NCBI GenBank assembly: GCA_020060545.1
Contig: JAGUZX010000086.1
Coordinates: 1 to 52,275 of the forward strand
Length of the DNA stretch: 52,275 bases
Direction: 5' to 3'
DNA from: Desulfovibrio sp.
GTDB taxonomy: Bacteria; Bacillota; Dethiobacteria; DTU022
In this document: piece by piece, positions 1 to 52,275 of the stretch
How the letters are laid out: each line of letters opens with the position of its first letter
How positions within the stretch are numbered: position 1 is the first letter of the stretch
Position numbers and translations under genes: made by a program
Notes under the pieces: model-generated
Database searches by the model: none
What the model saw: only the letters and a program-made list of their open reading frames with translations
What the model was told of the DNA's origin: nothing

Positions 1-568
1 ATCAACATTGGCCAGCTCCTGTCTGTGTCAACCCAAACTGCCTAAGGTGATGATACGTCCGCCCCTTCCCTCCACCTGCTTTCACAGGTTTCTACGGTAT
101 TATGAGCGAATCGGACTTCCTGTGTGTCTTCTGGGTTTCTCCCCTGTCCTCCAGGTTCAATTCCCATACTGCTTGCTCCACAGAACACACAGGACCTCAG
201 CTGTTCTAATGAAACATCTCTCAGCCGCCTCGCCAAGTTCTCTGACCCCGGAAGAGTTGCATCACCCTCACCTTATCGGTTGACACAATGCTGCCTGCTG
301 CCTCCAAGATGGCATCGGCCTCTTCATCCCTATAATTATTTCGTGGCTCAATCACTTCAGCTTCCGCTTTCGGCTCGGCTGGCTCCCTGTCCTACGCTTA
401 AACCTAACGTTACCGCTTCGGCTCCAAGGACTCGGTACCGGCTGTTGGTTAGACTTTACCGGATAGGGTTCCCCTACTATGTTTCATTAGCTTACAAATG
501 GCTGTGCATTATCTTCAGCCATGTGGAACGCTCACAAGCTTTACGCTCGCTGCGTTCGCAGCTCGCAC
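1..568 (-). mobile_element. Probable group II intron, 5' portion (cut by window edge)
   Basis: No convincing protein reads across this stretch. On the minus strand it begins at 568 with GTGCGAGC, matching the GUGYG 5' end typical of bacterial group II introns, and continues with short stem-forming segments as expected for intron domain I (for example the GGGGAACCC run, revcomp of 467-475). The boundary is sharp: the 19 bases just upstream (569-587) match promoter-like repeats at 2088-2106 and, with a 6-bp insertion, near 5250-5277. In both of those the repeat continues as CAAAAGC or CAAAAAGC, whereas here it stops exactly at the proposed intron G1. The intron-encoded reverse transcriptase and domains V/VI would lie left of base 1. 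I did not fold the RNA, so the call rests on the 5' consensus and the interrupted repeat. Confidence 0.55.
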
Positions 569-587
569 CCTGGAGCAATTATAGCAA
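569..587 (-). repeat. Interrupted copy of the Uma2-promoter repeat
   Basis: Read on the minus strand this is TTGCTATAATTGCTCCAGG, carrying a TATAAT -10-like hexamer. It matches the core of the longer elements at 2068-2124 and 5230-5298. Here the -35 half is not recognisable and the downstream half is replaced by the intron, so it is probably no longer a full promoter. Confidence 0.6.
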
Positions 588-644
588 ATGATTCTTGATC
601 GGGTGTGCTGCCCTCATTGTAGCAGAAGAGAGCGGGGCGGTGGG

Positions 645-1907
645 TTAAAAATTTCCGGCCTGCGGGCGGCCGGTGCTGCCCGAGACGAGGTGGCGGTGGT
701 CGAGGGCGCGGGTGTGCCGGGTGGGCATCCACTGGTGGTTGCGCCAAGTGAAGAGGGCCAGCAGGATCGGGGCCACACAGCTCAGGGCGAAGACGGGGTA
801 GAGCGGGAAGTAGCGGAAGGGGCGCACGGGCAGCCTGTCCAGACCTAGCGCCGCCAGCGGCAGCAGGTACGGGAAGAGGGGGAAGAAAAGACCAAGGGCC
901 GGCCACGCCCGGGCAAGACGGTAGTACGGGGAGACCTCCTGCAGAACCTCCGGCCACGCCGCCAGCGCCGCCGCCATCACCGTCCCCAGGACCACCATGA
1001 AAAGCTGCAGCAGGCGCAGGGCCGCCTCCACCTTGACCGCGCTCCTTCCGGTGATCCCCTGCCAGAGCAGGCGCGGGGCGTAGAGGAAGGCGGTGTGCAC
1101 CTGGCCCCGGGCCCAGCGCAGGCGCTGGCGGCAGGAGGCCAGGAAGCTCACCGGCTTTTCGTCGTAGATGCGTGTCTCCGGGGCGAAGGTGGTGCGGTGA
1201 CCCTTCAGGAGCGCCTGGATGGAGAACTCCAGATCCTCGGTCAGGGTGACGGTGGACCAGCCCACCTCGCGCAGCACCTCCCGGGAGAGGCACATCCCGG
1301 TGCCGGCCAGGGCGGTGCTGAAGCCGAGGTTGTGGCGGGCTTGCAGGACGAAGCGGTTGTTCAGCCAGAAGGTCAGGCTGAAGGCCGCGGCCACCCAGCC
1401 GTCGTCTGGGTTCTTCGAATCGATGAAGCACTGCACCAGCGTCTCGCCCCCGGCCAGGTGGTCGTTCATCACCTGCAGGAAGTTCGGGGCTACCAGATTG
1501 TCGGCGTCGAAGATCACCGCGGCGTCGTACCCCGCTTCCCGCCCCCCAATGAAGCCCAAGCGGGCCAGGGCGTACTCCAGGGCGAAGCCCTTGCCCCGGC
1601 GCTCCCGGTCGTGACGCTCCCACACCGTGGCGCCCGCGGCGCGAGCGGCCCGGGCGGTGCCGTCGATGCAGTTGTCGGCCACCACGTAGACGTCGTAAAG
1701 GGAGCGCGGGTACTCCAGGTCCGCCAGGTTGCGCACCAGCTTCCCGATCACCGCCTCCTCGTTGTGGGCGGGGACGATCACGGCGAAGCGGGCGGCGGCG
1801 GGGTGCCACCGGGGAGAGCGGGCCCTGAAGAAGCCGGCCAGGGCCACGCCTATGAAATAGAGGCTGTAGGCGAAAACGAGGTACTGCAGAAATTTAAGGA
1901 TCAGCAT
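645..1907 (-). CDS. Family 2 glycosyltransferase, membrane-bound, BcsA/IcaA-like
   Basis: A 420-residue processive-type GT2 glycosyltransferase. Hydrophobic segments at residues about 2-25 and several at 285-400 flank a cytoplasmic GT-A domain. Visible motifs are VVADNCIDGT (75-84), the metal/UDP-binding DADN (134-137), the catalytic TEDLE (223-227) and RQRLRW (260-265), equivalent to the Q/RxxRW motif of cellulose synthase and poly-GlcNAc synthase. Known relatives polymerise UDP-sugars and extrude the product. The exact sugar cannot be told here. The gene stands alone: no deacetylase, PilZ protein or export partner is adjacent. It starts at the ATG at 1907. A long open frame in another register of the same strand (541-1809) is a GC-driven shadow. 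The gene ends 58 bp from the repeat that holds the intron. Confidence 0.85.
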   Translation of the reverse strand: MLILKFLQYLVFAYSLYFIGVALAGFFRARSPRWHPAAARFAVIVPAHNEEAVIGKLVRNLADLEYPRSLYDVYVVADNCIDGTARAARAAGATVWERHDRERRGKGFALEYALARLGFIGGREAGYDAAVIFDADNLVAPNFLQVMNDHLAGGETLVQCFIDSKNPDDGWVAAAFSLTFWLNNRFVLQARHNLGFSTALAGTGMCLSREVLREVGWSTVTLTEDLEFSIQALLKGHRTTFAPETRIYDEKPVSFLASCRQRLRWARGQVHTAFLYAPRLLWQGITGRSAVKVEAALRLLQLFMVVLGTVMAAALAAWPEVLQEVSPYYRLARAWPALGLFFPLFPYLLPLAALGLDRLPVRPFRYFPLYPVFALSCVAPILLALFTWRNHQWMPTRHTRALDHRHLVSGSTGRPQAGNF

Positions 1908-2067
1908 GGTCGGGCGGCCCCTTTTTTATGAAACTGCTATTATAAGTACAATCTACCTGACAAAAGACAGGGAACTGTCATGGAAATGTAAATTAATTGT
2001 CAGGAAGCCTTAAAGCCCCACCAATTTTACACCATCATAATGGACACAACTTCGCCGAATTATGTGG

Positions 2068-2124
2068 TTGACATCCATAACAGAAAATTGCTATTATTGC
2101 TCCAGGCAAAAGCAAATTCCTATA
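2068..2124 (+). promoter_or_regulatory. Sigma-A promoter within a shared repeat, upstream of sulP
   Basis: TTGACA (2068-2073), an 18-bp spacer and TATTAT (2092-2097) form a good sigma-A promoter. The element, including the downstream CTCCAGGCAAAAGC and AAATTCCTAT, is nearly identical to the promoter of the Uma2 gene (5230-5298, minus strand). SulP therefore appears to be read from a copy of the Uma2 promoter region. Confidence 0.75.
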
Positions 2125-2172
2125 AATTGCCAGCTTGATGTAAGAACGAAAGGAGCGACTCTACTAGTAATA

Positions 2173-3798
2173 ATGAAGTTTCTTGATTTCAGCAATTTGC
2201 GCGGCGATTTCTTCGGAGGCCTCACCGCTGGGATCATCGCTTTGCCGCTTGCACTTGCCTTCGGCGAGGCATCGGGTGCAGGTCCGATCGCAGGCCTGTG
2301 GGGCGCAATCTTTCTCGGTTTCTTCGCGGCTCTATTTGGGGGAACGGGCTCACAGATCTCCGGACCAACCGGCCCGATGGTCGTAGTCTTTGCAGGTATT
2401 TACGAAAGCCTTTCCGGTGATCCAAAACTAGTCTTTACCGCCGTTGTTCTTGCAGGCCTCCTCCAGATTCTTATGGGAGTATTCAAGTTCGGCAACTATA
2501 TCAATCTTGTTCCATACCCTGTCGTTTCCGGATTCATGAGCGGCATTGGCGGTATCATTATCGCCCTGCAGCTGTCGCGCCTCTTTGGTCATGAACCGAA
2601 CGGTACGGGCACCATTCCTGCGCTCACGGCCATTCCAGGATCTGTCGCCGATCCCGTTTTTCCCGCTCTATTTGTCGGCGTAATCGCTCTGGCGATCGTT
2701 TTCCTGTGGCCGAAGGCATGGGTCAAATGGTTTCCTGGTCCCCTTGCGGCGCTCATCATCGGCACGATTATTAGCGTGTTTGTCCCGGGCGCTCCTGTTC
2801 TTGGCGATATTCCGACGGGCTTCCCCCAACTTCAAATCCCGACGATATCCGCCGACTTCTCGGTTATTATTTTCGAGGCGGTGATCATCCTTGCCGTTCT
2901 TGCATCGATTGACAGCCTTTTGACCTCGTTAGTTGCCGACAACATGACGCATGCGCGCCATCGTTCGAACCAGGAATTAATCGGACAGGGTATCGGTAAC
3001 ACGGTTGCGGGCATTTTTGGCGGTGTGCCCGGCGCTGGGGCAACGATGCGCACCGTTGTCAACATCAATAACGGCGGGCGCACGAAGCTCTCCGGCATGA
3101 TCCATTCTCTTGTCCTGCTCGCGATCGTTCTTGCGCTCGGGCCGTTCGCCGGAAAAATACCTCACGCCGTACTCGCCGGCATTCTTATCAAAGTAGGCTA
3201 CGACATCATCGACAGGTACTTTTTGCGCCGCGCTCATCAATCTCCTCGCTGGGATCTTTTCCTTATGGTGCTAGTCCTTTGCCTAACGGTGTTCGTAGAT
3301 CTTATTACAGCCGTTATTGTTGGCGCTCTCCTGACCGCAATCGTGTTCGTCAAGAAGATGGCTGATTTCCAGCTCGCGCAGCTTGGCTCTGGTAATCTTC
3401 GCTACAGCGATCCCAAGATACGCACCCTTCTCGAAGCTGCCGGTTCGCGCGTAAATTTGCTCGAATTTAACGGTCCGTTTAGCTTTGCTGCCGCCGCCGA
3501 TCTTGAGGACCTGATGCGCAAACGCTTAAACAATGGAACGGATTTTATTATCCTCGATTTCTCGAACATGCCGCATATCGATTTGTCCGCAACGCGCGCT
3601 GTGGAAACGATTATCACCGACGCGCTCAAGAGGGAAAAGGTCGTATACCTAACCGGCATGACCCCAAAGGTCCACAAGACAATCAGATCTTTCTGTAACC
3701 AACAATGTATTTCAGATGTCAGATACTTTAATTCGCTCGTTGAAGCGCTGGAGTCGATTAATGCTTTGATAGCCGGAAGAGCAACCTCCCAAGGGTAG
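2173..3798 (+). CDS. SulP family inorganic anion transporter with C-terminal STAS domain
   Basis: About 541 residues from the ATG at 2173. The frame is open back to 2062, but that stretch runs through the promoter repeat and is not coding. AAAGGAG at 2149-2155 lies 17-18 bases upstream of the ATG, a longer spacing than usual, and no better start is visible. The N-terminal part (MKFLDFSNLRGDFFGG, then GLTAGIIALPLALAFG) and about 12 hydrophobic segments match SulP transporters. Residues about 430-530 form a STAS domain, with IILDFSNMPHIDLSAT as the phosphorylatable-loop region. The family includes sulfate, bicarbonate and C4-dicarboxylate carriers, and the substrate here is unknown. Codon use is less GC-biased than in the glycosyltransferase, suggesting acquisition. 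Confidence 0.88.
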   Translation: MKFLDFSNLRGDFFGGLTAGIIALPLALAFGEASGAGPIAGLWGAIFLGFFAALFGGTGSQISGPTGPMVVVFAGIYESLSGDPKLVFTAVVLAGLLQILMGVFKFGNYINLVPYPVVSGFMSGIGGIIIALQLSRLFGHEPNGTGTIPALTAIPGSVADPVFPALFVGVIALAIVFLWPKAWVKWFPGPLAALIIGTIISVFVPGAPVLGDIPTGFPQLQIPTISADFSVIIFEAVIILAVLASIDSLLTSLVADNMTHARHRSNQELIGQGIGNTVAGIFGGVPGAGATMRTVVNINNGGRTKLSGMIHSLVLLAIVLALGPFAGKIPHAVLAGILIKVGYDIIDRYFLRRAHQSPRWDLFLMVLVLCLTVFVDLITAVIVGALLTAIVFVKKMADFQLAQLGSGNLRYSDPKIRTLLEAAGSRVNLLEFNGPFSFAAAADLEDLMRKRLNNGTDFIILDFSNMPHIDLSATRAVETIITDALKREKVVYLTGMTPKVHKTIRSFCNQQCISDVRYFNSLVEALESINALIAGRATSQG

Positions 3799-3968
3799 CC
3801 CTTACCACATTCTGCTTTCTTAGCAGCAGAGGCCGCGGTCAAACAGTATAGCGTGAGTTTACTACACCATTCCGTAAAAAATGCTTTAAAGAGACTGTCG
3901 GACAATATATTTTGGGAGCTCTAATAGAAGAAATCAGCCACCTTTTATACTGTTTCAGACAACATCTA

Positions 3969-4128
3969 TTTAAGCAAAGTGGCCAACGCAGCAAGGACCG
4001 CAGGTGTAGGAGGTGGATTGCAGCACCATATCATCAGCTATGGGTTCAATTATTTCTATTGTTTGCTCTTGCTGGGTTTGTTCGGCTTCGGTATCGGAAG
4101 AAATAGGTTCGGTTGGATCTGCCGGAAG
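3969..4128 (-). pseudogene. Remnant of a C39-type papain-like peptidase
   Basis: On the minus strand an acidic, Pro/Glu-rich stretch is followed by LQSTSYTCGP, the N-terminal catalytic-Cys motif of C39-family peptidases (usual form QxxxYTCGPAALATLL). One extra base at 3993 shifts the frame. The next residues, AALATLLK, continue the motif in the neighbouring frame (3969-3992) and then run into stops. The rest of the domain, with the catalytic His and Asp, is absent. The upstream side merges with the integrase remnant. The motif was read directly; the family call is from memory of the motif. Confidence 0.6.
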
Positions 4129-4132
4129 TGCG

Positions 4133-4468
4133 TCACCCGCAGGTAGTGTTGTATCGGTACTTCAAAGTAGCGGGGCGATTTAAGCGAATATCGCCGATAG
4201 TCAAATCAATGATTTCTTGAACACGTGCTCTTGACTCATATAACAGTGGCAGTAATGCCAGATTTCTTCTTCCTGATTTTGATTTTAAAGAAGGCTCGGC
4301 TAGGACGGCTCTAATACCCTCGACCGTCAGATAACTACGAGACGGTGCCGGTGCCTTTTTTGTTGATATGGAAAGTATCTGCTGGCAAATATTGATATAT
4401 TCCGGTGCTTCAACCATTAGAGACGAACTGAAACTAAAACCTGAACGGCTTGACTTTAAGATATTCAT
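4133..4468 (-). pseudogene. Tyrosine recombinase/integrase fragment
   Basis: The 111-residue frame contains YLTVEGIRAVL, LKSKSGRRNLALLPLL and YESRARVQEIIDLTIGDI, which match the start of the catalytic domain of transposon-type tyrosine recombinases (the R of RVQEI is the first catalytic Arg). The N-terminal SAM-like domain and the remainder of the catalytic domain (H-x-x-R and the Tyr) are missing, and the C-terminus is unrelated sequence. It is a dead fragment, probably of an IS whose transposases are site-specific integrases, and it supports mobile-element traffic in this region. Confidence 0.7.
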
Positions 4469-4532
4469 TGAAGATGATGAAAATTGTGTGATAATTATAC
4501 AAACCTTGCATCGTATATTTTAAAAGCGTGGG

Positions 4533-4593
4533 GTGTCACCACCTCCGTCTCCTTGACACTCTTGACACCCGTCCCCTTAACACCCCTTGACAC
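4533..4593. repeat. Left inverted-repeat cluster next to the Uma2 gene
   Basis: Bases 4533-4560 are the reverse complement of 5312-5339 apart from two positions (26 of 28 by eye). The shared unit has AGTGTCAA at one end and TGACAC at the other around a GACGGAGGT centre. A second, degenerate unit (4561-4593, containing TTGACACCCGTCCCC) follows directly and ends at the Uma2 stop codon. Confidence 0.7.
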
Positions 4594-5214
4594 CTAAGAT
4601 TTCTTAAATACCAATTTTAAATCTATTTCTAAATCATTAAATATACTAACAGGTAATATGTCCTCGTCAGTATAGATAACAGATTTATCATATTGTTTAT
4701 TATCATTTAGCAAATATACCTCTACTGTTTTTTCATCATAATTTACTAACCAGAATTCTTTTACACCATGCTTTTCATAAAGGTCTCTTTTTATTTTTTT
4801 ATCTCTCCCTCCTGAATCGGGTGAGATTATTTCAATTATCAGATCGGGGGCTCCTTTACATCCTCGTTCATCCAGCTTATCAAGATCACACACTACGACC
4901 AGATCGGGCTGAACAACTGTCATTATATCTTCATTATCTTCATTTCCTTCAGGTAGTCTTACATCGAAAGGAGCGACATATACTTCACATTTTTTATCTA
5001 GTAAATAATTGGATAATTGTCTTCCTAATTCCATCGATATGCCCTGGTGACGGCGACTAGGTGCTGGAACCATATTATATACAACCCCATCAATAATTTC
5101 ATATCTCTGGTCGTCATTCCAAGTTAGATAGTCACCGTATGTATAACTATTTTTGTTAAACTCTTTCGGCCTAGTTTCTCTGATTAAATCTCCTTTGTTC
5201 TGATTTTTACTCAT
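4594..5214 (-). CDS. Uma2 family protein (PD-(D/E)XK-like putative nuclease)
   Basis: A 206-residue protein starting at the ATG at 5214, with AGGAG nine bases upstream; a TTG one codon earlier is possible. The fold signature is typical of Uma2/DUF820: YGDYLTWNDDQRYEIIDG near residue 28, VQPDLVVVCD, then GAPDLIIEIISPDS and a following Lys-rich helix, which together supply the D...ExK-type residues of a restriction-endonuclease fold. The biological role of Uma2 proteins is largely unknown; many are multicopy and mobile in cyanobacteria and Firmicutes. The gene is AT-rich compared with its surroundings, has its own consensus promoter (5230-5298) and is bracketed by inverted repeats, so it probably moves as a unit. 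Confidence 0.85.
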   Translation of the reverse strand: MSKNQNKGDLIRETRPKEFNKNSYTYGDYLTWNDDQRYEIIDGVVYNMVPAPSRRHQGISMELGRQLSNYLLDKKCEVYVAPFDVRLPEGNEDNEDIMTVVQPDLVVVCDLDKLDERGCKGAPDLIIEIISPDSGGRDKKIKRDLYEKHGVKEFWLVNYDEKTVEVYLLNDNKQYDKSVIYTDEDILPVSIFNDLEIDLKLVFKKS

Positions 5215-5229
5215 CAAAGCCCTCTCCTA

Positions 5230-5298
5230 TTAGGGATAGGAATTTGCTTTTTGCCTGGAGCAATTATAATTATAGCAATTTTCTTTCATGGATGTCAA
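5230..5298 (-). promoter_or_regulatory. Consensus sigma-A promoter of the Uma2 gene
   Basis: Minus strand: TTGACA (5298-5293), an 18-bp spacer, TATAAT (5274-5269), then a duplicated ATAATT and GCTCCAGGCAAAAAGC. The same block lies upstream of SulP (2068-2124), and a partial copy lies at 569-587. Confidence 0.85.
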
Positions 5299-5311
5299 TC
5301 GGACGGAGGAG

Positions 5312-5340
5312 AGTGTCAAGGGGACGGAGGTGTTGACACT
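5312..5340. repeat. Right inverted repeat flanking the Uma2 unit
   Basis: The unit AGTGTCAA...GACGGAGGT...TTGACACT is itself palindromic at its ends (8-bp arms) and is the inverted counterpart of 4533-4560. Confidence 0.7.
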
Positions 5341-5344
5341 GTTT

Positions 5345-5550
5345 TTGAAAGGAGTTTTATCCAATACAATAATGAAAAAACATAGTGATGAGCCGGACAT
5401 GCAGACGATGGTTACTTTTTCTCCCTTTTCTAACGTTAAAATTATGGTCGTATCAGTTCTTGATCTCTGCAATCCAATTTCTCTAATCACTTCCACTTCA
5501 TAATTCATCTCGTACAAGTCTTTCGGTATATTGACAAGTAAATGCTCGGG
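5345..5550 (-). pseudogene. Unrecognised AT-rich coding remnant
   Basis: The minus strand is open from 5565 and reads HLLVNIPKDLYEMNYEVEV and then EKGEKVTIVCMSG before running into the repeat at 5312-5340 and the promoter element. The amino-acid pattern looks protein-like, but I do not recognise the family and see no SD or promoter for it. It is most likely the surviving piece of a gene cut by insertion of the Uma2 unit. Confidence 0.25.
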
Positions 5551-5553
5551 TGA

Positions 5554-5582
5554 ACAGAGGGACAAGGAACCTGTCCCTCTGT
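5554..5582. repeat. Inverted repeat, GGGACAGG-type mini-element
   Basis: Arms ACAGAGGGACA (5554-5564) and TGTCCCTCTGT (5572-5582) are exact complements around a 7-base loop. There is no T-run, so it does not look like a plain terminator. A coding scrap reading WDEAAKTIGRLASIVVTELQ, from a gene I cannot name, ends at 5657 just after it. Confidence 0.6.
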
Positions 5583-5709
5583 CCCACGCCCACCTGGGAT
5601 GAAGCGGCCAAAACCATCGGCCGCCTTGCTTCCATCGTGGTCACCGAGTTACAGTGATATATATTGACTTTATATAGTGTATATGCTATGCTTAAGCAGG
5701 GTGATCCTT

Positions 5710-5931
5710 ATGCAAATGAATATTTATGTGCCGAAAAACAAGGAAGCTCTCCTGGCCGCTCTCGACCGGGCCGCAACGCTGTCCAACCGGCCCAAGAATG
5801 AGTTGGTCCTGGAGGCACTCGAACGCTACCTGACCGGGACGGAGCGCTCAGTTGAGTTTAAGAGTTTCAGCCTGGGCGATATGCGGACCGGCCGCCGGGA
5901 GGAGCTTTACCGGGATAGGCTGGAGAAATGA
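5710..5931 (+). CDS. Ribbon-helix-helix (CopG-like) antitoxin
   Basis: A 73-residue protein. The N-terminal strand MQMNIYVPKNKEALLAALDR and the helices to about residue 42 (NELVLEALERYL) are a ribbon-helix-helix DNA-binding domain. The acidic/basic C-terminal tail would contact the toxin. The ATG at 5710 follows AGGGTGAT at about 8 bases; an upstream in-frame ATG at 5677 lies too close to the TATATAGTG-type promoter region to be likely. The stop overlaps the PIN gene start (ATGA), as is usual for type II toxin-antitoxin pairs in which the antitoxin leads and represses its own promoter. Confidence 0.8.
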   Translation: MQMNIYVPKNKEALLAALDRAATLSNRPKNELVLEALERYLTGTERSVEFKSFSLGDMRTGRREELYRDRLEK

Positions 5932-6389
5932 TTCTGGTTGATACAAACGTTCTCGTTTATGCAGTCAACAGCGACGCCCCCAAACATACGTCCTGCCGGG
6001 CGCTGGTCGAAGCCGTCCGGGCGGGCGAGGTTCAATGCGCACTCGTGCCCCAGGTATTGCTGGAGTTTCACGCCATCGTTACCGACGGACGCCGCGTTAC
6101 GCGGCCACTCGCCCCAGAAACGGCACAGGAAGTTGTTCGCGCCTTGCGAGGTTTTTTCCCTGTCTTGGACGCCTGCCGCGAGGCCTTGGAATATCTGCCC
6201 GTAGTTGTAGTGGAAAAAGGTATAAGCGGCGGTGATATCTTCGACGCCTGGCTGGTCGCCCAGATGCGGGTGCTGGGGATAGATAGGATCTGCACGTATA
6301 ACGCGAAGGATTTCATGGGGTATACGGGGATACGGGCAGTGAGGCCGGAAGAGGCGCTGGGCGTACATAATCCGCCGCTAGCAGAATAA
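5928..6389 (+). CDS. PIN-domain toxin (VapC-like ribonuclease)
   Basis: 153 residues with the PIN acidic residues in place: Asp5 in ILVDTNVLVYA, Glu46 in LLEFHAIV, and the DIFDAWLVAQM segment in the C-terminal half, ending with the TYNAKDF motif common in this family. Known VapC toxins are Mg-dependent RNases that cut tRNA or rRNA and are neutralised by the cognate antitoxin, here the overlapping upstream gene. The pair looks intact, unlike several other toxin-antitoxin remnants within 6 kb. Confidence 0.88.
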   Translation: MILVDTNVLVYAVNSDAPKHTSCRALVEAVRAGEVQCALVPQVLLEFHAIVTDGRRVTRPLAPETAQEVVRALRGFFPVLDACREALEYLPVVVVEKGISGGDIFDAWLVAQMRVLGIDRICTYNAKDFMGYTGIRAVRPEEALGVHNPPLAE

Positions 6390-6467
6390 AGGTGTTGTTA
6401 CTTTCCCGGACAAAGGCTAGGGGGGGAAATCCGCCCTAACCCCCTTGTATAAGGTCAGGGGGCAGAC

Positions 6468-6709
6468 CTACGCTTGCCGGTCCGTCTCCTGACCTTGTTC
6501 GTTCAGTCCCCATGGGAGACCGAAACCCCCTTGGCCCGACTCTACTTTCGCGCGCAGGGCCAGGTCAGTGTTCACCGGTTGTATTACGACCTGTCCCTGC
6601 TCGTTTAAGGTAAACTCTACTTTGCCTCCGTATGCGACTTGCAGCTTCTCCCGCACAATTCGGGTTATCGTTACCTGCCTTTTTTTGTGATCGCAGCAAT
6701 TCTCTTCAA
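6468..6709 (-). pseudogene. AbrB/SpoVT-type antitoxin with a frameshift in an A7 run
   Basis: From the TTG at 6709 the frame reads MKRIAAITKK, the start of an AbrB-like swapped-hairpin domain. At a run of seven A (complement of 6680-6686) it passes into GR and a stop. One base over, the sequence continues RQVTITRIVREKLQV and then KVEFTLNEQGQVVIQP, the expected remainder of the domain, and stops at 6468. So the family fold is complete only if the two frames are joined, by mutation reversal, sequencing correction or slippage on the A-run. No toxin gene follows downstream, so it is an orphan. Confidence 0.65.
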
Positions 6710-6848
6710 GGTAATACCCCCATATTGTGTATTACTATAATGTATAGCAATACTTATGTAAGCCAATGTCAAGATTCACGATAGTAAATTAATAGAAAAA
6801 GGAATATCGGGTTAGAAGGATGCTAGATTAGGTTAACTGCCATATATA

Positions 6849-6907
6849 TTGACAACAACTTATGGTTGCTTTATAATATAATCGGCATACGATAACGCTT
6901 TTCGATA
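6849..6907 (+). promoter_or_regulatory. Promoter and operator-like sequence of padR-chrA
   Basis: TTGACA (6849-6854), 17 bases and TATAAT (6872-6877). Just downstream, 6881-6907 carries ATCG-N4-TACGATAACG-N5-TCGATA. The same arrangement, with the same core CGATAACG, occurs after the promoter of the second padR at 21041-21067. Placement over the transcription start suggests a repressor site for the PadR protein itself. Confidence 0.75.
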
Positions 6908-6910
6908 CTG

Positions 6911-7246
6911 GTGGTGTTGACTGTGACCGGATTTGTCAACAAAAGTTTGTTTCAGGGTTTTATCCGCTTGCACATTTTGCACCATGCGGATGAAGCGCCT
7001 GTTTATGGTAGCTGGATGATTGAAGAGCTGTCCCATCACGGATATAAAATTAGCCCGGGAACTTTATATCCCGTCCTGCACAGCCTGGAGAAGGAAGGTC
7101 TCCTCGAACATTACGCGGAAAATGTGGACGGCAAAATCAGGAAATATTACGTTATCACCGCACAGGGCCGGGAAGCCCTTGAAGAAGCAAAGAAATATCT
7201 GGCGGAGTTGGCCGGTGAAGTCGGATTGAAAAAGGAGGATAGCTAA
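6911..7246 (+). CDS. PadR family transcriptional regulator (chrA-linked)
   Basis: 111 residues with a winged-helix PadR fold. FIRLHILHHADEAPVYGSWMIEEL is the H1-H2 region, SPGTLYPVLHSLEKEGLL is the recognition helix and turn that is diagnostic for PadR, and KIRKYYVITAQGREAL is the wing. It is a short PadR-s1 type protein whose dimerisation helix is the C-terminal EEAKKYLAELAGE. The start is GTG at 6911 or one of the following GTG/TTG codons; no strong SD is visible. About three quarters of residues match the PadR at 21068. It sits 89 bp upstream of chrA in the same direction, so it probably represses that operon; the inducer is unknown. Confidence 0.88.
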   Translation: MVLTVTGFVNKSLFQGFIRLHILHHADEAPVYGSWMIEELSHHGYKISPGTLYPVLHSLEKEGLLEHYAENVDGKIRKYYVITAQGREALEEAKKYLAELAGEVGLKKEDS

Positions 7247-7335
7247 GTTTGGTATTTTAGGATACAAACCTTGACAGTATTAAAATCAGTTTTAGAAAGA
7301 GGCCTGGAGAATAAAAGAACGGAGGAACACGGCAA

Positions 7336-8529
7336 ATGAGTAACACAGGCAGCCAGATGGTAGCAGAAACAACCAGTAAAGCCGGCATCAAGGAGCTGTT
7401 TAAATTTTTTGTCCTTATGGGAACAACGGCTTTCGGCGGCCCGGCAGCCCACTTTGCCATCATGGAGCGGGAAGTGGTTCGCAACAGGAACTGGGTATCC
7501 AAAGAAGAGTTTGTCGATGTAATGGGTCTTTTAAACCTGATTCCTGGCCCCAACTCGACTCAGATGGTTATGTATATGGGTTACAGAAAAAACAGGCTGC
7601 GGGGGATACTGGCCGCGGGCCTGGGATTTATTGTTCCGGCCTTCATCATTACTTTTATTTTATCATGGTTTTACGTTACCTACGGGCTTTTACCCCAGGT
7701 TCAGGCCGTTTTTTTTGGCATTCAACCGGTGGTTCTGGCCGTTATCCTTTCAGCCTTATGGCGTTTAGCTCCGCACGGCGTAAACAGCTGGCAAACCGGA
7801 GTTCTCTGCGGGGCAGCGGTTATCGCCTCTTTCTGCGGCGTTAATGAAGCGATAATCATCCTTGCCTCCGGAGCTATCGGCTGGTTTTGGTTTTCCGGCT
7901 GGAGGCCCGCTCCTCACAAGATATCCGGTAATTTATTGCTTGCCGCCCCCGCTTTGTTCGCATCGGCAGACAACGCACCCGGGCTGCCGGTAACCCTTCC
8001 TTCCATCTTTCTGGTCTTTACCAAAATGGCGGTTACTCTCTACGGCACAGGTTATTTATTGATCGCGTATATGCAAGGAGACCTGGTTGACGGCCTTGGC
8101 TGGCTTTCGGTGCAGCAGCTCCTTGACGTCATCGCCATCGGTCAAATGACCCCTGGCCCCTTCCTCACCACCGCCACCGCCGCCGGGATGCTCCTGGCCG
8201 GCTGGCCGGGAGCAATTGTCGCTACCATAGGGATCTTTTTGCCCTCATTCTTTTTGGTCGGCCTGCTGGGAAACAAAGTAAGTTATTTTCGTTCTTCTAC
8301 CTGGGGTAAACATATGCTTAAAGGGATCAACGCGGCTGTTATAGCCGTATTGCTGGTGGTGGCCTTCACTTTTGCCGGGGAAGTTGTTAACGGCGGTTGG
8401 ATCAGGGTTCCGGTAGTATTGGCGGCCCTGTTTCTTCTTGAACGGCTGCGCGTCAATTCAATGATATTGGTTGTAGCGGGGGGAATACTCGGTATTATCT
8501 GGCACTACATTCCAGCTATCGCCGGGTAA
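7336..8529 (+). CDS. chrA: Chromate transporter, two-domain ChrA
   Basis: 397 residues, the long CHR family form made of two homologous halves, each with about five or six membrane segments. The N-half signature FGGPAAHFAIMEREVV...LLNLIPGPNSTQM and the C-half counterpart LLDVIAIGQMTPGPFLTTAT (conserved PGP motifs) are both present. ChrA proteins export chromate, probably in exchange for or mimicking sulfate. The ATG at 7336 follows GGAGG at a suitable distance. The gene is downstream of a PadR regulator with an operator-like promoter. Its 3' end directly abuts a truncated pseudogene on the other strand, suggesting the chrA unit was inserted there. Confidence 0.93.
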   Translation: MSNTGSQMVAETTSKAGIKELFKFFVLMGTTAFGGPAAHFAIMEREVVRNRNWVSKEEFVDVMGLLNLIPGPNSTQMVMYMGYRKNRLRGILAAGLGFIVPAFIITFILSWFYVTYGLLPQVQAVFFGIQPVVLAVILSALWRLAPHGVNSWQTGVLCGAAVIASFCGVNEAIIILASGAIGWFWFSGWRPAPHKISGNLLLAAPALFASADNAPGLPVTLPSIFLVFTKMAVTLYGTGYLLIAYMQGDLVDGLGWLSVQQLLDVIAIGQMTPGPFLTTATAAGMLLAGWPGAIVATIGIFLPSFFLVGLLGNKVSYFRSSTWGKHMLKGINAAVIAVLLVVAFTFAGEVVNGGWIRVPVVLAALFLLERLRVNSMILVVAGGILGIIWHYIPAIAG

Positions 8530-9061
8530 CTAAAACTTTGGTGCAGTCAGGGGCTGTTTCCGGCAATCGAAAAATCCGCATGTTTCCACAAGAGTGTTGA
8601 TACCTTCGGCTTTGAGAAGCTTTAATAAATCTGATACAAAATCCATGTACAGGGCCGGTTCTCCGCCGGACAGGGTAACCCCGCCGCCGGAATTTTTATA
8701 AAAAGGCTTATCTTTTCGAACTAGGGCAAGGATGTCTGTACAGGACATTTCAAGGCCCACCCTGACCAGGGCGCCCGAGGGACAGGCATCAGTACAGCCA
8801 AAACAAAGGTTGCATTTGGTCCGATCGATGAAATAAAGATTGGACCCGGAGATTGCGTTAACGGGGCAAGTATCTTTACATGTTCCGCACCCGATGCAAA
8901 CCTTCGGATCAAAGGAGATTTCCACTCCTGTTTCCCGGCATTCCGGATTATGGCACCAGACGCAGGAAAGGGGGCATCCCTTGAAAAAAATTACTGTCCG
9001 TATCCCGGGCCCGTCGTGTCAGGGAATTGCCTTTTATGTCTGCTATCAGAGAAAATTTCAT
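8530..9061 (-). pseudogene. Glycyl-radical-enzyme activating protein, frameshifted and truncated
   Basis: Read from the ATG at 9061: MKFSLIADIKGNSL, then one extra base (9019) changes frame, and the sequence continues HDGPGIRTVIFFKGC and CPLSCVWCHNPEC, the radical-SAM CxxxCxxC cluster motif of PflA-type activases. Two 4Fe-4S ferredoxin motifs follow (CIGCGTCKDTCP and CNLCFGCTDACP), then GGGVTLSGGEPALY. The frame ends at FDCRKQPLTAPKF, about 180 residues in all against the 290-310 usual for the family. The SAM-binding C-terminal half is missing. No glycyl-radical enzyme gene is nearby. The broken end is at the chrA stop codon, so this is a relic interrupted there. Confidence 0.8.
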
Positions 9062-9117
9062 GACAACCCGTATTCGGCTCTTTCGATAAGTTCTATCTGC
9101 ATATCCTTTTTTCATTT

Positions 9118-9549
9118 TTAAGCTTCGGGAAAATAGCGCTTCAACAAGCCTTCCAGGGCTTGGGCGTGGCGAGCCTCGTCCCGGGACGATTCGTCGAAAA
9201 GATCGTGGGCCTGGTCGATCCCGATCTCCTTGGCCTTGACGGCGGCTTCCCGCTTGCCCTTATTGGCATTGATTTCACCGTGCAGCATTTTGACCAGATT
9301 TTCCCTGGTGCTGGCTGAGATCAGGCCGTTCATCTCCGCGTACTGGGCCGCGTGAGCAGCTTCTTCCATGGCGATATCGTGCAGGACCCGCGCGATCTCC
9401 GGAAAACCTTCACGCTGGGCCTGACGGGCCATGGCCAGGTAGAGCCCCACCTCCATGGTTTCACCCCGGAAGTTCTTCTCCACCGCTTCCGCCAGTTCCG
9501 TGTCCCTGGTGGCACCCATTTGAACCCGGTTTACCAGTTCTTCTGTCAT
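9118..9549 (-). CDS. Rubrerythrin-like ferritin-fold protein without rubredoxin domain
   Basis: 143 residues forming a four-helix ferritin-like domain. The iron ligands lie in EKNFRGETMEVGLYLAMA, AMEEAAHAAQYAEM (ExxH) and FDESSRDEARHAQALEGL (ExxxH-type). The C-terminal rubredoxin (CxxC...CxxC) of classical rubrerythrin is absent, so it would need a separate electron donor. Known relatives reduce peroxide in anaerobes. It follows the PerR-type gene by 54 bases in the same direction with a GGAGGAG SD, so the two are likely co-transcribed and peroxide-inducible. Confidence 0.87.
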   Translation of the reverse strand: MTEELVNRVQMGATRDTELAEAVEKNFRGETMEVGLYLAMARQAQREGFPEIARVLHDIAMEEAAHAAQYAEMNGLISASTRENLVKMLHGEINANKGKREAAVKAKEIGIDQAHDLFDESSRDEARHAQALEGLLKRYFPEA

Positions 9550-9603
9550 CTAAATCTCCTCCTCATGGATTATTGTGCGCGGCGCTGGAGGTTCCAGTCC
9601 GCT

Positions 9604-10071
9604 TTATTCAGGCAGCCGGTTGTCGCCCGGCCCTGACGGGCCGAGATTTACCGCGTGACGCGAACAAGAGGGGCAGCTGCCGTAAAAGTTTACCTCGAGA
9701 GAATCAATCTTGAAACCTGATTTCGTCATGCCCAAATCCGCCAGGTCGGTGAACAGTTTTGCCAATCCGCCGTTCAGATCGTCGACCTGCCCGCAGCGCA
9801 GGCAGCAAAGATGGGCGTGGGGTAAAGTATTTCCGTCGTAGCGTAGATTGCGGGCTATGTTCAACTGCCAGAGAAGACCCGCCTCCTGAAAAGACTGGAG
9901 TGTTTTATAAACGGTATTCAGGCTAATCGAGGGGAATTTCTCACGAACTGCGGTGTAAACAGACTCGGCGGAAGGGTGCGTTTTATTGCCCAGTACCGCT
10001 TCAAAAACAGCCAGGCGCTGTGGAGTGATGCGAAAACCTTTTTCTTTGAGCAGGGCGGAGGCGTTCATCAA
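9604..10071 (-). CDS. perR: Fur family peroxide regulator, PerR-like
   Basis: 155 residues. The N-terminal winged helix includes GFRITPQRLAVFEAVL and SLNTVYKTLQSFQEAGLL. The dimerisation domain contains HAHLCCLRCGQVDDL and the second zinc pair FYGSCPSCSRH, giving the structural Cys4 site of Fur/PerR proteins. PerR rather than Fur is inferred from the downstream rubrerythrin and from a Per-box-like palindrome in its own promoter (10103-10119). The start is the TTG at 10071 or the following ATG. PerR uses Fe(II)-catalysed histidine oxidation to sense peroxide and usually represses itself and peroxide-scavenging genes. Confidence 0.85.
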   Translation of the reverse strand: MMNASALLKEKGFRITPQRLAVFEAVLGNKTHPSAESVYTAVREKFPSISLNTVYKTLQSFQEAGLLWQLNIARNLRYDGNTLPHAHLCCLRCGQVDDLNGGLAKLFTDLADLGMTKSGFKIDSLEVNFYGSCPSCSRHAVNLGPSGPGDNRLPE

Positions 10072-10100
10072 TCATTTATCTCTCCAATAAAATAAACATT

Positions 10101-10141
10101 ACTTTATAATAATAATTATCATATAGTAACAAATATGTCAA
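10101..10141 (-). promoter_or_regulatory. perR-rbr promoter with Per-box-like palindrome
   Basis: Minus strand: TTGACA (10141-10136) followed by an AT-rich -10 region. The plus-strand sequence TTATAATAATAATTA, starting at 10104, closely resembles the Per box TTATAATNATTATAA and overlaps the -10, as expected for autorepression. Confidence 0.65.
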
Positions 10142-10239
10142 GGCATTTTTAAAATATTATTAATCATATTTTCCCGTTTGAAACGATGAAGGATCCGTGG
10201 GATGTTTTGGAGGAAGCGGCGATGACGGTGATGATGTTG

Positions 10240-10315
10240 AAAGTTAATTTTTGCTGCTTCCAAATCTTCTTTTGCTTTTTCCAACCTATAATTTGAAAGG
10301 GCCTTGTCTTTCTTC
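10240..10315 (-). pseudogene. HEPN-domain protein remnant (first helix only)
   Basis: Minus-strand frame KKDKALSNYRLEKAKEDLEA followed by AKINF is the conserved first helix of HEPN proteins that pair with MNT nucleotidyltransferases. The frame is closed upstream by a stop and the remainder of the domain is gone. The rest of 10142-10405 shows no other recognisable gene. Confidence 0.5.
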
Positions 10316-10405
10316 CATTAATTACTATCCCTTCGCCCTTCTAACCTTTCCGTCAGGCAAATCGCCAAACTGAGAGGAAACGAAAGAGGGGTTCTCTTTA
10401 AAACA

Positions 10406-10501
10406 TAAAGTTGTCAACAACCCCGTCCCTCTGTCACCCCCTAAAGTTGTCAACAACCCCGTCCCTCTGTCACCCCCTCTGTCACCCCCTCTGTCACCCC
10501 C
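10406..10501. repeat. Direct repeats of the CCCCGTCCCTCTGTCACCCC type
   Basis: Two 35-36 bp units (10406-10440 and 10442-10476), each beginning TAAAGTTGTCAACAACCCCG, are identical by eye. Two further CCTCTGTCACCCC units follow up to about 10501. Each long unit contains TTGTCAACAA, a small palindrome. The array lies over the 3' end of the GNAT gene. Confidence 0.8.
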
Positions 10502-11097
10502 TCCTTTAATTCCTTCACCATTCTTTTAAAACACAAAACTTTATCTTTTTGTAACGGCACGAAAAGCTCTTTGAGTATCTTGTATCCCAATTTATTGTAG
10601 AAATTAATGGCCCCGATACTCTCCTTATTAACATCCAGTGTCACTCGTTTGGCCCCAGTCCTTCTTGCTTCTGATTCAGCTTTAAGAATTAGTCTTTTTC
10701 CCACTGTCATACCTCTATACTGGGGATATAGCGCTATATTGCTGATATAATATTCGCCATCATGCAGTATTCCCACTGTCTGATTAAACTTCATTAGTAA
10801 TGAGGACTTGCCTAAAAGACCAACCCCCGCCTTTTTAAGTAATAAAAAACCGGTTCTTAGGCTTTCTCTTTTTTTCACTTGCCAACCATAACCTAAAATC
10901 ATTCCGGCTTTTTCCCCTTTAACTTCTGCAAAATAAACATGTTCAAAGCTGAAAAGATTAAAATGCCGCTGAAATAAATCTTGTAGTATTGTGTTTATTG
11001 GGCTTCCAAAAAGCACCGGAAAAAATGGGGCAGCCGTTAACATAAGTTCAGCGTAATCCTTTTTGTCGTCAGGTATAGCTTTTCTTATGGTAATCAT
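10450..11097 (-). CDS. GNAT family N-acetyltransferase
   Basis: 215 residues. The GNAT core is clear: an N-terminal IRKAIPDDKKDYAEL, strand beta-4 YYISNIALYPQYRGMTVGKRL (acetyl-CoA loop Q/RxxGxG/A in the form QYRGMTVG), and RVTLDVNKESIGAINFYNKLGY near the C-terminus. The substrate is unknown. The gene is strongly AT-rich relative to its neighbours, suggesting recent acquisition. The C-terminus is odd: the last residues (EGVTEGVTEGVTEGRGC) are encoded by the direct-repeat array at 10450-10501, and the stop codon is supplied by a repeat unit. Confidence 0.85.
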   Translation of the reverse strand: MITIRKAIPDDKKDYAELMLTAAPFFPVLFGSPINTILQDLFQRHFNLFSFEHVYFAEVKGEKAGMILGYGWQVKKRESLRTGFLLLKKAGVGLLGKSSLLMKFNQTVGILHDGEYYISNIALYPQYRGMTVGKRLILKAESEARRTGAKRVTLDVNKESIGAINFYNKLGYKILKELFVPLQKDKVLCFKRMVKELKEGVTEGVTEGVTEGRGC

Positions 11098-11157
11098 TGC
11101 TTATCAATCCTATAATGATTTTTCCTGTATTAGAATAAACGGTTAATAAATCGCTGA

Positions 11158-11526
11158 TTATGAGTATCCTTGATGTTGGTCGTTTAGATAAACGTGAATA
11201 AATTCGGATGGACTCATAACAATAACCCCCCGGCAGATTTCAGGAGGAAAATGTTTTTTGTTGCCGTTCACCAGGATGCGGCCTTCTACCGAGCGAGCCA
11301 ATTCCAGAAATGGTTTAGTTGCTTTTGAGGAGCCCGGAAACATTTACGTTTGTACCCAAAACGAGGATCAACTGGTACGCTTCCGTCTCACGGCCTTGAT
11401 CTCGGCCTCTATTTCTTCCGGAGTAATCCGATCCAGTCCTTTATCGCCGGATCTCCGTCAAATTTTTAAGCTTTTCCACACTTCACCAGATTTTAGGCGC
11501 AAGGTTCTTGCGTTTATAAATTTCAT
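11158..11526 (-). pseudogene. Decayed Phd-type antitoxin and PIN toxin pair
   Basis: From the ATG at 11526 (good SD, GAGGAGG) the antitoxin start MKFINARTLRLKSGEVW is recognisable as a Phd/YefM-type N-terminus. It breaks after about 25 residues, and the original C-terminus LDRITPEEIEAEIKAVRRKR appears in another frame. Next comes LVLGTNVNVSGLLKS, the N-terminal PIN motif (DTN mutated to GTN), followed after an internal deletion by the PIN C-terminal part ILVNGNKKHFPPE and SPSEFIHVYL, ending at 11158. Both partners are incomplete and frameshifted, so the locus is dead. Confidence 0.7.
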
Positions 11527-11584
11527 CCCTGCAAAGCCTCCTCATGCATAAAAATTATCGGCACATTTATTGTAAACAATTGTG

Positions 11585-12010
11585 CTACAAAATAAAAGCA
11601 TTAAAGTGTTCTACGAGGCCGGAAACAGCCGCCATAACGGCCGGGGCCGGCTCCAGGGCCGTCACGCTTGCCCCTCGCTGCGCCATGGGTATGGCAAAAT
11701 CTCCGGTCCCGGCGCCGATGTCCAGCACGTCCACCCCCGGCCGGAGAGCCCCTTCGCGCTCCAGCCATGAAATAACCCGTTCCACCCGGTTGCGGGAGCG
11801 GCCCTGTTCCGGCCATCGCACCAACAGCCCGGCCAGCCCGTCCCAGTAATCTAGATTAGCGGCAGCGCCGCGGCGCCGGGTGTTAACGGACTGGCGGAGC
11901 ACTTCGTTCCAGGTTTCTATCCAGTAATGTGGCTCCTTCAGTTTTGAGCTCAATGGATAGTTATTTTCTCGCTTGCCTGTCAGCTTGCCCGCCTCCTTTA
12001 CGAAGCACAT
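11585..12010 (-). pseudogene. Class I SAM-dependent methyltransferase, C-terminally truncated
   Basis: 141 residues. The N-terminal helical part (HYWIETWNEVLRQSV...YWDGLAG) and the SAM-binding motif I VLDIGAGTGDFAIPMAQ plus the acidic end of strand beta-2 (VTALEPAPAV) are present. The sequence then passes into HFNAFIL and a stop, where the base composition drops from GC-rich to AT-rich. The remaining half of the Rossmann domain is missing (relatives are about 250-280 residues). It overlaps the end of the oppC-like gene and was evidently the last surviving gene of the ABC operon, truncated by a rearrangement near 11600. It may still be translated but is unlikely to be active. Confidence 0.75.
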
Positions 12011-12863
12011 TTTTTATCGCCTCCCCTCGCAGGCGCGGGTTCACCACTTCTTCCAGGGCATATCCGGTCAGGGCAAAAGCCAGCACCGTGAAGGTTATGA
12101 GCAGCCCCGGCGGCAGGATCCACCAAAGCCACGCCCCGGTGAGGAAAGCGCCGCGCGCCTGGGCATAGGATAAGACCATGCCCCAGCTTTTGGCCGTCGG
12201 GTCGCCCAGGCCGAGAAAGGCCAGCGACGACTCGATCAAAACGGCGGAAGAGACGGCGCGGATGAACTGGGCCAGCGCCACGGGCAAAACCCCGGGCAGT
12301 ATATGCCGGAACATGATCCGGGCATCGGCGCCGCCCAGGGCGCGGGCCGCCTGCACGTAGCCGTACTCCCGCAGGCTGAGGACCTGGGAGCGGATCACCC
12401 TTGCGGGGCCGGCCCAGGTCAGCAGGCCGATCACCAAAATAATATTGGACATGCGCGGTCCCAGGTAGGCAGCCAGCAAGATCATTAAGGGCAGAAAGGG
12501 GATCACCAACACGATATCCGCCAGGCGCATGAAAAGCGGATCCAGCCACCTCCGGTAGTAGCCGCTGACAATTCCGATGAAGGTGCCCAGGAGCAAGGCG
12601 ATGGCCGCGGCGAAAAAACCGATGGCCAGCGAAACCCGCGTCCCCCAAATAATTTCACTTAAAATATCCTGCCCGATATCGTTGGTGCCCAGGGGGTGTT
12701 GCGCCGAGGGCTTCTGGAAAGGCGGGCCCACCCTCTCGTAAGGATCGTGGGGCGCCAACCAGGGCGCAAAGAGAGCGGTGCATAAAATGAGCAGCAGCAA
12801 GGCCGCCCCGATTCTGCCGGCCCCGATTATTTTCATCGACTGGAAGATACATGCCGCGTTCAC
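11961..12863 (-). CDS. OppC/DppC-type ABC transporter permease
   Basis: 300 residues. N-terminal cytoplasmic segment and first membrane helix (AALLLLILCTALFAPWLAP), the OppC hallmark HPLGTNDIGQDILSEIIWG at about residues 55-73, and the EAA loop YVQAARALGGADARIMFRHILP in the BPD_transp_1 domain, with about six membrane segments. It starts with GTG at 12863 in a GTGA overlap with the stop of the oppB-like gene, indicating translational coupling. It forms the membrane channel with that protein, powered by the OppD/F-type ATPases upstream. Confidence 0.92.
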   Translation of the reverse strand: MNAACIFQSMKIIGAGRIGAALLLLILCTALFAPWLAPHDPYERVGPPFQKPSAQHPLGTNDIGQDILSEIIWGTRVSLAIGFFAAAIALLLGTFIGIVSGYYRRWLDPLFMRLADIVLVIPFLPLMILLAAYLGPRMSNIILVIGLLTWAGPARVIRSQVLSLREYGYVQAARALGGADARIMFRHILPGVLPVALAQFIRAVSSAVLIESSLAFLGLGDPTAKSWGMVLSYAQARGAFLTGAWLWWILPPGLLITFTVLAFALTGYALEEVVNPRLRGEAIKNVLRKGGGQADRQARK

Positions 12864-13846
12864 CTGACGTGCCTCCCTTCAATCCGCACCCGGGGGTCCG
12901 CCAGGGGATAAAGAAGATCAGCCGCCAGGTTGGCCGCGATGACGCATACCGTGACCATCATGAATGCGGCCTGCAGCACCGGGTAATCGCGCTGGAGCAC
13001 CGCCTCAAACATCAGCCTCCCCAGGCCCGGCCAGACAAAGACCGTTTCCACCACCGTCGCCCCGCTAACCACAAAGCCGAGGCTCAGCATGAACAAGGTA
13101 ATGACCGGCAAGAGGGCATTGCGAAGGACATGGCGAAAAACAATGCGCCCTTCCGGCAAGCCCTTGGCCCGGGCCACGGTGATATATTGTTCGCCCAGGA
13201 CCCCCAGGGTGGAATAGCGCACGGTCAGAAACAGGCCGGCGATGGTTACCAGGGTCAGGGTGGTCAGGGGTAAAGCCAGGTGATGCAGCACGTCCGCAAC
13301 AGCGGCCCAGCCGGTGTAGCCGGCAAAAGGGCTTTGCGCCCCGAACACGGGAAACCAGCGCAGGGAAGACCCGAAAAGGGCAACCAGAATCATCCCCAGC
13401 CAGAAAGAGGGCATGGAATCGAGAAAAATGAACAGAGATAACATGCCCAAGTCGCTGATACGCCCGCGGCGCCAGGCGGCCAGGGTTCCGCAGACCACCC
13501 CGGCAAGGGCGGAGAGGGCCAGGGCGGAGCCGGTCAGCAGCACTGTCCAAGGCAGGCGTTCCCAAATGATTACAGCCACGGGCCGCCGCTGCCTGTAGGA
13601 ATACCCCAGGTCGCCTTTGGCCAGTTGGCCCAGGTAGAGAGTAAACTGCCGCCAAAGGGGCTGGTCGAGGCCGTGCCTGGCCATGATTTCCTCCCGCTCC
13701 GCTCGAGACAGAAGGCCCACGTCCTCACCGGCCAGCAGCTGCAGCGGCGACCCCGGCATCAGCCGCGGCAAGGAAAAGTTGAGGGCCAGGGTGAGAAGAA
13801 GAACCAGGCCGTACTGCATTAGTTTGCGTCCCCAAAACTGCAGCAT
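12860..13846 (-). CDS. OppB/DppB-type ABC transporter permease
   Basis: 328 residues from the ATG at 13846, chosen because GAGGCGGTGAAAAGG lies just upstream; the frame stays open to 13924 but that part is not conserved-looking. MLQFWGRKLMQYGLVLLLTL is the first membrane segment, followed by the OppB-type PGSPLQLL...RHGLDQPLWRQFTLYLG region, the GDLGYSYRQRRPV motif and the EAA loop YITVARAKGLPEGRIVFRHVLRN. The 3' end overlaps the oppC-like start by four bases. The substrate cannot be read from the permease; this family carries peptides, nickel and other small solutes. Confidence 0.92.
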   Translation of the reverse strand: MLQFWGRKLMQYGLVLLLTLALNFSLPRLMPGSPLQLLAGEDVGLLSRAEREEIMARHGLDQPLWRQFTLYLGQLAKGDLGYSYRQRRPVAVIIWERLPWTVLLTGSALALSALAGVVCGTLAAWRRGRISDLGMLSLFIFLDSMPSFWLGMILVALFGSSLRWFPVFGAQSPFAGYTGWAAVADVLHHLALPLTTLTLVTIAGLFLTVRYSTLGVLGEQYITVARAKGLPEGRIVFRHVLRNALLPVITLFMLSLGFVVSGATVVETVFVWPGLGRLMFEAVLQRDYPVLQAAFMMVTVCVIAANLAADLLYPLADPRVRIEGRHVR

Positions 13847-13928
13847 CCTTTTCACCGCCTCGTAAAGGCGGCCGGCGCCAACCGGAAAAGTAAGGCGGCC
13901 CGGGTGGCGCCGGCCACAGGCCAATTAC

Positions 13929-15569
13929 TTACGGAACCGGCACGAAAGAGAGTTTGTTCAAGATCCCCTGCCCGTTTTGATATACCCAGCCGTCATAAGT
14001 GCCCGGCCGGTAGGCGTAGATACCGTCGGGATAAAATAAGGTGACAAAGGGTACAGTATCGGCTACCGCTGACTGAAGGTCTGACATCAGCTTGCTCTGC
14101 CTATCCGGGTCGATGGTACCCGCCAGCTCTTCTACCATGGCATCAACGTTTTCTCCGGCATATGCGCCGATGTTGAGGCTACCCCGGGTGTTTAAGTCCG
14201 AGTGGAACAAGGCGCCCAGGCGGGCCGGATCCAGCATCACCGGAGCCGACCAGCCCCAAATGGCCAGGTCGTAGTCCCGCCCCCTGGTCACATCAAAATC
14301 CGGCCAGACCAGGCTGTCCACGGTGCTGGAATCCAAAGCTTTGACTTTTACGTTCATGCCGATTGCAGCCAGGCTTTCAGCAATGATCTCCGCAGTGCGC
14401 ACCCGCAGCGGATCGTTGGAACGAACCAGCAGTTCAAATTCCTCATCGCCGAAGGAATCGGCAAACCCGGTTTCTTCCAGAAGAGCGCGGGCCTGGGCCG
14501 GGTCTGTTATATGCTTAAGGCCGGTTTTATAACCGGGCAGCGCCGGGTGGAGATAACCTGGGTTACCGGCGGTGCCGTAGCCCAGCAGGACGGTTTCCAC
14601 CAGGCCGTCTATATCTATGGCCCTGGCGATGGCCAGGCGCACTCTCGGGTCGTTAAAAGGCTCACGCTCGTTGTTTATCTGCAGCAGGGTGCTGACAAAG
14701 CCGGGCCCCGTCACCACCGCCACGTCAGTGGTGCCGGAAAACTCCTCCACCAGCTCGGGAAGCAGGCTCCGGGCGGCGATATCAATATCCCCCACCCGCA
14801 GGGCGGTGAAGGTGGCGGTCTGGTCTTCAATGATTACGATACCGATTTCATCCACCGCGGGTTTGCCCCGAAAATACCCGGCATTTGCTTCCAGCTTGTA
14901 AGTTTTGTCCGCTTCATGGCTGATCAGCCGGTACGGCCCGCTGCCGGTATTGTCCGTAAAGCTGCCGGGATCGGTTACGTCCCGCCAGATATGGGCGGGG
15001 ATAATGGGCACGTCTGCCAGCGGGTTCATCATGAACGCGGGCACGGGATCGCTCAGCTTTATTGTAAAGTTGAGTTCATCTTCAACCTCGATGGACTCCA
15101 CCGCGGCCACCGCTTTGGTCCACCGGGCGTGCTTGTGTTTCCTGTAGTATTCATAACTGAATTTCACGTCATCCGCGGTCAGAGGCGTCCCGTCGTGCCA
15201 GGTCACCCCTTTGTGCAGGGTAAAGGACCAGGTCAGCCCATCCGCATCGGGTTGATACTTTTCTACCAACCACGGCTGAGGGACATTTTGCTCATCCAGC
15301 TGGAACAAGGTGTCGTAAATCAGCAGCAGCAGGTTGTGCCCGGGATAGCCGCTCACGTAGGTATAGGGGTTCAGCGACCCCTCATCCCTGGCTATGGCCA
15401 GCCGCACATGGATCGGCCCCTGGTCATCTGCCGGCGCTGCTGCCGGCGAGCAAGACGCCGCCACCAGCAGCAGGGTAACCGCAAACAGGATCGCCAGCAA
15501 TATAACGCTCCACCTGCCTGTACTTGCGTAGTTGAAGGTTTTCCCTTTCATCTTTGTCTTACCATTCAT
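13929..15569 (-). CDS. Family 5 ABC substrate-binding lipoprotein
   Basis: 546 residues. A basic N-terminus, a hydrophobic stretch ending LLVAASC (lipobox, Cys at about residue 40) and a Ser/Ala/Pro linker mark a lipoprotein anchored outside the membrane. The mature part has SBP_bac_5 landmarks: ARDEGSLNPYTYVSGYPG, WHDGTPLTADDVKFSYEYY, GSGPYRLISHEADKTYKLE, DPRVRLAIARAIDIDGL and a C-terminal domain ending with SFVPVP. GGAGG lies 7-8 bases before the ATG. Family members bind peptides, nickel complexes or heme. Its place between the PIG-L-like gene and the permeases shows it is the receptor of this importer. Confidence 0.92.
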   Translation of the reverse strand: MNGKTKMKGKTFNYASTGRWSVILLAILFAVTLLLVAASCSPAAAPADDQGPIHVRLAIARDEGSLNPYTYVSGYPGHNLLLLIYDTLFQLDEQNVPQPWLVEKYQPDADGLTWSFTLHKGVTWHDGTPLTADDVKFSYEYYRKHKHARWTKAVAAVESIEVEDELNFTIKLSDPVPAFMMNPLADVPIIPAHIWRDVTDPGSFTDNTGSGPYRLISHEADKTYKLEANAGYFRGKPAVDEIGIVIIEDQTATFTALRVGDIDIAARSLLPELVEEFSGTTDVAVVTGPGFVSTLLQINNEREPFNDPRVRLAIARAIDIDGLVETVLLGYGTAGNPGYLHPALPGYKTGLKHITDPAQARALLEETGFADSFGDEEFELLVRSNDPLRVRTAEIIAESLAAIGMNVKVKALDSSTVDSLVWPDFDVTRGRDYDLAIWGWSAPVMLDPARLGALFHSDLNTRGSLNIGAYAGENVDAMVEELAGTIDPDRQSKLMSDLQSAVADTVPFVTLFYPDGIYAYRPGTYDGWVYQNGQGILNKLSFVPVP

Positions 15570-15620
15570 TTTCCTTACCTCCTCTTAATCTTTTGCACAT
15601 CCATACATACTGAAACCAAG

Positions 15621-16376
15621 CTACAACAGGTAAGTGAGTTCAAAGCGGCCGGCCCGCCGGAACGGTTCAGCCAGGGCAAAACCGGTGTGGCTGAGCAAGC
15701 CGTGATAAAGATGAAAGGCGCGGTCCATTTCCCGGTGCAGGGCGCGCCCCAGCTCTACCGGCACCTCTTTGACCTGTTCGTAGTCGCTTAACAGAGAACG
15801 CATGGCGCTCTGCGGCACCATTTTTCCCAGCACCGCCGCGCTAAATGCCAGCTGGCTGGACAGCTCGGCCATGGCCTGCTCCTTGAGGGGGTAAATCTCA
15901 GAGATATCGACAACACAGTTCGGGTGCTCGGGGGTCATAAAGTAAATGCTTCTCACCAGGTGAGGATCAAGCCCCCCGCATTCTTCAATTTTCCAGTCCC
16001 TGGCGGCCAAACTGACCGCTTCCAGATAAAGAATCATCGCTTCCCGCCGGTCGGGGTCCAGGTCGAGAAAAGAATGTTCCGGGTCCTGGGTGATTACGAT
16101 CTCCGGGCGGACCTCCCTGATCAGGCGCACAATCTTTATTTTAGAGGCCGTGTCCGCATGCACCTCACCGCTGGCAAAGTCCAAAAAATGAACTTTAACC
16201 CCCAGTACCGCAGCGGCCTTTTGCATCTGCTCCCTGTTTTCAACCCTAGCCAGGGAGACGGCCGCTTCTACCTTCCCACCGGCCTGACCATGCTTGGCCA
16301 GGGTTCCACCGCACTCCACGATCTCCATGCCGTAGGTTGCCAGAAGCAAGATATCTTTTTCCCCTTGCAATAACAT
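15621..16376 (-). CDS. PIG-L/LmbE-fold protein lacking the metal ligands
   Basis: 251 residues with the PIG-L Rossmann-like fold: an N-terminal strand, then ECGGTLAKHG at 21-30, followed by RPEIVITQDPEHSF at 90-103. Active PIG-L deacetylases carry (A)HPDDE before CGGT; here the same positions read (A)TYGME (14-18), so the zinc-binding His and Asp and the catalytic Asp are lost. The second motif, normally HPDHR, reads DPDRR (107-111), so that His pair is gone as well. It is therefore unlikely to be an ordinary zinc deacetylase; it may be a pseudoenzyme or use another chemistry. It lies inside an ABC importer operon between oppF and the binding protein. Confidence 0.8.
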   Translation of the reverse strand: MLLQGEKDILLLATYGMEIVECGGTLAKHGQAGGKVEAAVSLARVENREQMQKAAAVLGVKVHFLDFASGEVHADTASKIKIVRLIREVRPEIVITQDPEHSFLDLDPDRREAMILYLEAVSLAARDWKIEECGGLDPHLVRSIYFMTPEHPNCVVDISEIYPLKEQAMAELSSQLAFSAAVLGKMVPQSAMRSLLSDYEQVKEVPVELGRALHREMDRAFHLYHGLLSHTGFALAEPFRRAGRFELTYLL

Positions 16377-16395
16377 CTCTCCTTTCTATTTTAGA

Positions 16396-17355
16396 TCATC
16401 GCAAATGACACGCAGCCGTGCGCTCTTTCCCCACCTCCTTTAAAACTGGTTTTTCCTCACAACATATGCCCGTCGCTTCAGGACAGCGCGGATGAAAGCG
16501 GCAGCCCCGGGGAGGCCTGGAAGGGTCGGGAGGCTCCCCCTTAAGAGTCGCTTTCAATACTGTTTTTTGCCGCGGATCTGGAGCCGGTACCGCTTCTACC
16601 AGCGCCCGTGTATACGGATGGCTGCCCTGAAGATGCAGCTGGCTTGCCGGGATTATCTCTACGATTTGACCCAGGTACATCACCGCCACCCGGGCAGCGA
16701 GACAGCTTACCGCCGCCAGGTCGTGAGAGATAAAGAGATAGGATAAACTGAGCCTTTCTTTTAATTCCCGCAGCAGGTTGAGCACCTGCGCGCGGATGGA
16801 AACATCAAGACTGGAAACCGGTTCGTCGCAAACCAGCAAAGCCGGCTCCAGGGCCAGAGCCCGGGCGATATTGATACGCTGGCGCTGCCCCCCGCTGAAT
16901 TCGTGCGGGTATTTGTCAGCGTCTCCCGGTTCCATGCCAACCAGGTCCATCAGCTCCAACACCCGCTCGCGGCGTTTCTCACGGGAGATGCCGTAATTGA
17001 CCAGGGGCTCCTCGATAATCGCGCCCGCTTTCCAGCGCGGGTTTAAGGATGATGCCGAATCTTGAAATATGATCTGGATATGCCGGCGCAGCCGGCGCAG
17101 CTTCTTTCCCGTGCAGCCGCTAATTTCTTGCCCGTCAAAGTAAATTTCTCCCGCGGTTTTCTCTTCCAACCGTGTCACCAGCCGGGCAAAAGTGCTCTTG
17201 CCGCAGCCGCTTTCCCCCACCAAACCCAGTACCTCGCCCCGTTCCAACGTTAAAGAGATGCCGTCTACGGCCCGCACTTTCGCCCGCCTGTATTTACCAA
17301 AATAAAAACTGCCTTCGTAGTGTTTGACCAGATTTCTTACTTCTAAAAGACTCAT
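16396..17355 (-). CDS. OppF/DppF-type ABC transporter ATP-binding protein
   Basis: 319 residues from the ATG at 17355, eight bases after GGAGGTG and in an ATGA overlap with the upstream oppD-like stop; the open frame to 17388 is not needed. Walker [14 protein letters not shown]-loop [14 protein letters not shown], signature [15 protein letters not shown], Walker [15 protein letters not shown] and the H-loop SHDLAAV are all intact. The C-terminal oligopeptide-transporter extension contains [12 protein letters not shown] and the cysteine cluster [15 protein letters not shown] seen in OppF/DppF proteins, where it binds an Fe-S cluster or metal. Confidence 0.93.
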
Positions 17356-18344
17356 CTTTTTGACACCTCCACCATAGCAGGCAGGCAAAGCTGGTGGCAG
17401 GCAGCCGTGTGACCGGGACCAACTGTTGTTAATGGAGGCCTTTTACCCCGGCATGCCGTGAAAGCTTCCGGACAGCGGGGCAAAAAAGCGCATTCGTCAG
17501 GGAGATTGAGAAGGGACGGCGGCTGACCTTTAATGGGCACCAGCGCCTCCTGGCCAAAACGGGGGATGGAACAGAGTAAAGCCCGGGTGTAAGGATGGGC
17601 CGGGCGGTCAAAGAGCTCCGCCACAGGCGCGCGCTCCACGATGGAACCGGCGTACATTACCGCCACTGAATCGGCCATCGCCGCGATGACCCCCATGTCG
17701 TGGGTAACGAGGATAACCGCCATTTTCAGCTCTTCCTGCAACCGTTTCAACTCCGACAGGATTTGGGCCTGTACGGTGGTATCCAGAGCGGTCGTCGGTT
17801 CATCTAAAATTAATACTTTGGGGTGCAGCAAGAGCGCCATGGTCAGCAGCACCCGCTGGCACATCCCTCCGGAAAGTTCCAAGGGGTAACAGCGCATGAG
17901 CCTATCCGGATCGGGGAGTCCCATCCGGTGCAGCTGCACCACGGCCATTTTTTTGGCTAGACCGGCGCTCACCTTCTCGTGTGAGAGAACGGTTTCCACT
18001 AACTGTAGACCGACGCTCAACACCGGGTTCAGCGACGCCAGCGGATCCTGGAAAACAAGGGCGATTTCCCGCCCCCGCAGACGCCGCAACTCCCGCGGCG
18101 GCGTTTTCAGCAAGTCGCGGCCGTTTAACCAAACTTCTCCGGAATTTATTCTCCCGGGCGGTTTGACCAGGCCGGAGATCGAGAGGGCCGTAACGCTTTT
18201 ACCGCAGCCGCTTTCTCCGACCAAACCCAGGGCGTGACCCGCCTCCACCGTAAAACTGACACCGTCTACAGCCTTGACGACACCTTGACGGGTGTAAAAA
18301 TGAGTGGAAAGATTATGGACTTTTAAGGCAGAAGTTGAAAACAC
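17352..18344 (-). CDS. OppD/DppD-type ABC transporter ATP-binding protein
   Basis: 330 residues starting with GTG at 18344 after AAGGAAGG. Walker [15 protein letters not shown]-loop [13 protein letters not shown], signature [15 protein letters not shown] (the usual Q after GG is M), Walker [15 protein letters not shown] and H-loop THDMGVIA are present. The C-terminal part has the family motif [13 protein letters not shown] and the cysteine cluster [14 protein letters not shown]. It pairs with the OppF-type ATPase that follows with a four-base overlap. Confidence 0.93.
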
Positions 18345-18412
18345 GGATATCCTTCCTTGTGAGACCCGGCATTACTCCAGGGGTCTATTTTGTAGATTGC
18401 TGTATCTTTAAC

Positions 18413-19399
18413 TCAATCGACTTTGGCCGCACAAACCCGGCAGTAGAGACCTTCCTTTCCTGAAATGCTTTTTTCCAAAGATACAATTTCGCCGCATCGA
18501 GAACACGCGGTATAACGAAACCGCCCGGAAAAGCGCGGCGGCTGCAAGGTAACCATTTTTTTCACAAACAGCTGCTCCTCGGGAAGCTCCAAAATTGCCT
18601 GGACAGCCGTATCAACAGCCTGACGGTATTGCTCCAGTTCAGTTTCAGTTCCCTGGCCGGCGAAAATCTTGTTGTCCAGCTCCCCGGTCAACCCCAGGTC
18701 AACCGCGCGGCTCACCAGGGCCAACCGCAACACTTCTTGCGGCTCACGGTTGGCGTTTGTCCGCCCAAAATAATAAACATGTTTTCCCAGGTCATAGGCT
18801 AAAAAGTTTTGATTGCCGATGGTGCAGCCGGTCAGAAGCTGAAGCGCTTCAATGGCTGAACTCATATTCTCCGCCAGAATAAAAAATTCTAATGCGTTTT
18901 CCCTGGAAAGGCCCACTTCTCGTTGGGCAACCAAAGCGGCCCGATAGCCCACGGCCAGCTCGGGACAAAGGTGACCGTGGTAGTAAACCACGTTGGCCAG
19001 CTTTAACGGGACCATGGCCATTTTACTCGTCCCCCGGGGAAGCGCTGCTTTATTTCGGGCGCTGTCATCCTCTGCATTATCATCAATAGAATCTGTTCGT
19101 TTAGAATCCTCACCATCAACCCTGTACTTCAAAATCCACCGGCTCCTGCTCACGGCCTGGGTCTGATTTTCGCGCTCCAATGAAAGACAAAACACACCCC
19201 GGTTGGTCAGGATAAGGTGCTGCAGATGCCCCTGGGCGCTTTTAAAAAAATGCAGCGGTTTTAAAACTTCATGGTGGTTGTCCCGCCACTGAAAGCCCAG
19301 CGGGGTCTGCTGGGTGTTGTCATATTGAACCGGCACCTCTTCCTGGATAAAGCAAATATCCTCTTTATCTATTTTGGAGATTATTTCACGAAAATCCAT
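18413..19399 (-). CDS. FmdE-like protein with C-terminal zinc ribbon, first gene of the ABC operon
   Basis: 328 residues. The N-terminal about 110 residues are not recognised and end in a charged, low-complexity linker (DSIDDNAEDDSARNK). Residues about 125-270 match the FmdE domain: VYYHGHLCPELAVGYRAA carries the His and Cys of the metal site, and LLTGCTIGNQNF the second Cys. The last 30 residues form a zinc ribbon (CSRCGE...YCRVCAAK). FmdE was named from formylmethanofuran dehydrogenase operons, but stand-alone members are common in anaerobes and their role is unclear. A 68-bp gap separates it from oppD. AAGGAGTG precedes the ATG. The context suggests handling of a metal or of the imported ligand; this is inference. 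Confidence 0.8.
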   Translation of the reverse strand: MDFREIISKIDKEDICFIQEEVPVQYDNTQQTPLGFQWRDNHHEVLKPLHFFKSAQGHLQHLILTNRGVFCLSLERENQTQAVSRSRWILKYRVDGEDSKRTDSIDDNAEDDSARNKAALPRGTSKMAMVPLKLANVVYYHGHLCPELAVGYRAALVAQREVGLSRENALEFFILAENMSSAIEALQLLTGCTIGNQNFLAYDLGKHVYYFGRTNANREPQEVLRLALVSRAVDLGLTGELDNKIFAGQGTETELEQYRQAVDTAVQAILELPEEQLFVKKMVTLQPPRFSGRFRYTACSRCGEIVSLEKSISGKEGLYCRVCAAKVD

Positions 19400-19778
19400 G
19401 CTGTTTCACTCCTTCGTGATTTTGAAAGGCTAACCAGGCAACAATTTGACGTATAGACTAAATGTGTTACTAATTATAATAATCGTGCTATCGATGGGCC
19501 CAAAAAAAGTGCTACTAATATATCATTTTGTGTTACTGGTATAAATTCTTCACCATATAAAAAACTCCTGCCTCAGGTAGAAAAAAACACCATAAAAAGT
19601 GTCGTTCTTTTAATGCCGTGGGGTCAGATATGACTCTCTACCTGGTAAGCTCAATTTGTACAGTACACCCTGCTGGGTCTGGCGGGACAAACGGTGGAAG
19701 CGGTGGTGGAACTGCCGGTGATCGAACCGGTAAACGAATTCCCCTTCCAACTGCACCCGTCCATGATTTTGTTTGAAA
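19400..19778. other. Intergenic, decayed sequence
   Basis: No intact gene. The left 100 bases hold the AT-rich upstream region of the FmdE gene. Around 19660-19830 the plus strand reads LLGLAGQTVEAVVELPV and FPFQLHPSMILFEI, which looks like a fragment of a real protein of unknown family that breaks off at the RelE-like remnant. Confidence 0.4.
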
Positions 19779-20078
19779 TCACCGGATTTTTTGTGAGGTC
19801 AAGCTCACCGCTGCGGCTGATCCATCCTGCAGCTTGATTATGGAGGTCACCTCCGATAAAAACGGGAGGGCTCTGTAATCCTGTCTGCAATCAACGATAT
19901 AGTCAACATACACCGTCTGATCTTTAATCTGATATAAAACCAGATACCATTTTTCTACGAACATTTTGTGATATTTATTCGGCGGGACAAATTCCGTCTC
20001 CAGAAACGGAAAACGCTCCGGCATTTGGTAAAAGGAGTATATGGAGTCCATCAGTACATTTTTTACTTTGCGGGCGGC
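19779..20078 (-). pseudogene. RelE/ParE-type toxin remnant
   Basis: The minus-strand core AARKVKNVLMDSIYSFYQMP, then KYHKMFVEKWYLVLYQIKD and VYVDYIVDCRQDYR is the C-terminal two thirds of a RelE/ParE-family toxin (the usual end is DCRQDYxWL). Upstream of AARKVKN the frame carries unrelated sequence, so the N-terminal strand and helix are lost. Downstream of DYR it reads into unrelated residues instead of stopping. No antitoxin gene is next to it. Bases 20079-20359 hold no recognisable gene. Confidence 0.65.
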
Positions 20079-20359
20079 ACAGCAAGCGAGAGTTTGCCTT
20101 CCTAGGCATAAATAATTTGAATATTGCCCATATCCGCGCCGGCGGTATGACTGCCGCCTCGACAATTTCTTTCCAGAAGCTCGTTGATTCTGACCCGGCC
20201 GCCAAATCGTGTGCTGACAGTGTAACTGCTGGTCTTTCTGCTAATATATACGACCGCTAACTACTCCCATGTGCCGAAAACCCCGTGCGGCGGTATTTCC
20301 AGAGTTTTTTGTATCAAGTGTTGCCGCTTAAATCAAGCTTCACAACCTGACATGAGCAG

Positions 20360-20389
20360 TTGACATCCACACCAGGCAATGGCTATAAT
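20360..20389 (+). promoter_or_regulatory. Sigma-A promoter of the thioesterase gene
   Basis: TTGACA (20360-20365), an 18-bp spacer and TATAAT (20384-20389). Because the in-frame ATG at 20379 lies inside this promoter, translation must begin further downstream. Confidence 0.8.
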
Positions 20390-20423
20390 CGGTTCAAGTT
20401 CCGTTGGAAAGGCGGGGATTGAA

Positions 20424-20909
20424 ATGACCGGCAAAACAGTAAGTGAAAGTACGGTGGTAATCGTCCAGCAAATGACCCATACCGACGCAAACCTGGCGGG
20501 CAATGTACACGGCGGCGTGATCATGCGTTTGATTGACAGCACCGCGGGCATTGTCGCCGTGCGGCACGCCTCCGGCAATGCCGTTACGGCTTCCATCGAC
20601 AGGCTTGACTTTCACAGCCCTGTCTATATCGGCGACCTTCTAAAAATTAGCGCCTGCCTAAACCACGTGGGAACCTCCTCCATGGAGGTGGGCGCCAGGG
20701 TGGAGGCGGAGAATGTCATTACCGGCGAACGCCGGCACACCGCTTCGGCCTACCTGACTTTCGTTGCGCTGGACAGCCGGGGTAAACCCAAGAGCGTTCC
20801 CCCCCTGATTCTGGTGACAGACGAGGAAAAAAGGCGCAACAGCGAAGCCGCGGAAAGGCGGAAAATCAGGCTGGCGGAGCGCCAGCGGGAACGGGAAGCC
20901 CAAGGGTAG
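20424..20909 (+). CDS. Hotdog-fold acyl-CoA thioesterase
   Basis: 161 residues from the ATG at 20424. The BFIT/YciA-type hotdog signature is clear: MTHTDANLAGNVHGGVIMRLID, with the catalytic-region NVHGG, then TASIDRLDFHSPVYIGDLLK and SAYLTFVALDSRGKP. The charged C-terminal tail (EEKRRNSEAAERRKIRLAERQ) is a helix common in this group. Relatives hydrolyse acyl-CoA, limiting CoA sequestration. The gene stands alone with its own strong promoter. The upstream ATG at 20379 is excluded because it overlaps the -10 region. Confidence 0.88.
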   Translation: MTGKTVSESTVVIVQQMTHTDANLAGNVHGGVIMRLIDSTAGIVAVRHASGNAVTASIDRLDFHSPVYIGDLLKISACLNHVGTSSMEVGARVEAENVITGERRHTASAYLTFVALDSRGKPKSVPPLILVTDEEKRRNSEAAERRKIRLAERQREREAQG

Positions 20910-21008
20910 ACCTGCCGTTTAAGCAACGGCGAATATCAAGCCTTTCCGCCGTAGCCCAAAGGTCGAAGAAGAAAAACTGGCCGACAGAGATCCACACCAA
21001 AAAAGATA

Positions 21009-21067
21009 TTGACAGCAGGTTTCGGTTGTTCTAAAATAAAATCGAATAACGATAACGAATACCGATA
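21009..21067 (+). promoter_or_regulatory. Promoter and operator-like sequence of padR-fetAB
   Basis: TTGACA (21009-21014), 17 bases and TAAAAT (21032-21037), then 21041-21067 with ATCG-N4-AACGATAACG-N5-CCGATA. The arrangement and core CGATAACG match the chrA-linked padR (6881-6907), pointing to a shared binding site. Confidence 0.75.
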
Positions 21068-21397
21068 ATGGTGATGACGCTGCTGGCCGGATTCGTCAAC
21101 AAAAGGTTGTTTCAAGGTTTTATCCGCTTGCATATTTTACACCATGCGGGTGAAGCGCCTTTTTATGGAAGTTGGATGATTGAAGAGCTGTCCCAGCATG
21201 GCTATAAACTCAGCCCGGGAACTTTATACCCGATCCTGCACAGCCTTGAAAAGGAAGGCTTGCTTGAACAATATCCCGAAAATGTGGACGGAAAAATTCG
21301 TAAATACTGCGTTATCACCGCAGCAGGCCGGGCCGTATTTGTAGAAGCAAAAAAGTACCTGTCGGAACTGGCCGGTGAAATTGGGACGGAAAGGTGA
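21068..21397 (+). CDS. PadR family transcriptional regulator (fetAB-linked)
   Basis: 109 residues, a close paralogue of the PadR at 6911. GFVNKRLFQGFIRLHILHHA and GEAPFYGSWMIEELSQHGYK begin the winged helix, SPGTLYPILHSLEKEGLL is the diagnostic recognition region, and KIRKYCVITAAGRAV the wing. Its stop overlaps the fetA-like start (GTGA), so regulator and exporter form one transcript. The ATG at 21068 has no clear SD, as with its paralogue. Given the conserved operator-like block it probably represses its own operon. Whether it senses iron is unproven. Confidence 0.88.
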   Translation: MVMTLLAGFVNKRLFQGFIRLHILHHAGEAPFYGSWMIEELSQHGYKLSPGTLYPILHSLEKEGLLEQYPENVDGKIRKYCVITAAGRAVFVEAKKYLSELAGEIGTER

Positions 21398-22056
21398 TCG
21401 GGATGTTTGAGTTTATCGATGTAAAGTTTAAGGATATTATCGACTTACCGGCCCTCTGCATTGAAAAGGGGAAGATCACCACCCTGGTGGGGACGAGCGG
21501 CAGCGGTAAAACAACGATTCTTAAATTGATGAATAAGATGCTCTCCCCAACACAGGGGGTGATCTTATTTAACCGGACCAACCTCGGCCTGATCAATTCT
21601 GTCACGCACCGCCGGCAGGTGACGATGCTTTCCCAAAACCCGGCCATGTTTGAAGGAAATATCAGGGACAATTTGCAGGTCGGCTTAAAGTTCCAGGAGA
21701 AGGATATCCCCGGCGACAATGTGCTAAAGGGGATATTGGAGCAAGTAAAGTTGAACAAACCGCTTGACAGCCCGGTAAACAACCTATCGGGAGGAGAAAA
21801 ACAAAGGCTTGCCCTGGGCCGGATCCTTCTTTTCAACCCCGAGGCCTATCTCCTTGATGAGCCCTCCGCCGCCCTGGATGATCAGACGGAGGAAGCAATC
21901 ATCGAGATGGTAACAGGGCACGTGAAAGATAATAACAAAACCCTCGTTATGGTTACCCATTCAAAAGCAATCGCCGCAAAATATGCCGATACGATCATCG
22001 AGATAGCCGGCGGCAGGTGTTCCGGCAGGAGGGGTCATGATGAACGGGATCATTGA
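21394..22056 (+). CDS. fetA: FetA-like ABC ATPase of an iron exporter
   Basis: 220 residues. Walker A TLVGTSGSGKTT, Q-loop TMLSQNPAMFEG, signature NLSGGEKQRLALGRIL, Walker B AYLLDEPSAALDDQ and the H-loop VTHSK are present. The short length and the pairing with a FetB-type permease identify the YbbL/FetA family, which with FetB exports iron and helps peroxide resistance in E. coli. The start is GTG at 21394, overlapping the padR stop; the ATG at 21403 is also possible. The C-terminal tail (GGRCSGRRGHDERDH) overlaps the fetB start by 20 bases. Confidence 0.87.
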   Translation: MIGMFEFIDVKFKDIIDLPALCIEKGKITTLVGTSGSGKTTILKLMNKMLSPTQGVILFNRTNLGLINSVTHRRQVTMLSQNPAMFEGNIRDNLQVGLKFQEKDIPGDNVLKGILEQVKLNKPLDSPVNNLSGGEKQRLALGRILLFNPEAYLLDEPSAALDDQTEEAIIEMVTGHVKDNNKTLVMVTHSKAIAAKYADTIIEIAGGRCSGRRGHDERDH

Positions 22057-22822
22057 TCTGACGGTGTGGCAGGTTGCGCTCGCTTATCTTTTTGTATTAA
22101 TCGTTCTTTTCATCGTGAGAATTAGGAACATCAACCGGGAAAAAGAGATTATTTTATCATCGGTCAGAATGACCCTGCAGCTTATTTTGGTGGGCTATAT
22201 CCTGGTCTATATCTTCAGATACCCCAACCCCCTGGTCACGGTGGGTATCATCCTGCTGATGGAAGCTTTCGCCGTTTATACGATCTTCAAGAAATTCAAA
22301 GCGAAGTTGACAAGGCCTTTCAAAAATGTGATCACATTGTCCATGGCTGCCGGCACGCTGGCTTGCCTGCTCTACTTCCTCCTCGCCGTGGTGCGCGTCG
22401 AACCCTGGTACGCGCCGCAATACTTTATCCCGATCGCCGGGATGATCATTGGCAACTCGATGACGGGGATATCACTTGGCGTCAAATCGCTCCTGGAAGG
22501 AATGACCACCCAAAAAGCCTTAGTGGAAGAAGCGCTAAATCTCGGCGCAACACCGCGGGCGGCGTCAAGAAACATTATTGACAGCACTTTTGACGCGGCC
22601 ATCATGCCGACTATAAACTCGATGATCGGCATGGGCATAGTCTTTTTGCCCGGCATGATGACCGGCCAAATTCTGGCCGGCGCCGCTCCCACAACAGCCA
22701 TCGCCTACCAGATCGCGATTATGCTCGGCATCCTGGGCGCCGTAGCGCTTACGGTCATCATCATGCTCCAGCTTGGCTATCGCACTTTTTTCAATAAGGA
22801 AGACCAGCTTAATGATCTCTAA
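22037..22822 (+). CDS. fetB: FetB-like iron export permease (UPF0014)
   Basis: 261 residues with about seven membrane segments. Family landmarks are SSVRMTLQLILVGYILVYIF, the PIAGMIIGNSMTGISLGVKS motif, and EEALNLGATPRAASRNIIDSTFDAAIMPTINSM followed by GIVFLPGMMTGQILAGA. These match the UPF0014/FetB family. AGGAGGGGTC precedes the ATG. The operon padR-fetA-fetB parallels padR-chrA in this window, both linking a PadR to a metal or oxyanion exporter. Confidence 0.9.
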   Translation: MMNGIIDLTVWQVALAYLFVLIVLFIVRIRNINREKEIILSSVRMTLQLILVGYILVYIFRYPNPLVTVGIILLMEAFAVYTIFKKFKAKLTRPFKNVITLSMAAGTLACLLYFLLAVVRVEPWYAPQYFIPIAGMIIGNSMTGISLGVKSLLEGMTTQKALVEEALNLGATPRAASRNIIDSTFDAAIMPTINSMIGMGIVFLPGMMTGQILAGAAPTTAIAYQIAIMLGILGAVALTVIIMLQLGYRTFFNKEDQLNDL

Positions 22823-22848
22823 GTTGTCCAAGGAAAAACCTTCGCCGG

Positions 22849-23799
22849 TTAACCCGATATTGATTTTCGCACTTCTTCCAGCGTGCCTGCGGAACCGAGC
22901 TTTTCGTTCTTGTGCGCGATGAATTTCGCGTAATCACTCATGAAAACTTGCCCGATCGGGCGCAGGTCAAAATTCTCGGGATGCTCCAGGAAATATTCAC
23001 GGTGCACCCGGGTCCACACCAGCCGGCCGTCGGTATCGATGTTAACCTTGGTCACCCCAAGTTCAGCCGCCCGGCGGAACTGGTTTTCATCCACGCCCCT
23101 GGCGCCCTTCAGGTTGCCGCCGGCCTGGTTGATCCGCTCCACTTCTTCCTGAGGCACCGAGCTGCTGCCGTGCATCACCAGCGGAAAACCGGGCAGGCGT
23201 TTCTGGATTTCCTCCAGCACATCGAACCGCAGCCGCTGGTCGCCGCTGAATTTAAACGCGCCGTGTGACGTGCCGATGGCCACGGCCAGCGAATCGCAGC
23301 CGCTTCGCGCCACGAATGATTCGGCTTGCGCGGGGTTGGTCAACTTGGCGTTTGCTTCGTCCACTTTCACATGTTCTTCCACGCCGCCGAGCTGGCCGAG
23401 CTCGGCTTCGACCACGAGGCCCCTGGCATGCGCCGCCTCGACTACCCGGCGGGTAACGGCAATATTGGTTTCAAAATCTTCATGGCTGGCGTCGATCATC
23501 ACCGAGCTGTAAAAACCGCTGTTGATGCAGTCGTAGCAGGTCTCCTCGTCGCCGTGGTCGAGATGAACGGCAAAGATTGCCTCCGGGAAGATCTCGCCTG
23601 CCGCGCGGATCAAGGCTTCGAGCATCTTCTTGTGCGTGTAAGCGCGGGCGCCCTTGCTGATCTGGATAATAAACGGCGCGCGGCTTTCGATGTTGCCTCT
23701 GAAAAGGCCCATCGCCTGTTCGAGATTGTTGATATTGTAAGCGCCGATGGCAAACTTGCCATAGGCCACTTCAAACAGTTTTTTGGTCGGCACGATCAT
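22849..23799 (-). CDS. fba: Class II fructose-bisphosphate aldolase
   Basis: 316 residues. Zinc-binding and catalytic motifs are seen: FAVHLDHGDEETC (HxDH), VVEAELGQLGGVEE, AIGTSHGAFKF, LVMHGSSSVPQEEV and GVTKVNIDTDGRL. The length and the NIDTDGRLVWTR form fit the class II A/B ketose-bisphosphate aldolase family. It splits fructose-1,6-bisphosphate into DHAP and glyceraldehyde-3-phosphate, or acts in reverse for gluconeogenesis. It is a single gene facing fetAB, the two stops being 27 bases apart, so convergent termination is expected. Confidence 0.92.
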   Translation of the reverse strand: MIVPTKKLFEVAYGKFAIGAYNINNLEQAMGLFRGNIESRAPFIIQISKGARAYTHKKMLEALIRAAGEIFPEAIFAVHLDHGDEETCYDCINSGFYSSVMIDASHEDFETNIAVTRRVVEAAHARGLVVEAELGQLGGVEEHVKVDEANAKLTNPAQAESFVARSGCDSLAVAIGTSHGAFKFSGDQRLRFDVLEEIQKRLPGFPLVMHGSSSVPQEEVERINQAGGNLKGARGVDENQFRRAAELGVTKVNIDTDGRLVWTRVHREYFLEHPENFDLRPIGQVFMSDYAKFIAHKNEKLGSAGTLEEVRKSISG

Positions 23800-24173
23800 C
23801 TTGATTCACATTCTCCCCCGCTAGATTTCCATATCCGCCAATTTTTATCCGTATCTTATCTGGCTGATCTTATCTTAAAAACATGGGTACGCCCATGAAA
23901 TCCTTGATCGTTGAATTGAATTTTCCATGGATCCCCCCGGGAGCTCTTACGCAAAATTGTATAAGATCGTACAGGATTATACAAGAACATGTTTCCAAAA
24001 ACCGTCAAACTCTCTTTAAACTACTTCTACAAAAACGGCGGCATCCCGTTATACATCCCGAAAACCGCTCCGATAACAATTGGAACCCCTTTTCTTTAAG
24101 CAGTTAAACACATGAATCCCCGCGCCAGCGTCATAACGGGCATGGAAGCGGCCCCGTCTTACGTTTGGCCGAT
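23800..24173. other. Intergenic region without a recognised gene
   Basis: It contains the upstream region of the aldolase gene on the minus strand and AT-rich sequence. I see no clear RNA or repeat. A frame open from just after 24108 leads into the small ORF at 24174. Confidence 0.4.
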
Positions 24174-24275
24174 ATGGAAAAAATTTTTGCTCAACTACCC
24201 ATAAATCACCCGGCTTACGAACTAATATTAAACATGCTGAAGGGCCGGCAAACTCTTAAAATAGCTGAAGGATAA
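24174..24275 (+). CDS. Small ORF of unknown function before sigI
   Basis: 33 codons, beginning MEKIFAQLPINHPAYELILN and ending LKIAEG. The frame is open further upstream (reading GSGPVLRLAD) to a stop near 24108, without a clear SD, so it could be the C-terminal scrap of a lost gene rather than a real small protein. It ends 25 bases before sigI. No family recognised. Confidence 0.2.
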   Translation: MEKIFAQLPINHPAYELILNMLKGRQTLKIAEG

Positions 24276-24300
24276 CAGGCGGCGGCAACGAACTCCTTTT

Positions 24301-25020
24301 TTGGGAGAAGAGGTGAGCCCTTCGTTGGATCAAGACAGCGAAAACCGTTGGCTGAAGCAGGCGGCGGCCGGCAATAAAGAGGCCAGGGAGAAGCTAATCG
24401 AGCAGTATCGCCCCTTTATTTTAAAAGAAGCGCAGCGGGTTTGCCGCCGCTTCCTGGAGTGGGGCCGCGATGATGAGCTGAGCATCGCCCTGATTGCTTT
24501 TAACGAAGCTATCGATGCCTTCCGGGAGTCGAAAGGCGGTTCCTTTGAGCATTTGTCCCGGCTTGTGATCAGGAGGCGGCTGGTTGATTATTTTCGCCGG
24601 GCCGGCAGGCCGGGCTCCTGCTTGCCCTATCCTGACATTGCCGCCCAACAAGCTGTTGAAGAAGATTGGGAGCGCGCCGAAAGAGAAGCGGAAATCGAAA
24701 AGTATGGGCGGCTATTGAACCATTTTAACCTCAGTTTCAGGCAAGTGGCCGAAGCCCAGCCCAGGCACAGGCAGACGAGGGAAGCGCTGCGGCGGACGGC
24801 TAAAATTTTGTCCGCCGATCGGGAGCTGATGGGTTACCTCCACAGCAGCGGAAAACTGCCGCAGCGCCGGCTTTGCGAACTGGCGGGGGTGACACCGCGC
24901 ATGCTGGACAGGGGGCGAGTATACATAATTGCCCTGGCGCTGCTGCTTGCCGGAGAAGAGCTGCCGCATTTACGGGATTACGCGCGGGAACTGACGGGCA
25001 AGGGAGGGGAAACCGGATGA
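24301..25020 (+). CDS. sigI: RNA polymerase sigma factor SigI
   Basis: 239 residues. The sigma-70 region 2-like part ENRWLKQAAAGNKEAREKLI, FILKEAQRVCRRF and DELSIALIAFNEAIDAFRE, with SFEHLSRLVIRRRLVDYFRR, is the SigI signature; the C-terminal domain (QRRLCELAGVTPRMLDRGRVYIIALALLL) is the SigI-specific DNA-binding region. It starts with TTG at 24301, where the start context is weak (TTTTTTGGGAG). Its ATGA overlap with the following membrane anti-sigma gene is the classic sigI-rsgI arrangement. SigI controls heat or envelope stress genes in Bacillus and polysaccharide-sensing regulons in some Clostridia. Confidence 0.9.
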   Translation: MGEEVSPSLDQDSENRWLKQAAAGNKEAREKLIEQYRPFILKEAQRVCRRFLEWGRDDELSIALIAFNEAIDAFRESKGGSFEHLSRLVIRRRLVDYFRRAGRPGSCLPYPDIAAQQAVEEDWERAEREAEIEKYGRLLNHFNLSFRQVAEAQPRHRQTREALRRTAKILSADRELMGYLHSSGKLPQRRLCELAGVTPRMLDRGRVYIIALALLLAGEELPHLRDYARELTGKGGETG

Positions 25021-25988
25021 AAAAAATGCAGGGCATCGTCCTGGAAGTTCGTAAAAGGCACGTTATTCTGCTTACACCTGACGGTGACTTCCAAAAAGCG
25101 CCGCATCCGGGCGGGAGCGTAAAGCGCGGCGATGAAGTGTGCTGCCGTTTAACCGCGCCGCCCTGGCCTAAAGCGGCCGCGGCGGCGGCGTGCCTGGCCG
25201 CCGCGGTGCTTGTGCTAATCGCCGTTTTCCCCCCCGGCAGCCCTTTCAGCGGGGTGCCGGGGAACGGTGATTCTGTCCAGGGCTACCTGGTTTTCGATAT
25301 AAACCCGAGCTTTGAACTGGCTTTCAATAGTAAGTTGGAGGTAACCGCCTGCCGTCCCCTCAACGAACCGGCTGTCTCGCTGCTGGAAGGCTGGAGGGCG
25401 CGAAGGCCGCTGGACGATACTATCGCATGGCTGCTGGAGCGTTCTGTAGCCATGGGTTTTCTCGACCTTGATCTGGAGCATAACCTGGTCCTGGTGACGC
25501 TGGTCCGGGTAGGAAGCGTGGAAATCACCCCGGAGCCGCTGGCGGAACTGATCGAAGAAAAGTTGTCCCGGCTGGGCGTCTCCGGTTACGTAGGTATATT
25601 TGAAACAGAGGCGCAGGCACGTGCAGCGGCCGTGACCGCCGGGCTTTCGCTGAACCGTTACCTGTTGATGGAAGCTTTGCGCCGGCAGGGTATTGAGGAT
25701 TTGCCGGGGGATGACAGCCCCCTGGCGGATCTGCTGCGCAAGCTGAACGGTACACTTCCCGGCGGCCTGTTCCGCGCTACGGGTAAACCCGGACAGCCGC
25801 CGCAGTTTCCACCCGGATCAGACAACCCGCCCGGCCGGCCCGATTTGCCGCCCGATCCTCCGGAAAAGCCTGACGATCCGGGAAAAGGGCGGATGGACAG
25901 CCGACCCGGCCTTCCGCCACCCGATACGCCCGGTTCCGGTGACTCGCCCGGACATCCCGGCGCGCCGCCCTCGTTTCGGGGCCGGTAA
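25017..25988 (+). CDS. rsgI: Membrane anti-sigma factor RsgI
   Basis: 323 residues from the ATG at 25017; an open frame reaching back to 24873 lies inside sigI. MKKMQGIVLEVRKRHVILLTPDGDF and the following GDEV segment are the cytoplasmic RsgI_N domain that holds SigI. One membrane helix (AAAAAACLAAAVLVLIAVF, about 45-63) follows, then an external domain beginning GYLVFDINPSFELAFNSKLE, typical of RsgI. The C-terminal about 75 residues are rich in Pro/Gly/Asp, probably a wall-spanning or surface-exposed extension. No carbohydrate-binding module is visible, so the signal sensed is not evident. Confidence 0.88.
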   Translation: MKKMQGIVLEVRKRHVILLTPDGDFQKAPHPGGSVKRGDEVCCRLTAPPWPKAAAAAACLAAAVLVLIAVFPPGSPFSGVPGNGDSVQGYLVFDINPSFELAFNSKLEVTACRPLNEPAVSLLEGWRARRPLDDTIAWLLERSVAMGFLDLDLEHNLVLVTLVRVGSVEITPEPLAELIEEKLSRLGVSGYVGIFETEAQARAAAVTAGLSLNRYLLMEALRRQGIEDLPGDDSPLADLLRKLNGTLPGGLFRATGKPGQPPQFPPGSDNPPGRPDLPPDPPEKPDDPGKGRMDSRPGLPPPDTPGSGDSPGHPGAPPSFRGR

Positions 25989-26222
25989 GGCAAAGCGCCG
26001 GACAATCAATAAGCTGCCCCACCTTAAAGCGGATATTTTGGGAAATCTGCGGGCGGAGAAAGAGGGACGGATTTATAAACCGGCCCTCTTTTGGATATTA
26101 ATCACTACCGGCGGGCGCCCCCCGGCCTGTTCACAATCAAATTTTCACTCCGGCGGCCACCAAAAAACGGACCAACCTTCGAATATTATAACAAACCCCA
26201 AATAAGGAAGGAAGGATGCAAG

Positions 26223-26900
26223 ATGTTAAAAAAGAGCTTCTGTGCGTTGATCGTCCTGCTGCTCTTCTGCGCCGGAGCCGCCCGGGCGGTCGAAGAAGAA
26301 GCTTCCGGCGCTCTCCTGACCCCCGGCGACACGACATACGATGCCGGCCTGGCGATTGAAGATGCCCAGTATAGCCTTGTTGGTGACCCTGAAGAGCAGG
26401 TCGGGATGCAAAACGAGTATGCCGGGCGCAGGCTGCAGGCGATGGGGCAAACAGATCATCCCGCAGAGTTGGGAGTACTGCTGGAAGGATACCGGGAGCG
26501 CGAGCGGGAGTTATGGCGCCTGCTGGAAGGGTTGGCCGGCCTCGAAGGCAAACTGGGCGCCGTGCTTGCCCTGGCGGTTGAAGCCTGCCAGCAAAGGGAG
26601 CTGCGCCTGCGGGAGCTGAGCGAAAACGGGGCTCTCCCGGCAGCAGCAAGGGACGGCATGAAACAGGCCCTGGAAAACCAGGCGATGGCCATGGCCAGGC
26701 TGCAGCAAGCTTTAACCGGGGCGCAGCAGGCCCGTGACGCAGCGCGTAACCGGGGTGATCAGGAAAATGAGGCGGGTAAAGAGGCTGAAGCAAGCGGGCC
26801 GCCGGAAGGGGTCGCTCCCGGGCCGCCGGCCGGAGTTTCCCCCGGGCCGCCCGCCGGTGTCATTCCCGGGCCGCCGGCCGAAGCGGGTAAAAGGCGGTGA
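26223..26900 (+). CDS. Exported helical protein with PGPPAGV-repeat tail
   Basis: 225 residues from the ATG at 26223, with AGGAAGGA upstream. MLKKSFCALIVLLLFCAGAARA is a Sec signal peptide with an AxA cleavage site. The mature part is mostly alpha-helical with high Glu/Arg/Gln content (ELGVLLEGYRERERELWRLL; MKQALENQAMAMARLQQAL), resembling the DUF5667-type helical domain often found beside sigma/anti-sigma genes; that family call is tentative. The tail repeats PGPPAGV three to four times. Position downstream of sigI-rsgI suggests it belongs to the regulon. Confidence 0.6.
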   Translation: MLKKSFCALIVLLLFCAGAARAVEEEASGALLTPGDTTYDAGLAIEDAQYSLVGDPEEQVGMQNEYAGRRLQAMGQTDHPAELGVLLEGYRERERELWRLLEGLAGLEGKLGAVLALAVEACQQRELRLRELSENGALPAAARDGMKQALENQAMAMARLQQALTGAQQARDAARNRGDQENEAGKEAEASGPPEGVAPGPPAGVSPGPPAGVIPGPPAEAGKRR

Positions 26901-27460
26901 GATTAGTGAGGCGAAGCCGCTCTTGCGGATACCGCAGCTTATTGCTGGCGATGGCGGTTGGTTTTGCCGCGGGCTTGCTCTTCACCTCCTGCACCGGGAG
27001 AACCCCGGTGCAGGAGGGTTGGGGCCGGCGGTATATATCCCGTGCATACGGCTTCTCTTTCTCATATCCCGCGGACTGGGTCATGGCAAAAGAAACCGAC
27101 CGGGAAGGCACTTTAACGCTCCGCCTGGAGAAACAGGGCGACGAAGCCGTTAACCTGGTGGTAACGGTTCTCCCCGTTGCCCTGAACCGGGACGAACTGC
27201 TTTTGGAAGCACAAAAAATGCTTGAAGCGAGCCTCTATCGCATCCAGATATTGCATGAAGCAAAAGAGCAAGAGATCTCCGGCCGCCGGATGATCTTGAT
27301 TGACGCTGTAGCGGGAGAAAAGGAAAAGGTGCTTACTAGGACCGCGGTCTTTTCCGATGGGAAGCGCACCTATTTGCTCACGCTTTTAGCCAAAGAAGCT
27401 GCATTTGCCTCCGCGGTTGCCGAGTTCGCGCGGGTGCTTGCCTCGCTAGGCCTGGATTGA
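26897..27460 (+). CDS. Lipoprotein with PsbP/DUF1795-like domain
   Basis: 187 residues starting with GTG in a GTGA overlap with the previous stop. A basic N-terminus, a hydrophobic stretch AVGFAAGLLFTSC ending in a lipobox Cys (about residue 32), then SRAYGFSFSYPADWVMAKE, the typical opening of PsbP-like/DUF1795 domains, and strands such as RMILIDAVAGEKEKVLTRTAVF. Relatives are membrane-anchored, of unclear function. It probably forms one transcript with the preceding gene. A 13-bp perfect inverted repeat falls at the lipobox codons (26986-27016). Confidence 0.65.
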   Translation: MRLVRRSRSCGYRSLLLAMAVGFAAGLLFTSCTGRTPVQEGWGRRYISRAYGFSFSYPADWVMAKETDREGTLTLRLEKQGDEAVNLVVTVLPVALNRDELLLEAQKMLEASLYRIQILHEAKEQEISGRRMILIDAVAGEKEKVLTRTAVFSDGKRTYLLTLLAKEAAFASAVAEFARVLASLGLD

Positions 27461-27591
27461 AAATAGGCCGGGTTTGCCGGCTCTTCCAACCGGCGAAAAA
27501 AAGCGTCTCCGGCAAATCCCCGGCAAGAGCAGTTCCATAACAGCCGGCGCCTCAATGAAAACCTGCGCTTTCCGGATCTGCCGCGGCATGA

Positions 27592-27622
27592 TATAATTAT
27601 CCCGGCAGTAAAAAAAGGAGGG
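27592..27622 (+). promoter_or_regulatory. -10 element and strong SD of the SCIFF gene
   Basis: TATAAT at 27592-27597 stands about 10 bases before the likely transcript start; no good -35 is seen. AGGAGGGTG (27617-27625) is a near-perfect ribosome site that fixes the TTG at 27630 as the start. Confidence 0.55.
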
Positions 27623-27629
27623 TGCGGCG

Positions 27630-27782
27630 TTGGAACTAAAGCACATTCGCGTGATTAACAAGGGTACGGTTTTTGGCAAAGAGGATGAAGGCTGCCGGGA
27701 GTGCCCCACTTCCTGCCAGTCGGCGTGCAAAACCTCCTGCACGGTGGATACCCAGTTCTGCCGGAAAGAGAAAAAAAAGTAG
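27630..27782 (+). CDS. SCIFF ranthipeptide precursor (six cysteines in forty-five)
   Basis: 50 residues starting with TTG: MELKHIRVINKGTVFGKEDE, then six Cys at positions 22, 25, 29, 33, 37 and 44, including the invariant core SCQSACKTSCTV, and a Lys-rich C-terminus. This matches the SCIFF family found in nearly all Clostridia, in which a radical-SAM enzyme links Cys sulfurs to other residues by thioether bonds. The maturase gene follows directly. SCIFF-type peptides have been implicated in regulation of metabolism or quorum-type signalling in some clostridia, but the role in this group is not settled. Its short size and TTG start make it easy for ORF callers to miss. Confidence 0.95.
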   Translation: MELKHIRVINKGTVFGKEDEGCRECPTSCQSACKTSCTVDTQFCRKEKKK

Positions 27783-27799
27783 CCCCGGGCTGCTTTTTT
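27771..27799 (+). terminator. Weak intrinsic terminator between SCIFF and maturase
   Basis: A run of A, the stem GTAGC...GCTGC around CCCGG (27779-27793) and then six T (27794-27799). It lies directly on the SCIFF stop codon. It probably makes the precursor mRNA more abundant than the maturase mRNA. Confidence 0.6.
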
Positions 27800-27812
27800 G
27801 GGTGTAGCTGAT

Positions 27813-29162
27813 TTGGGTGAAATACACCGGTTTTTCTTTAAAGATAAGTACTTAGTCCTGGATGTGGAGAGCGACGCCCTCCACGAATTTGATCCGCCGG
27901 CCCGGCGAGCCCTGGAACTGCTGGAACAGGGCGTCGAACCGGCGAAAACCAGGCGGCTCCTTACCGGTGAATTCGGCGAGGCCGCTGCGGCCAAAGCGCC
28001 GGCCGAAATCGCCCTGCTCCAAAAAGAGGGGATGCTTTGGAGCGGCGGCCGCCAGGCGCCTGAAAGCGCCGCGCCCCGGGTTAAAGCCCTCTGCCTTTTT
28101 GCCACGGACAACTGCAATTTGAGCTGCCGCTACTGTTTCGCCAACAAGGAGCGGCCCGCAGCCGCTCACGGCAGAGGGGCCATGAGCGCCGCCGTGGGCA
28201 AAGCGGCCGTGGACTTCCTGCTCCTCGCTGCGGGGCCCCGCCGCCACTGCGAAATAGACTACTTCGGCGGTGAACCGCTGTTGAACTGGCCAGTCATTAA
28301 AGCGGTCACCGCTTACGCCCGGGAAAGAAGCGCCGCGCTAAGCAAGGAGATCGCCTTTACCATTACCACCAACGGGCTCCTCCTGACACCGGAGATCGCC
28401 GGCTTCCTGGAAGAAGAATCCTTCGCCGCCGTGCTGAGCCTGGACGGGCGCCCCGCCGTTCATGACCTGATGCGGCCCCTGGCCGGGGGCGGCGGCAGCT
28501 ACCCGAAGGCGCTGCCGCGCCTGCAATCTTATACCGGCAGGCGGCCCCGGGGCGGTTACTACATCCGCGGCACCTATACCCGCCACAACCTTGATTTCTG
28601 CCGCGACGTGGAGCACCTCTACAACCTGGGTTTCCGCAATATCTCCATGGAGCCGGTGGTGGCCCCTCCCGGGGCGGACTACGCACTCCGGGAGACGGAT
28701 CTGCCCCGTCTGGAGCGGGAGTATGAGAACCTGGTGGAATTCTACCTGGCCTGCCGTGCAGCGGGGGATCCTTTCGTTTTCTATCATTTCGCCATCGACC
28801 TGGAGCGGGGACCCTGCCTGTCGAAAAGGCTGTCGGGCTGCGGCGCCGGCCGGGAATACCTGGCGGTAACCCCCGACGGCTCGCTCTACCCCTGCCACCA
28901 GCTGGCGGGGCTGCCGGAGCTGAAAATGGGCAGCGTGCTGGAGCCGGAAAAATTTCAAGCGGCGCCGCCCGCAGGCTTTATCCCGGCCGGTCCGCTGCAG
29001 GGCCGCTGCCGAAGCTGTTGGGCACGCTACCACTGCGGCGGAGGCTGCCGGGCCGCCTCTTACTTAAACGGCGAACCCGGCGAGCCTTATCCCCTGGAGT
29101 GCGCCCTGCAGCGCAAACGCCTGGAATGCGCCTTATACCTGCACGCCGTGCAGAACGGCTGA
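27813..29162 (+). CDS. Radical SAM SCIFF maturase (thioether cross-linking)
   Basis: 449 residues from the TTG at 27813; the in-frame TTG at 27798 falls in the terminator T-run and is less likely. The N-terminal precursor-binding domain (IHRFFFKDKYLVLDVESDAL) precedes the radical-SAM motif CNLSCRYCF (Cys at about 101, 105, 108) and YFGGEPLLNW. The C-terminal SPASM region has the cysteine pattern SGCGAGREYLAVTPDGSLYPC, CRSCWARYHCGGGC and a final YPLECALQ, which bind two auxiliary Fe-S clusters. It matches the SCIFF maturase family, forming Cys-S-to-alpha/gamma-carbon thioethers in the upstream peptide. Confidence 0.94.
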   Translation: MGEIHRFFFKDKYLVLDVESDALHEFDPPARRALELLEQGVEPAKTRRLLTGEFGEAAAAKAPAEIALLQKEGMLWSGGRQAPESAAPRVKALCLFATDNCNLSCRYCFANKERPAAAHGRGAMSAAVGKAAVDFLLLAAGPRRHCEIDYFGGEPLLNWPVIKAVTAYARERSAALSKEIAFTITTNGLLLTPEIAGFLEEESFAAVLSLDGRPAVHDLMRPLAGGGGSYPKALPRLQSYTGRRPRGGYYIRGTYTRHNLDFCRDVEHLYNLGFRNISMEPVVAPPGADYALRETDLPRLEREYENLVEFYLACRAAGDPFVFYHFAIDLERGPCLSKRLSGCGAGREYLAVTPDGSLYPCHQLAGLPELKMGSVLEPEKFQAAPPAGFIPAGPLQGRCRSCWARYHCGGGCRAASYLNGEPGEPYPLECALQRKRLECALYLHAVQNG

Positions 29163-29323
29163 CTATCCGCCAGGAAGTATTCCCGCTCGCCGCTTTATTA
29201 AAGCGGCCCAAAGCAGATCCCCCCGGCACGCAGCCTCCTTCGGCCCCGGGCCTTAATCAGCACTGGAGCCGGAACGGCGCCCTTGGCCATGGTTAAAGAC
29301 AGGGGAGATGCGTAAAGAAGCGG

Positions 29324-30889
29324 TTAAATCAACTTCTTCCTTCCCCTGATGCCGTCCAGAAGCGCCCGGCCGGCGCCTTTCCCCCGGCGGTACTCCTGCC
29401 CCGCCACGTACAGTTTCTCCACCCGCAGCTGGAGCAAATCCGCCGGGGCCATTCGCAGGGGGTTCCGGTTCAAGACCACCAGATCGGCGATCTTGCCTTT
29501 TTCCAGGCTCCCCCGCTTATCTTCATCAAAAGAGGTCCACGCAATGTTATACGTGTACATCCGTAAAGCTTCGGCGATACTGACCGACTGCCCGGGATCA
29601 TGATGATTGCAGGCCCCGTAAATGCCTTCGATCGGGTTGGGGGCGGTCACGGGGCCATCCGACCCCCCGCTGAGATGGATCCCCAGCGCGATCATTTTTT
29701 TAAGGGGAGAGCTTTGGTGAGCCCGGTTTCCCAGGATGCTGGAAAGATACTCCGGAGGCTCCAGGGGAGAGATCAGGAACCCCGGCTGGAGAGTCACTCC
29801 TATCCCCAAGGCGGCGATCTTTTCAAGCGTGGGCTCGGGAATCAAGCAGGCGTGGATTAAAGTATGGCGGTGGCCGGGCCGCGGGAAATCAAGCAAGGCG
29901 GCCTCGATCGCCTTGACGGCCTGCACGACGGCGGCGTCCCCGATGCAGTGCAGCTGGACCTGGAGCCCCGCCCGGTTTGCTTGTTTGACAAAATCGACCA
30001 CTTGGTCGTCCGGATAGAATAAAATGCCCTTATTTTTCGGATCATTGCGGTACGGTTCCAGCAGCGCCGCATCTTTTGCCCCAAAACAGCCGTCCAGGGC
30101 GCAGGCAAAACAGCCCCCGATGCGGGGCAGTCCCCGTTTCAAGGCCTTCCCAACCTCCATGGTCTGGAAATAGATCCGGAATTGGATGGAAGATCCCTTG
30201 GCCACAAACCGTACCAGGTCCACATCCATATCCCCGGGGAAGCCGACCCCTTCCACCGTATGCACCAGCCCGACGCCGTACTCCGCCAACCGGTCCACGC
30301 CGGCCAGGATATATTTCAGGAGTGTTGAGACCGGCACTTTCTTTGAAATGAAATCGGTGGCTTTTAAGAAGGCCTCGTGAAGCATTTGTCCCGTCTCGGG
30401 ATCGAATCCCCGCAGCGCGCGGATGGCGGGAGGCATTAACTCAATCGCCTTGCTATTCCCCACCGCCGAATGGCCGTCATAACAAACCAGGTAAATGGGG
30501 CGCTCCGCCAGGAAAGAATCCAGTTCGGCCCGGGTGATCAGCCTTTTTTCCGCCAGCGTATGCCTGGAGTGCCCGAACCCAAAGAGGACGCGCGCCTTGG
30601 GATCCGAGCGGGCGTAATTCCGGATGATCTCCCCGATCTCGCTGATCGACGCGGCGTCGCGCACGTCAAAGGTTGAGTTGAACAGGGCCCAGTTGGAAAA
30701 GTGGATATGCCCGTCCCCGAAGGCAGGAAGCAGAGCCTTCTCGCCCAGTTCAATCACCCGGGGCTGATTGCCGTAGGCTGCAGGCAGCTCATGGCCCACA
30801 TGCACAATCTTCCCCCCGTCTTCCACCAGGTACCGGTAAACGGTCGCGTCCCGATCACAGGTTACGATATCGCCGTGGAATATTTGCAT
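29324..30889 (-). CDS. Amidohydrolase, YtcJ-like
   Basis: 521 residues. Metal-binding and family motifs are LLPAFGDGHIHFSNW (HxH), VQLHCIGDAAVVQAV, HTLIHACLIPEPT and LSGGSDGPVTAPNP with the catalytic Asp, and a C-terminal beta-sandwich with KGKIADLVVLNRNPL. It belongs to the COG1574 metal-dependent hydrolases with an N-terminal composite domain. Substrates are poorly known (amides, imides). The gene is single, between SCIFF maturase (convergent) and the ars operon, and starts at the ATG at 30889 (AAAAGCCATG). No partner genes suggest a pathway. Confidence 0.85.
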   Translation of the reverse strand: MQIFHGDIVTCDRDATVYRYLVEDGGKIVHVGHELPAAYGNQPRVIELGEKALLPAFGDGHIHFSNWALFNSTFDVRDAASISEIGEIIRNYARSDPKARVLFGFGHSRHTLAEKRLITRAELDSFLAERPIYLVCYDGHSAVGNSKAIELMPPAIRALRGFDPETGQMLHEAFLKATDFISKKVPVSTLLKYILAGVDRLAEYGVGLVHTVEGVGFPGDMDVDLVRFVAKGSSIQFRIYFQTMEVGKALKRGLPRIGGCFACALDGCFGAKDAALLEPYRNDPKNKGILFYPDDQVVDFVKQANRAGLQVQLHCIGDAAVVQAVKAIEAALLDFPRPGHRHTLIHACLIPEPTLEKIAALGIGVTLQPGFLISPLEPPEYLSSILGNRAHQSSPLKKMIALGIHLSGGSDGPVTAPNPIEGIYGACNHHDPGQSVSIAEALRMYTYNIAWTSFDEDKRGSLEKGKIADLVVLNRNPLRMAPADLLQLRVEKLYVAGQEYRRGKGAGRALLDGIRGRKKLI

Positions 30890-31166
30890 GGCTTTTCACT
30901 TCACACCCCTTGTGTAAAAGATTTCTTCAAGATCCTCACGGGTTTGCTTTATTAAAAAAATTTCAACTACTTCAGCATAACAATATCCTGCCATGTCTGT
31001 CAACCACCTTACATATTTATGCACTGCATATTTATATTGGCTAAGTCATGCTTCAAATCCACGCCGGGACCCGGAAAATTACGCATTCCGCGAAACATGT
31101 AACATTGTGCTAATGCTTGTTTGGCAAACGGCGCCTCCTTTCTTTTTATCAGGCGGTTGCCTCCGG

Positions 31167-31592
31167 TTAATCGGGCAGGTCCAGTATCTCCTGAACCAGG
31201 TTATGCACCGACTCAGATATCCGGTCCCTCACGGCCCTGAATTTGGCCATGATTTCGTTCTCGGTCCCCTCCGCCCTGGCAGGATCCTCCAGGTCCCAGT
31301 GCCGCTGTTGCACTTTGGCCGGCACGACCGGGCATTGCTCCCGGGCATCGCCGCATAGGGTAATCACGAGATCCGCCCGGGCCAGGATCTCCCGGTCAAT
31401 GGCCTTGGAATCCTGGCCGGATATATCCACCCCGGCCTCCCGCATCACGGCGACGGCCCGGGGGTTGACCCCGGCGGGAGCAGTCCCGGCGCTGTATACT
31501 TCCAACCGCCCGCCGCCGTAGCGCCTGGCAAAACCCTCCGCCATCTGGCTCCGGCAGGAATTGCCGGTGCAAAGAAATACTATCCTCTTCAT
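31167..31592 (-). CDS. arsC: Arsenate reductase, low-molecular-weight phosphatase type
   Basis: 141 residues. The P-loop CTGNSCRSQMAEGF near the N-terminus supplies the nucleophilic Cys, and ITLCGDAREQCPVV supplies the two resolving cysteines of thioredoxin-coupled ArsC. It reduces arsenate to arsenite for export by the ACR3 protein encoded just upstream. Its ATG overlaps the acr3 stop codon (TAATG), so the two are translationally coupled. Confidence 0.93.
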   Translation of the reverse strand: MKRIVFLCTGNSCRSQMAEGFARRYGGGRLEVYSAGTAPAGVNPRAVAVMREAGVDISGQDSKAIDREILARADLVITLCGDAREQCPVVPAKVQQRHWDLEDPARAEGTENEIMAKFRAVRDRISESVHNLVQEILDLPD

Positions 31593-32656
31593 TAGGAATC
31601 CTCCCGGCGCAGGGCGGGGAAAAAGCGCCTCGTGCGCAGGCAGATGCGGACCAGGGCCAGCATGAGCGGAACCTCGATCAGCACGCCGACCACGGTGGAA
31701 AGCGCCGCTCCCGAAGTGAGGCCGAAGAGGGTCACCGCGGTGGCGATGGCCACTTCGAAATGATTGCTCGCCCCGATCATGGCCGAAGGGGCCGCTTCTT
31801 CATACCTTAAACCGATCAGCTTCGCCGCGCCGTAGCCGAGGCCGAAGATAAACAGGGTCTGGATAACCAGGGGGACCGCGATCATCACCACGATCAGGGG
31901 ATAGCTTAAGATGACGCCGCCCTGCAGCATGAACAGGAAAATCAGGGTCAAAAGGAGGGCGACGATGGAGATGGTCCCCATGTGTTTCAGAAAAACGGTT
32001 TCGTACCACGCGGCCCCTTTTGTTTTCAGCAGGCGGGTCCGGCTGAAGTAACCCGCCACCAGGGAAACGCCGACGTAAAGCAGCACGCTGAGGAAAATGG
32101 TCAGAAAAGGCACCCCGATATCGGCCACCCCCAGCAGGAAATTCCCCAGGGGAGCGTAGAGCGCGAGCATGGTCAGGGAGTTAACCGCCACCATCACCAG
32201 GGTCAGCCCCATGAAGCCGCGGGCCAGGTAGCTCCAGACCAGGACCATGGCCGTACAGGGGGCGATCCCCAGCAGGATCATCCCGGCGATATACTCGCCG
32301 GCCAGGGCGCCGTCGAGGAAAGGCGCCCAGAGCACCCGCATGAACAGCCAGGCGAAAAAAAACATGGTAAAAGGCTTGATCCCCCAGTTGACGACCAGGG
32401 TAAGCAAGACCGGCTTCGGCGCCTTGACGGCGTTGCCGACTTCTTTAAAATCAATCTGGACCATAATCGGATACATCATGGCAAAAAGAAAAAGCGCCAC
32501 CGGGATGTTGACCTGGGCCACCGTCAGGGAATTCAAGAACCGGGCGGCTTGCGGGAAAGCGGCCCCCAGGCCGATGCCGGTCAGGATACACAGCGCCACC
32601 CATACGGTCAGGTACTTGTGGAAAAAACTCAAGGCATATTCTTTTTCGTTGCTCAA
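31592..32656 (-). CDS. ACR3 family arsenite efflux transporter
   Basis: 354 residues from the TTG at 32656, chosen because GAGGTG is six bases upstream; the frame to 32773 is open but non-conserved. About ten membrane segments. The family motifs FFHKYLTVWVALCILTGIGLG at the N-terminus, LLGIAPCTAMVLVWSYLARG with the conserved Cys, and EAAPSAMIGASNHFEVAIATAVTLFG are all present. ACR3 extrudes arsenite using the proton-motive force. It lies in the arsR-acr3-arsC order; the 190-bp arsR-acr3 gap holds no gene. Confidence 0.93.
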   Translation of the reverse strand: MSNEKEYALSFFHKYLTVWVALCILTGIGLGAAFPQAARFLNSLTVAQVNIPVALFLFAMMYPIMVQIDFKEVGNAVKAPKPVLLTLVVNWGIKPFTMFFFAWLFMRVLWAPFLDGALAGEYIAGMILLGIAPCTAMVLVWSYLARGFMGLTLVMVAVNSLTMLALYAPLGNFLLGVADIGVPFLTIFLSVLLYVGVSLVAGYFSRTRLLKTKGAAWYETVFLKHMGTISIVALLLTLIFLFMLQGGVILSYPLIVVMIAVPLVIQTLFIFGLGYGAAKLIGLRYEEAAPSAMIGASNHFEVAIATAVTLFGLTSGAALSTVVGVLIEVPLMLALVRICLRTRRFFPALRREDS

Positions 32657-32846
32657 TTCTTTCACCTCGCCGCTTGGAATAACTTTCTTATGGATCTTAA
32701 AAAAAGAGAAAATGGTTTGGTTTTCAACTGCCTGCCGCCTCCTGGGCCGCGAGGGCCCAGGCCCGAGTGGCACGGGTCACGAGGAATCCCGGTGTTTTGG
32801 CATACCGGACTCCAACGGCTGAACCCGGCGTTTTCAAATGATACAA

Positions 32847-33164
32847 CTAACAATTCTTTTTAAAGGAGGGGCACTCCCGAAAAACCGCTTTTGAAACCGG
32901 CATGAACAAGCGGTCCTCAAACAGGGATTGAACTTGCGCGAAGCCGCTTTTGTTCAGGGAATAATAGTTCCACGTCCCGCTGCGCCTTTCGTCAAGCATT
33001 CCGGCCCGCTTCAATATTTTAACATGGTGGGAAACCGTCGACTGTGACAGATTTAGCTGCTCCATTAGTTCGCAAACACAATGTTCTCTCTCCAAGAGCA
33101 GGCCGACTATTTTAATGCGATTTTCATCACCCAATGCTTTAAAGTAAGGAAGGAGCTGTTCCAA
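32847..33164 (-). CDS. arsR: ArsR family arsenic-responsive repressor
   Basis: 105 residues starting with TTG at 33164 after GGAGGTC. The winged helix includes LNLSQSTVSHHVKILKRAGML and the wing DERRSGTWNYYSL. The sequence EREHCVCELMEQL carries the two cysteines of the ELCVCDL-type As(III) site. It would bind the palindrome at 33192-33208 and release on arsenite, inducing acr3-arsC downstream. Confidence 0.92.
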   Translation of the reverse strand: MEQLLPYFKALGDENRIKIVGLLLEREHCVCELMEQLNLSQSTVSHHVKILKRAGMLDERRSGTWNYYSLNKSGFAQVQSLFEDRLFMPVSKAVFRECPSFKKNC

Positions 33165-33191
33165 GGCCTGACCTCCGCGACCATATTAAAC

Positions 33192-33248
33192 ATCGATAAA
33201 TATCGATATATCCAAACCTATTTTACCCGCCCTCCCTGGAAACGTCAA
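33192..33248 (-). promoter_or_regulatory. ars promoter and ArsR operator
   Basis: Minus strand: TTGACG (33248-33243), 17 bases, TAAAAT (33225-33220). Between the -10 and arsR lies the palindrome ATCGATAAATATCGAT (about 33192-33207), the expected form of an ArsR binding site near the transcription start. Confidence 0.75.
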
Positions 33249-33375
33249 TACCGGGCGCAGCCAACTAATAAAAAAATATTGGACAGATGGAAGGAATAAC
33301 ATTTTGTCTAAATGGCCGCCAATAGTAAATCTGGGGAAAAAACGCTGGACACCGTCATTAACTTAAAAACAAAAT

Positions 33376-33463
33376 CGGTGCCTGGCACCGTTGTGTCAAG
33401 TTATGTCAAGGCGGTGCCTGGCACCGTTAGGTCAAAGTTATGTCAAGTCGGTGCCTGGCACCG
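33376..33463. repeat. Three tandem GGTGCCTGGCACC palindromes
   Basis: CGGTGCCTGGCACCG occurs at 33376-33390, 33412-33426 and 33449-33463. The 21-22 base spacers all contain a TTATGTCAAG-type sequence and are near-identical, giving a period of 36-37 bp. The array lies just after the MORN gene stop. Confidence 0.9.
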
Positions 33464-33481
33464 GTGTGGTGACTGCCGGTT

Positions 33482-34924
33482 TTATTTCCCGGTAAATTTC
33501 CCTTGCCGCCAGGAACCGCTCTGCGCCGTTCCGTCCGGCAGCTTCAGCGTCCCTTTGCCGTGCATCAGGTCGTCTTTCCATTGGCCGTCGTATTCCCTGC
33601 CGTCGGGCCAGGTTTGCACGCCCCACCCCTGACGGCGGGCGTCTCTGTATTCACCGTTATACGCGGCGCCGCCGGGATAAACGGTCCGCCCCCGGCCGTG
33701 CGGCCTCCCGTCTTTGAGCTCGCCGGCGTAGGCGGCGCCGCCGGGAAAAGTGTAAGTTCCCTCGAGGGCTTTGCCGTCGTGGAAAACGCCGGCAAACCGC
33801 GCCCCGTCCGGGTAGGCGGCGACCCCGCCGCCGTGCGGTTTGCCCTCCTTCAAATCGCCGTTATATTCGGTCCCATCCGGATAGATGTAAACGCCTTGCC
33901 GGGGCGGCTGAATCCCGGCAAACTCGCCGGTCAAGCTGGAGCCGTCCGGGTAAAGAACAGTACCCCTGCCGTGCGGGAGGCCGTTTTCAAGTTCACCCTC
34001 GTATGAGGCGCCGCCGGGAAAAATAAAAACGCCGCCGGGCTCGGGCTTGCCCTCCGTAAACCGGCCGCTGAATTTGGAGCGGTCCTTATAGGTAAGCGTC
34101 CCCTGGCCGTGCGGTGCGTAGTCCTTTAACTCACCGGTGTAAACAGATCCGTCGGGATATTTGCAGGTGCCCTGGGATGAGGGTCTTCCGCCGCAGTAGA
34201 TACCGATAAAACTTGAACCGTCAGGGAAAACGGTCGCCCCCTGGCCATGGGGGAGGCCTCCCTTAACCTGCCCTTCGAACACAGCCCCGCCGGGAAAAAA
34301 ATAAACACCGTGCTCCAGCGCCTCGCCGTCTTTGAACTTGCCCTTAAAAACACCGCCGCCGGGAAATCGCAGTTCCCCCCGGCCGTGCATCCGGTTGTTG
34401 CGCCACTGGCCGGTGTACACCCGGCCGTCGGGCCAGGTTTGGGTCCCGCTGCCGTCGCGCAGATCGCTCACCCAGCCGCCGGTGTATTTTCGCCCATCGC
34501 CCCAGGTCAGCGTGCCCTCGCCGTGCATGGCTGAACCTTTCCACGATCCGGTGTAAACCCTGCCGTCGGACCAGTGATACGTGCCGCGGCCTTCATAAGA
34601 ACCCCGCACGAATTCGCCTTCGTACTTCTCGCCGTTCGGCCAGTAATAGCTCCCCCACCCGTGCATCTCGTCGCTCTGCCACTGCCCGACATAGCTTCGG
34701 CCGTCGCTGAAATAATAGGTCCCGTGGCCGTGCATTTTGTCTTCCCGCCACTCGCCCTCGTATTTTTCGCCGTTCGCCCAGAGATAGGTTCCACGCCCGT
34801 GATAAAGGCCGTTTTTCCACTCGCCCACGTACATACTGCCGTCAGGCCAGGTCAGGGTCCCCTTTCCGTTCTGTTTGCCGTTAACCAGGTCTCCTTCGTA
34901 GATCGCCCCATCCGGTAACTTCAA
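33482..34924 (-). CDS. All-MORN-repeat protein
   Basis: 480 residues built almost wholly from MORN repeats: 20 consecutive 23-residue units of the form YxGxWxxGxxHGxGTxxxPDGxx plus a final half unit (one unit has 22 residues). There is no signal peptide, membrane segment or extra domain. Units 1-8 are aromatic-rich (YVGEWKNGLYHGRGTY). Units 9-20 fall into three sets of four with matching differences, so a 92-residue block was duplicated as a whole. It starts with TTG at 34924 after AGAGGG. MORN proteins in eukaryotes bind membranes or partner proteins; bacterial ones have no settled role. It follows tatC in the same direction, 126 bp away. Confidence 0.93.
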   Translation of the reverse strand: MKLPDGAIYEGDLVNGKQNGKGTLTWPDGSMYVGEWKNGLYHGRGTYLWANGEKYEGEWREDKMHGHGTYYFSDGRSYVGQWQSDEMHGWGSYYWPNGEKYEGEFVRGSYEGRGTYHWSDGRVYTGSWKGSAMHGEGTLTWGDGRKYTGGWVSDLRDGSGTQTWPDGRVYTGQWRNNRMHGRGELRFPGGGVFKGKFKDGEALEHGVYFFPGGAVFEGQVKGGLPHGQGATVFPDGSSFIGIYCGGRPSSQGTCKYPDGSVYTGELKDYAPHGQGTLTYKDRSKFSGRFTEGKPEPGGVFIFPGGASYEGELENGLPHGRGTVLYPDGSSLTGEFAGIQPPRQGVYIYPDGTEYNGDLKEGKPHGGGVAAYPDGARFAGVFHDGKALEGTYTFPGGAAYAGELKDGRPHGRGRTVYPGGAAYNGEYRDARRQGWGVQTWPDGREYDGQWKDDLMHGKGTLKLPDGTAQSGSWRQGKFTGK

Positions 34925-35050
34925 TTCCCTCTACCCTTCTTTTATCTTTGCTCGAACAGGCTAAATTGCCACGGAAACACAATTATCTTACATTTCTTCA
35001 GCTTTAACCCATTTTCCTGCAACCCGGCAAGATAATCGGCTGGCGGGCGT

Positions 35051-35785
35051 TTAATCGGCGGAGGTTTGCGCGGCATCACGGCGAACCGGTTTTCGCTGGA
35101 CAAGGTAGACCAGGAAAATACCCAGCTCATAGAGCAGGAGCAAGGGGACGGCCATCAAGATTTGGGAGAATACATCCGGCGGGGTCAGCAGCGCGGCGAT
35201 AGTGACAAAAAAAAGCAGGGCGTACTTGCGGTTGCGGCGTAAAAAGGAGGTGGTCACCAGGCCGATCCGCCCCAGGAACCAGAATACGACGGGAAGCTGG
35301 AAGACAAGGCCGAAAGAAAACATAAAGGTTACGGCAAACGAGATATAGCTGGCCACGCTGAACTCGGCCTCCAGGTCGGGGGCGGAATACCCGACCAGAA
35401 AATTCAAGACAAACGGAAAAACTACAAAATAGTTGAAAGAGAGGCCCGAGATAAAAAGAAGATACATGGAGAGCACGAGCAGGAAAGCAGACTTTTTTAA
35501 GCGCCTGTTTGCCACCGCGAGCAGGGCGACCGACTGGTAAAGGATTAAAGGCAGCATGATCAAGGCGGCGGCGGTAAAAGAAAGCCTTAAGTTTGCCAGG
35601 AGCGCCTCGGCAGGGGTAATGTAGATTATCTTCATCTCCAAACCCCCGGCGGGCCGCATCAGGAGCAGGCGAATTTTCTCGACAAAGGTAAAACAGGCGG
35701 CAGCGGTAATCAATACCGCCGCCGCGGTTATGGCCAGGCGTTTGCGTAGTTCTCTCCACAGGAGGGTCATCTTTTCCCGGTGCAT
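35051..35785 (-). CDS. tatC: Sec-independent protein translocase TatC
   Basis: 244 residues with six membrane segments. TatC features are an N-terminal LLWRELRKRLAITAAAVLI, the periplasmic YITPAEALLANLRLSF, FNYFVVFPFVLNFLVGY, and FSFGLVFQLPVVFWFLGRIGLV followed by RRNRKYALLFFVTIAALLTPPDVFSQILMAVPLLLLYELGIFLVYL. GGGGAGGCAGCG precedes the ATG. TatC recognises twin-arginine signal peptides and works with TatA, which is not in the window. None of the exported proteins here has an obvious RRxFLK signal. Confidence 0.92.
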   Translation of the reverse strand: MHREKMTLLWRELRKRLAITAAAVLITAAACFTFVEKIRLLLMRPAGGLEMKIIYITPAEALLANLRLSFTAAALIMLPLILYQSVALLAVANRRLKKSAFLLVLSMYLLFISGLSFNYFVVFPFVLNFLVGYSAPDLEAEFSVASYISFAVTFMFSFGLVFQLPVVFWFLGRIGLVTTSFLRRNRKYALLFFVTIAALLTPPDVFSQILMAVPLLLLYELGIFLVYLVQRKPVRRDAAQTSAD

Positions 35786-35812
35786 CGCTGCCTCCCCGCC
35801 GGTTGTATTACT

Positions 35813-36652
35813 TTAACGGTCTGTTCCGTTGCCGGTAGAATTTTCAGTTTCATCCGGCGCCTGCAGCCGCGCCTGGTAGTTTTTGGCAGCCTGGTAAAGC
35901 TCACCGGACTCCGGCTCGCCGGCCAGGATTACGGCCAGCTGCTCCAGGGCGGTTTCGGTGTCACCGACGTATTCTCCCATCAGCCAGGCATAGTAGTAGC
36001 GATCCGGGTTTTCCAGCTCGCCGGCAGCCAGCTTCGGCTCCATATATTCCCGCAGCCATGCCGCCTCCTCCTGAACCAGCTCTTCCTGCTCCATGCTGTG
36101 CAGGAGGCTGATTATAAAAAGGTTATAGCGGGGATCCGGCTTCCGGTGGAGCAGCTCCCGCACACTTAAGATTTCCGCCAGGACCAGCGCCTCGTCTTCC
36201 TCGACAGCCCGGTAGACATCAAGAAAACCGATGCGGTGCGCCGCCTCCTCCGGTTCAAGTTCGATCAGGGACCGGAAAACCAGGATCAGTTTCTCCCGGT
36301 AACCCAGCAGCCTTTCAGCATCGCCGTCGGACGGCTCCACCACCGCTACCAGCTCCTGGGCATAGATTAATTCGTGATACTTTTCCACCAGGCTTTTTAA
36401 TATCGCCGCGGTGGGTCCGTACTGCTTGATATAGGTTTCCCGGTTCTCCACTTCTCTTTCGAGGGCGTCACGGTACGCCTTCAGATCCGGGCCGGGGTTG
36501 GTATTACCGCCGGGAGGGCCCGAAAAAATACTGCCCCCACCCATTATGACCGCCGAAAGCAGCATCCCGCCGGCGATTATGGCCGCCACGATCGAAGCCC
36601 AACGCTGCTTGCGGATACTTTTTCGTTTACCTTTTCCTTTTTTTTGAGCCAC
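35813..36652 (-). CDS. Membrane-anchored protein with TPR-like helical domain, unknown function
   Basis: 279 residues starting with GTG at 36652 (GAGGGG upstream). A strongly basic N-terminus (AQKKGKGKRKSIRKQR) precedes one membrane helix (ASIVAAIIAGGMLLSAVIMGG). The outside part is helical with TPR-like spacing (YRDALEREVENRETYIKQYG; YYAWLMGEYVGDTETALEQL) and a Ser/Thr/Asn end. I do not recognise a named family. It is in line with the zinc-ribbon, Nif3 and TrmK genes upstream and tatC downstream. Confidence 0.7.
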   Translation of the reverse strand: MAQKKGKGKRKSIRKQRWASIVAAIIAGGMLLSAVIMGGGSIFSGPPGGNTNPGPDLKAYRDALEREVENRETYIKQYGPTAAILKSLVEKYHELIYAQELVAVVEPSDGDAERLLGYREKLILVFRSLIELEPEEAAHRIGFLDVYRAVEEDEALVLAEILSVRELLHRKPDPRYNLFIISLLHSMEQEELVQEEAAWLREYMEPKLAAGELENPDRYYYAWLMGEYVGDTETALEQLAVILAGEPESGELYQAAKNYQARLQAPDETENSTGNGTDR

Positions 36653-36744
36653 CGTTAACCCCTCTCATTTTTCAGCTTGCCGGAAAGGCGGTCAACCGCC
36701 GCCATCGCTGTCCCATACCAGGAAGTATTATATAACTTATCCCG

Positions 36745-37479
36745 CTATTGTTCAACACCGTCGTTTTGGCGGTCGGACTTAATCAAAAGGCGCCCGCAGC
36801 TTTCACAGTAAACCAGGGCCTGCGGGTTGTAAAGGAAGCCGCGCTGGGCTGAAGAGATAAAGACACGGCATCCCTCGCAAATATCGTTGACTACCCGGGC
36901 CAAGCCTCTGCCATGGTGCCGCTGAGCCATGATGTTGTAACGCTCCAGCCACCGCGGTTCAATCCGGCCGGCCAGCGCGGCCCGTTCCGCCTGGAGCCGC
37001 TCTTTCGTTTCGCTGAGGCCGGCCAACTGCTCCTCCAGCTGCCGCTCCTTCTCCAGCAGCTCCTGCGCCTGGGCGGCGCCCCTGGAATGCATGCCTTGCA
37101 GCAGCCGCTCCAGTTCTTCGACCGCTTCCATCAGGGCCAGGGTTTCTTCTTCCAGGGCCTGCTGCTCCTTGACCAGGAAGTTCAGCTTCTTTTCCATCTG
37201 CTCCAGCTCCTTGATATTGCCGACCTCTCCGCCGTAAAGTTTTTTATGCAGCGCTTCCCGCTCAGATGATTTCTTCAGCAAATCCAGTTCTAAATTTTTC
37301 AGCTTCCGGCGCAGCTCCTTCAAGCGGTTTTCTTCACCCTCCGTTTCGGTTTTCAGGCTTTCGGCCATTTCTCCCGCCTCCCGCACTGACTCACGGAGCG
37401 GGGTGTTCTCGATCTCTTCGGTTAAGGCAGCGATGGATAAGTCCAGTTCTTGCAAATCCCATAACAGTTTTAGTTGCAT
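36745..37479 (-). CDS. C4-type zinc ribbon protein with long coiled coil (HP0958/CdsZ-like)
   Basis: 244 residues. About 190 residues are coiled coil (ALTEEIENTPLRESVREAG; ELEQMEKKLNFLVKEQQALE), followed by a C-terminal zinc ribbon with CEGCRVFISSAQRG and VYCESCGRLLI. This is the zf-RING_7 family often found next to Nif3 in Firmicutes. A HP0958 relative in Helicobacter links flagellar export and mRNA, but the role in Firmicutes is unknown. The gene follows nif3 by 49 bases. Confidence 0.85.
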   Translation of the reverse strand: MQLKLLWDLQELDLSIAALTEEIENTPLRESVREAGEMAESLKTETEGEENRLKELRRKLKNLELDLLKKSSEREALHKKLYGGEVGNIKELEQMEKKLNFLVKEQQALEEETLALMEAVEELERLLQGMHSRGAAQAQELLEKERQLEEQLAGLSETKERLQAERAALAGRIEPRWLERYNIMAQRHHGRGLARVVNDICEGCRVFISSAQRGFLYNPQALVYCESCGRLLIKSDRQNDGVEQ

Positions 37480-37528
37480 TTTGCCTGGTCGCTCCTTTCA
37501 TTACTAAAAAAGGCAGGTAACTTTTTAC

Positions 37529-38662
37529 CTATCCTTCGAAATAAGACCAGTCCGGCTGCGCCGGACCGGCCAGAACAACGCCGGTGGTATAACCGTCCTG
37601 GAGCAGCCGCTCCCGGAGATAATCCCCCAGGAAAGACACGACCGGCCGCTCGGTGCCGTAGTGGCCGGCGTCAATCAGCCCCATCCGCACGGCTGCCGCT
37701 TTTTTAAAATCGTGGTAGCGAAAATCGCCGGAAATAAAGAGCTCGGCGCCCAGGGCGGCGGCGGTTTCGACCAGGGCGCCGCCGCTGCCGCTGCAAACCG
37801 CAACCCGGCGGAAGCGAGCTTGGCCTGCCGGGGCCCAGTAGCGCAGCGTGGATAGGCCCAGCTGCTCGCGGCAGCGCTGGAGCACCTCTTCCAGGGAGAG
37901 GGGCGGGTCCAGGAAACCGATCAACCCCAACCCGATTGGTTCGCCTTCCCTGGCCAGTTCGTAAAGGTCATAAGCCACCTCTTCGTAAGGGTGCGCCGCC
38001 AGGAGTGCCTCGAGGACCGCTTTGCGCCTGGAAGCCGGCAGGATCGTTTCCAGGCGGAGCTCCTCCACCTTCTCCAGCCGCCCCCGGCTGCCGATGAAAG
38101 GGTTTGTCCCCTCGCGCGGCATGAAGGTGCCGGTGCCGCGGGCCTGGAAAGAGCAGTGGCTGTAAGCGCCGATCCAGCCCGCCCCGGCTTGCGCCAAGGC
38201 CTCGCGGACGGTGTCCGCGTGGCTTTCCGGCACAAAAATGACCAGCTTATAAAGGCGATCCGAACCAGTCACCTCGATCACCCGGCGCCCCGCGGCGGAA
38301 AGGCCGACCAGCTCCGCCAGCAGGTGGTTGAGACCCCGGGGGGCGGCGTCCAGATTGGTATGGGCGCTGTAAACATTAATCTTATTCCGAATTGTCGAAG
38401 CAATTAAGGCGCCGGCAGGACGGGTCTCGTCCACCGCCTGCAGCGGCCGGTAGAGCAGCGGGTGGTGCGTCACCACCAGGTTGGCCTGCAGCCGGAGCGC
38501 CTCTTCTAAAACCCACTCGTCCAGCTCCAGCGCGACCAGCACCCTCTCCACCGGGGCGCGGCGGTCCCCTACCTGCAGGCCTACGGGGTCACCGGGCAGG
38601 GCCAGCTCAACGGGGGCCAAAAGTTCGATATAATCAGCGATGGTCTCCACTGTCGCCAACAA
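37529..38662 (-). CDS. Nif3-like dinuclear metal-centre protein (YqfO type)
   Basis: 377 residues. N-terminal and C-terminal halves of the Nif3 domain bear the metal ligands in LVVTHHPLLYRPL, VYSAHTNLDAAPRGLNHLL and LIDAGHYGTERPVVSF. The insertion at about 120-240 (LYKLVIFVPESHADTVREAL; HPYEEVAYDLYELA) is the PII-like domain of the YqfO subgroup. Sometimes annotated as GTP cyclohydrolase 1 type 2, but its physiological reaction is not established. The first 29 bases overlap the trmK end. Confidence 0.9.
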   Translation of the reverse strand: MLATVETIADYIELLAPVELALPGDPVGLQVGDRRAPVERVLVALELDEWVLEEALRLQANLVVTHHPLLYRPLQAVDETRPAGALIASTIRNKINVYSAHTNLDAAPRGLNHLLAELVGLSAAGRRVIEVTGSDRLYKLVIFVPESHADTVREALAQAGAGWIGAYSHCSFQARGTGTFMPREGTNPFIGSRGRLEKVEELRLETILPASRRKAVLEALLAAHPYEEVAYDLYELAREGEPIGLGLIGFLDPPLSLEEVLQRCREQLGLSTLRYWAPAGQARFRRVAVCSGSGGALVETAAALGAELFISGDFRYHDFKKAAAVRMGLIDAGHYGTERPVVSFLGDYLRERLLQDGYTTGVVLAGPAQPDWSYFEG

Positions 38663-39347
38663 GGGCCAGCACCTCCGTCAGGCGGGCTTCTTTTTCCCTG
38701 AAATAGGCCTGTTTGAATTTACTCTCCCGGCGCCCGGAACTTTGCAGCGCGGCGGCGATCGCGCGGCAGCGGCCGATTTTTTGTTTGATCAAAGCCGCCA
38801 GCAGCGGGTCTCTCTCCCGGACCAGGCAGGGCCCCAGCTCAAAGAGCAGCGGATCGGCGACCGCCTGCCGGCCCCGCCCGACTGCCATGATCTCGTAAAT
38901 CTTCGCCCCTTCCCTGACCAGCCGCTCTGAAACCAGGCGCATTCCATGAGCCACCAGCCAGCGGCGCAGTAGCGGCGTTTCCTGCATCGGCTGCAGGATC
39001 AGCATTTGAAACCAGTCCCACTTTTCACGGGACGCCAGCAGCATCCGGCAGATCGCGCGCCCTCCCAGGCCGGCAATAACCACGATCTCGACCCCGTCTT
39101 CACGGCGGAGCGGTTTGAGGCCGTCACCCAGGCGCAGCTCGATCTTGTAATTGTGATTAAACAGGTTCAGAGACTGCCTGGCCCTGTTCAGGGTGCTGAG
39201 ACGGTTTTCCACGGCGATCACTTTACGGGCCAGCCCTTCCTGGACGAGGAAAATGGGCAGGAAAGCGTGGTCGGTGCCGATATCGGCCACAACGCTGCCT
39301 TCCGGAACTAAAGACGCCAGGGCGGCAAGGCGCGTTCTTAAGCGCAT
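38634..39347 (-). CDS. trmK: tRNA (adenine-N1)-methyltransferase TrmK
   Basis: 237 residues. SAM-binding motif VVADIGTDHAFLPIFLVQ, IELRLGDGLKPLR, VVIAGLGGRAICRMLL and LILQPMQETPLLRRWLVAHG are characteristic of TrmK (YqfN), which methylates A22 of tRNA. The C-terminal coiled-coil part (IKQKIGRCRAIAAALQ) is also typical. GAGGGTGAAGGG precedes the ATG. It heads the trmK-nif3-zinc ribbon cluster that usually follows sigA in Firmicutes; here the gene upstream is instead a phage-type amidase. Confidence 0.92.
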   Translation of the reverse strand: MRLRTRLAALASLVPEGSVVADIGTDHAFLPIFLVQEGLARKVIAVENRLSTLNRARQSLNLFNHNYKIELRLGDGLKPLRREDGVEIVVIAGLGGRAICRMLLASREKWDWFQMLILQPMQETPLLRRWLVAHGMRLVSERLVREGAKIYEIMAVGRGRQAVADPLLFELGPCLVRERDPLLAALIKQKIGRCRAIAAALQSSGRRESKFKQAYFREKEARLTEVLALVGDSGDHR

Positions 39348-39440
39348 CCCTTCACCCTCTTGACTGCAGCTATTCTGTAGAGATACTATAACCTAATTCC
39401 ATAGAAAATATTTAATTCCTGCCCGTAATGCAACCCCGAT

Positions 39441-39475
39441 TATTAAGTTATGGTGCCTGGCACCATAACTTAATA
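39441..39475. repeat. Perfect 17-bp-arm palindrome around GGTGCC-T-GGCACC
   Basis: Arms 39441-39457 and 39459-39475 are exact complements with a single central T. A partial GGCGCCAGGCACC copy follows at 39481-39493. It lies between the amidase stop and trmK. Confidence 0.95.
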
Positions 39476-39525
39476 AAATTGGCGCCAGGCACCGGAGTGA
39501 GCTAAACCCGGCTGGGGGCGGCGGC

Positions 39526-40665
39526 TTACGATACGCCTAACAGCTCCTTTAACTTTTCCAGCAGCAACTGGATAAGGCGGATAATCCAGGGGATGGACGG
39601 GTCCGGCTGGCCCGGGGACGGAGGTTCGCCGGGCTCGCCGCCGCTCTCCCCGGGAGCCTCGGGGGGGTGGCCGGTAAGCAAAAGCGGCCCCAGGTAGCCG
39701 CGCACAATCGTGGAACCGTAATTGGGGTCCGGAGCCCACTTCCCACCAAGCGCTTCCACCGTTTTCACCGTTCCGGCCCAGGGCGTCTTCTTGATCACCC
39801 AGTAGCGGCCGTGCGGGATGCCCACGGGCTCCAACCCCACGTAGGCGGCGATGTGGTTGAAATGCCCCCTGACCCCGTCTTCGGGGGTAGGGAAAGACTC
39901 GTGGTCCGACGCGGCGTCGCCAGCAGGGTTGGCTGTTTTAATTCCGGCCCAGTTGTTCTGCTCGGGGAGAACCACCCCGCCGTAGCGGCCGAAAGCGGTT
40001 TCCCTGGCGCTCTGGGCATAGAGCACCTCGGGCCTGATCCCGGTCAGGACGCCGTAGCGCCAGTAAAAAGGGGCGATGTCGATAAACCGCTGGTGGGCCA
40101 GCCTGGCACGGGCCCATTCCTGCGCCTGTCTGACCGCGGCCTGCGCGGTGCCGGTTATCGGTGTAGCTATTTGCGGCGTCAGGTAAGAACGCACCGCGGC
40201 CAGGAAACCGGTCCACCCCTCCACCCGTCCCCGGAGCACCCGGGGGCAGTTTTTCCCCGACCAGTGGTAGTGCTGCTTGACGCGATCGGGATCAAGGCCA
40301 AAGTCCCGGAGCAGCTTTGCCGTCAGCCAGGCGGCGTTGGCCTCGGCCCCGGGCCTGTCGCCGTCCCGGTTTTCGCAGATCTCGATACCGATACTCTGGC
40401 GGTTACCGGCGCCGTCCGTCCCGTCACCGGCGTGCCAGCCGTTTTCGTTCAAGGGCAGGTGCTGGTAAATAACCCTGTCGTCCACGGTAAAGTGCCAGCC
40501 GGCAAGCAAATCGGGGGCTGTTTTAACATAGTTGGCATGGGCCCGGGCATCCGCCCCGGCCTGCGTGTTGGCGGTGTCGTGAATGGTAATATAGCGCGGA
40601 TCGAGTTTATACCCGGGACGGTTCCTCCTGCCGTACGGGATAAAGTCCTGGACAATTCCTACCAT
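39526..40665 (-). CDS. N-acetylmuramoyl-L-alanine amidase with glucosaminidase-like domain
   Basis: 379 residues from the ATG at 40665; GGAGGTG six bases upstream fixes this start. Residues about 20-155 are an Amidase_2 domain with the zinc ligands in YITIHDTANT, GWHAGD and the late H-x-x-x-C of QHYHWSGKNCPR. After a linker, residues 190-320 resemble a Glucosaminidase (LytD-like) domain: IRPEVLYAQSARETAFGRYG and NNWAGIKTANPAGD. A Pro/Gly-rich tail ends in a hydrophobic helix. Two lytic activities in one protein is typical of phage endolysins and autolysins. The holin-like gene precedes it by 15 bases. Confidence 0.87.
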   Translation of the reverse strand: MVGIVQDFIPYGRRNRPGYKLDPRYITIHDTANTQAGADARAHANYVKTAPDLLAGWHFTVDDRVIYQHLPLNENGWHAGDGTDGAGNRQSIGIEICENRDGDRPGAEANAAWLTAKLLRDFGLDPDRVKQHYHWSGKNCPRVLRGRVEGWTGFLAAVRSYLTPQIATPITGTAQAAVRQAQEWARARLAHQRFIDIAPFYWRYGVLTGIRPEVLYAQSARETAFGRYGGVVLPEQNNWAGIKTANPAGDAASDHESFPTPEDGVRGHFNHIAAYVGLEPVGIPHGRYWVIKKTPWAGTVKTVEALGGKWAPDPNYGSTIVRGYLGPLLLTGHPPEAPGESGGEPGEPPSPGQPDPSIPWIIRLIQLLLEKLKELLGVS

Positions 40666-40680
40666 CGTGATCACCTCCGC

Positions 40681-41019
40681 TTACAGTCCCGGTTCGACGT
40701 CGATCGGTTTCTTGTCGCGCCTGATCCCGTCAATTAAACCAAGCAGGTCGTGCCAGAGATTGGAGATCCGCCCGCTTAAGGCACCGGTCAAAAAGGTGCC
40801 CAGGTAGGGAATCAAAAAAGGAACTCCGGCCGCTTGAAAGAGATCGAATTTCAGGGCGGCGCATGCGACAACGGCCAGCAGCAGCACACCGAGCCGGTCA
40901 ATAGGAACGCCTTTCTGTTTTTTGAGCTTGATTAATCCGGAAGGCCAGGCCGGTTTCAGCCCCTCCCAAACCGCTTCAACTACGGCGGCAACAATAAATA
41001 ACGCTAATAGCTCTTTCAT
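40681..41019 (-). CDS. Holin-like small membrane protein
   Basis: 112 residues from the ATG at 41019 (GGAGGAGG upstream); the open frame beyond it is not coding. Three hydrophobic stretches (LLALFIVAAVVEAVWEGL; LGVLLLAVVACAALKF; PFLIPYLGTFLTGALSG) and a charged C-terminus are compatible with a phage holin. It is 15 bases ahead of an endolysin-like amidase. No other phage gene is present, so the pair could be a retained lysis cassette or one used in sporulation or cell-wall turnover. The holin function is inferred from context. Confidence 0.6.
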   Translation of the reverse strand: MKELLALFIVAAVVEAVWEGLKPAWPSGLIKLKKQKGVPIDRLGVLLLAVVACAALKFDLFQAAGVPFLIPYLGTFLTGALSGRISNLWHDLLGLIDGIRRDKKPIDVEPGL

Positions 41020-41286
41020 GGAAAACCTCCTCCGATGATAATCGCCCGGGGGTTGCATAACCCTGTTTACTTTCTTCTTTATCATAGTCAACAGGACCCG
41101 GTTTTGAATCTTGTCCGGAAAGGGATGGTTGCAGTTTTCAAGTGCTTTGACACTCTTCCAACCATATTGACGCATTTGGCTCCCGATCTCCTCCTGAAAA
41201 GCCTGCACGGCTAGACTTTTAACTTTTCCGGAGGGTATATACAGTAAGATTGCGACAGGCGGACGGGATCGAAGGAGGTTGAACCA

Positions 41287-43242
41287 ATGAGAAGGTTTGC
41301 GCTGACAGTATTACTGCCCGCGGTGATCATCATCGCCGCTCTTTTTCTTTACGCCGCGTTTGAAGAAGATCGCGGGGCTCCGGCAGCCGGCCCCGGAAAG
41401 CCGGGCGCACTGCCGCTGGTGGGGTCGGCCGAAAACCTGAAGCTGCTCCTGGAAAAAGCGTCCGCCTCCGGGCTTCAAGGGGCGCCCTGGTTCGGCGGAG
41501 CGGTGCGGGGCTTGCCGGAAGTGCAGGCCTCCCGGGATGGAGCAAAAACCGGGGCGGTGGAATACAGCGGCACCAATGTCCAGGTCGCCGGCGTGGATGA
41601 AGCGGACCTGGTCAAAACAGACGGGGAATATATTTACCTGGTGGCCGACGGGCAGGTCGTCATCGCCAGGGTTCACCCCCCGGAGGCCATGGCGGTCACG
41701 AGCGTGATCAAGTTCGCCGGCCCGGAATTCCATCCCCTGGAGCTTTACCTGGATGAGGCTCACCTGGTGGTAATCGGAGCGTCCTGGGGCGTGATCCCCA
41801 TGGAAGGGGCGCCGCAATTCCGGAAGGAGCAAAATGTAATTATCTATCCGCCGCCGGCAATCCAGAGCGGCACGCTGAAAGCGCTTGTTTACAGCATCGC
41901 CGACAAAACCGGACCCCGCCTGCTGCGCGAAGTCGAAATCGAAGGGCATTACCTTTCTTCGCGCAAAATAGGCCCGGATGTCTACCTGCTCGCCAACAAA
42001 TACATTCACTATTACGGCAGCATGGTGCAGGAATGGACCGCCAGGCCGCCCGCCTTCCGCGATACCGCCGCCGGCGGCCGCTTTGCCGCCGCCGGTTACG
42101 ACACGGTGCGCTATTTCCCCGGTTTTGTCATCCCCAATTACCTGACCGTGAGCTCCTTCAGCCTCGAACGCCTCGCCGAGCCGGTGGAGATCCATACCTT
42201 CCTGGGCGCCGGAGAGAACATCTACTGTTCAACCGGGCACCTTTTTGTAGCCGTGACCGGGATCGACTCCGGCGAACCGCAGCCGGCTTCCGGCCCCCGG
42301 ACGTCCATTTACAAATTCAAACTGGACGGCGGGAAGGTGGCCTATACCGCCACCGGAGCGGTCCCGGGGACCGTTTTAAACCAGTTTTCCATGGACGAAC
42401 ACAAAGGCTTTTACCGCGTCGCCACTACCGGCTGGGACAGCGGGCGCGGCGGCGGAGGAACCTCCCAGAATAACCTCTATATCCTGGATGGGCAGCTAAA
42501 ACCGGCGGGTAAAATCGAAGGGCTCGCCCCGGGCGAGCAGGTTTACTCGGCCCGGTTTATGGGAGACAGAGGCTTCATGGTTACCTTCAGGACGGTGGAC
42601 CCGCTCTTTGTGCTCGACCTGGGCGACCCTTATCACCCGAAAGTCCTCGGCGAGCTAAAGATCCCGGGTTACAGCAACTACCTCCACCCGTACGACGAAA
42701 ACTACCTGCTCGGCTTTGGCAAAGACGCCGTCGAGGTGCCGCTGAAAGACCATACGGGCAAAGTGATTGATACCTTCGCCCTGCACCTGGGAATGAAGGT
42801 TTCCTTATTCGACATCACCGATGTGCGCAACCCGGTTGAGAAACATACCGTGACTATCGGCGCCCGCGGCACGCATTCCGACCTCCTTTACAACCACAAG
42901 GTGCTGCTTTTCGACCGGGAGAAGAACCTGCTGGCCTTTCCGGTTACGGTAATGGAGTTGAAACAGGGGGGGGCGCCCCCCGACACTTACGGCGAGTTCG
43001 CCTTCCAGGGGGCCTATGTCTATGACGTCACCCTGGCCGGCGGTTTTAACTTAAGGGGGCGCATCTCCCACCTGAGCGGCCCGGATTACCCGTCCGCCGG
43101 GGATCACTGGTATGACGGCGGCAAAGAGGTCCGGCGCGTCCTCTACATCGGTGACACCCTTTTCACAATCTCGCCCCATCTGATCAAAGCGCACCATTTA
43201 TCCGATCTGCGGCAAACCGGCGCCCTTCTGCTGCCGCTCTAG
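41287..43242 (+). CDS. Secreted protein with C-terminal beta-propeller domain
   Basis: 651 residues. MRRFALTVLLPAVIIIAALF is a signal anchor. The Beta_propel family motif EYSGTNVQVAGVDEADLVKTDGEYIYLV is at about residues 92-120. Blades follow with repeated strands such as YILDGQLKPAGKIEGLAPGE, VYSARFMGDRGFMVTFR and DPLFVLDLGDPYHPKVLGELK, then a late HSDLLYNHKVLLFDREKN. Such proteins are exported by many Firmicutes and archaea; the ligand is unknown. GGAGG precedes the ATG. The stop codon forms the first base pairs of a palindrome shared with the convergent transaminase gene. Confidence 0.88.
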   Translation: MRRFALTVLLPAVIIIAALFLYAAFEEDRGAPAAGPGKPGALPLVGSAENLKLLLEKASASGLQGAPWFGGAVRGLPEVQASRDGAKTGAVEYSGTNVQVAGVDEADLVKTDGEYIYLVADGQVVIARVHPPEAMAVTSVIKFAGPEFHPLELYLDEAHLVVIGASWGVIPMEGAPQFRKEQNVIIYPPPAIQSGTLKALVYSIADKTGPRLLREVEIEGHYLSSRKIGPDVYLLANKYIHYYGSMVQEWTARPPAFRDTAAGGRFAAAGYDTVRYFPGFVIPNYLTVSSFSLERLAEPVEIHTFLGAGENIYCSTGHLFVAVTGIDSGEPQPASGPRTSIYKFKLDGGKVAYTATGAVPGTVLNQFSMDEHKGFYRVATTGWDSGRGGGGTSQNNLYILDGQLKPAGKIEGLAPGEQVYSARFMGDRGFMVTFRTVDPLFVLDLGDPYHPKVLGELKIPGYSNYLHPYDENYLLGFGKDAVEVPLKDHTGKVIDTFALHLGMKVSLFDITDVRNPVEKHTVTIGARGTHSDLLYNHKVLLFDREKNLLAFPVTVMELKQGGAPPDTYGEFAFQGAYVYDVTLAGGFNLRGRISHLSGPDYPSAGDHWYDGGKEVRRVLYIGDTLFTISPHLIKAHHLSDLRQTGALLLPL

Positions 43243-43290
43243 TTCATTTCGGTGCCAGGCACCGAATGAACTTCTTTTGGTGCCTGGCAC
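43241..43290. repeat. GGTGCC-N-GGCACC palindromes filling a convergent gene gap
   Basis: AGTTCATTTCGGTGCC (43241-43256) and its complement with one bulged base (43258-43272) form a long hairpin. A second GGTGCCTGGCAC core is at 43279-43290. Together they fill the gap between two convergent stop codons. Confidence 0.9.
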
Positions 43291-44144
43291 TAGATGATTC
43301 GCAGTTCATCCGTAAGCTGGCGGTACTGCCGGGCGACCAGCTGCGCCAGCGCGCCGGGGGTCCCGGAGCCGACAGCTTCGCCGTCCAGGGCCACGACCGG
43401 GACTATTTCCGCAACGCTGGACGACAACCATATTTCCGGCGCCCGTTTCAATTCGGCCAGGGAAAGGCTTTTTTCGGCGGCGGCAATGTTTTCCCGGGCC
43501 AGGATCTGCAGGACGTCGGCGCGGGTAATGCCGGGCAAAATCAGGTTCGAAAGAGGGGGGGTCCTGACAACACCGTCAACCACGGCGAAAACATTCGCCG
43601 TGGTCGCCTCGGTTACGACTCCGCCCTGACGGTAGAGGATCGCGTCGTGCACGCCGGCCCGCCTCGCTTTTTCTTTCGCCAAAACGGCTGGCAGCAGGTT
43701 CACCGACTTGATGTCGCAATGCAGCCACCTTTCGTCGGGCAGGGTGATGCACGAGATCCCCGCCGCAAGCTCAGGCAGCCCGGCGGGCAGGGCCCGGACA
43801 AACATGACCAGGGTCGGGGCTATCCCGGCCGGGATAAAATGGTTCCGCGGCGCGGCCCCCCGGGTAAGCTGGATGTAAAGCCACCCCTCGCGGCAGCCGC
43901 TTGTCCTGATTAACTTTCTGGCGGCGCGGTCGATCTCCGCCCGGGATAGGGGCAAAACGAGCAAGATCTTTGAGGCGCTGTTCTCCAGCCGCTGCAGGTG
44001 CTCCGCCAGGCGAAAGGGGACGCCGCCGTAAATCCTGGCCACATCGTAGACACCGTCCCCGAAAAGAAAACCGCGGTCCTCCAGCGATACGCAGGCCCGC
44101 TCCAGCTCCCCGATCCGGCCGTTAACCCAGGCCAGTTCTCTCAT
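43290..44144 (-). CDS. D-amino-acid transaminase (class IV aminotransferase)
   Basis: 284 residues from the ATG at 44144 with GGAGGG upstream. The frame is open far upstream through the SDR gene, but that part is not coding. RGFLFGDGVYDVARIYGGVPF, YIQLTRGAAPRNH and the PLP-Lys region CDIKSVNLLPAVLAKEKA, then VTEATTANVFAVVDG and LILPGITRADVL match D-alanine transaminase more than IlvE or PabC. It interconverts D-alanine and D-glutamate with keto acids, supplying cell-wall precursors. It follows the SDR gene by 56 bp. Confidence 0.85.
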   Translation of the reverse strand: MRELAWVNGRIGELERACVSLEDRGFLFGDGVYDVARIYGGVPFRLAEHLQRLENSASKILLVLPLSRAEIDRAARKLIRTSGCREGWLYIQLTRGAAPRNHFIPAGIAPTLVMFVRALPAGLPELAAGISCITLPDERWLHCDIKSVNLLPAVLAKEKARRAGVHDAILYRQGGVVTEATTANVFAVVDGVVRTPPLSNLILPGITRADVLQILARENIAAAEKSLSLAELKRAPEIWLSSSVAEIVPVVALDGEAVGSGTPGALAQLVARQYRQLTDELRII

Positions 44145-44200
44145 ATTTGATCCCTCCGTCTGTTTACCCGGAAATTGGCTTATTCTTGACCGCACCGATC

Positions 44201-44965
44201 TTAAATCGCCGTGGCGCCCCCGTCGACGGTAAGCGTCTGCCCGGTGATATAGCCCGCGCCGTCCGAACAGAGGAAGAGGACGGGGTGGACTACGTCCGCG
44301 GGCTCGGCCAGCCGGCTTAAGGGGATCCGGTTCACGATCCCGCCGTACACGTCCGGGTTGGACCAGAAGGGCTCGCTGAAACCGGTCTTGACCATGCCCG
44401 GCGCCACCGCGTTGACCCGGATGTTGTCGGAAGCCAGTTCGACGGCCAGGCTCCGGGTCATCATCTCGATGCCGGCCTTGGCCACCCCGTAGATGCCCAT
44501 ACCCGGCGCGGCACGCCGGGCGGCAACCGAGGTGATGCTCACAATCACGCCCCGCCGTCGCTCTTTCATGATTGCGGCCGCGGCCCTGGAACAAAGGTAT
44601 GCTCCGGTCAGGTTGGATTCGATAATTTTGGTCCAGGCGGCCAGGCCGGCGCCCGCCAGCGATGGGGTGAGCAGGTTCATCCCCGCGTTGTTGATTAAAA
44701 TATCCACCCGGCCAAACTGCCGCACGGCCCGCTTGAACAGGCTCGCCACCTCTTCTTCCCGGGCAATGTGAGCCGCCACCGCGAGGCAGTTCTCCCCGCC
44801 GCCCAGTTCCGCCAGGGCCGCCTCCAGCCCTTCTTGCTTGCGGCCGCAGATCACTACCTTCGCTTTCTCCTGCAGCAAGCGGCGGGCCAGCGCCAGGCCG
44901 ATTCCCCTGCTGCCCCCGGTTACGACAGCCACCTTTTCCTCCAGGCCGTAGCAAAGTTTATCCAT
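44201..44965 (-). CDS. Short-chain dehydrogenase/reductase
   Basis: 254 residues, classical SDR: VVTGGSRGIGLALA (NAD(P) binding), NNAGMNLLTPSL, catalytic Ser in VSITSVAARRA, YGVAKAGIEMM (YxxxK), and the C-terminal YITGQTLTVDGGATAI. Most like FabG/3-oxoacyl reductases, though the substrate is not evident. An Arg in ICGRKQEG after beta-2 suggests NADPH. A start at 44965 gives the usual length. The neighbouring transaminase is probably co-transcribed. Confidence 0.88.
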   Translation of the reverse strand: MDKLCYGLEEKVAVVTGGSRGIGLALARRLLQEKAKVVICGRKQEGLEAALAELGGGENCLAVAAHIAREEEVASLFKRAVRQFGRVDILINNAGMNLLTPSLAGAGLAAWTKIIESNLTGAYLCSRAAAAIMKERRRGVIVSITSVAARRAAPGMGIYGVAKAGIEMMTRSLAVELASDNIRVNAVAPGMVKTGFSEPFWSNPDVYGGIVNRIPLSRLAEPADVVHPVLFLCSDGAGYITGQTLTVDGGATAI

Positions 44966-45007
44966 GCTTTTGACTCCCTTCAGATGCCGTTCAGCTTAAC
45001 CGGTGCC

Positions 45008-47059
45008 TTAAGCTTTGCGGCCAAGCAGGGCTCTCTTGCGCCGCAGGCGGCGGATTGGCCAGCGGATGAGGAAGAACAGCCCCGCCGCCAGGGCCGCCAG
45101 GATCAGGAGAGGCCAGACGACGAGCGGGAAAGACCAAACCTCGTTAATCCGGCCCGCCGTAGCGGCGTAATAGGGATCGATGACCGGGATGCCGGCCGCG
45201 TTGCGCGGCTGGGAAGCGGCGTATTCGACCACCGTCTGCCAAACCTTCAGCTCCCGGCCGTCAACCTTGACGATCAGCTCGCCGAACCGTTCCGGGGGCA
45301 CCGGGTTGCCGTCGCGGTCCTTGATCTCGAGACCAAGCATCGGCAGCATCTTGCCGATCCGGGGCAGGAAAGAGAGGATATAGGAATCGGTCACAACGTG
45401 GTAAAGCCTCTCGTCGCCCCGCTCCAGGGGGACATACCCCGCGTCGTCCGGACCCTGCCGCCCCTCACCCGTGTACAGCTCCGCCCGGGTGACCGCGCCG
45501 CCCCCGACCAGAGCGGACGGAATCGGCTGGTTGATCCCCGGCACGGTTAAAAGGATGGCGTTGCCAGGGTTATAATGATAACGCAGCCCCGAAAACTGCA
45601 GGAAATAAGTGTTTCCCATCATTTCCCGCAGCAGGACCGCCACCTCGAGCGCCCGGCGCACCTCCTCCCCGGTAAGATAGACCGAAACGATCGGATAGCC
45701 GGCATACCCGTCAGGCCCGATCCCCAAGCCGACCAGTTCGGCCAGGTCGTAGAAAGAAACCTTCCCGCGGGAATGGGCCATCGTGCCCGGGGTAACGCTG
45801 CCCCGGATCACCCCGTTGGCCTGCAGGGCGACATCCACCCGGCGGCCGGTTTTCTGCGCCGTCACCAGGCGCATCGCGTCGGCGACGAAATTGCCGAAAG
45901 GAGTTTCCTGCAGGGGCGGTTTGTCCGGCAGGGGAAAATCGGAATACGCCACCGTATCAAGAATGTGGTGAAAACGCCCCCCGGTTTGCTGCACAATCAG
46001 AGAATTAAGCGCTCCGGTAAACCGCTCGATTTCCGACTGGATCAAGGGATCCGGGGCAAAGCGGCTGTCAATAGGTATAAGATATTCCTGGGCGCTTTCT
46101 GTATTCCGGATCCGGACTGTCCCGGTATTCGGATTATAAGCCAGTTCGAGCACGCCCAGGTAATGCAGCAGGTCGCCCGCCTGGACAATAATGACCCCGT
46201 TTTCGATGATCGGATTGTCGATGGCGGTGTGGCAGTGCCCCCCCACGATGACGTGAATTCCGGGCACCTCCCGGGCCAGGGTTTGATCTTCTGCGAGCTC
46301 AACCCCCGCGTGGGTAATGGCGATGATGACGTCCGCTCCCTGCGTCTGCAGTTTCTGCACCGCCGCGCGGGCTGTTTCATGCTGATCGGTAAAAGTAACG
46401 GGAGTCGGGTCCGCGGCCACGGAGATGGCATCCTTGCCGATCAACCCGAACAGGCCCACTTTGAGCCCGTTTTCCAACTCCAGCAGGTGCGTCGCCCGGT
46501 AAAGCCCCAGGGCGGCCAGGGGATGATCCGCGGGCGCGACCGTGTTGGCCGCCAAAACCACAGTCCGTTGATGTGCTTCGGGATAACCCGCCGCCTGCAG
46601 GTACGCGGCCAGGATACCCGCGCCGTAGTCATACTCGTGGTTGCCGATAATTACGGCATCGTAACCGATCAACTGCATCAGGGTCAACTCCGGGGCCATA
46701 CCGCGCGGGATCAACCAGCTGAACGGCGACCCCCCGATAAAGTCGCCGCCGTTAAGCAGCAGGACCGGTTCGCCGGCCGCGGTTTTTTTGTCCCTGATCT
46801 GGTTGATCGCCGTCGCCAGGCGGGCAAACCCTCCCGCCGCGGGGTTGACCAGCTCCGGGTGATAGTCCACCGCCGGCGAATGCGGGATGATCGATGAGTG
46901 CTCGTCGTTGGTATGTAAGATGGTAAAGAAAAGCTCTTCACCCGTGTTTCCGGCGCCGGTCATATTTTGGGCGCCCGCCAGCAGTAAAATGACCGCCGCG
47001 AGAACCGGTACCGCCACAACCAGCGCCGCACGCCACAAAGCCTTGCTTACCTTGAACAT
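45008..47059 (-). CDS. 5'-nucleotidase/cyclic phosphodiesterase, membrane-anchored at both ends
   Basis: 683 residues. An N-terminal signal anchor (AALVVAVPVLAAVILLLAGA) is followed by the metallophosphatase domain: FTILHTNDEHSSIIPH, LLNGGDFIGGSP, VIIGNHEYDYGAG, ITHAGVELAED and VIVGGHCHTAIDNP. The 5'-nucleotidase C-terminal domain (residues about 350-570, with MRLVTAQKTGRRVDVALQANGVIRG) follows. The protein ends with a membrane helix and a Arg-rich tail (LLILAALAAGLFFLIRWP; RRLRRKRALL), a cell-surface anchor without LPxTG. It would hydrolyse nucleotides outside the cell. Confidence 0.9.
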   Translation of the reverse strand: MFKVSKALWRAALVVAVPVLAAVILLLAGAQNMTGAGNTGEELFFTILHTNDEHSSIIPHSPAVDYHPELVNPAAGGFARLATAINQIRDKKTAAGEPVLLLNGGDFIGGSPFSWLIPRGMAPELTLMQLIGYDAVIIGNHEYDYGAGILAAYLQAAGYPEAHQRTVVLAANTVAPADHPLAALGLYRATHLLELENGLKVGLFGLIGKDAISVAADPTPVTFTDQHETARAAVQKLQTQGADVIIAITHAGVELAEDQTLAREVPGIHVIVGGHCHTAIDNPIIENGVIIVQAGDLLHYLGVLELAYNPNTGTVRIRNTESAQEYLIPIDSRFAPDPLIQSEIERFTGALNSLIVQQTGGRFHHILDTVAYSDFPLPDKPPLQETPFGNFVADAMRLVTAQKTGRRVDVALQANGVIRGSVTPGTMAHSRGKVSFYDLAELVGLGIGPDGYAGYPIVSVYLTGEEVRRALEVAVLLREMMGNTYFLQFSGLRYHYNPGNAILLTVPGINQPIPSALVGGGAVTRAELYTGEGRQGPDDAGYVPLERGDERLYHVVTDSYILSFLPRIGKMLPMLGLEIKDRDGNPVPPERFGELIVKVDGRELKVWQTVVEYAASQPRNAAGIPVIDPYYAATAGRINEVWSFPLVVWPLLILAALAAGLFFLIRWPIRRLRRKRALLGRKA

Positions 47060-47208
47060 GCCATTACCCCCTGATTAGATGCTTAAACTCGGCACTATTT
47101 TATCATAATCTTCAATCTTTGACCACCGGAACCTCCCTGCGGGCCCCGTCGCAAGGAGAGCGGCATCCCACGCCCCCGCGGCGGCGCTCCCTGCGGGCGG
47201 CGGGGTCT

Positions 47209-49005
47209 TCAATCGCTTTCGAACAGGCTGAAGAACCGCCTCAGGAGCAAGATTTTATTGCCCTCCACCTTCAGCCGGCCCGCGGCCAACTCGACCAGGG
47301 GGTTTCGCAAGCCCAGGGCCAGCTCTTTCCAAATGGTATCTTCGACGCTGATCACCAGGTCCGCCGGCGCGGCGGGTCCGCCGCGCCGGATTTCGGCGAT
47401 CCCGCGGCGCACCGCCACCATGTAGGTTTCCCCGCTGCCGGCCATTTGGAAGACCGCCGTAATTACTTGATCCGCGCTCACCTCCGGATCCAGGCGTACA
47501 GCCATATTCGCAAATATCTTCTCCACCGGGATCAAGTGAGCCGTCGCGGCATCGACCCGGATCCGCCCGGCCGGCGCCAGTTTGCCGTCCAGCTCCAGGG
47601 CCTGGGTAAAATAGTAAGCCCGGGCGTTGGGGTTTACCGCCGCTTCACCCAGTTTGAACAGCGCCCGGGACTTGATCCCAAGGACCTCGGCGGAACCCGG
47701 CTCCAGGGCCAGGAGCAGGTCGGCCAGTTCGGCGGCCCACTGGTGCTCCCCTTCCTCCAGAGCCTGCTTCGCCGCCGCCAGGAGCGCCTCCGCCCCCCCG
47801 GCCAAAGCGGCGATCCTTTGCGCCCGTGCGGCGGGCGGCAGGGGATGCAGGGTGGCGGCGTTGCCGTCAAACCAGCCCAGGTAGCCCTGGTAAATCGCGC
47901 GCACCGAGAGGCTGATTTCCCCGTAAAGCTCGCGCAGTTCCGGGTAGGCGGCCAGGTGGGGCGGGAGCCTGATCTCCGCCGCCAACTCGTCCGGCGTCTT
48001 CCCCCGGTTGGCCCCCCGGATCACGGCGTCGTGCACATACTGGATGGCGTCGCGGTAGGCGGTCAGCAGGTCGTAAATCCGTTCCTGCCCGTAAACTGGC
48101 CCGGTGTGCATGGGCACCAGATATTCAGGGCGCAGGTCCCGTGCCAGGTCCAGGGAGCTAATCCAGCTCCTGATCGGGCGCGGCGGGGTGCCGCGGATGG
48201 TGTAAAGGTTGGGAAAAGCCGCATAGTAGTTGTCGCCGCAGATAAGGACCTTTTCTTCCGGCAGCCAGACCATGATCTGGTCGTCGGTCTCGCCTGGCGC
48301 ATGGAATAAAACCAGTTCTTTCCCCCCGATCGTCAGCGCCAGTGCATCTTCAAAAACGGCAGTGGGGAATACGAAGGGCGGAAGATTGTCGTGGTCGAAC
48401 CGGAGCCGGGGGCCCAGCCCGCAGCACGGTAGAAAGCCCTCGGGCAGGTAGCTGCCGAACTGCCTCATGCCCCGCAGGTTAAGGATGGGCTGAAGCTGCC
48501 CGAACTGCTCGTTTAAAAAATCAATCGTCCGGGCATGGGCGTAGATCTCGACCGGCCCTTCCTGGCCGTCGAGAAAAGCGGCGGTGCCCAGGATATGATC
48601 CGGGTGGCCATGAGTGTAAATAATTGCCAGGACAGGCCGGTTTGCGATGCCCTTGAAGGCCGCCCCGATTTCCCGGGCGGCGTCCATGCTTTCGGTGGTG
48701 TCGATGATGACATTGCCTTCCGCCGTGACGATGAGGACGCTGTTCCCCAGCGCGTAGCCGGTCGCGACGTAAACGCCGCCGGTTACCCGCTCCACCCTCG
48801 GTTCAAAACGCCGGGCGTATTCGGTCAGGATTTCAAGCGGCGGGGGGGGGTCAATCGTTTCGGTTCCCGGGGCGGGCTTGGAGAACCAACCGCAGCGTTC
48901 CGCCGTGTAAAACAGCAGCAGCGCCAGCACCGCCGCCACTGCGAGCAGCACTAACATAGAAACAGCCGTCAGGCGCTTTTTGAAATGCGCTTCCACCCTC
49001 TGCAA
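47209..49005 (-). CDS. Alkyl-sulfatase-like metallo-beta-lactamase-fold hydrolase, membrane-anchored
   Basis: 598 residues. A cytoplasmic N-terminus and one membrane helix (SMLVLLAVAAVLALLLFYTA) precede the beta-lactamase fold with the zinc motif IYTHGHPDH (131-137) and later HAPGETDDQIMVWLPEEKVLICGDNYY. The middle helical dimerisation domain (LPPHLAAYPELRELYGEI; WFDGNAATLHPLPP) and a C-terminal SCP2-like domain follow, the arrangement seen in SdsA1-type linear alkyl sulfatases. Compared with secreted SdsA1 it is kept at the membrane. The substrate is inferred only. Confidence 0.87.
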   Translation of the reverse strand: MQRVEAHFKKRLTAVSMLVLLAVAAVLALLLFYTAERCGWFSKPAPGTETIDPPPPLEILTEYARRFEPRVERVTGGVYVATGYALGNSVLIVTAEGNVIIDTTESMDAAREIGAAFKGIANRPVLAIIYTHGHPDHILGTAAFLDGQEGPVEIYAHARTIDFLNEQFGQLQPILNLRGMRQFGSYLPEGFLPCCGLGPRLRFDHDNLPPFVFPTAVFEDALALTIGGKELVLFHAPGETDDQIMVWLPEEKVLICGDNYYAAFPNLYTIRGTPPRPIRSWISSLDLARDLRPEYLVPMHTGPVYGQERIYDLLTAYRDAIQYVHDAVIRGANRGKTPDELAAEIRLPPHLAAYPELRELYGEISLSVRAIYQGYLGWFDGNAATLHPLPPAARAQRIAALAGGAEALLAAAKQALEEGEHQWAAELADLLLALEPGSAEVLGIKSRALFKLGEAAVNPNARAYYFTQALELDGKLAPAGRIRVDAATAHLIPVEKIFANMAVRLDPEVSADQVITAVFQMAGSGETYMVAVRRGIAEIRRGGPAAPADLVISVEDTIWKELALGLRNPLVELAAGRLKVEGNKILLLRRFFSLFESD

Positions 49006-49353
49006 ACCTCCTCATCCTTTATTAACGATCGCGCGGCTTCCAGACAAAAGTATAACACAATTGGAAGAATTGAAAAAACTTTTATTAATTGGCTGTGGTG
49101 ATCCGCCCGGCGCTCATACAGCCCGGCGGCACGGTTTCCCGGTGGGACAGAGGGCCTGCCGGACTGCTTGATAATATTGGCAATCATTTTTGGCCGTTAA
49201 AAACGATGCGGCGGGAAAAAATAATAACCGGAACAACAGGCCGGTAATGATGACCGCCGGGGCCCTGCTGAAACAAACCCCAATGAACCGAAAAAGTTGG
49301 CGGTCACCCCTCGCCGCCCGGGCCGGCGGGTATAAAAGGAGCAAGAGGCAAGG
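49006..49353. other. Divergent intergenic region between the sulfatase-like gene and spoVAC
   Basis: 348 bp with no recognisable gene. AT-rich near 49040-49090, GC-rich near spoVAC. I looked for a sporulation sigma-G/F promoter and found no convincing -35/-10 pair. A GGAGCAAG ribosome site lies 13 bases before spoVAC. Confidence 0.4.
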
Positions 49354-49833
49354 ATGTCCGACAAAAAGAAAAAGAAGCTTACCCCCGTGCAGCAGGAGTA
49401 CCAGGCTTTCGCCTCCCAGAGAGAGCCGAAACGCCCGGTCCTGGCCAACAGCATCCGGGCCTTTATCGCCGGCGGGATCATCTGCACCATCGGGCAGTTC
49501 TTCCAGTGGATCTTTATGACCTTTTTTGACTTCACCGATGTTTCCGCCGGCAACCCCACCGTCGCCGTCATGATCATCCTCGCCGTGATCCTGACCGGCC
49601 TGGGGGTCTACGACCATATCGCCCAGTGGGGCGGGGGCGGCTCCATCGTGCCGGTGACCGGCTTCGCCAATACACTGGCTTCCGCCGCCATCGAACACCG
49701 CAGCGAAGGCTATGTCCTCGGCGTGGGCGGCAACATGTTTAAAATCGCGGGTCCGGTGATCACCTTCGGGGTTTTCGCCGCCTTTTTAATTGGGACGATT
49801 GCGGTAATCCTAAAAGCGCTGGGTGGAATGTAA
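49354..49833 (+). CDS. spoVAC: Stage V sporulation protein AC
   Basis: 159 residues. KKKKLTPVQQEYQAFASQ at the N-terminus, FIAGGIICTIGQFFQWIF, then GAVLTGLG-type VILTGLGVYDHIAQWGGGGSIVPVTGFANTLASAAIEHRSEG and a last pair of membrane helices match SpoVAC. It is a mechanosensitive-like channel component in the spore inner membrane that moves dipicolinic acid into the forespore and out at germination. First gene of a three-gene spoVACDE operon; spoVAA, AB and AF are not adjacent. Confidence 0.96.
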   Translation: MSDKKKKKLTPVQQEYQAFASQREPKRPVLANSIRAFIAGGIICTIGQFFQWIFMTFFDFTDVSAGNPTVAVMIILAVILTGLGVYDHIAQWGGGGSIVPVTGFANTLASAAIEHRSEGYVLGVGGNMFKIAGPVITFGVFAAFLIGTIAVILKALGGM

Positions 49834-50838
49834 ATGCTGCAGGGACAACAGACATGGGTCTTTCCGGCCAGGCCGGTCATCCGCGCCGCCGCCGCCGTCG
49901 GCGGCCCCTTTGAAGCCCGGGGCAACCTGGCCGGCGATTTCGACATCCTGCATGACGACATCTGGCTCGGCCAGGAGAGCTTCGAAAAAGCGGAAAGGAA
50001 AATGCTGGAGGAAGCCTGCACCAGGGCCGTGGAAAAAGCCGGGATCAAAAAAGAAGACGTCCACTTTTTCTTAAGCGGCGACCTGATCAACCAGATTATC
50101 TCCAGCAGTTTCACCGCCCGCACCCTCGCCATCCCTTTTCTCGGCCTTTTCGGGGCCTGCTCCAGCTCCATGGAAGGGCTGGCGCTGGCGGCCCAGCTCG
50201 TGGACAGCAATGCGGCCGCGTGCGTCTTGGCGGCCACTTCCAGCCATAACGGCGCCGTCGAGAAGCAGTTCCGCTACCCCACCGAGTACGGCGCCCAGAA
50301 GCCGCCAACCGCCCAGTGGACCGTGACCGGGGCCGGGGCGGCGGTAGTGGCCCGGGAGGGCGAGGGCCCCCGCGTCGCCGCCGCCACGATCGGGAAGGTA
50401 GTGGACATGGGGCTCTCCGATCCGTACAACCTGGGGGCGGCCATGGCCCCGGCCGCGGTGGAGACGATCCTGGCCCACTTTCGTGACCTGGGCGTCGGCC
50501 AGGCGCATTACGACCTGATCATTACCGGCGACCTCGGCAAGGTCGGCCACGCGATCGCCCTGAACCTGCTCCAGATGCGCGGCATCCAAGCCACGCCGGC
50601 GCAATTCAAGGACTGCGGCATCCTGATCTACCGGGAAGACCAGCCGGTCATCGCGGGGGGCAGCGGCTGCGCCTGCTCGGCGACGGTTACCTACGGCCAT
50701 TTCCTGAACCGGCTGCGCCGCGGCGAGCTTAACCGGATCCTGGTCGTGGCGACGGGGGCGCTGCTCTCGCCTCTGTCTTACCAGCAGAAGGAAAGCATCC
50801 CCTGCATCGCCCACGCGGTGGCGATCGAAAAGAGCTAA
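49834..50838 (+). CDS. spoVAD: Stage V sporulation protein AD
   Basis: 334 residues, starting in TAAATG contact with the spoVAC stop. The protein has a thiolase-like fold. GQQTWVFPARPVIRAAAAVGG, LSGDLINQIISSSFTARTL and FLGLFGACSSSMEGLALAA with Cys in the thiolase position, plus GGSGCACSATVTYGHFL are typical. SpoVAD binds dipicolinic acid on the outer face of the inner spore membrane. The sequence looks intact. Confidence 0.96.
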   Translation: MLQGQQTWVFPARPVIRAAAAVGGPFEARGNLAGDFDILHDDIWLGQESFEKAERKMLEEACTRAVEKAGIKKEDVHFFLSGDLINQIISSSFTARTLAIPFLGLFGACSSSMEGLALAAQLVDSNAAACVLAATSSHNGAVEKQFRYPTEYGAQKPPTAQWTVTGAGAAVVAREGEGPRVAAATIGKVVDMGLSDPYNLGAAMAPAAVETILAHFRDLGVGQAHYDLIITGDLGKVGHAIALNLLQMRGIQATPAQFKDCGILIYREDQPVIAGGSGCACSATVTYGHFLNRLRRGELNRILVVATGALLSPLSYQQKESIPCIAHAVAIEKS

Positions 50839-50856
50839 GCCGGCCCCCATAGATTT

Positions 50857-50893
50857 GAAGTTTCCCCCCTTCTTAAAAGGGGGGCAGGGGGGA
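50857..50893 (+). repeat. GTTTCCCCCC hairpin between spoVAD and spoVAE
   Basis: TTTCCCCCCTTCTTAAAAGG and the following GGGGCAGGGGGGAA allow a stable stem with two registers. It may modulate read-through to spoVAE or be a REP-like element. The spoVAE SD (GAGGAGG) follows directly. Confidence 0.6.
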
Positions 50894-50915
50894 ATCCTAC
50901 GAGGAGGCAATTAAG

Positions 50916-51269
50916 ATGCAGCAATTTATTATTGCATTCCTGGTGGGCGGCGCGATCTGCGTCGCCGGCCAGCTGCTCATGGACCTGCTCAAGCTTACCC
51001 CGGCCCATATGACCGTCACCCTGGTCGTGGCCGGGGCCGTCCTGGGAGGGCTCGGCCTGTATGAACCGCTGATCAAGTTTGCCGGAGCGGGGGCTTCGGT
51101 GCCGATCAGCAGCTTCGGCAACGCCCTGGTCAAGGGGGCCCTTTCCGAAGCGGAGCGGACCGGGCTGGTCGGCGTCCTGACCGGGATCTTTGAAGTAACC
51201 AGCGCCGGCATCTCCGCCGCCATCATCTTCGCTTTTCTGGGATCCTTAATCTTTAAGCCGAAGGGCTAA
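50916..51269 (+). CDS. spoVAE: Stage V sporulation protein AE
   Basis: 117 residues, four membrane segments: FIIAFLVGGAICVAGQLLMD, then HMTVTLVVAGAVLGGLGLYEPLIKFAGAGASVPISSFGNALVKGAL and an end helix ISAAIIFAFLGSLIF. This is the SpoVAE/SpoVAEB-type membrane protein, related in sequence to SpoVAC. GAGGAGG lies 8 bases before the ATG. The hairpin upstream (50857-50893) is the only gap in the operon. Confidence 0.95.
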   Translation: MQQFIIAFLVGGAICVAGQLLMDLLKLTPAHMTVTLVVAGAVLGGLGLYEPLIKFAGAGASVPISSFGNALVKGALSEAERTGLVGVLTGIFEVTSAGISAAIIFAFLGSLIFKPKG

Positions 51270-51286
51270 CCTTGGTGCCGCCATGC

Positions 51287-51329
51287 AATAACTTAATAAA
51301 TGGTGCCAGGCACCATTTATTAAGTTATT
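51287..51329. repeat. Perfect 21-bp-arm palindrome around GGTGCC-A-GGCACC
   Basis: Arms 51287-51307 and 51309-51329 are exact complements around one central A. The outer arm sequence TAACTTAATA recurs in the palindrome at 39441-39475. It follows the spoVAE stop by 17 bases and may also act as a terminator. Confidence 0.95.
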
Positions 51330-51529
51330 TGTTTCGCTGCCGCCGCCAGCCATATACACCTGCCCGGTGGAGAACTTTTTTGCATAGGACAACCATTTTA
51401 CATAATAAGCTTACAAAGCCGGCGCCCGGCGCCTCCTTTTTTTCCCCACTTTTCCGTCCATTACATGTACCTTAACCCTCATAACCGGAAAACGAAAAGG
51501 CAAACTAGATGCGGAGGTGAAACAAAGCC

Positions 51530-51715
51530 ATGGAATTGACATCCCTTATGAAAAAAGGCACTACCACCAGCTGGACCGTCGCCGGGTTGGGAGTGGCGGT
51601 AACCGCGGTTGGCAAAATGGTCGGGGGCACCCTCGGCGCCGGGATCATGGGCTTCGGCCTGGCACACGTCGCCCTCGGCCTCCTGGACCTGGCCAGGCCG
51701 GCAGTCCGGGAATGA
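51530..51715 (+). CDS. Small Gly/Ala-rich membrane protein, unknown function
   Basis: 61 residues from the ATG at 51530 with GGAGGTGA ten bases upstream, a very strong SD. After MELTSLMKKGTTTSW come one or two hydrophobic stretches, TVAGLGVAVTAVGKMVGG and TLGAGIMGFGLAHVALGLLD, ending with ARPAVRE. The strong SD and amphipathic/hydrophobic pattern argue that it is real. I do not recognise a family. It lies downstream of spoVACDE but is separated by a long palindrome, so it is probably a separate transcript. Confidence 0.7.
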   Translation: MELTSLMKKGTTTSWTVAGLGVAVTAVGKMVGGTLGAGIMGFGLAHVALGLLDLARPAVRE

Positions 51716-51775
51716 ACTTGGGCTAAAGGCAGCAGTAGAGCATGTGGGAGCCATTTTAAATTAAATTCTGTTTGC

Positions 51776-51811
51776 AAAAAAAAGGCGGGGGGTATCAAAA
51801 CCCCCGTCTTT
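51776..51811 (-). terminator. Intrinsic terminator of the tRNA cluster
   Basis: Minus strand: stem GACGGGGG/CCCCCGCC with loop TTTTGATAC, then eight T (complement of 51776-51783). It stands 13 bases after the tRNA-Val gene. Confidence 0.85.
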
Positions 51812-51823
51812 GCTGCGCTTTAG

Positions 51824-51898
51824 TGGTGGGCGAAACAGGATTTGAACCTGTGGCCCCCTGCTTGTAAGGCAGGTGCTCTCCCGCTGAGCTATTCGCCC
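51824..51898 (-). tRNA. tRNA-Val (anticodon UAC)
   Basis: Cloverleaf read on the minus strand: acceptor GGGCGAA, D-arm TAGCTCAGCGGGAGAGC, anticodon loop CTTACAA giving TAC, T-arm with GGTTCAAATCC, and an encoded CCA end. 75 bases including CCA. Confidence 0.97.
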
Positions 51899-51906
51899 TA
51901 AAAAAA

Positions 51907-51982
51907 TGGTGACCCCTAGGGGATTCGAACCCCTGCTGCCAGCTTGAAAGGCTGGTGTCCTAACCGATTAGACGAAGGGGCC
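51907..51982 (-). tRNA. tRNA-Glu (anticodon UUC)
   Basis: Minus strand: acceptor GGCCCCT, anticodon loop CTTTCAA giving TTC, T-arm GGTTCGAATCC, encoded CCA. 76 bases. Confidence 0.97.
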
Positions 51983-51989
51983 ATGACTG

Positions 51990-52065
51990 TGGTGGGCCCA
52001 CCAGGGCTCGAACCTGGGACCAGCCGGTTATGAGCCGGCCGCTCTTCCAGCTGAGCTATGGGCCC
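51990..52065 (-). tRNA. tRNA-Met or tRNA-Ile2 (anticodon CAU)
   Basis: Minus strand: acceptor GGGCCCA, D-arm TAGCTCAGCTGGAAGAGC, anticodon loop CTCATAA giving CAT, T-arm GGTTCGAGCCC, encoded CCA. No initiator features (the first pair is G-C). Elongator Met versus lysidine-modified Ile2 cannot be settled from this sequence alone. Confidence 0.93.
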
Positions 52066-52132
52066 ACAAACATGTTTCCTTACATAAACAAAAAAACAGC
52101 AAATCGAATCGCATTTCCATACCCAATAAGCA

Positions 52133-52161
52133 GTTTAACACAGCCAGGGGATTGTTGTCAA
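52133..52161 (-). promoter_or_regulatory. Sigma-A promoter of the tRNA cluster
   Basis: Minus strand: TTGACA (52161-52156), 17 bases, TTAAAC (52138-52133). It is about 70 bases upstream of the first tRNA. Confidence 0.65.
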
Positions 52162-52216
52162 CACTACGCGATCACTCGGGTGTAGTTTTAAATTGTGTTC
52201 CATTATATGTAATTAG

Positions 52217-52275
52217 CTAAGCGACATCGAGCAAACGCTCCACATCGCGCCACCGTCCGCTGGCATTTTTCGCTC
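52217..52275 (-). CDS. C-terminal end of an unidentified gene entering from the right
   Basis: The minus-strand frame reads ASGRWRDVERLLDVA and stops at 52217. It looks like a protein end, running off the window. Too short to identify; a transposase end is possible. Confidence 0.3.
   Translation of the reverse strand, partial: AKNASGRWRDVERLLDVA

Follow-up and report, generated by a model that had tools for sequence, protein, structure and literature searches.

In Bacillus cereus SJ1, the PadR gene chrI lies directly before the CHR transporter gene chrA1, and the two genes are co-transcribed and induced by chromate (PMC2936356). A PadR gene before chrA is therefore already known from this system; the part of that report on which we draw describes no operator for ChrI. 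The solved structure closest to the regulators studied here, by sequence and by fold, is Rv3488 of Mycobacterium tuberculosis (5zhc, 5zi8, 7wh4), which has the same histidine set. Its gene neighbourhood presumably differs from theirs. FetAB of Escherichia coli combines an ABC ATPase with a UPF0014 permease.

The DNA analysed is a stretch of 52,275 nucleotides (contig JAGUZX010000086.1), hereafter called the window. As in the ChrI-ChrA1 system, a PadR gene directly precedes a CHR transporter gene. In contrast to that system, a second, paralogous PadR gene with the same operator precedes fetAB genes. The features of the two loci are as follows.

6849..6877, + strand: promoter of the padR1-chrA operon, TTGACA-17-TATAAT, 12/12 consensus bases
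6881..6907, + strand: predicted operator 1, ATCG-GCATA-CGATAACG-CTTTT-CGATA, three half-sites in 13-bp steps
6911..7246, + strand: padR1, Rv3488/ChrI-like PadR regulator (PF03551, E 3.3e-22); likelier start GTG 6923
7336..8529, + strand: chrA, two-domain (long) CHR transporter of 397 aa (PF02417, E 1.9e-80; TIGR00937 above cut-off)
21009..21037, + strand: promoter of the padR2-fetAB operon, TTGACA-17-TAAAAT, 11/12 consensus bases
21041..21067, + strand: predicted operator 2, ATCG-AATAA-CGATAACG-AATAC-CGATA
21068..21397, + strand: padR2, sister paralogue of padR1 (PF03551, E 2.7e-18); likelier start ATG 21074 or CTG 21083
21394..22056, + strand: fetA-like ABC ATPase gene (PF00005, E 7.5e-28), overlapping the padR2 end by 4 bases
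22037..22822, + strand: fetB-like UPF0014 permease gene (PF03649, E 9.6e-86), sole copy in the genome

The first-pass annotation had described two PadR genes, about three quarters identical and with the same promoter layout, preceding chrA and fetAB in operons 14 kb apart. This description holds. PadR1 and PadR2 are 77-79% identical, both promoters are of a strong sigma-A type with 17-bp spacers (12/12 consensus bases for padR1, 11/12 for padR2), and the separation of the two operons is about 14 kb. Downstream, two Chromate_transp domains were found behind padR1, and ABC ATPase and UPF0014/FetB domains behind padR2. The genes do lie at the proposed positions 6911 and 21068, but translation is improbable from there, since almost nothing would separate the operator from the start codon and a ribosome-binding site would not fit in. 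Alignment with one relative (L096) and others suggests GGTGGTG (padR1) and GGTGATG (padR2) as ribosome-binding sites, the likelier starts being GTG 6923 for padR1 and ATG 21074 or CTG 21083 for padR2. Both gene sets look like operons: padR2 runs four bases into fetA, and the 89 bp between padR1 and chrA, which share a strand, carry no terminator-like site on the + strand.

Both PadR proteins belong to the PadR family (PF03551, 78.7 and 66.2 bits, cut-off 27). Unlike Rv3488 itself, they score below the cut-off of its NCBIfam equivalog NF053635 (122.5 bits for padR1 and 106.8 bits for the other copy, cut-off 140). The FetA and FetB models are among the best matches of the fetAB pair, but the equivalog cut-offs are again not reached (137.4 bits vs 292 for FetA; 154.6 vs 410 for FetB, though the UPF0014 family itself is recognized). 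The names Rv3488, FetA and FetB are therefore used at family level. A further difference from the E. coli pair is the position behind a PadR gene with its own predicted operator. For ChrA, PF02417 matches in two stretches and TIGR00937 scores 253 bits against a cut-off of 171.7; padR1 lies directly upstream in the same orientation, which is the ChrI layout. Identity of ChrA to the CHR proteins found behind PadR in Bacillaceae is only about 25-28%. Chromate and iron are putative substrates, inferred from the family names of the pumps. A second CHR locus in the genome (G000:C117:7161-8194) comprises two neighbouring single-domain frames; none of the operator matches listed lies there.

A common block, ATCG-N5-CGATAACG-N5-CGATA, directly follows the -10 element at 6881-6907 and 21041-21067, as had been noticed. 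It was absent from 100 shuffles of the window, even when 3 mismatches were allowed. The block could have occurred at random throughout the 2.5-Mb genome; instead, these two sites were the only perfect ones. With the reverse-strand readings of these two sites set aside, all remaining matches carried 3 mismatches, and none of them was a convincing further target in this genome. The shared operator is thus real, it accompanies a duplicated regulator, and the two transporter operons are its only strong sites in the genome. Between operators 1 and 2, the half-sites are identical at 17/17 bases and the spacers at 2/10. A third PadR, on contig C26, was rejected as a relative of the cassette, having only the general Pfam domain in common.

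The conservation of the operator was then examined upstream of PadR1 homologues, taken from the genome collection by protein sequence alone, with promoters disregarded. Almost everywhere, the upstream architecture was TATCG-N5-CGATATCG-N5-CGATA. The pair TATCG-N5-CGATA, with at most 1 mismatch and the 5-bp spacing exact, was found upstream of 82/84 homologues (exact match in 50), as compared to 0.7 matches on average in shuffled upstream sequences. With any other spacer length between 0 and 12, the pair was found at 0-3 loci among the 84 upstream regions, save for length 11, with 28 loci. A third half-site followed at a 13-bp step in 66/82 cases, vs about 3% expected by chance. One of the two failures was a distant PadR (L107). 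In the other (L050), the operon order is fetA-fetB-padR and the site precedes fetA, where the promoter is expected, rather than padR; what the element accompanies is therefore the promoter of the operon, rather than just the padR gene. Of 28 homologues sampled separately within the phylum, 27 had TATCG-N5-CGATA. Nine relatives belonging to the same family or order had the three half-sites, with 0-2 mismatches in all, a short distance downstream of promoter-like sequences. When 30 genomes were scanned with the three-part site, each contained at least one match, mostly exactly one. Four extra places were followed up, of which two lay at a second padR copy; the other two, in Halalkalibacter (G070 C36:21293) and Clostridium CF012 (G072 C42), lay inside genes and look like chance.

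Overall, the block is the predicted operator of a conserved PadR subfamily, which we delimit here as Rv3488/ChrI-like by invariant H21, H25 and H43 together with TATCG-N5-CGATA half-site pairs at the operon promoter. Both window copies have these features. The open papers that were searched contained no description of a PadR operator of such form, of a PadR-fetAB circuit or of pump exchange, and no co-mention of PadR with fetB; in the one paper examined that has CGATATCG together with PadR, the sequence belongs to primers only, and the Rv3488 papers listed have 1-3 mentions of it each.

The pump beside this PadR varies with lineage. CHR transporters accompany it in Bacillaceae, and FetAB does so in many anaerobes, among them the order-level relatives examined. 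A P-type cation ATPase occurs in Caldisericota, Acidobacteriota and Chloroflexota, in one case together with a CDF exporter. Alicyclobacillus has a PiT/PHO4 carrier, Erysipelotrichaceae MFS and CHR, one further locus (L029) TauE, and Bathyarchaeota an ABC exporter. When pump labels were mapped onto a tree of 97 PadR proteins, 14 changes were required, as compared to about 35 with shuffled labels, showing that pump linkage is inherited yet repeatedly exchanged. A concrete operator is predicted for a PadR subfamily standing before many metal and anion pumps. As the DNA site is constant and the pump varies, the site could be used to find pumps answering the same signal. This family-wide operator with pump exchange is a stronger result than the twin pair itself.

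PadR proteins are dimers on inverted repeats, and an operator over the transcription start is the usual position of a repressor. A PadR dimer would bind TATCG-N5-CGATA pairs, three half-sites giving room for two adjacent dimers. The operator would cover the expected transcription start after the -10 element, so that padR and the downstream pump genes would be blocked. PadR would bind an effector, which is most probably a metal ion coordinated by the invariant histidines on helices 1 and 2; the repressor would then leave the DNA and the pump would be made. The promoter-operator-padR cassette, of about 400 bp, was duplicated, one copy coming before a different pump. We consider it probable, as a whole, that the duplicated promoter-operator-repressor cassettes are self-regulating repressor-pump units released by metal and forming one two-operon regulon. 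This reading starts from the duplication, the conserved operator and its restriction to these two loci in the genome, the arrangement of the operons and the conserved histidines, all visible in the sequences, whereas repression, cross-binding, the metal effector and the pump substrates are what we infer from them.

The case for cross-binding comes from the recognition-helix region (residues 48-60), where PadR1 and PadR2 differ only by V55I, so that both proteins should recognize both sites. With operators and recognition helices practically unchanged, either PadR is likely to bind both operators, and the two would together act as a two-operon regulon. The cross-regulation proposed in the first-pass annotation would thus be a reasonable reading. 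Other differences between the two proteins are in helix 4 and the C-terminal tail, and those in helix 4 mean that effector or dimerization could have diverged. They leave room for two insulated circuits, in which the operators are alike by descent and each PadR serves mainly its own promoter and its own effector. This arrangement we find unlikely, including its assignment of an oxyanion to PadR1 and a divalent cation to PadR2. It would suit pumps drawn from an anion family and a cation family, as well as the induction of ChrI by chromate (PMC2936356), but identical half-sites and a near-identical recognition helix make strict separation at the DNA level difficult to envisage, and the histidine set is equal in both PadRs. 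Moreover, two Clostridium species (L048, L086) have chrA and fetAB side by side and a single padR in divergent orientation, with the operator in between, so that here one PadR naturally faces both pumps.

Concerning the effector, H21, H25, H43, E39 and E103 are invariant in 94/94 aligned rows where present, with the caveat that E103 falls close to where the Rv3488 fragment ends. H21, H25 and H43 are absent from the three distant PadRs compared. Position 24 (H24) is His or Tyr in the subfamily, and H57 is nearly invariant. In the PadR1 model (pLDDT 92), H21, H24 and H25 lie on helix 1, E39 in the C-terminal part of helix 2 and H43 just past it. The invariant histidines suggest a metal effector, and a metal would most simply account for the FetAB, CDF and P-type ATPase neighbours and the histidine set alike. 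Thiol redox sensing is unlikely because there is no conserved cysteine (none in PadR1, one in PadR2). The chief evidence for an anion instead is the induction of ChrI by chromate (PMC2936356), an anion for which a cation site is not obviously suited; an oxyanion signal would also be compatible with the PiT and TauE carriers found as targets. An oxyanion (chromate, sulfate, phosphate or sulfite) acting family-wide, with FetAB and P-type ATPases induced within a wider stress response, would agree with chromate induction of ChrI (PMC2936356) and with PiT/PHO4 and TauE neighbours. We judge it rather improbable, as FetAB, CDF and P-type cation ATPase genes are neighbours in several phyla and the invariant histidine/glutamate set would be typical of metal sites.

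As for the duplication, padR1 and padR2 coding DNA is 82% identical (third codon positions 66%), whereas the 100 bp upstream of the -35 element agree at only 32% between the loci and are thus unrelated. The duplicated unit therefore runs from the -35 element to the end of padR. The shortness of PadR leaves many forks weak in the tree of 97 PadR proteins. In this tree, PadR1 and PadR2 pair as sisters (99/96), outside the clade linked to fetAB in the window's own order. We therefore attribute the pair to a duplication with a change of pump. Half-sites were held while free positions drifted between the copies. A chance origin of the block is ruled out by the shuffles and by its conservation across homologues, and that it is a functionless residue of what are clearly duplicate cassettes is highly implausible, since the spacers turned over (2/10) with all half-site bases (17/17) kept and since the same architecture before homologues in several other phyla, a family-wide footprint, contradicts it.

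Two-copy genomes are rare in a 398-genome sample of the phylum: the window's own is the only one among 31 PadR-positive genomes. They do occur elsewhere, and PadR-chrA and PadR-fetAB are each widespread; the window pair is thus less isolated than it looks. A Clostridiales MAG has two padR-fetAB units (L042, L147). Alicyclobacillus acidiphilus has two padR copies with the operator, one before a PiT/PHO4-type carrier (L073) and one before chrA (L148), which is a close parallel to the window pair.

Going beyond the metal-released two-operon regulon, it is possible, and proposed here tentatively, that one effector, probably a metal ion, induces both CHR and FetAB via two interchangeable PadRs, within a cross-phylum module of one operator and exchangeable pumps. 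If so, the CHR proteins encoded downstream of this operator would have a role in metal or iron stress in addition to chromate export. Because the twin operons belong to one genome, they allow a direct test of whether one sensor serves chromate-type and iron-type pumps.

The region between the two operons carries several genes on the - strand. A glycyl-radical-enzyme activase gene (8530-8925) covers only model positions 42-164 of 293 and looks truncated. A PerR-like Fur-family regulator gene (9604-10071) lies beside a partial-rubrerythrin ORF (9118-9549), making 9118-10071 an iron/peroxide neighbourhood, as judged from these gene assignments. Finally, an Opp/Nik-type ABC importer (11961-19399), with a binding protein, two permeases, two ATPases and an adjoining FmdE-domain gene, lies between the two exporters and is possibly a metal or metal-chelate importer.

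Follow-up and report, generated by a model that had tools for sequence, protein, structure and literature searches.

Genetic organization of the locus

The window, the whole stretch of 52,275 nucleotides that was analysed, contains a putative operon on the minus strand in which importer genes flank a gene for a PIG-L-fold protein without a zinc site. The first gene of the operon encodes an FmdE-domain protein (18413–19399; PF02663, 93.8 bits), followed by an OppD-type (17352–18344) and an OppF-type ATPase (16396–17388), both assigned from their open reading frames and model matches, and by the PIG-L-fold protein itself (15621–16376; 251 residues, ATG start), hereafter the target. Downstream lie a family 5 solute-binding protein (SBP) of the Opp/Nik type (13929–15569; SBP_bac_5, PF00496, 287.9 bits), OppB-type (12860–13924) and OppC-type (11961–12863) permeases identified by model matches and, at the end of the operon, a methyltransferase-like short ORF (11585–12010; 141 residues) that is probably truncated; its relative in locus L057 comprises 319 residues. 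The target gene thus has importer genes on both sides, in agreement with the central place within a transporter operon that the initial annotation had given it. The FmdE protein carries a C-terminal zinc-ribbon-like CxxC pair, and among 54 loci with a full-length target an FmdE gene was found near the target only in the window and not in the other 53. The edge of the window (236–472) matches the group II intron model RF02005 (142 bits).

Homology of the SBP was uninformative as a guide to the cargo. Its best NCBIfam model is of the NikA type (152.4 bits, below the cut-off of 600), neither the SBP nor the permeases reached a nickel-specific cut-off, and the PDB matches of the SBP are a mix of peptide and nickel binders. 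Rfam scans of 28 loci (L032–L059) and the window revealed no riboswitch ahead of the target operon. Riboswitch control was rejected: the cobalamin riboswitch of L032 belongs to a different set of genes, and that for molybdenum in L042 lies ~8 kb away.

The PIG-L-fold protein lacks the zinc ligands and base of the deacetylases

The initial annotation had noted that TYGME and DPDRR replace HPDDE and HPDHR within a conserved framework. Both motifs are present in the ORF, at residues 14–18 (DNA 16323–16337) and 107–111 (DNA 16044–16058), respectively, together with the framework strings CGGTLAKHG and RPEIVITQDP. For the LmbE-like superfamily, Table 1 of PMC4101496 lists HxDD and a His as zinc ligands and assigns the role of base to the first Asp, and the same source has zinc bound by the first His and second Asp of HxDD (PMC4101496). 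In an HMM/family-profile alignment to solved diacetylchitobiose deacetylase chains, D107 and R110 align opposite both HPDH histidines. A gap-free reading of motif 1 places T14 opposite the first His, and one MAFFT run, shifted by one residue, places Y15 there; in either register, no His and no Asp pair is left. HxDD, the last His of HxDH (HxxH) and the catalytic Asp are all absent from the window protein, which, judged by its sequence, is well supported as a pseudoenzyme relative to the zinc deacetylases.

The PIG-L fold is nonetheless predicted to be kept. AlphaFold2, run with the family alignment A1 described below, returned a mean pLDDT of 90.1 and a pTM of 0.89. VIA-align 2 was run on Foldseek's best 1000, which leaves families beyond that ranking invisible and their absence uninformative, and gave Z-scores of 24–25 and rmsd values of 2.0–2.7 over ~208 residues for the nearest structures (diacetylchitobiose deacetylases, BshB and LnmX). 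The target resembles the LmbE-like/PIG-L zinc deacetylases (diacetylchitobiose deacetylase, BshB, TT1542, LnmX and MshB) in fold over nearly its whole length and shares with its canonical relatives A27, G33, L42, A54, A55, L58, R87, P91, D98, P99, D109, R111, P152, N153, K165, A168 and Q175. Beyond the lost zinc ligands and base, it differs from them in having fixed residues of its own and in its setting in importer operons, whereas the zinc deacetylases belong to sugar or thiol metabolism. The hydratase GalB is still zinc-dependent and, unlike the target, has an aromatic breakdown product as its substrate. It resembles the target in fold (PDB 5cgz, name as deposited; Z 21.8, rmsd 2.3 over 199 residues), and the PIG-L fold therefore also serves reactions besides deacetylation.

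We consider it highly improbable that the window protein functions as a normal zinc-dependent PIG-L deacetylase or represents such an enzyme in decay. Its Pfam PIG-L score (PF02585) does exceed the gathering cut-off (35.1 versus 28.2 bits), in a match that covers residues 27–101 only and leaves motif 1 outside, and deacetylase names (PIG-L family deacetylase, GlcNAc-PI de-N-acetylase) are given to family members in public records. However, the protein scores far under the cut-off of every NCBIfam deacetylase model, including the BshB1 equivalog TIGR04001 (47.4 versus 182.5 bits), the zinc-ligand motifs of a canonical enzyme are lost, and the replacement residues are constant from one phylum to the next, as detailed below. 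The case cautions against transferring 'deacetylase' names to PIG-L-fold relatives.

The initial annotation had offered two options, a pseudoenzyme or a ligand-binding subunit. The former agrees with the sequence; as to the latter, an extracellular binding protein is unlikely, since the operon encodes its own SBP_bac_5 protein and the target shows no export signal by eye, its sequence opening directly with a core β-strand in the predicted model. The target may be a cytosolic ligand binder, which forms part of the reading that we prefer.

A distinct family with fixed replacement motifs

A first scan of genome contigs revealed 28 related loci in Bacillota, Chloroflexota, Bipolaricaulota, Deinococcota, Armatimonadota, Actinomycetota, Shewanella and a spirochaete. 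Alignment A1 comprises 24 full-length rows with 43–78% identity to the window protein and omits L038, which contains a run of Ns, the partial L056 and L057–L059. Further searches brought the set examined by profile to 58 loci, counting the window. All 58 hold [YF]GxE, the family form of motif 1 being [TVSN][YF]GxE. The second motif region is present in 55 and reads DLDP[DG]RR in every one of them; it is missing from L057, which is truncated, and from L058 and L059, which carry an internal deletion. A His at position 107 or 110 occurs in 0/55 of these loci, and Arg replaces the last His in all of them. Family counts are inflated by near-copies, such as five identical Meiothermus rows. Among 50 distinct sequences, no variation occurs at G16, E18, Q97, D105, L106, D107, P108, R110, R111 or H230, and 96% have H101.

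By comparison, HPDD and HxDH are retained in 27/27 canonical relatives, all taken from the order to which the window belongs (28 loci examined, with L011 dropped as it has no motif 1). In a quick maximum-likelihood tree, a single branch parts the 54 family rows from the 27 canonical rows (SH-aLRT 100); with a canonical set from one order and a midpoint root, the separation is visible and the origin is not. A clade sharing the TYGME- and DPDRR-type motifs, which the initial annotation had suggested looking for, therefore exists, and by alignment and tree the window protein belongs to a distinct family. The conserved replacement motifs, fixed over 55–58 loci, and the single branch apart from canonical relatives argue that this is not a decaying gene, in agreement with the view first taken that the changes are not random decay. 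The family illustrates clearly how a metalloenzyme fold can stay under strong constraint after loss of its metal site, and our literature search found no description of it. A divergent branch from Bipolaricaulota (L113–L115; NYGAE, DLDPDRR) has longer open frames and no importer nearby.

Association with two types of importer

The family is patchily distributed. At a threshold of E 1e-30, and with each count including a centre genome already known to be positive, it was found in 2/299 sampled genomes of the window's own phylum, 10/100 of Bipolaricaulota, 1/301 of Chloroflexota, 10/111 of Deinococcota, 6/249 of the order of Evansella and 9/152 of the family of Shewanella. Six plasmid records also carry the target (one from Meiothermus and five from Cytobacillus), named PIG-L family deacetylase in four cases, GlcNAc-PI de-N-acetylase in one and hypothetical protein in one. 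The patchy distribution and the plasmid copies suggest horizontal spread.

Neighbours were counted within 7 kb of the 54 full-length members (58 loci minus L056–L059), in flanks of differing length and with some contigs short. An importer lies within this distance in 49/54 cases, of the Opp/Nik type in 40 and of the FecCD type in 11, two loci having both; the five without one are L050 (a second Nonomuraea copy), L053 and L113–L115. In the gammaproteobacterial loci the partner set consists of a periplasmic PBP2 protein, a FecCD permease, an ATPase and a TonB receptor, and a [NiFe] hydrogenase small subunit gene is found near the Shewanella locus L051. These are the importer classes of the NikABCDE/Opp-type and CeuE/FecCD-type nickel importers, neither of which is known to us with a PIG-L-fold accessory.

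NikR, NikR-like sites and other metals

A gene for the nickel regulator NikR lies within 7 kb of the target in 9/54 loci, which span two phyla and both importer types. In L035–L037 from Bipolaricaulota, NikR adjoins the operon, as identified in L035 by PF08753 and a score above the NCBIfam cut-off and in the other two by similarity. In L128–L133, from the Shewanella family sample, it is divergent to the operon (107.7 bits versus 83 in L128, the others by similarity). NikR is encoded in 8/29 host genomes searched, including that of the window (G000:C21:4091–4318; 100.7 bits, above the cut-off).

The delta-proteobacterial NikR signal is given in PMC545781 as the inverted repeat GTGTTAC-N13/14-GTAACAC, with the reversed orientation also reported. 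Three NikR-like half-sites lie on the minus strand of the window at 19464–19536 (GTAACAC at 19530–19536, GTAGCAC at 19509–19515 and GTAACAC at 19464–19470), 65–137 bp upstream of the FmdE start, and a weaker ATAGCAC was seen by eye between them. They match the published letters and spacing but form direct repeats, whereas the signal described in that source is an inverted repeat. GT[AG][AG]CAC has 15 matches in the 52 kb, and the sole cluster of three is the one ahead of FmdE. Upstream DNA was scanned for half-sites over the 58 loci, five of which lack it, and the sites of L035–L037 come from separate sequence inspection. Pairs spaced 19–22 bp apart occur six times in 851 kb of loci, four of them before the target operon (window, L035–L037) and two before a neighbouring FecCD operon (L033, L041), compared with 0 to 3 pairs in 20 block shuffles, which ignore dinucleotides and use a pattern widened after the data had been seen. 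All six loci with pairs belong to NikR-bearing genomes. The published half-site alone matches with one mismatch in the window and L038, a match equalled by 1.5 and 1.7% of same-locus sequence windows, and most other loci show nothing. No convincing symmetric NikR palindrome was found before the window operon or the genome's nikR. Since the pattern was widened post hoc, the shuffles disregard dinucleotides and the repeats are direct, we regard regulation of the window operon by NikR as likely only.

In L033 (10031–13049) and L041 (12349–15352), a convergent operon of FecCD, PBP2 and ATPase genes lies beside the Opp operon, with its half-site pair ~90–110 bp upstream; it is possibly a second nickel importer.

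The nickel ligands of Escherichia coli NikR include His-x-His and Cys. When aligned by eye, the NikRs of L035–L037 and of the window's genome keep His-x-His and Cys, whereas those of L128–L133 read I/L/V-x-C plus Arg at the corresponding positions, and these six may sense something other than nickel. In L128–L133, a regulator with a seemingly changed metal site thus stands beside a target that has lost its own.

Nickel is the best-supported cargo, a link that the initial annotation had not drawn. As further support for it we considered the [NiFe] hydrogenase large subunit, matched in 16/25 host genomes, and set it aside: several weak matches may be complex I relatives. Other neighbours within 7 kb of the 54 full-length members point to metals without specifying nickel, namely CsoR (9), heavy-metal P-type ATPases (8), ArsR (8), Fur (4) and CDF transporters (4); MFS transporters were found in 10. 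The plasmid operons of Cytobacillus (Bacilli) lie within a copper island, and copper-type neighbours in Bacilli argue against nickel as a universal cargo. In six of the 54 loci, all from Bacilli (L044, L063, L064, L124, L125 and L127), a protein of ~210 residues with a sirohaem/4Fe-4S reductase domain is encoded near the operon.

The target may accordingly be an accessory of the same importers with a cargo that varies between lineages (nickel, cobalt, copper, iron, or a metal-free chelator or peptide), a reading to which the Fur, CsoR, ArsR, CDF, P-type ATPase and copper-island neighbours, and the reductase-domain gene of the Bacilli, lend some weight. We consider it unlikely, as NikR accompanies the target in two phyla far apart and beside both types of importer, and the target family is very uniform.

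Putative role in handling imported nickel chelates

Our leading reading, held tentatively and with a little less than even confidence, is that the zinc-site-free PIG-L-fold protein is a cytosolic accessory of metal-chelate importers, clearest in NikR-linked nickel uptake, that binds or processes the chelate without a zinc of its own. The importer, with its binding protein, two permeases and two ATPases, would carry a nickel–ligand complex into the cell, where the former substrate pocket of the target, now presumably lined by a fixed set of residues of its own (E18, Q97, H101, D105, D107, R110, R111 and H230), would bind either this complex or the organic ligand. Nickel would then be handed on, either by holding of the ligand or by its cleavage without protein-bound zinc. 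Counting against this reading are the limited reach of NikR (9/54 loci, 8/29 host genomes), an SBP with no nickel-specific score, the copper setting of the Bacilli plasmid operons, the five members with no importer in range and the two relatives that keep the importer with a remnant of the gene. The occurrence of one cytosolic protein with two unrelated importer types is explained better by a shared cargo than by a shared contact surface. Furthermore, an anionic chelate is a better match than a free cation for the invariant Arg at a former zinc position, which favours binding or zinc-free processing. To our knowledge, the release of nickel from an organic ligand after uptake is an open question, and the family provides a concrete candidate for this intracellular step.

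Several of these residues (H101, H230, D105, D107 and E18), with H139, could instead form a new metal site, making the target either a metallochaperone for nickel or a metalloenzyme whose ligands have moved. D105, D107, E18 and H230 are fixed in 50/50 distinct sequences, H101 is nearly so, all are family-specific, and the gene context is one of metal handling; yet the HxDD and last-His ligand positions are all lost and the invariant R110 lies opposite a former zinc-binding His, so that we judge a relocated site rather unlikely. It is quite unlikely, in our estimation, that the target evolved from a PIG-L enzyme into a hydrolase or lyase of nickel chelates and lost its zinc because the metal arrives with the substrate. 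In that case, the nickel complex would dock at the old zinc spot, its nickel would activate the bond, and cleavage of the ligand would free the nickel.

Importer operons with a remnant of the gene

In the window's own order, a close SBP orthologue (65–100% identity) occurs in 5/71 genomes, three with the full target gene and two with a remnant; a sixth SBP, at 45% identity, is without the target. The remnants (L058:1259–1378 and L059:6377–6496, in genomes G035 and G037) occupy an intact operon slot and encode 39 residues in frame, in which the ~21–24 N-terminal residues, including the strand with TYGME, are fused to the last 15–18, the C-terminal strand. As L058 and L059 keep the importer with a remnant only, the importer may work without the full target.

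This loss of the gene while the importer persists, together with genetic linkage to two unrelated importer types, would suit a regulatory subunit that gates the importer through contact with its permease or ATPase, by analogy with SlyD and NiuD in Helicobacter pylori. The SlyD gene is not known to lie within the importer operon. Like the role proposed for the target, SlyD is a cytosolic protein required by a nickel ABC importer, described as an activator of the Niu nickel importer of H. pylori (PMC7840056); unlike the target, it is an unrelated protein, a PPIase and chaperone. We regard a gating subunit as distinctly unlikely, because a contact surface common to two unrelated permease types is less probable than a common cargo and because conservation is strongest at the former active site. 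The cytosolic accessory that binds or processes the imported chelate is the reading that we retain.

The junction of the remnant is the same in the two diverged genomes and falls in a short repeat, GC[AG]CTGGCC, which flanks the deleted part in intact relatives. Comparison of the L058 and L059 remnant codons revealed 25 identical codons including the stop, 8 silent differences and 7 residue changes, 5 of which are the first five codons, and this small sample hints that the remnant may be under constraint.
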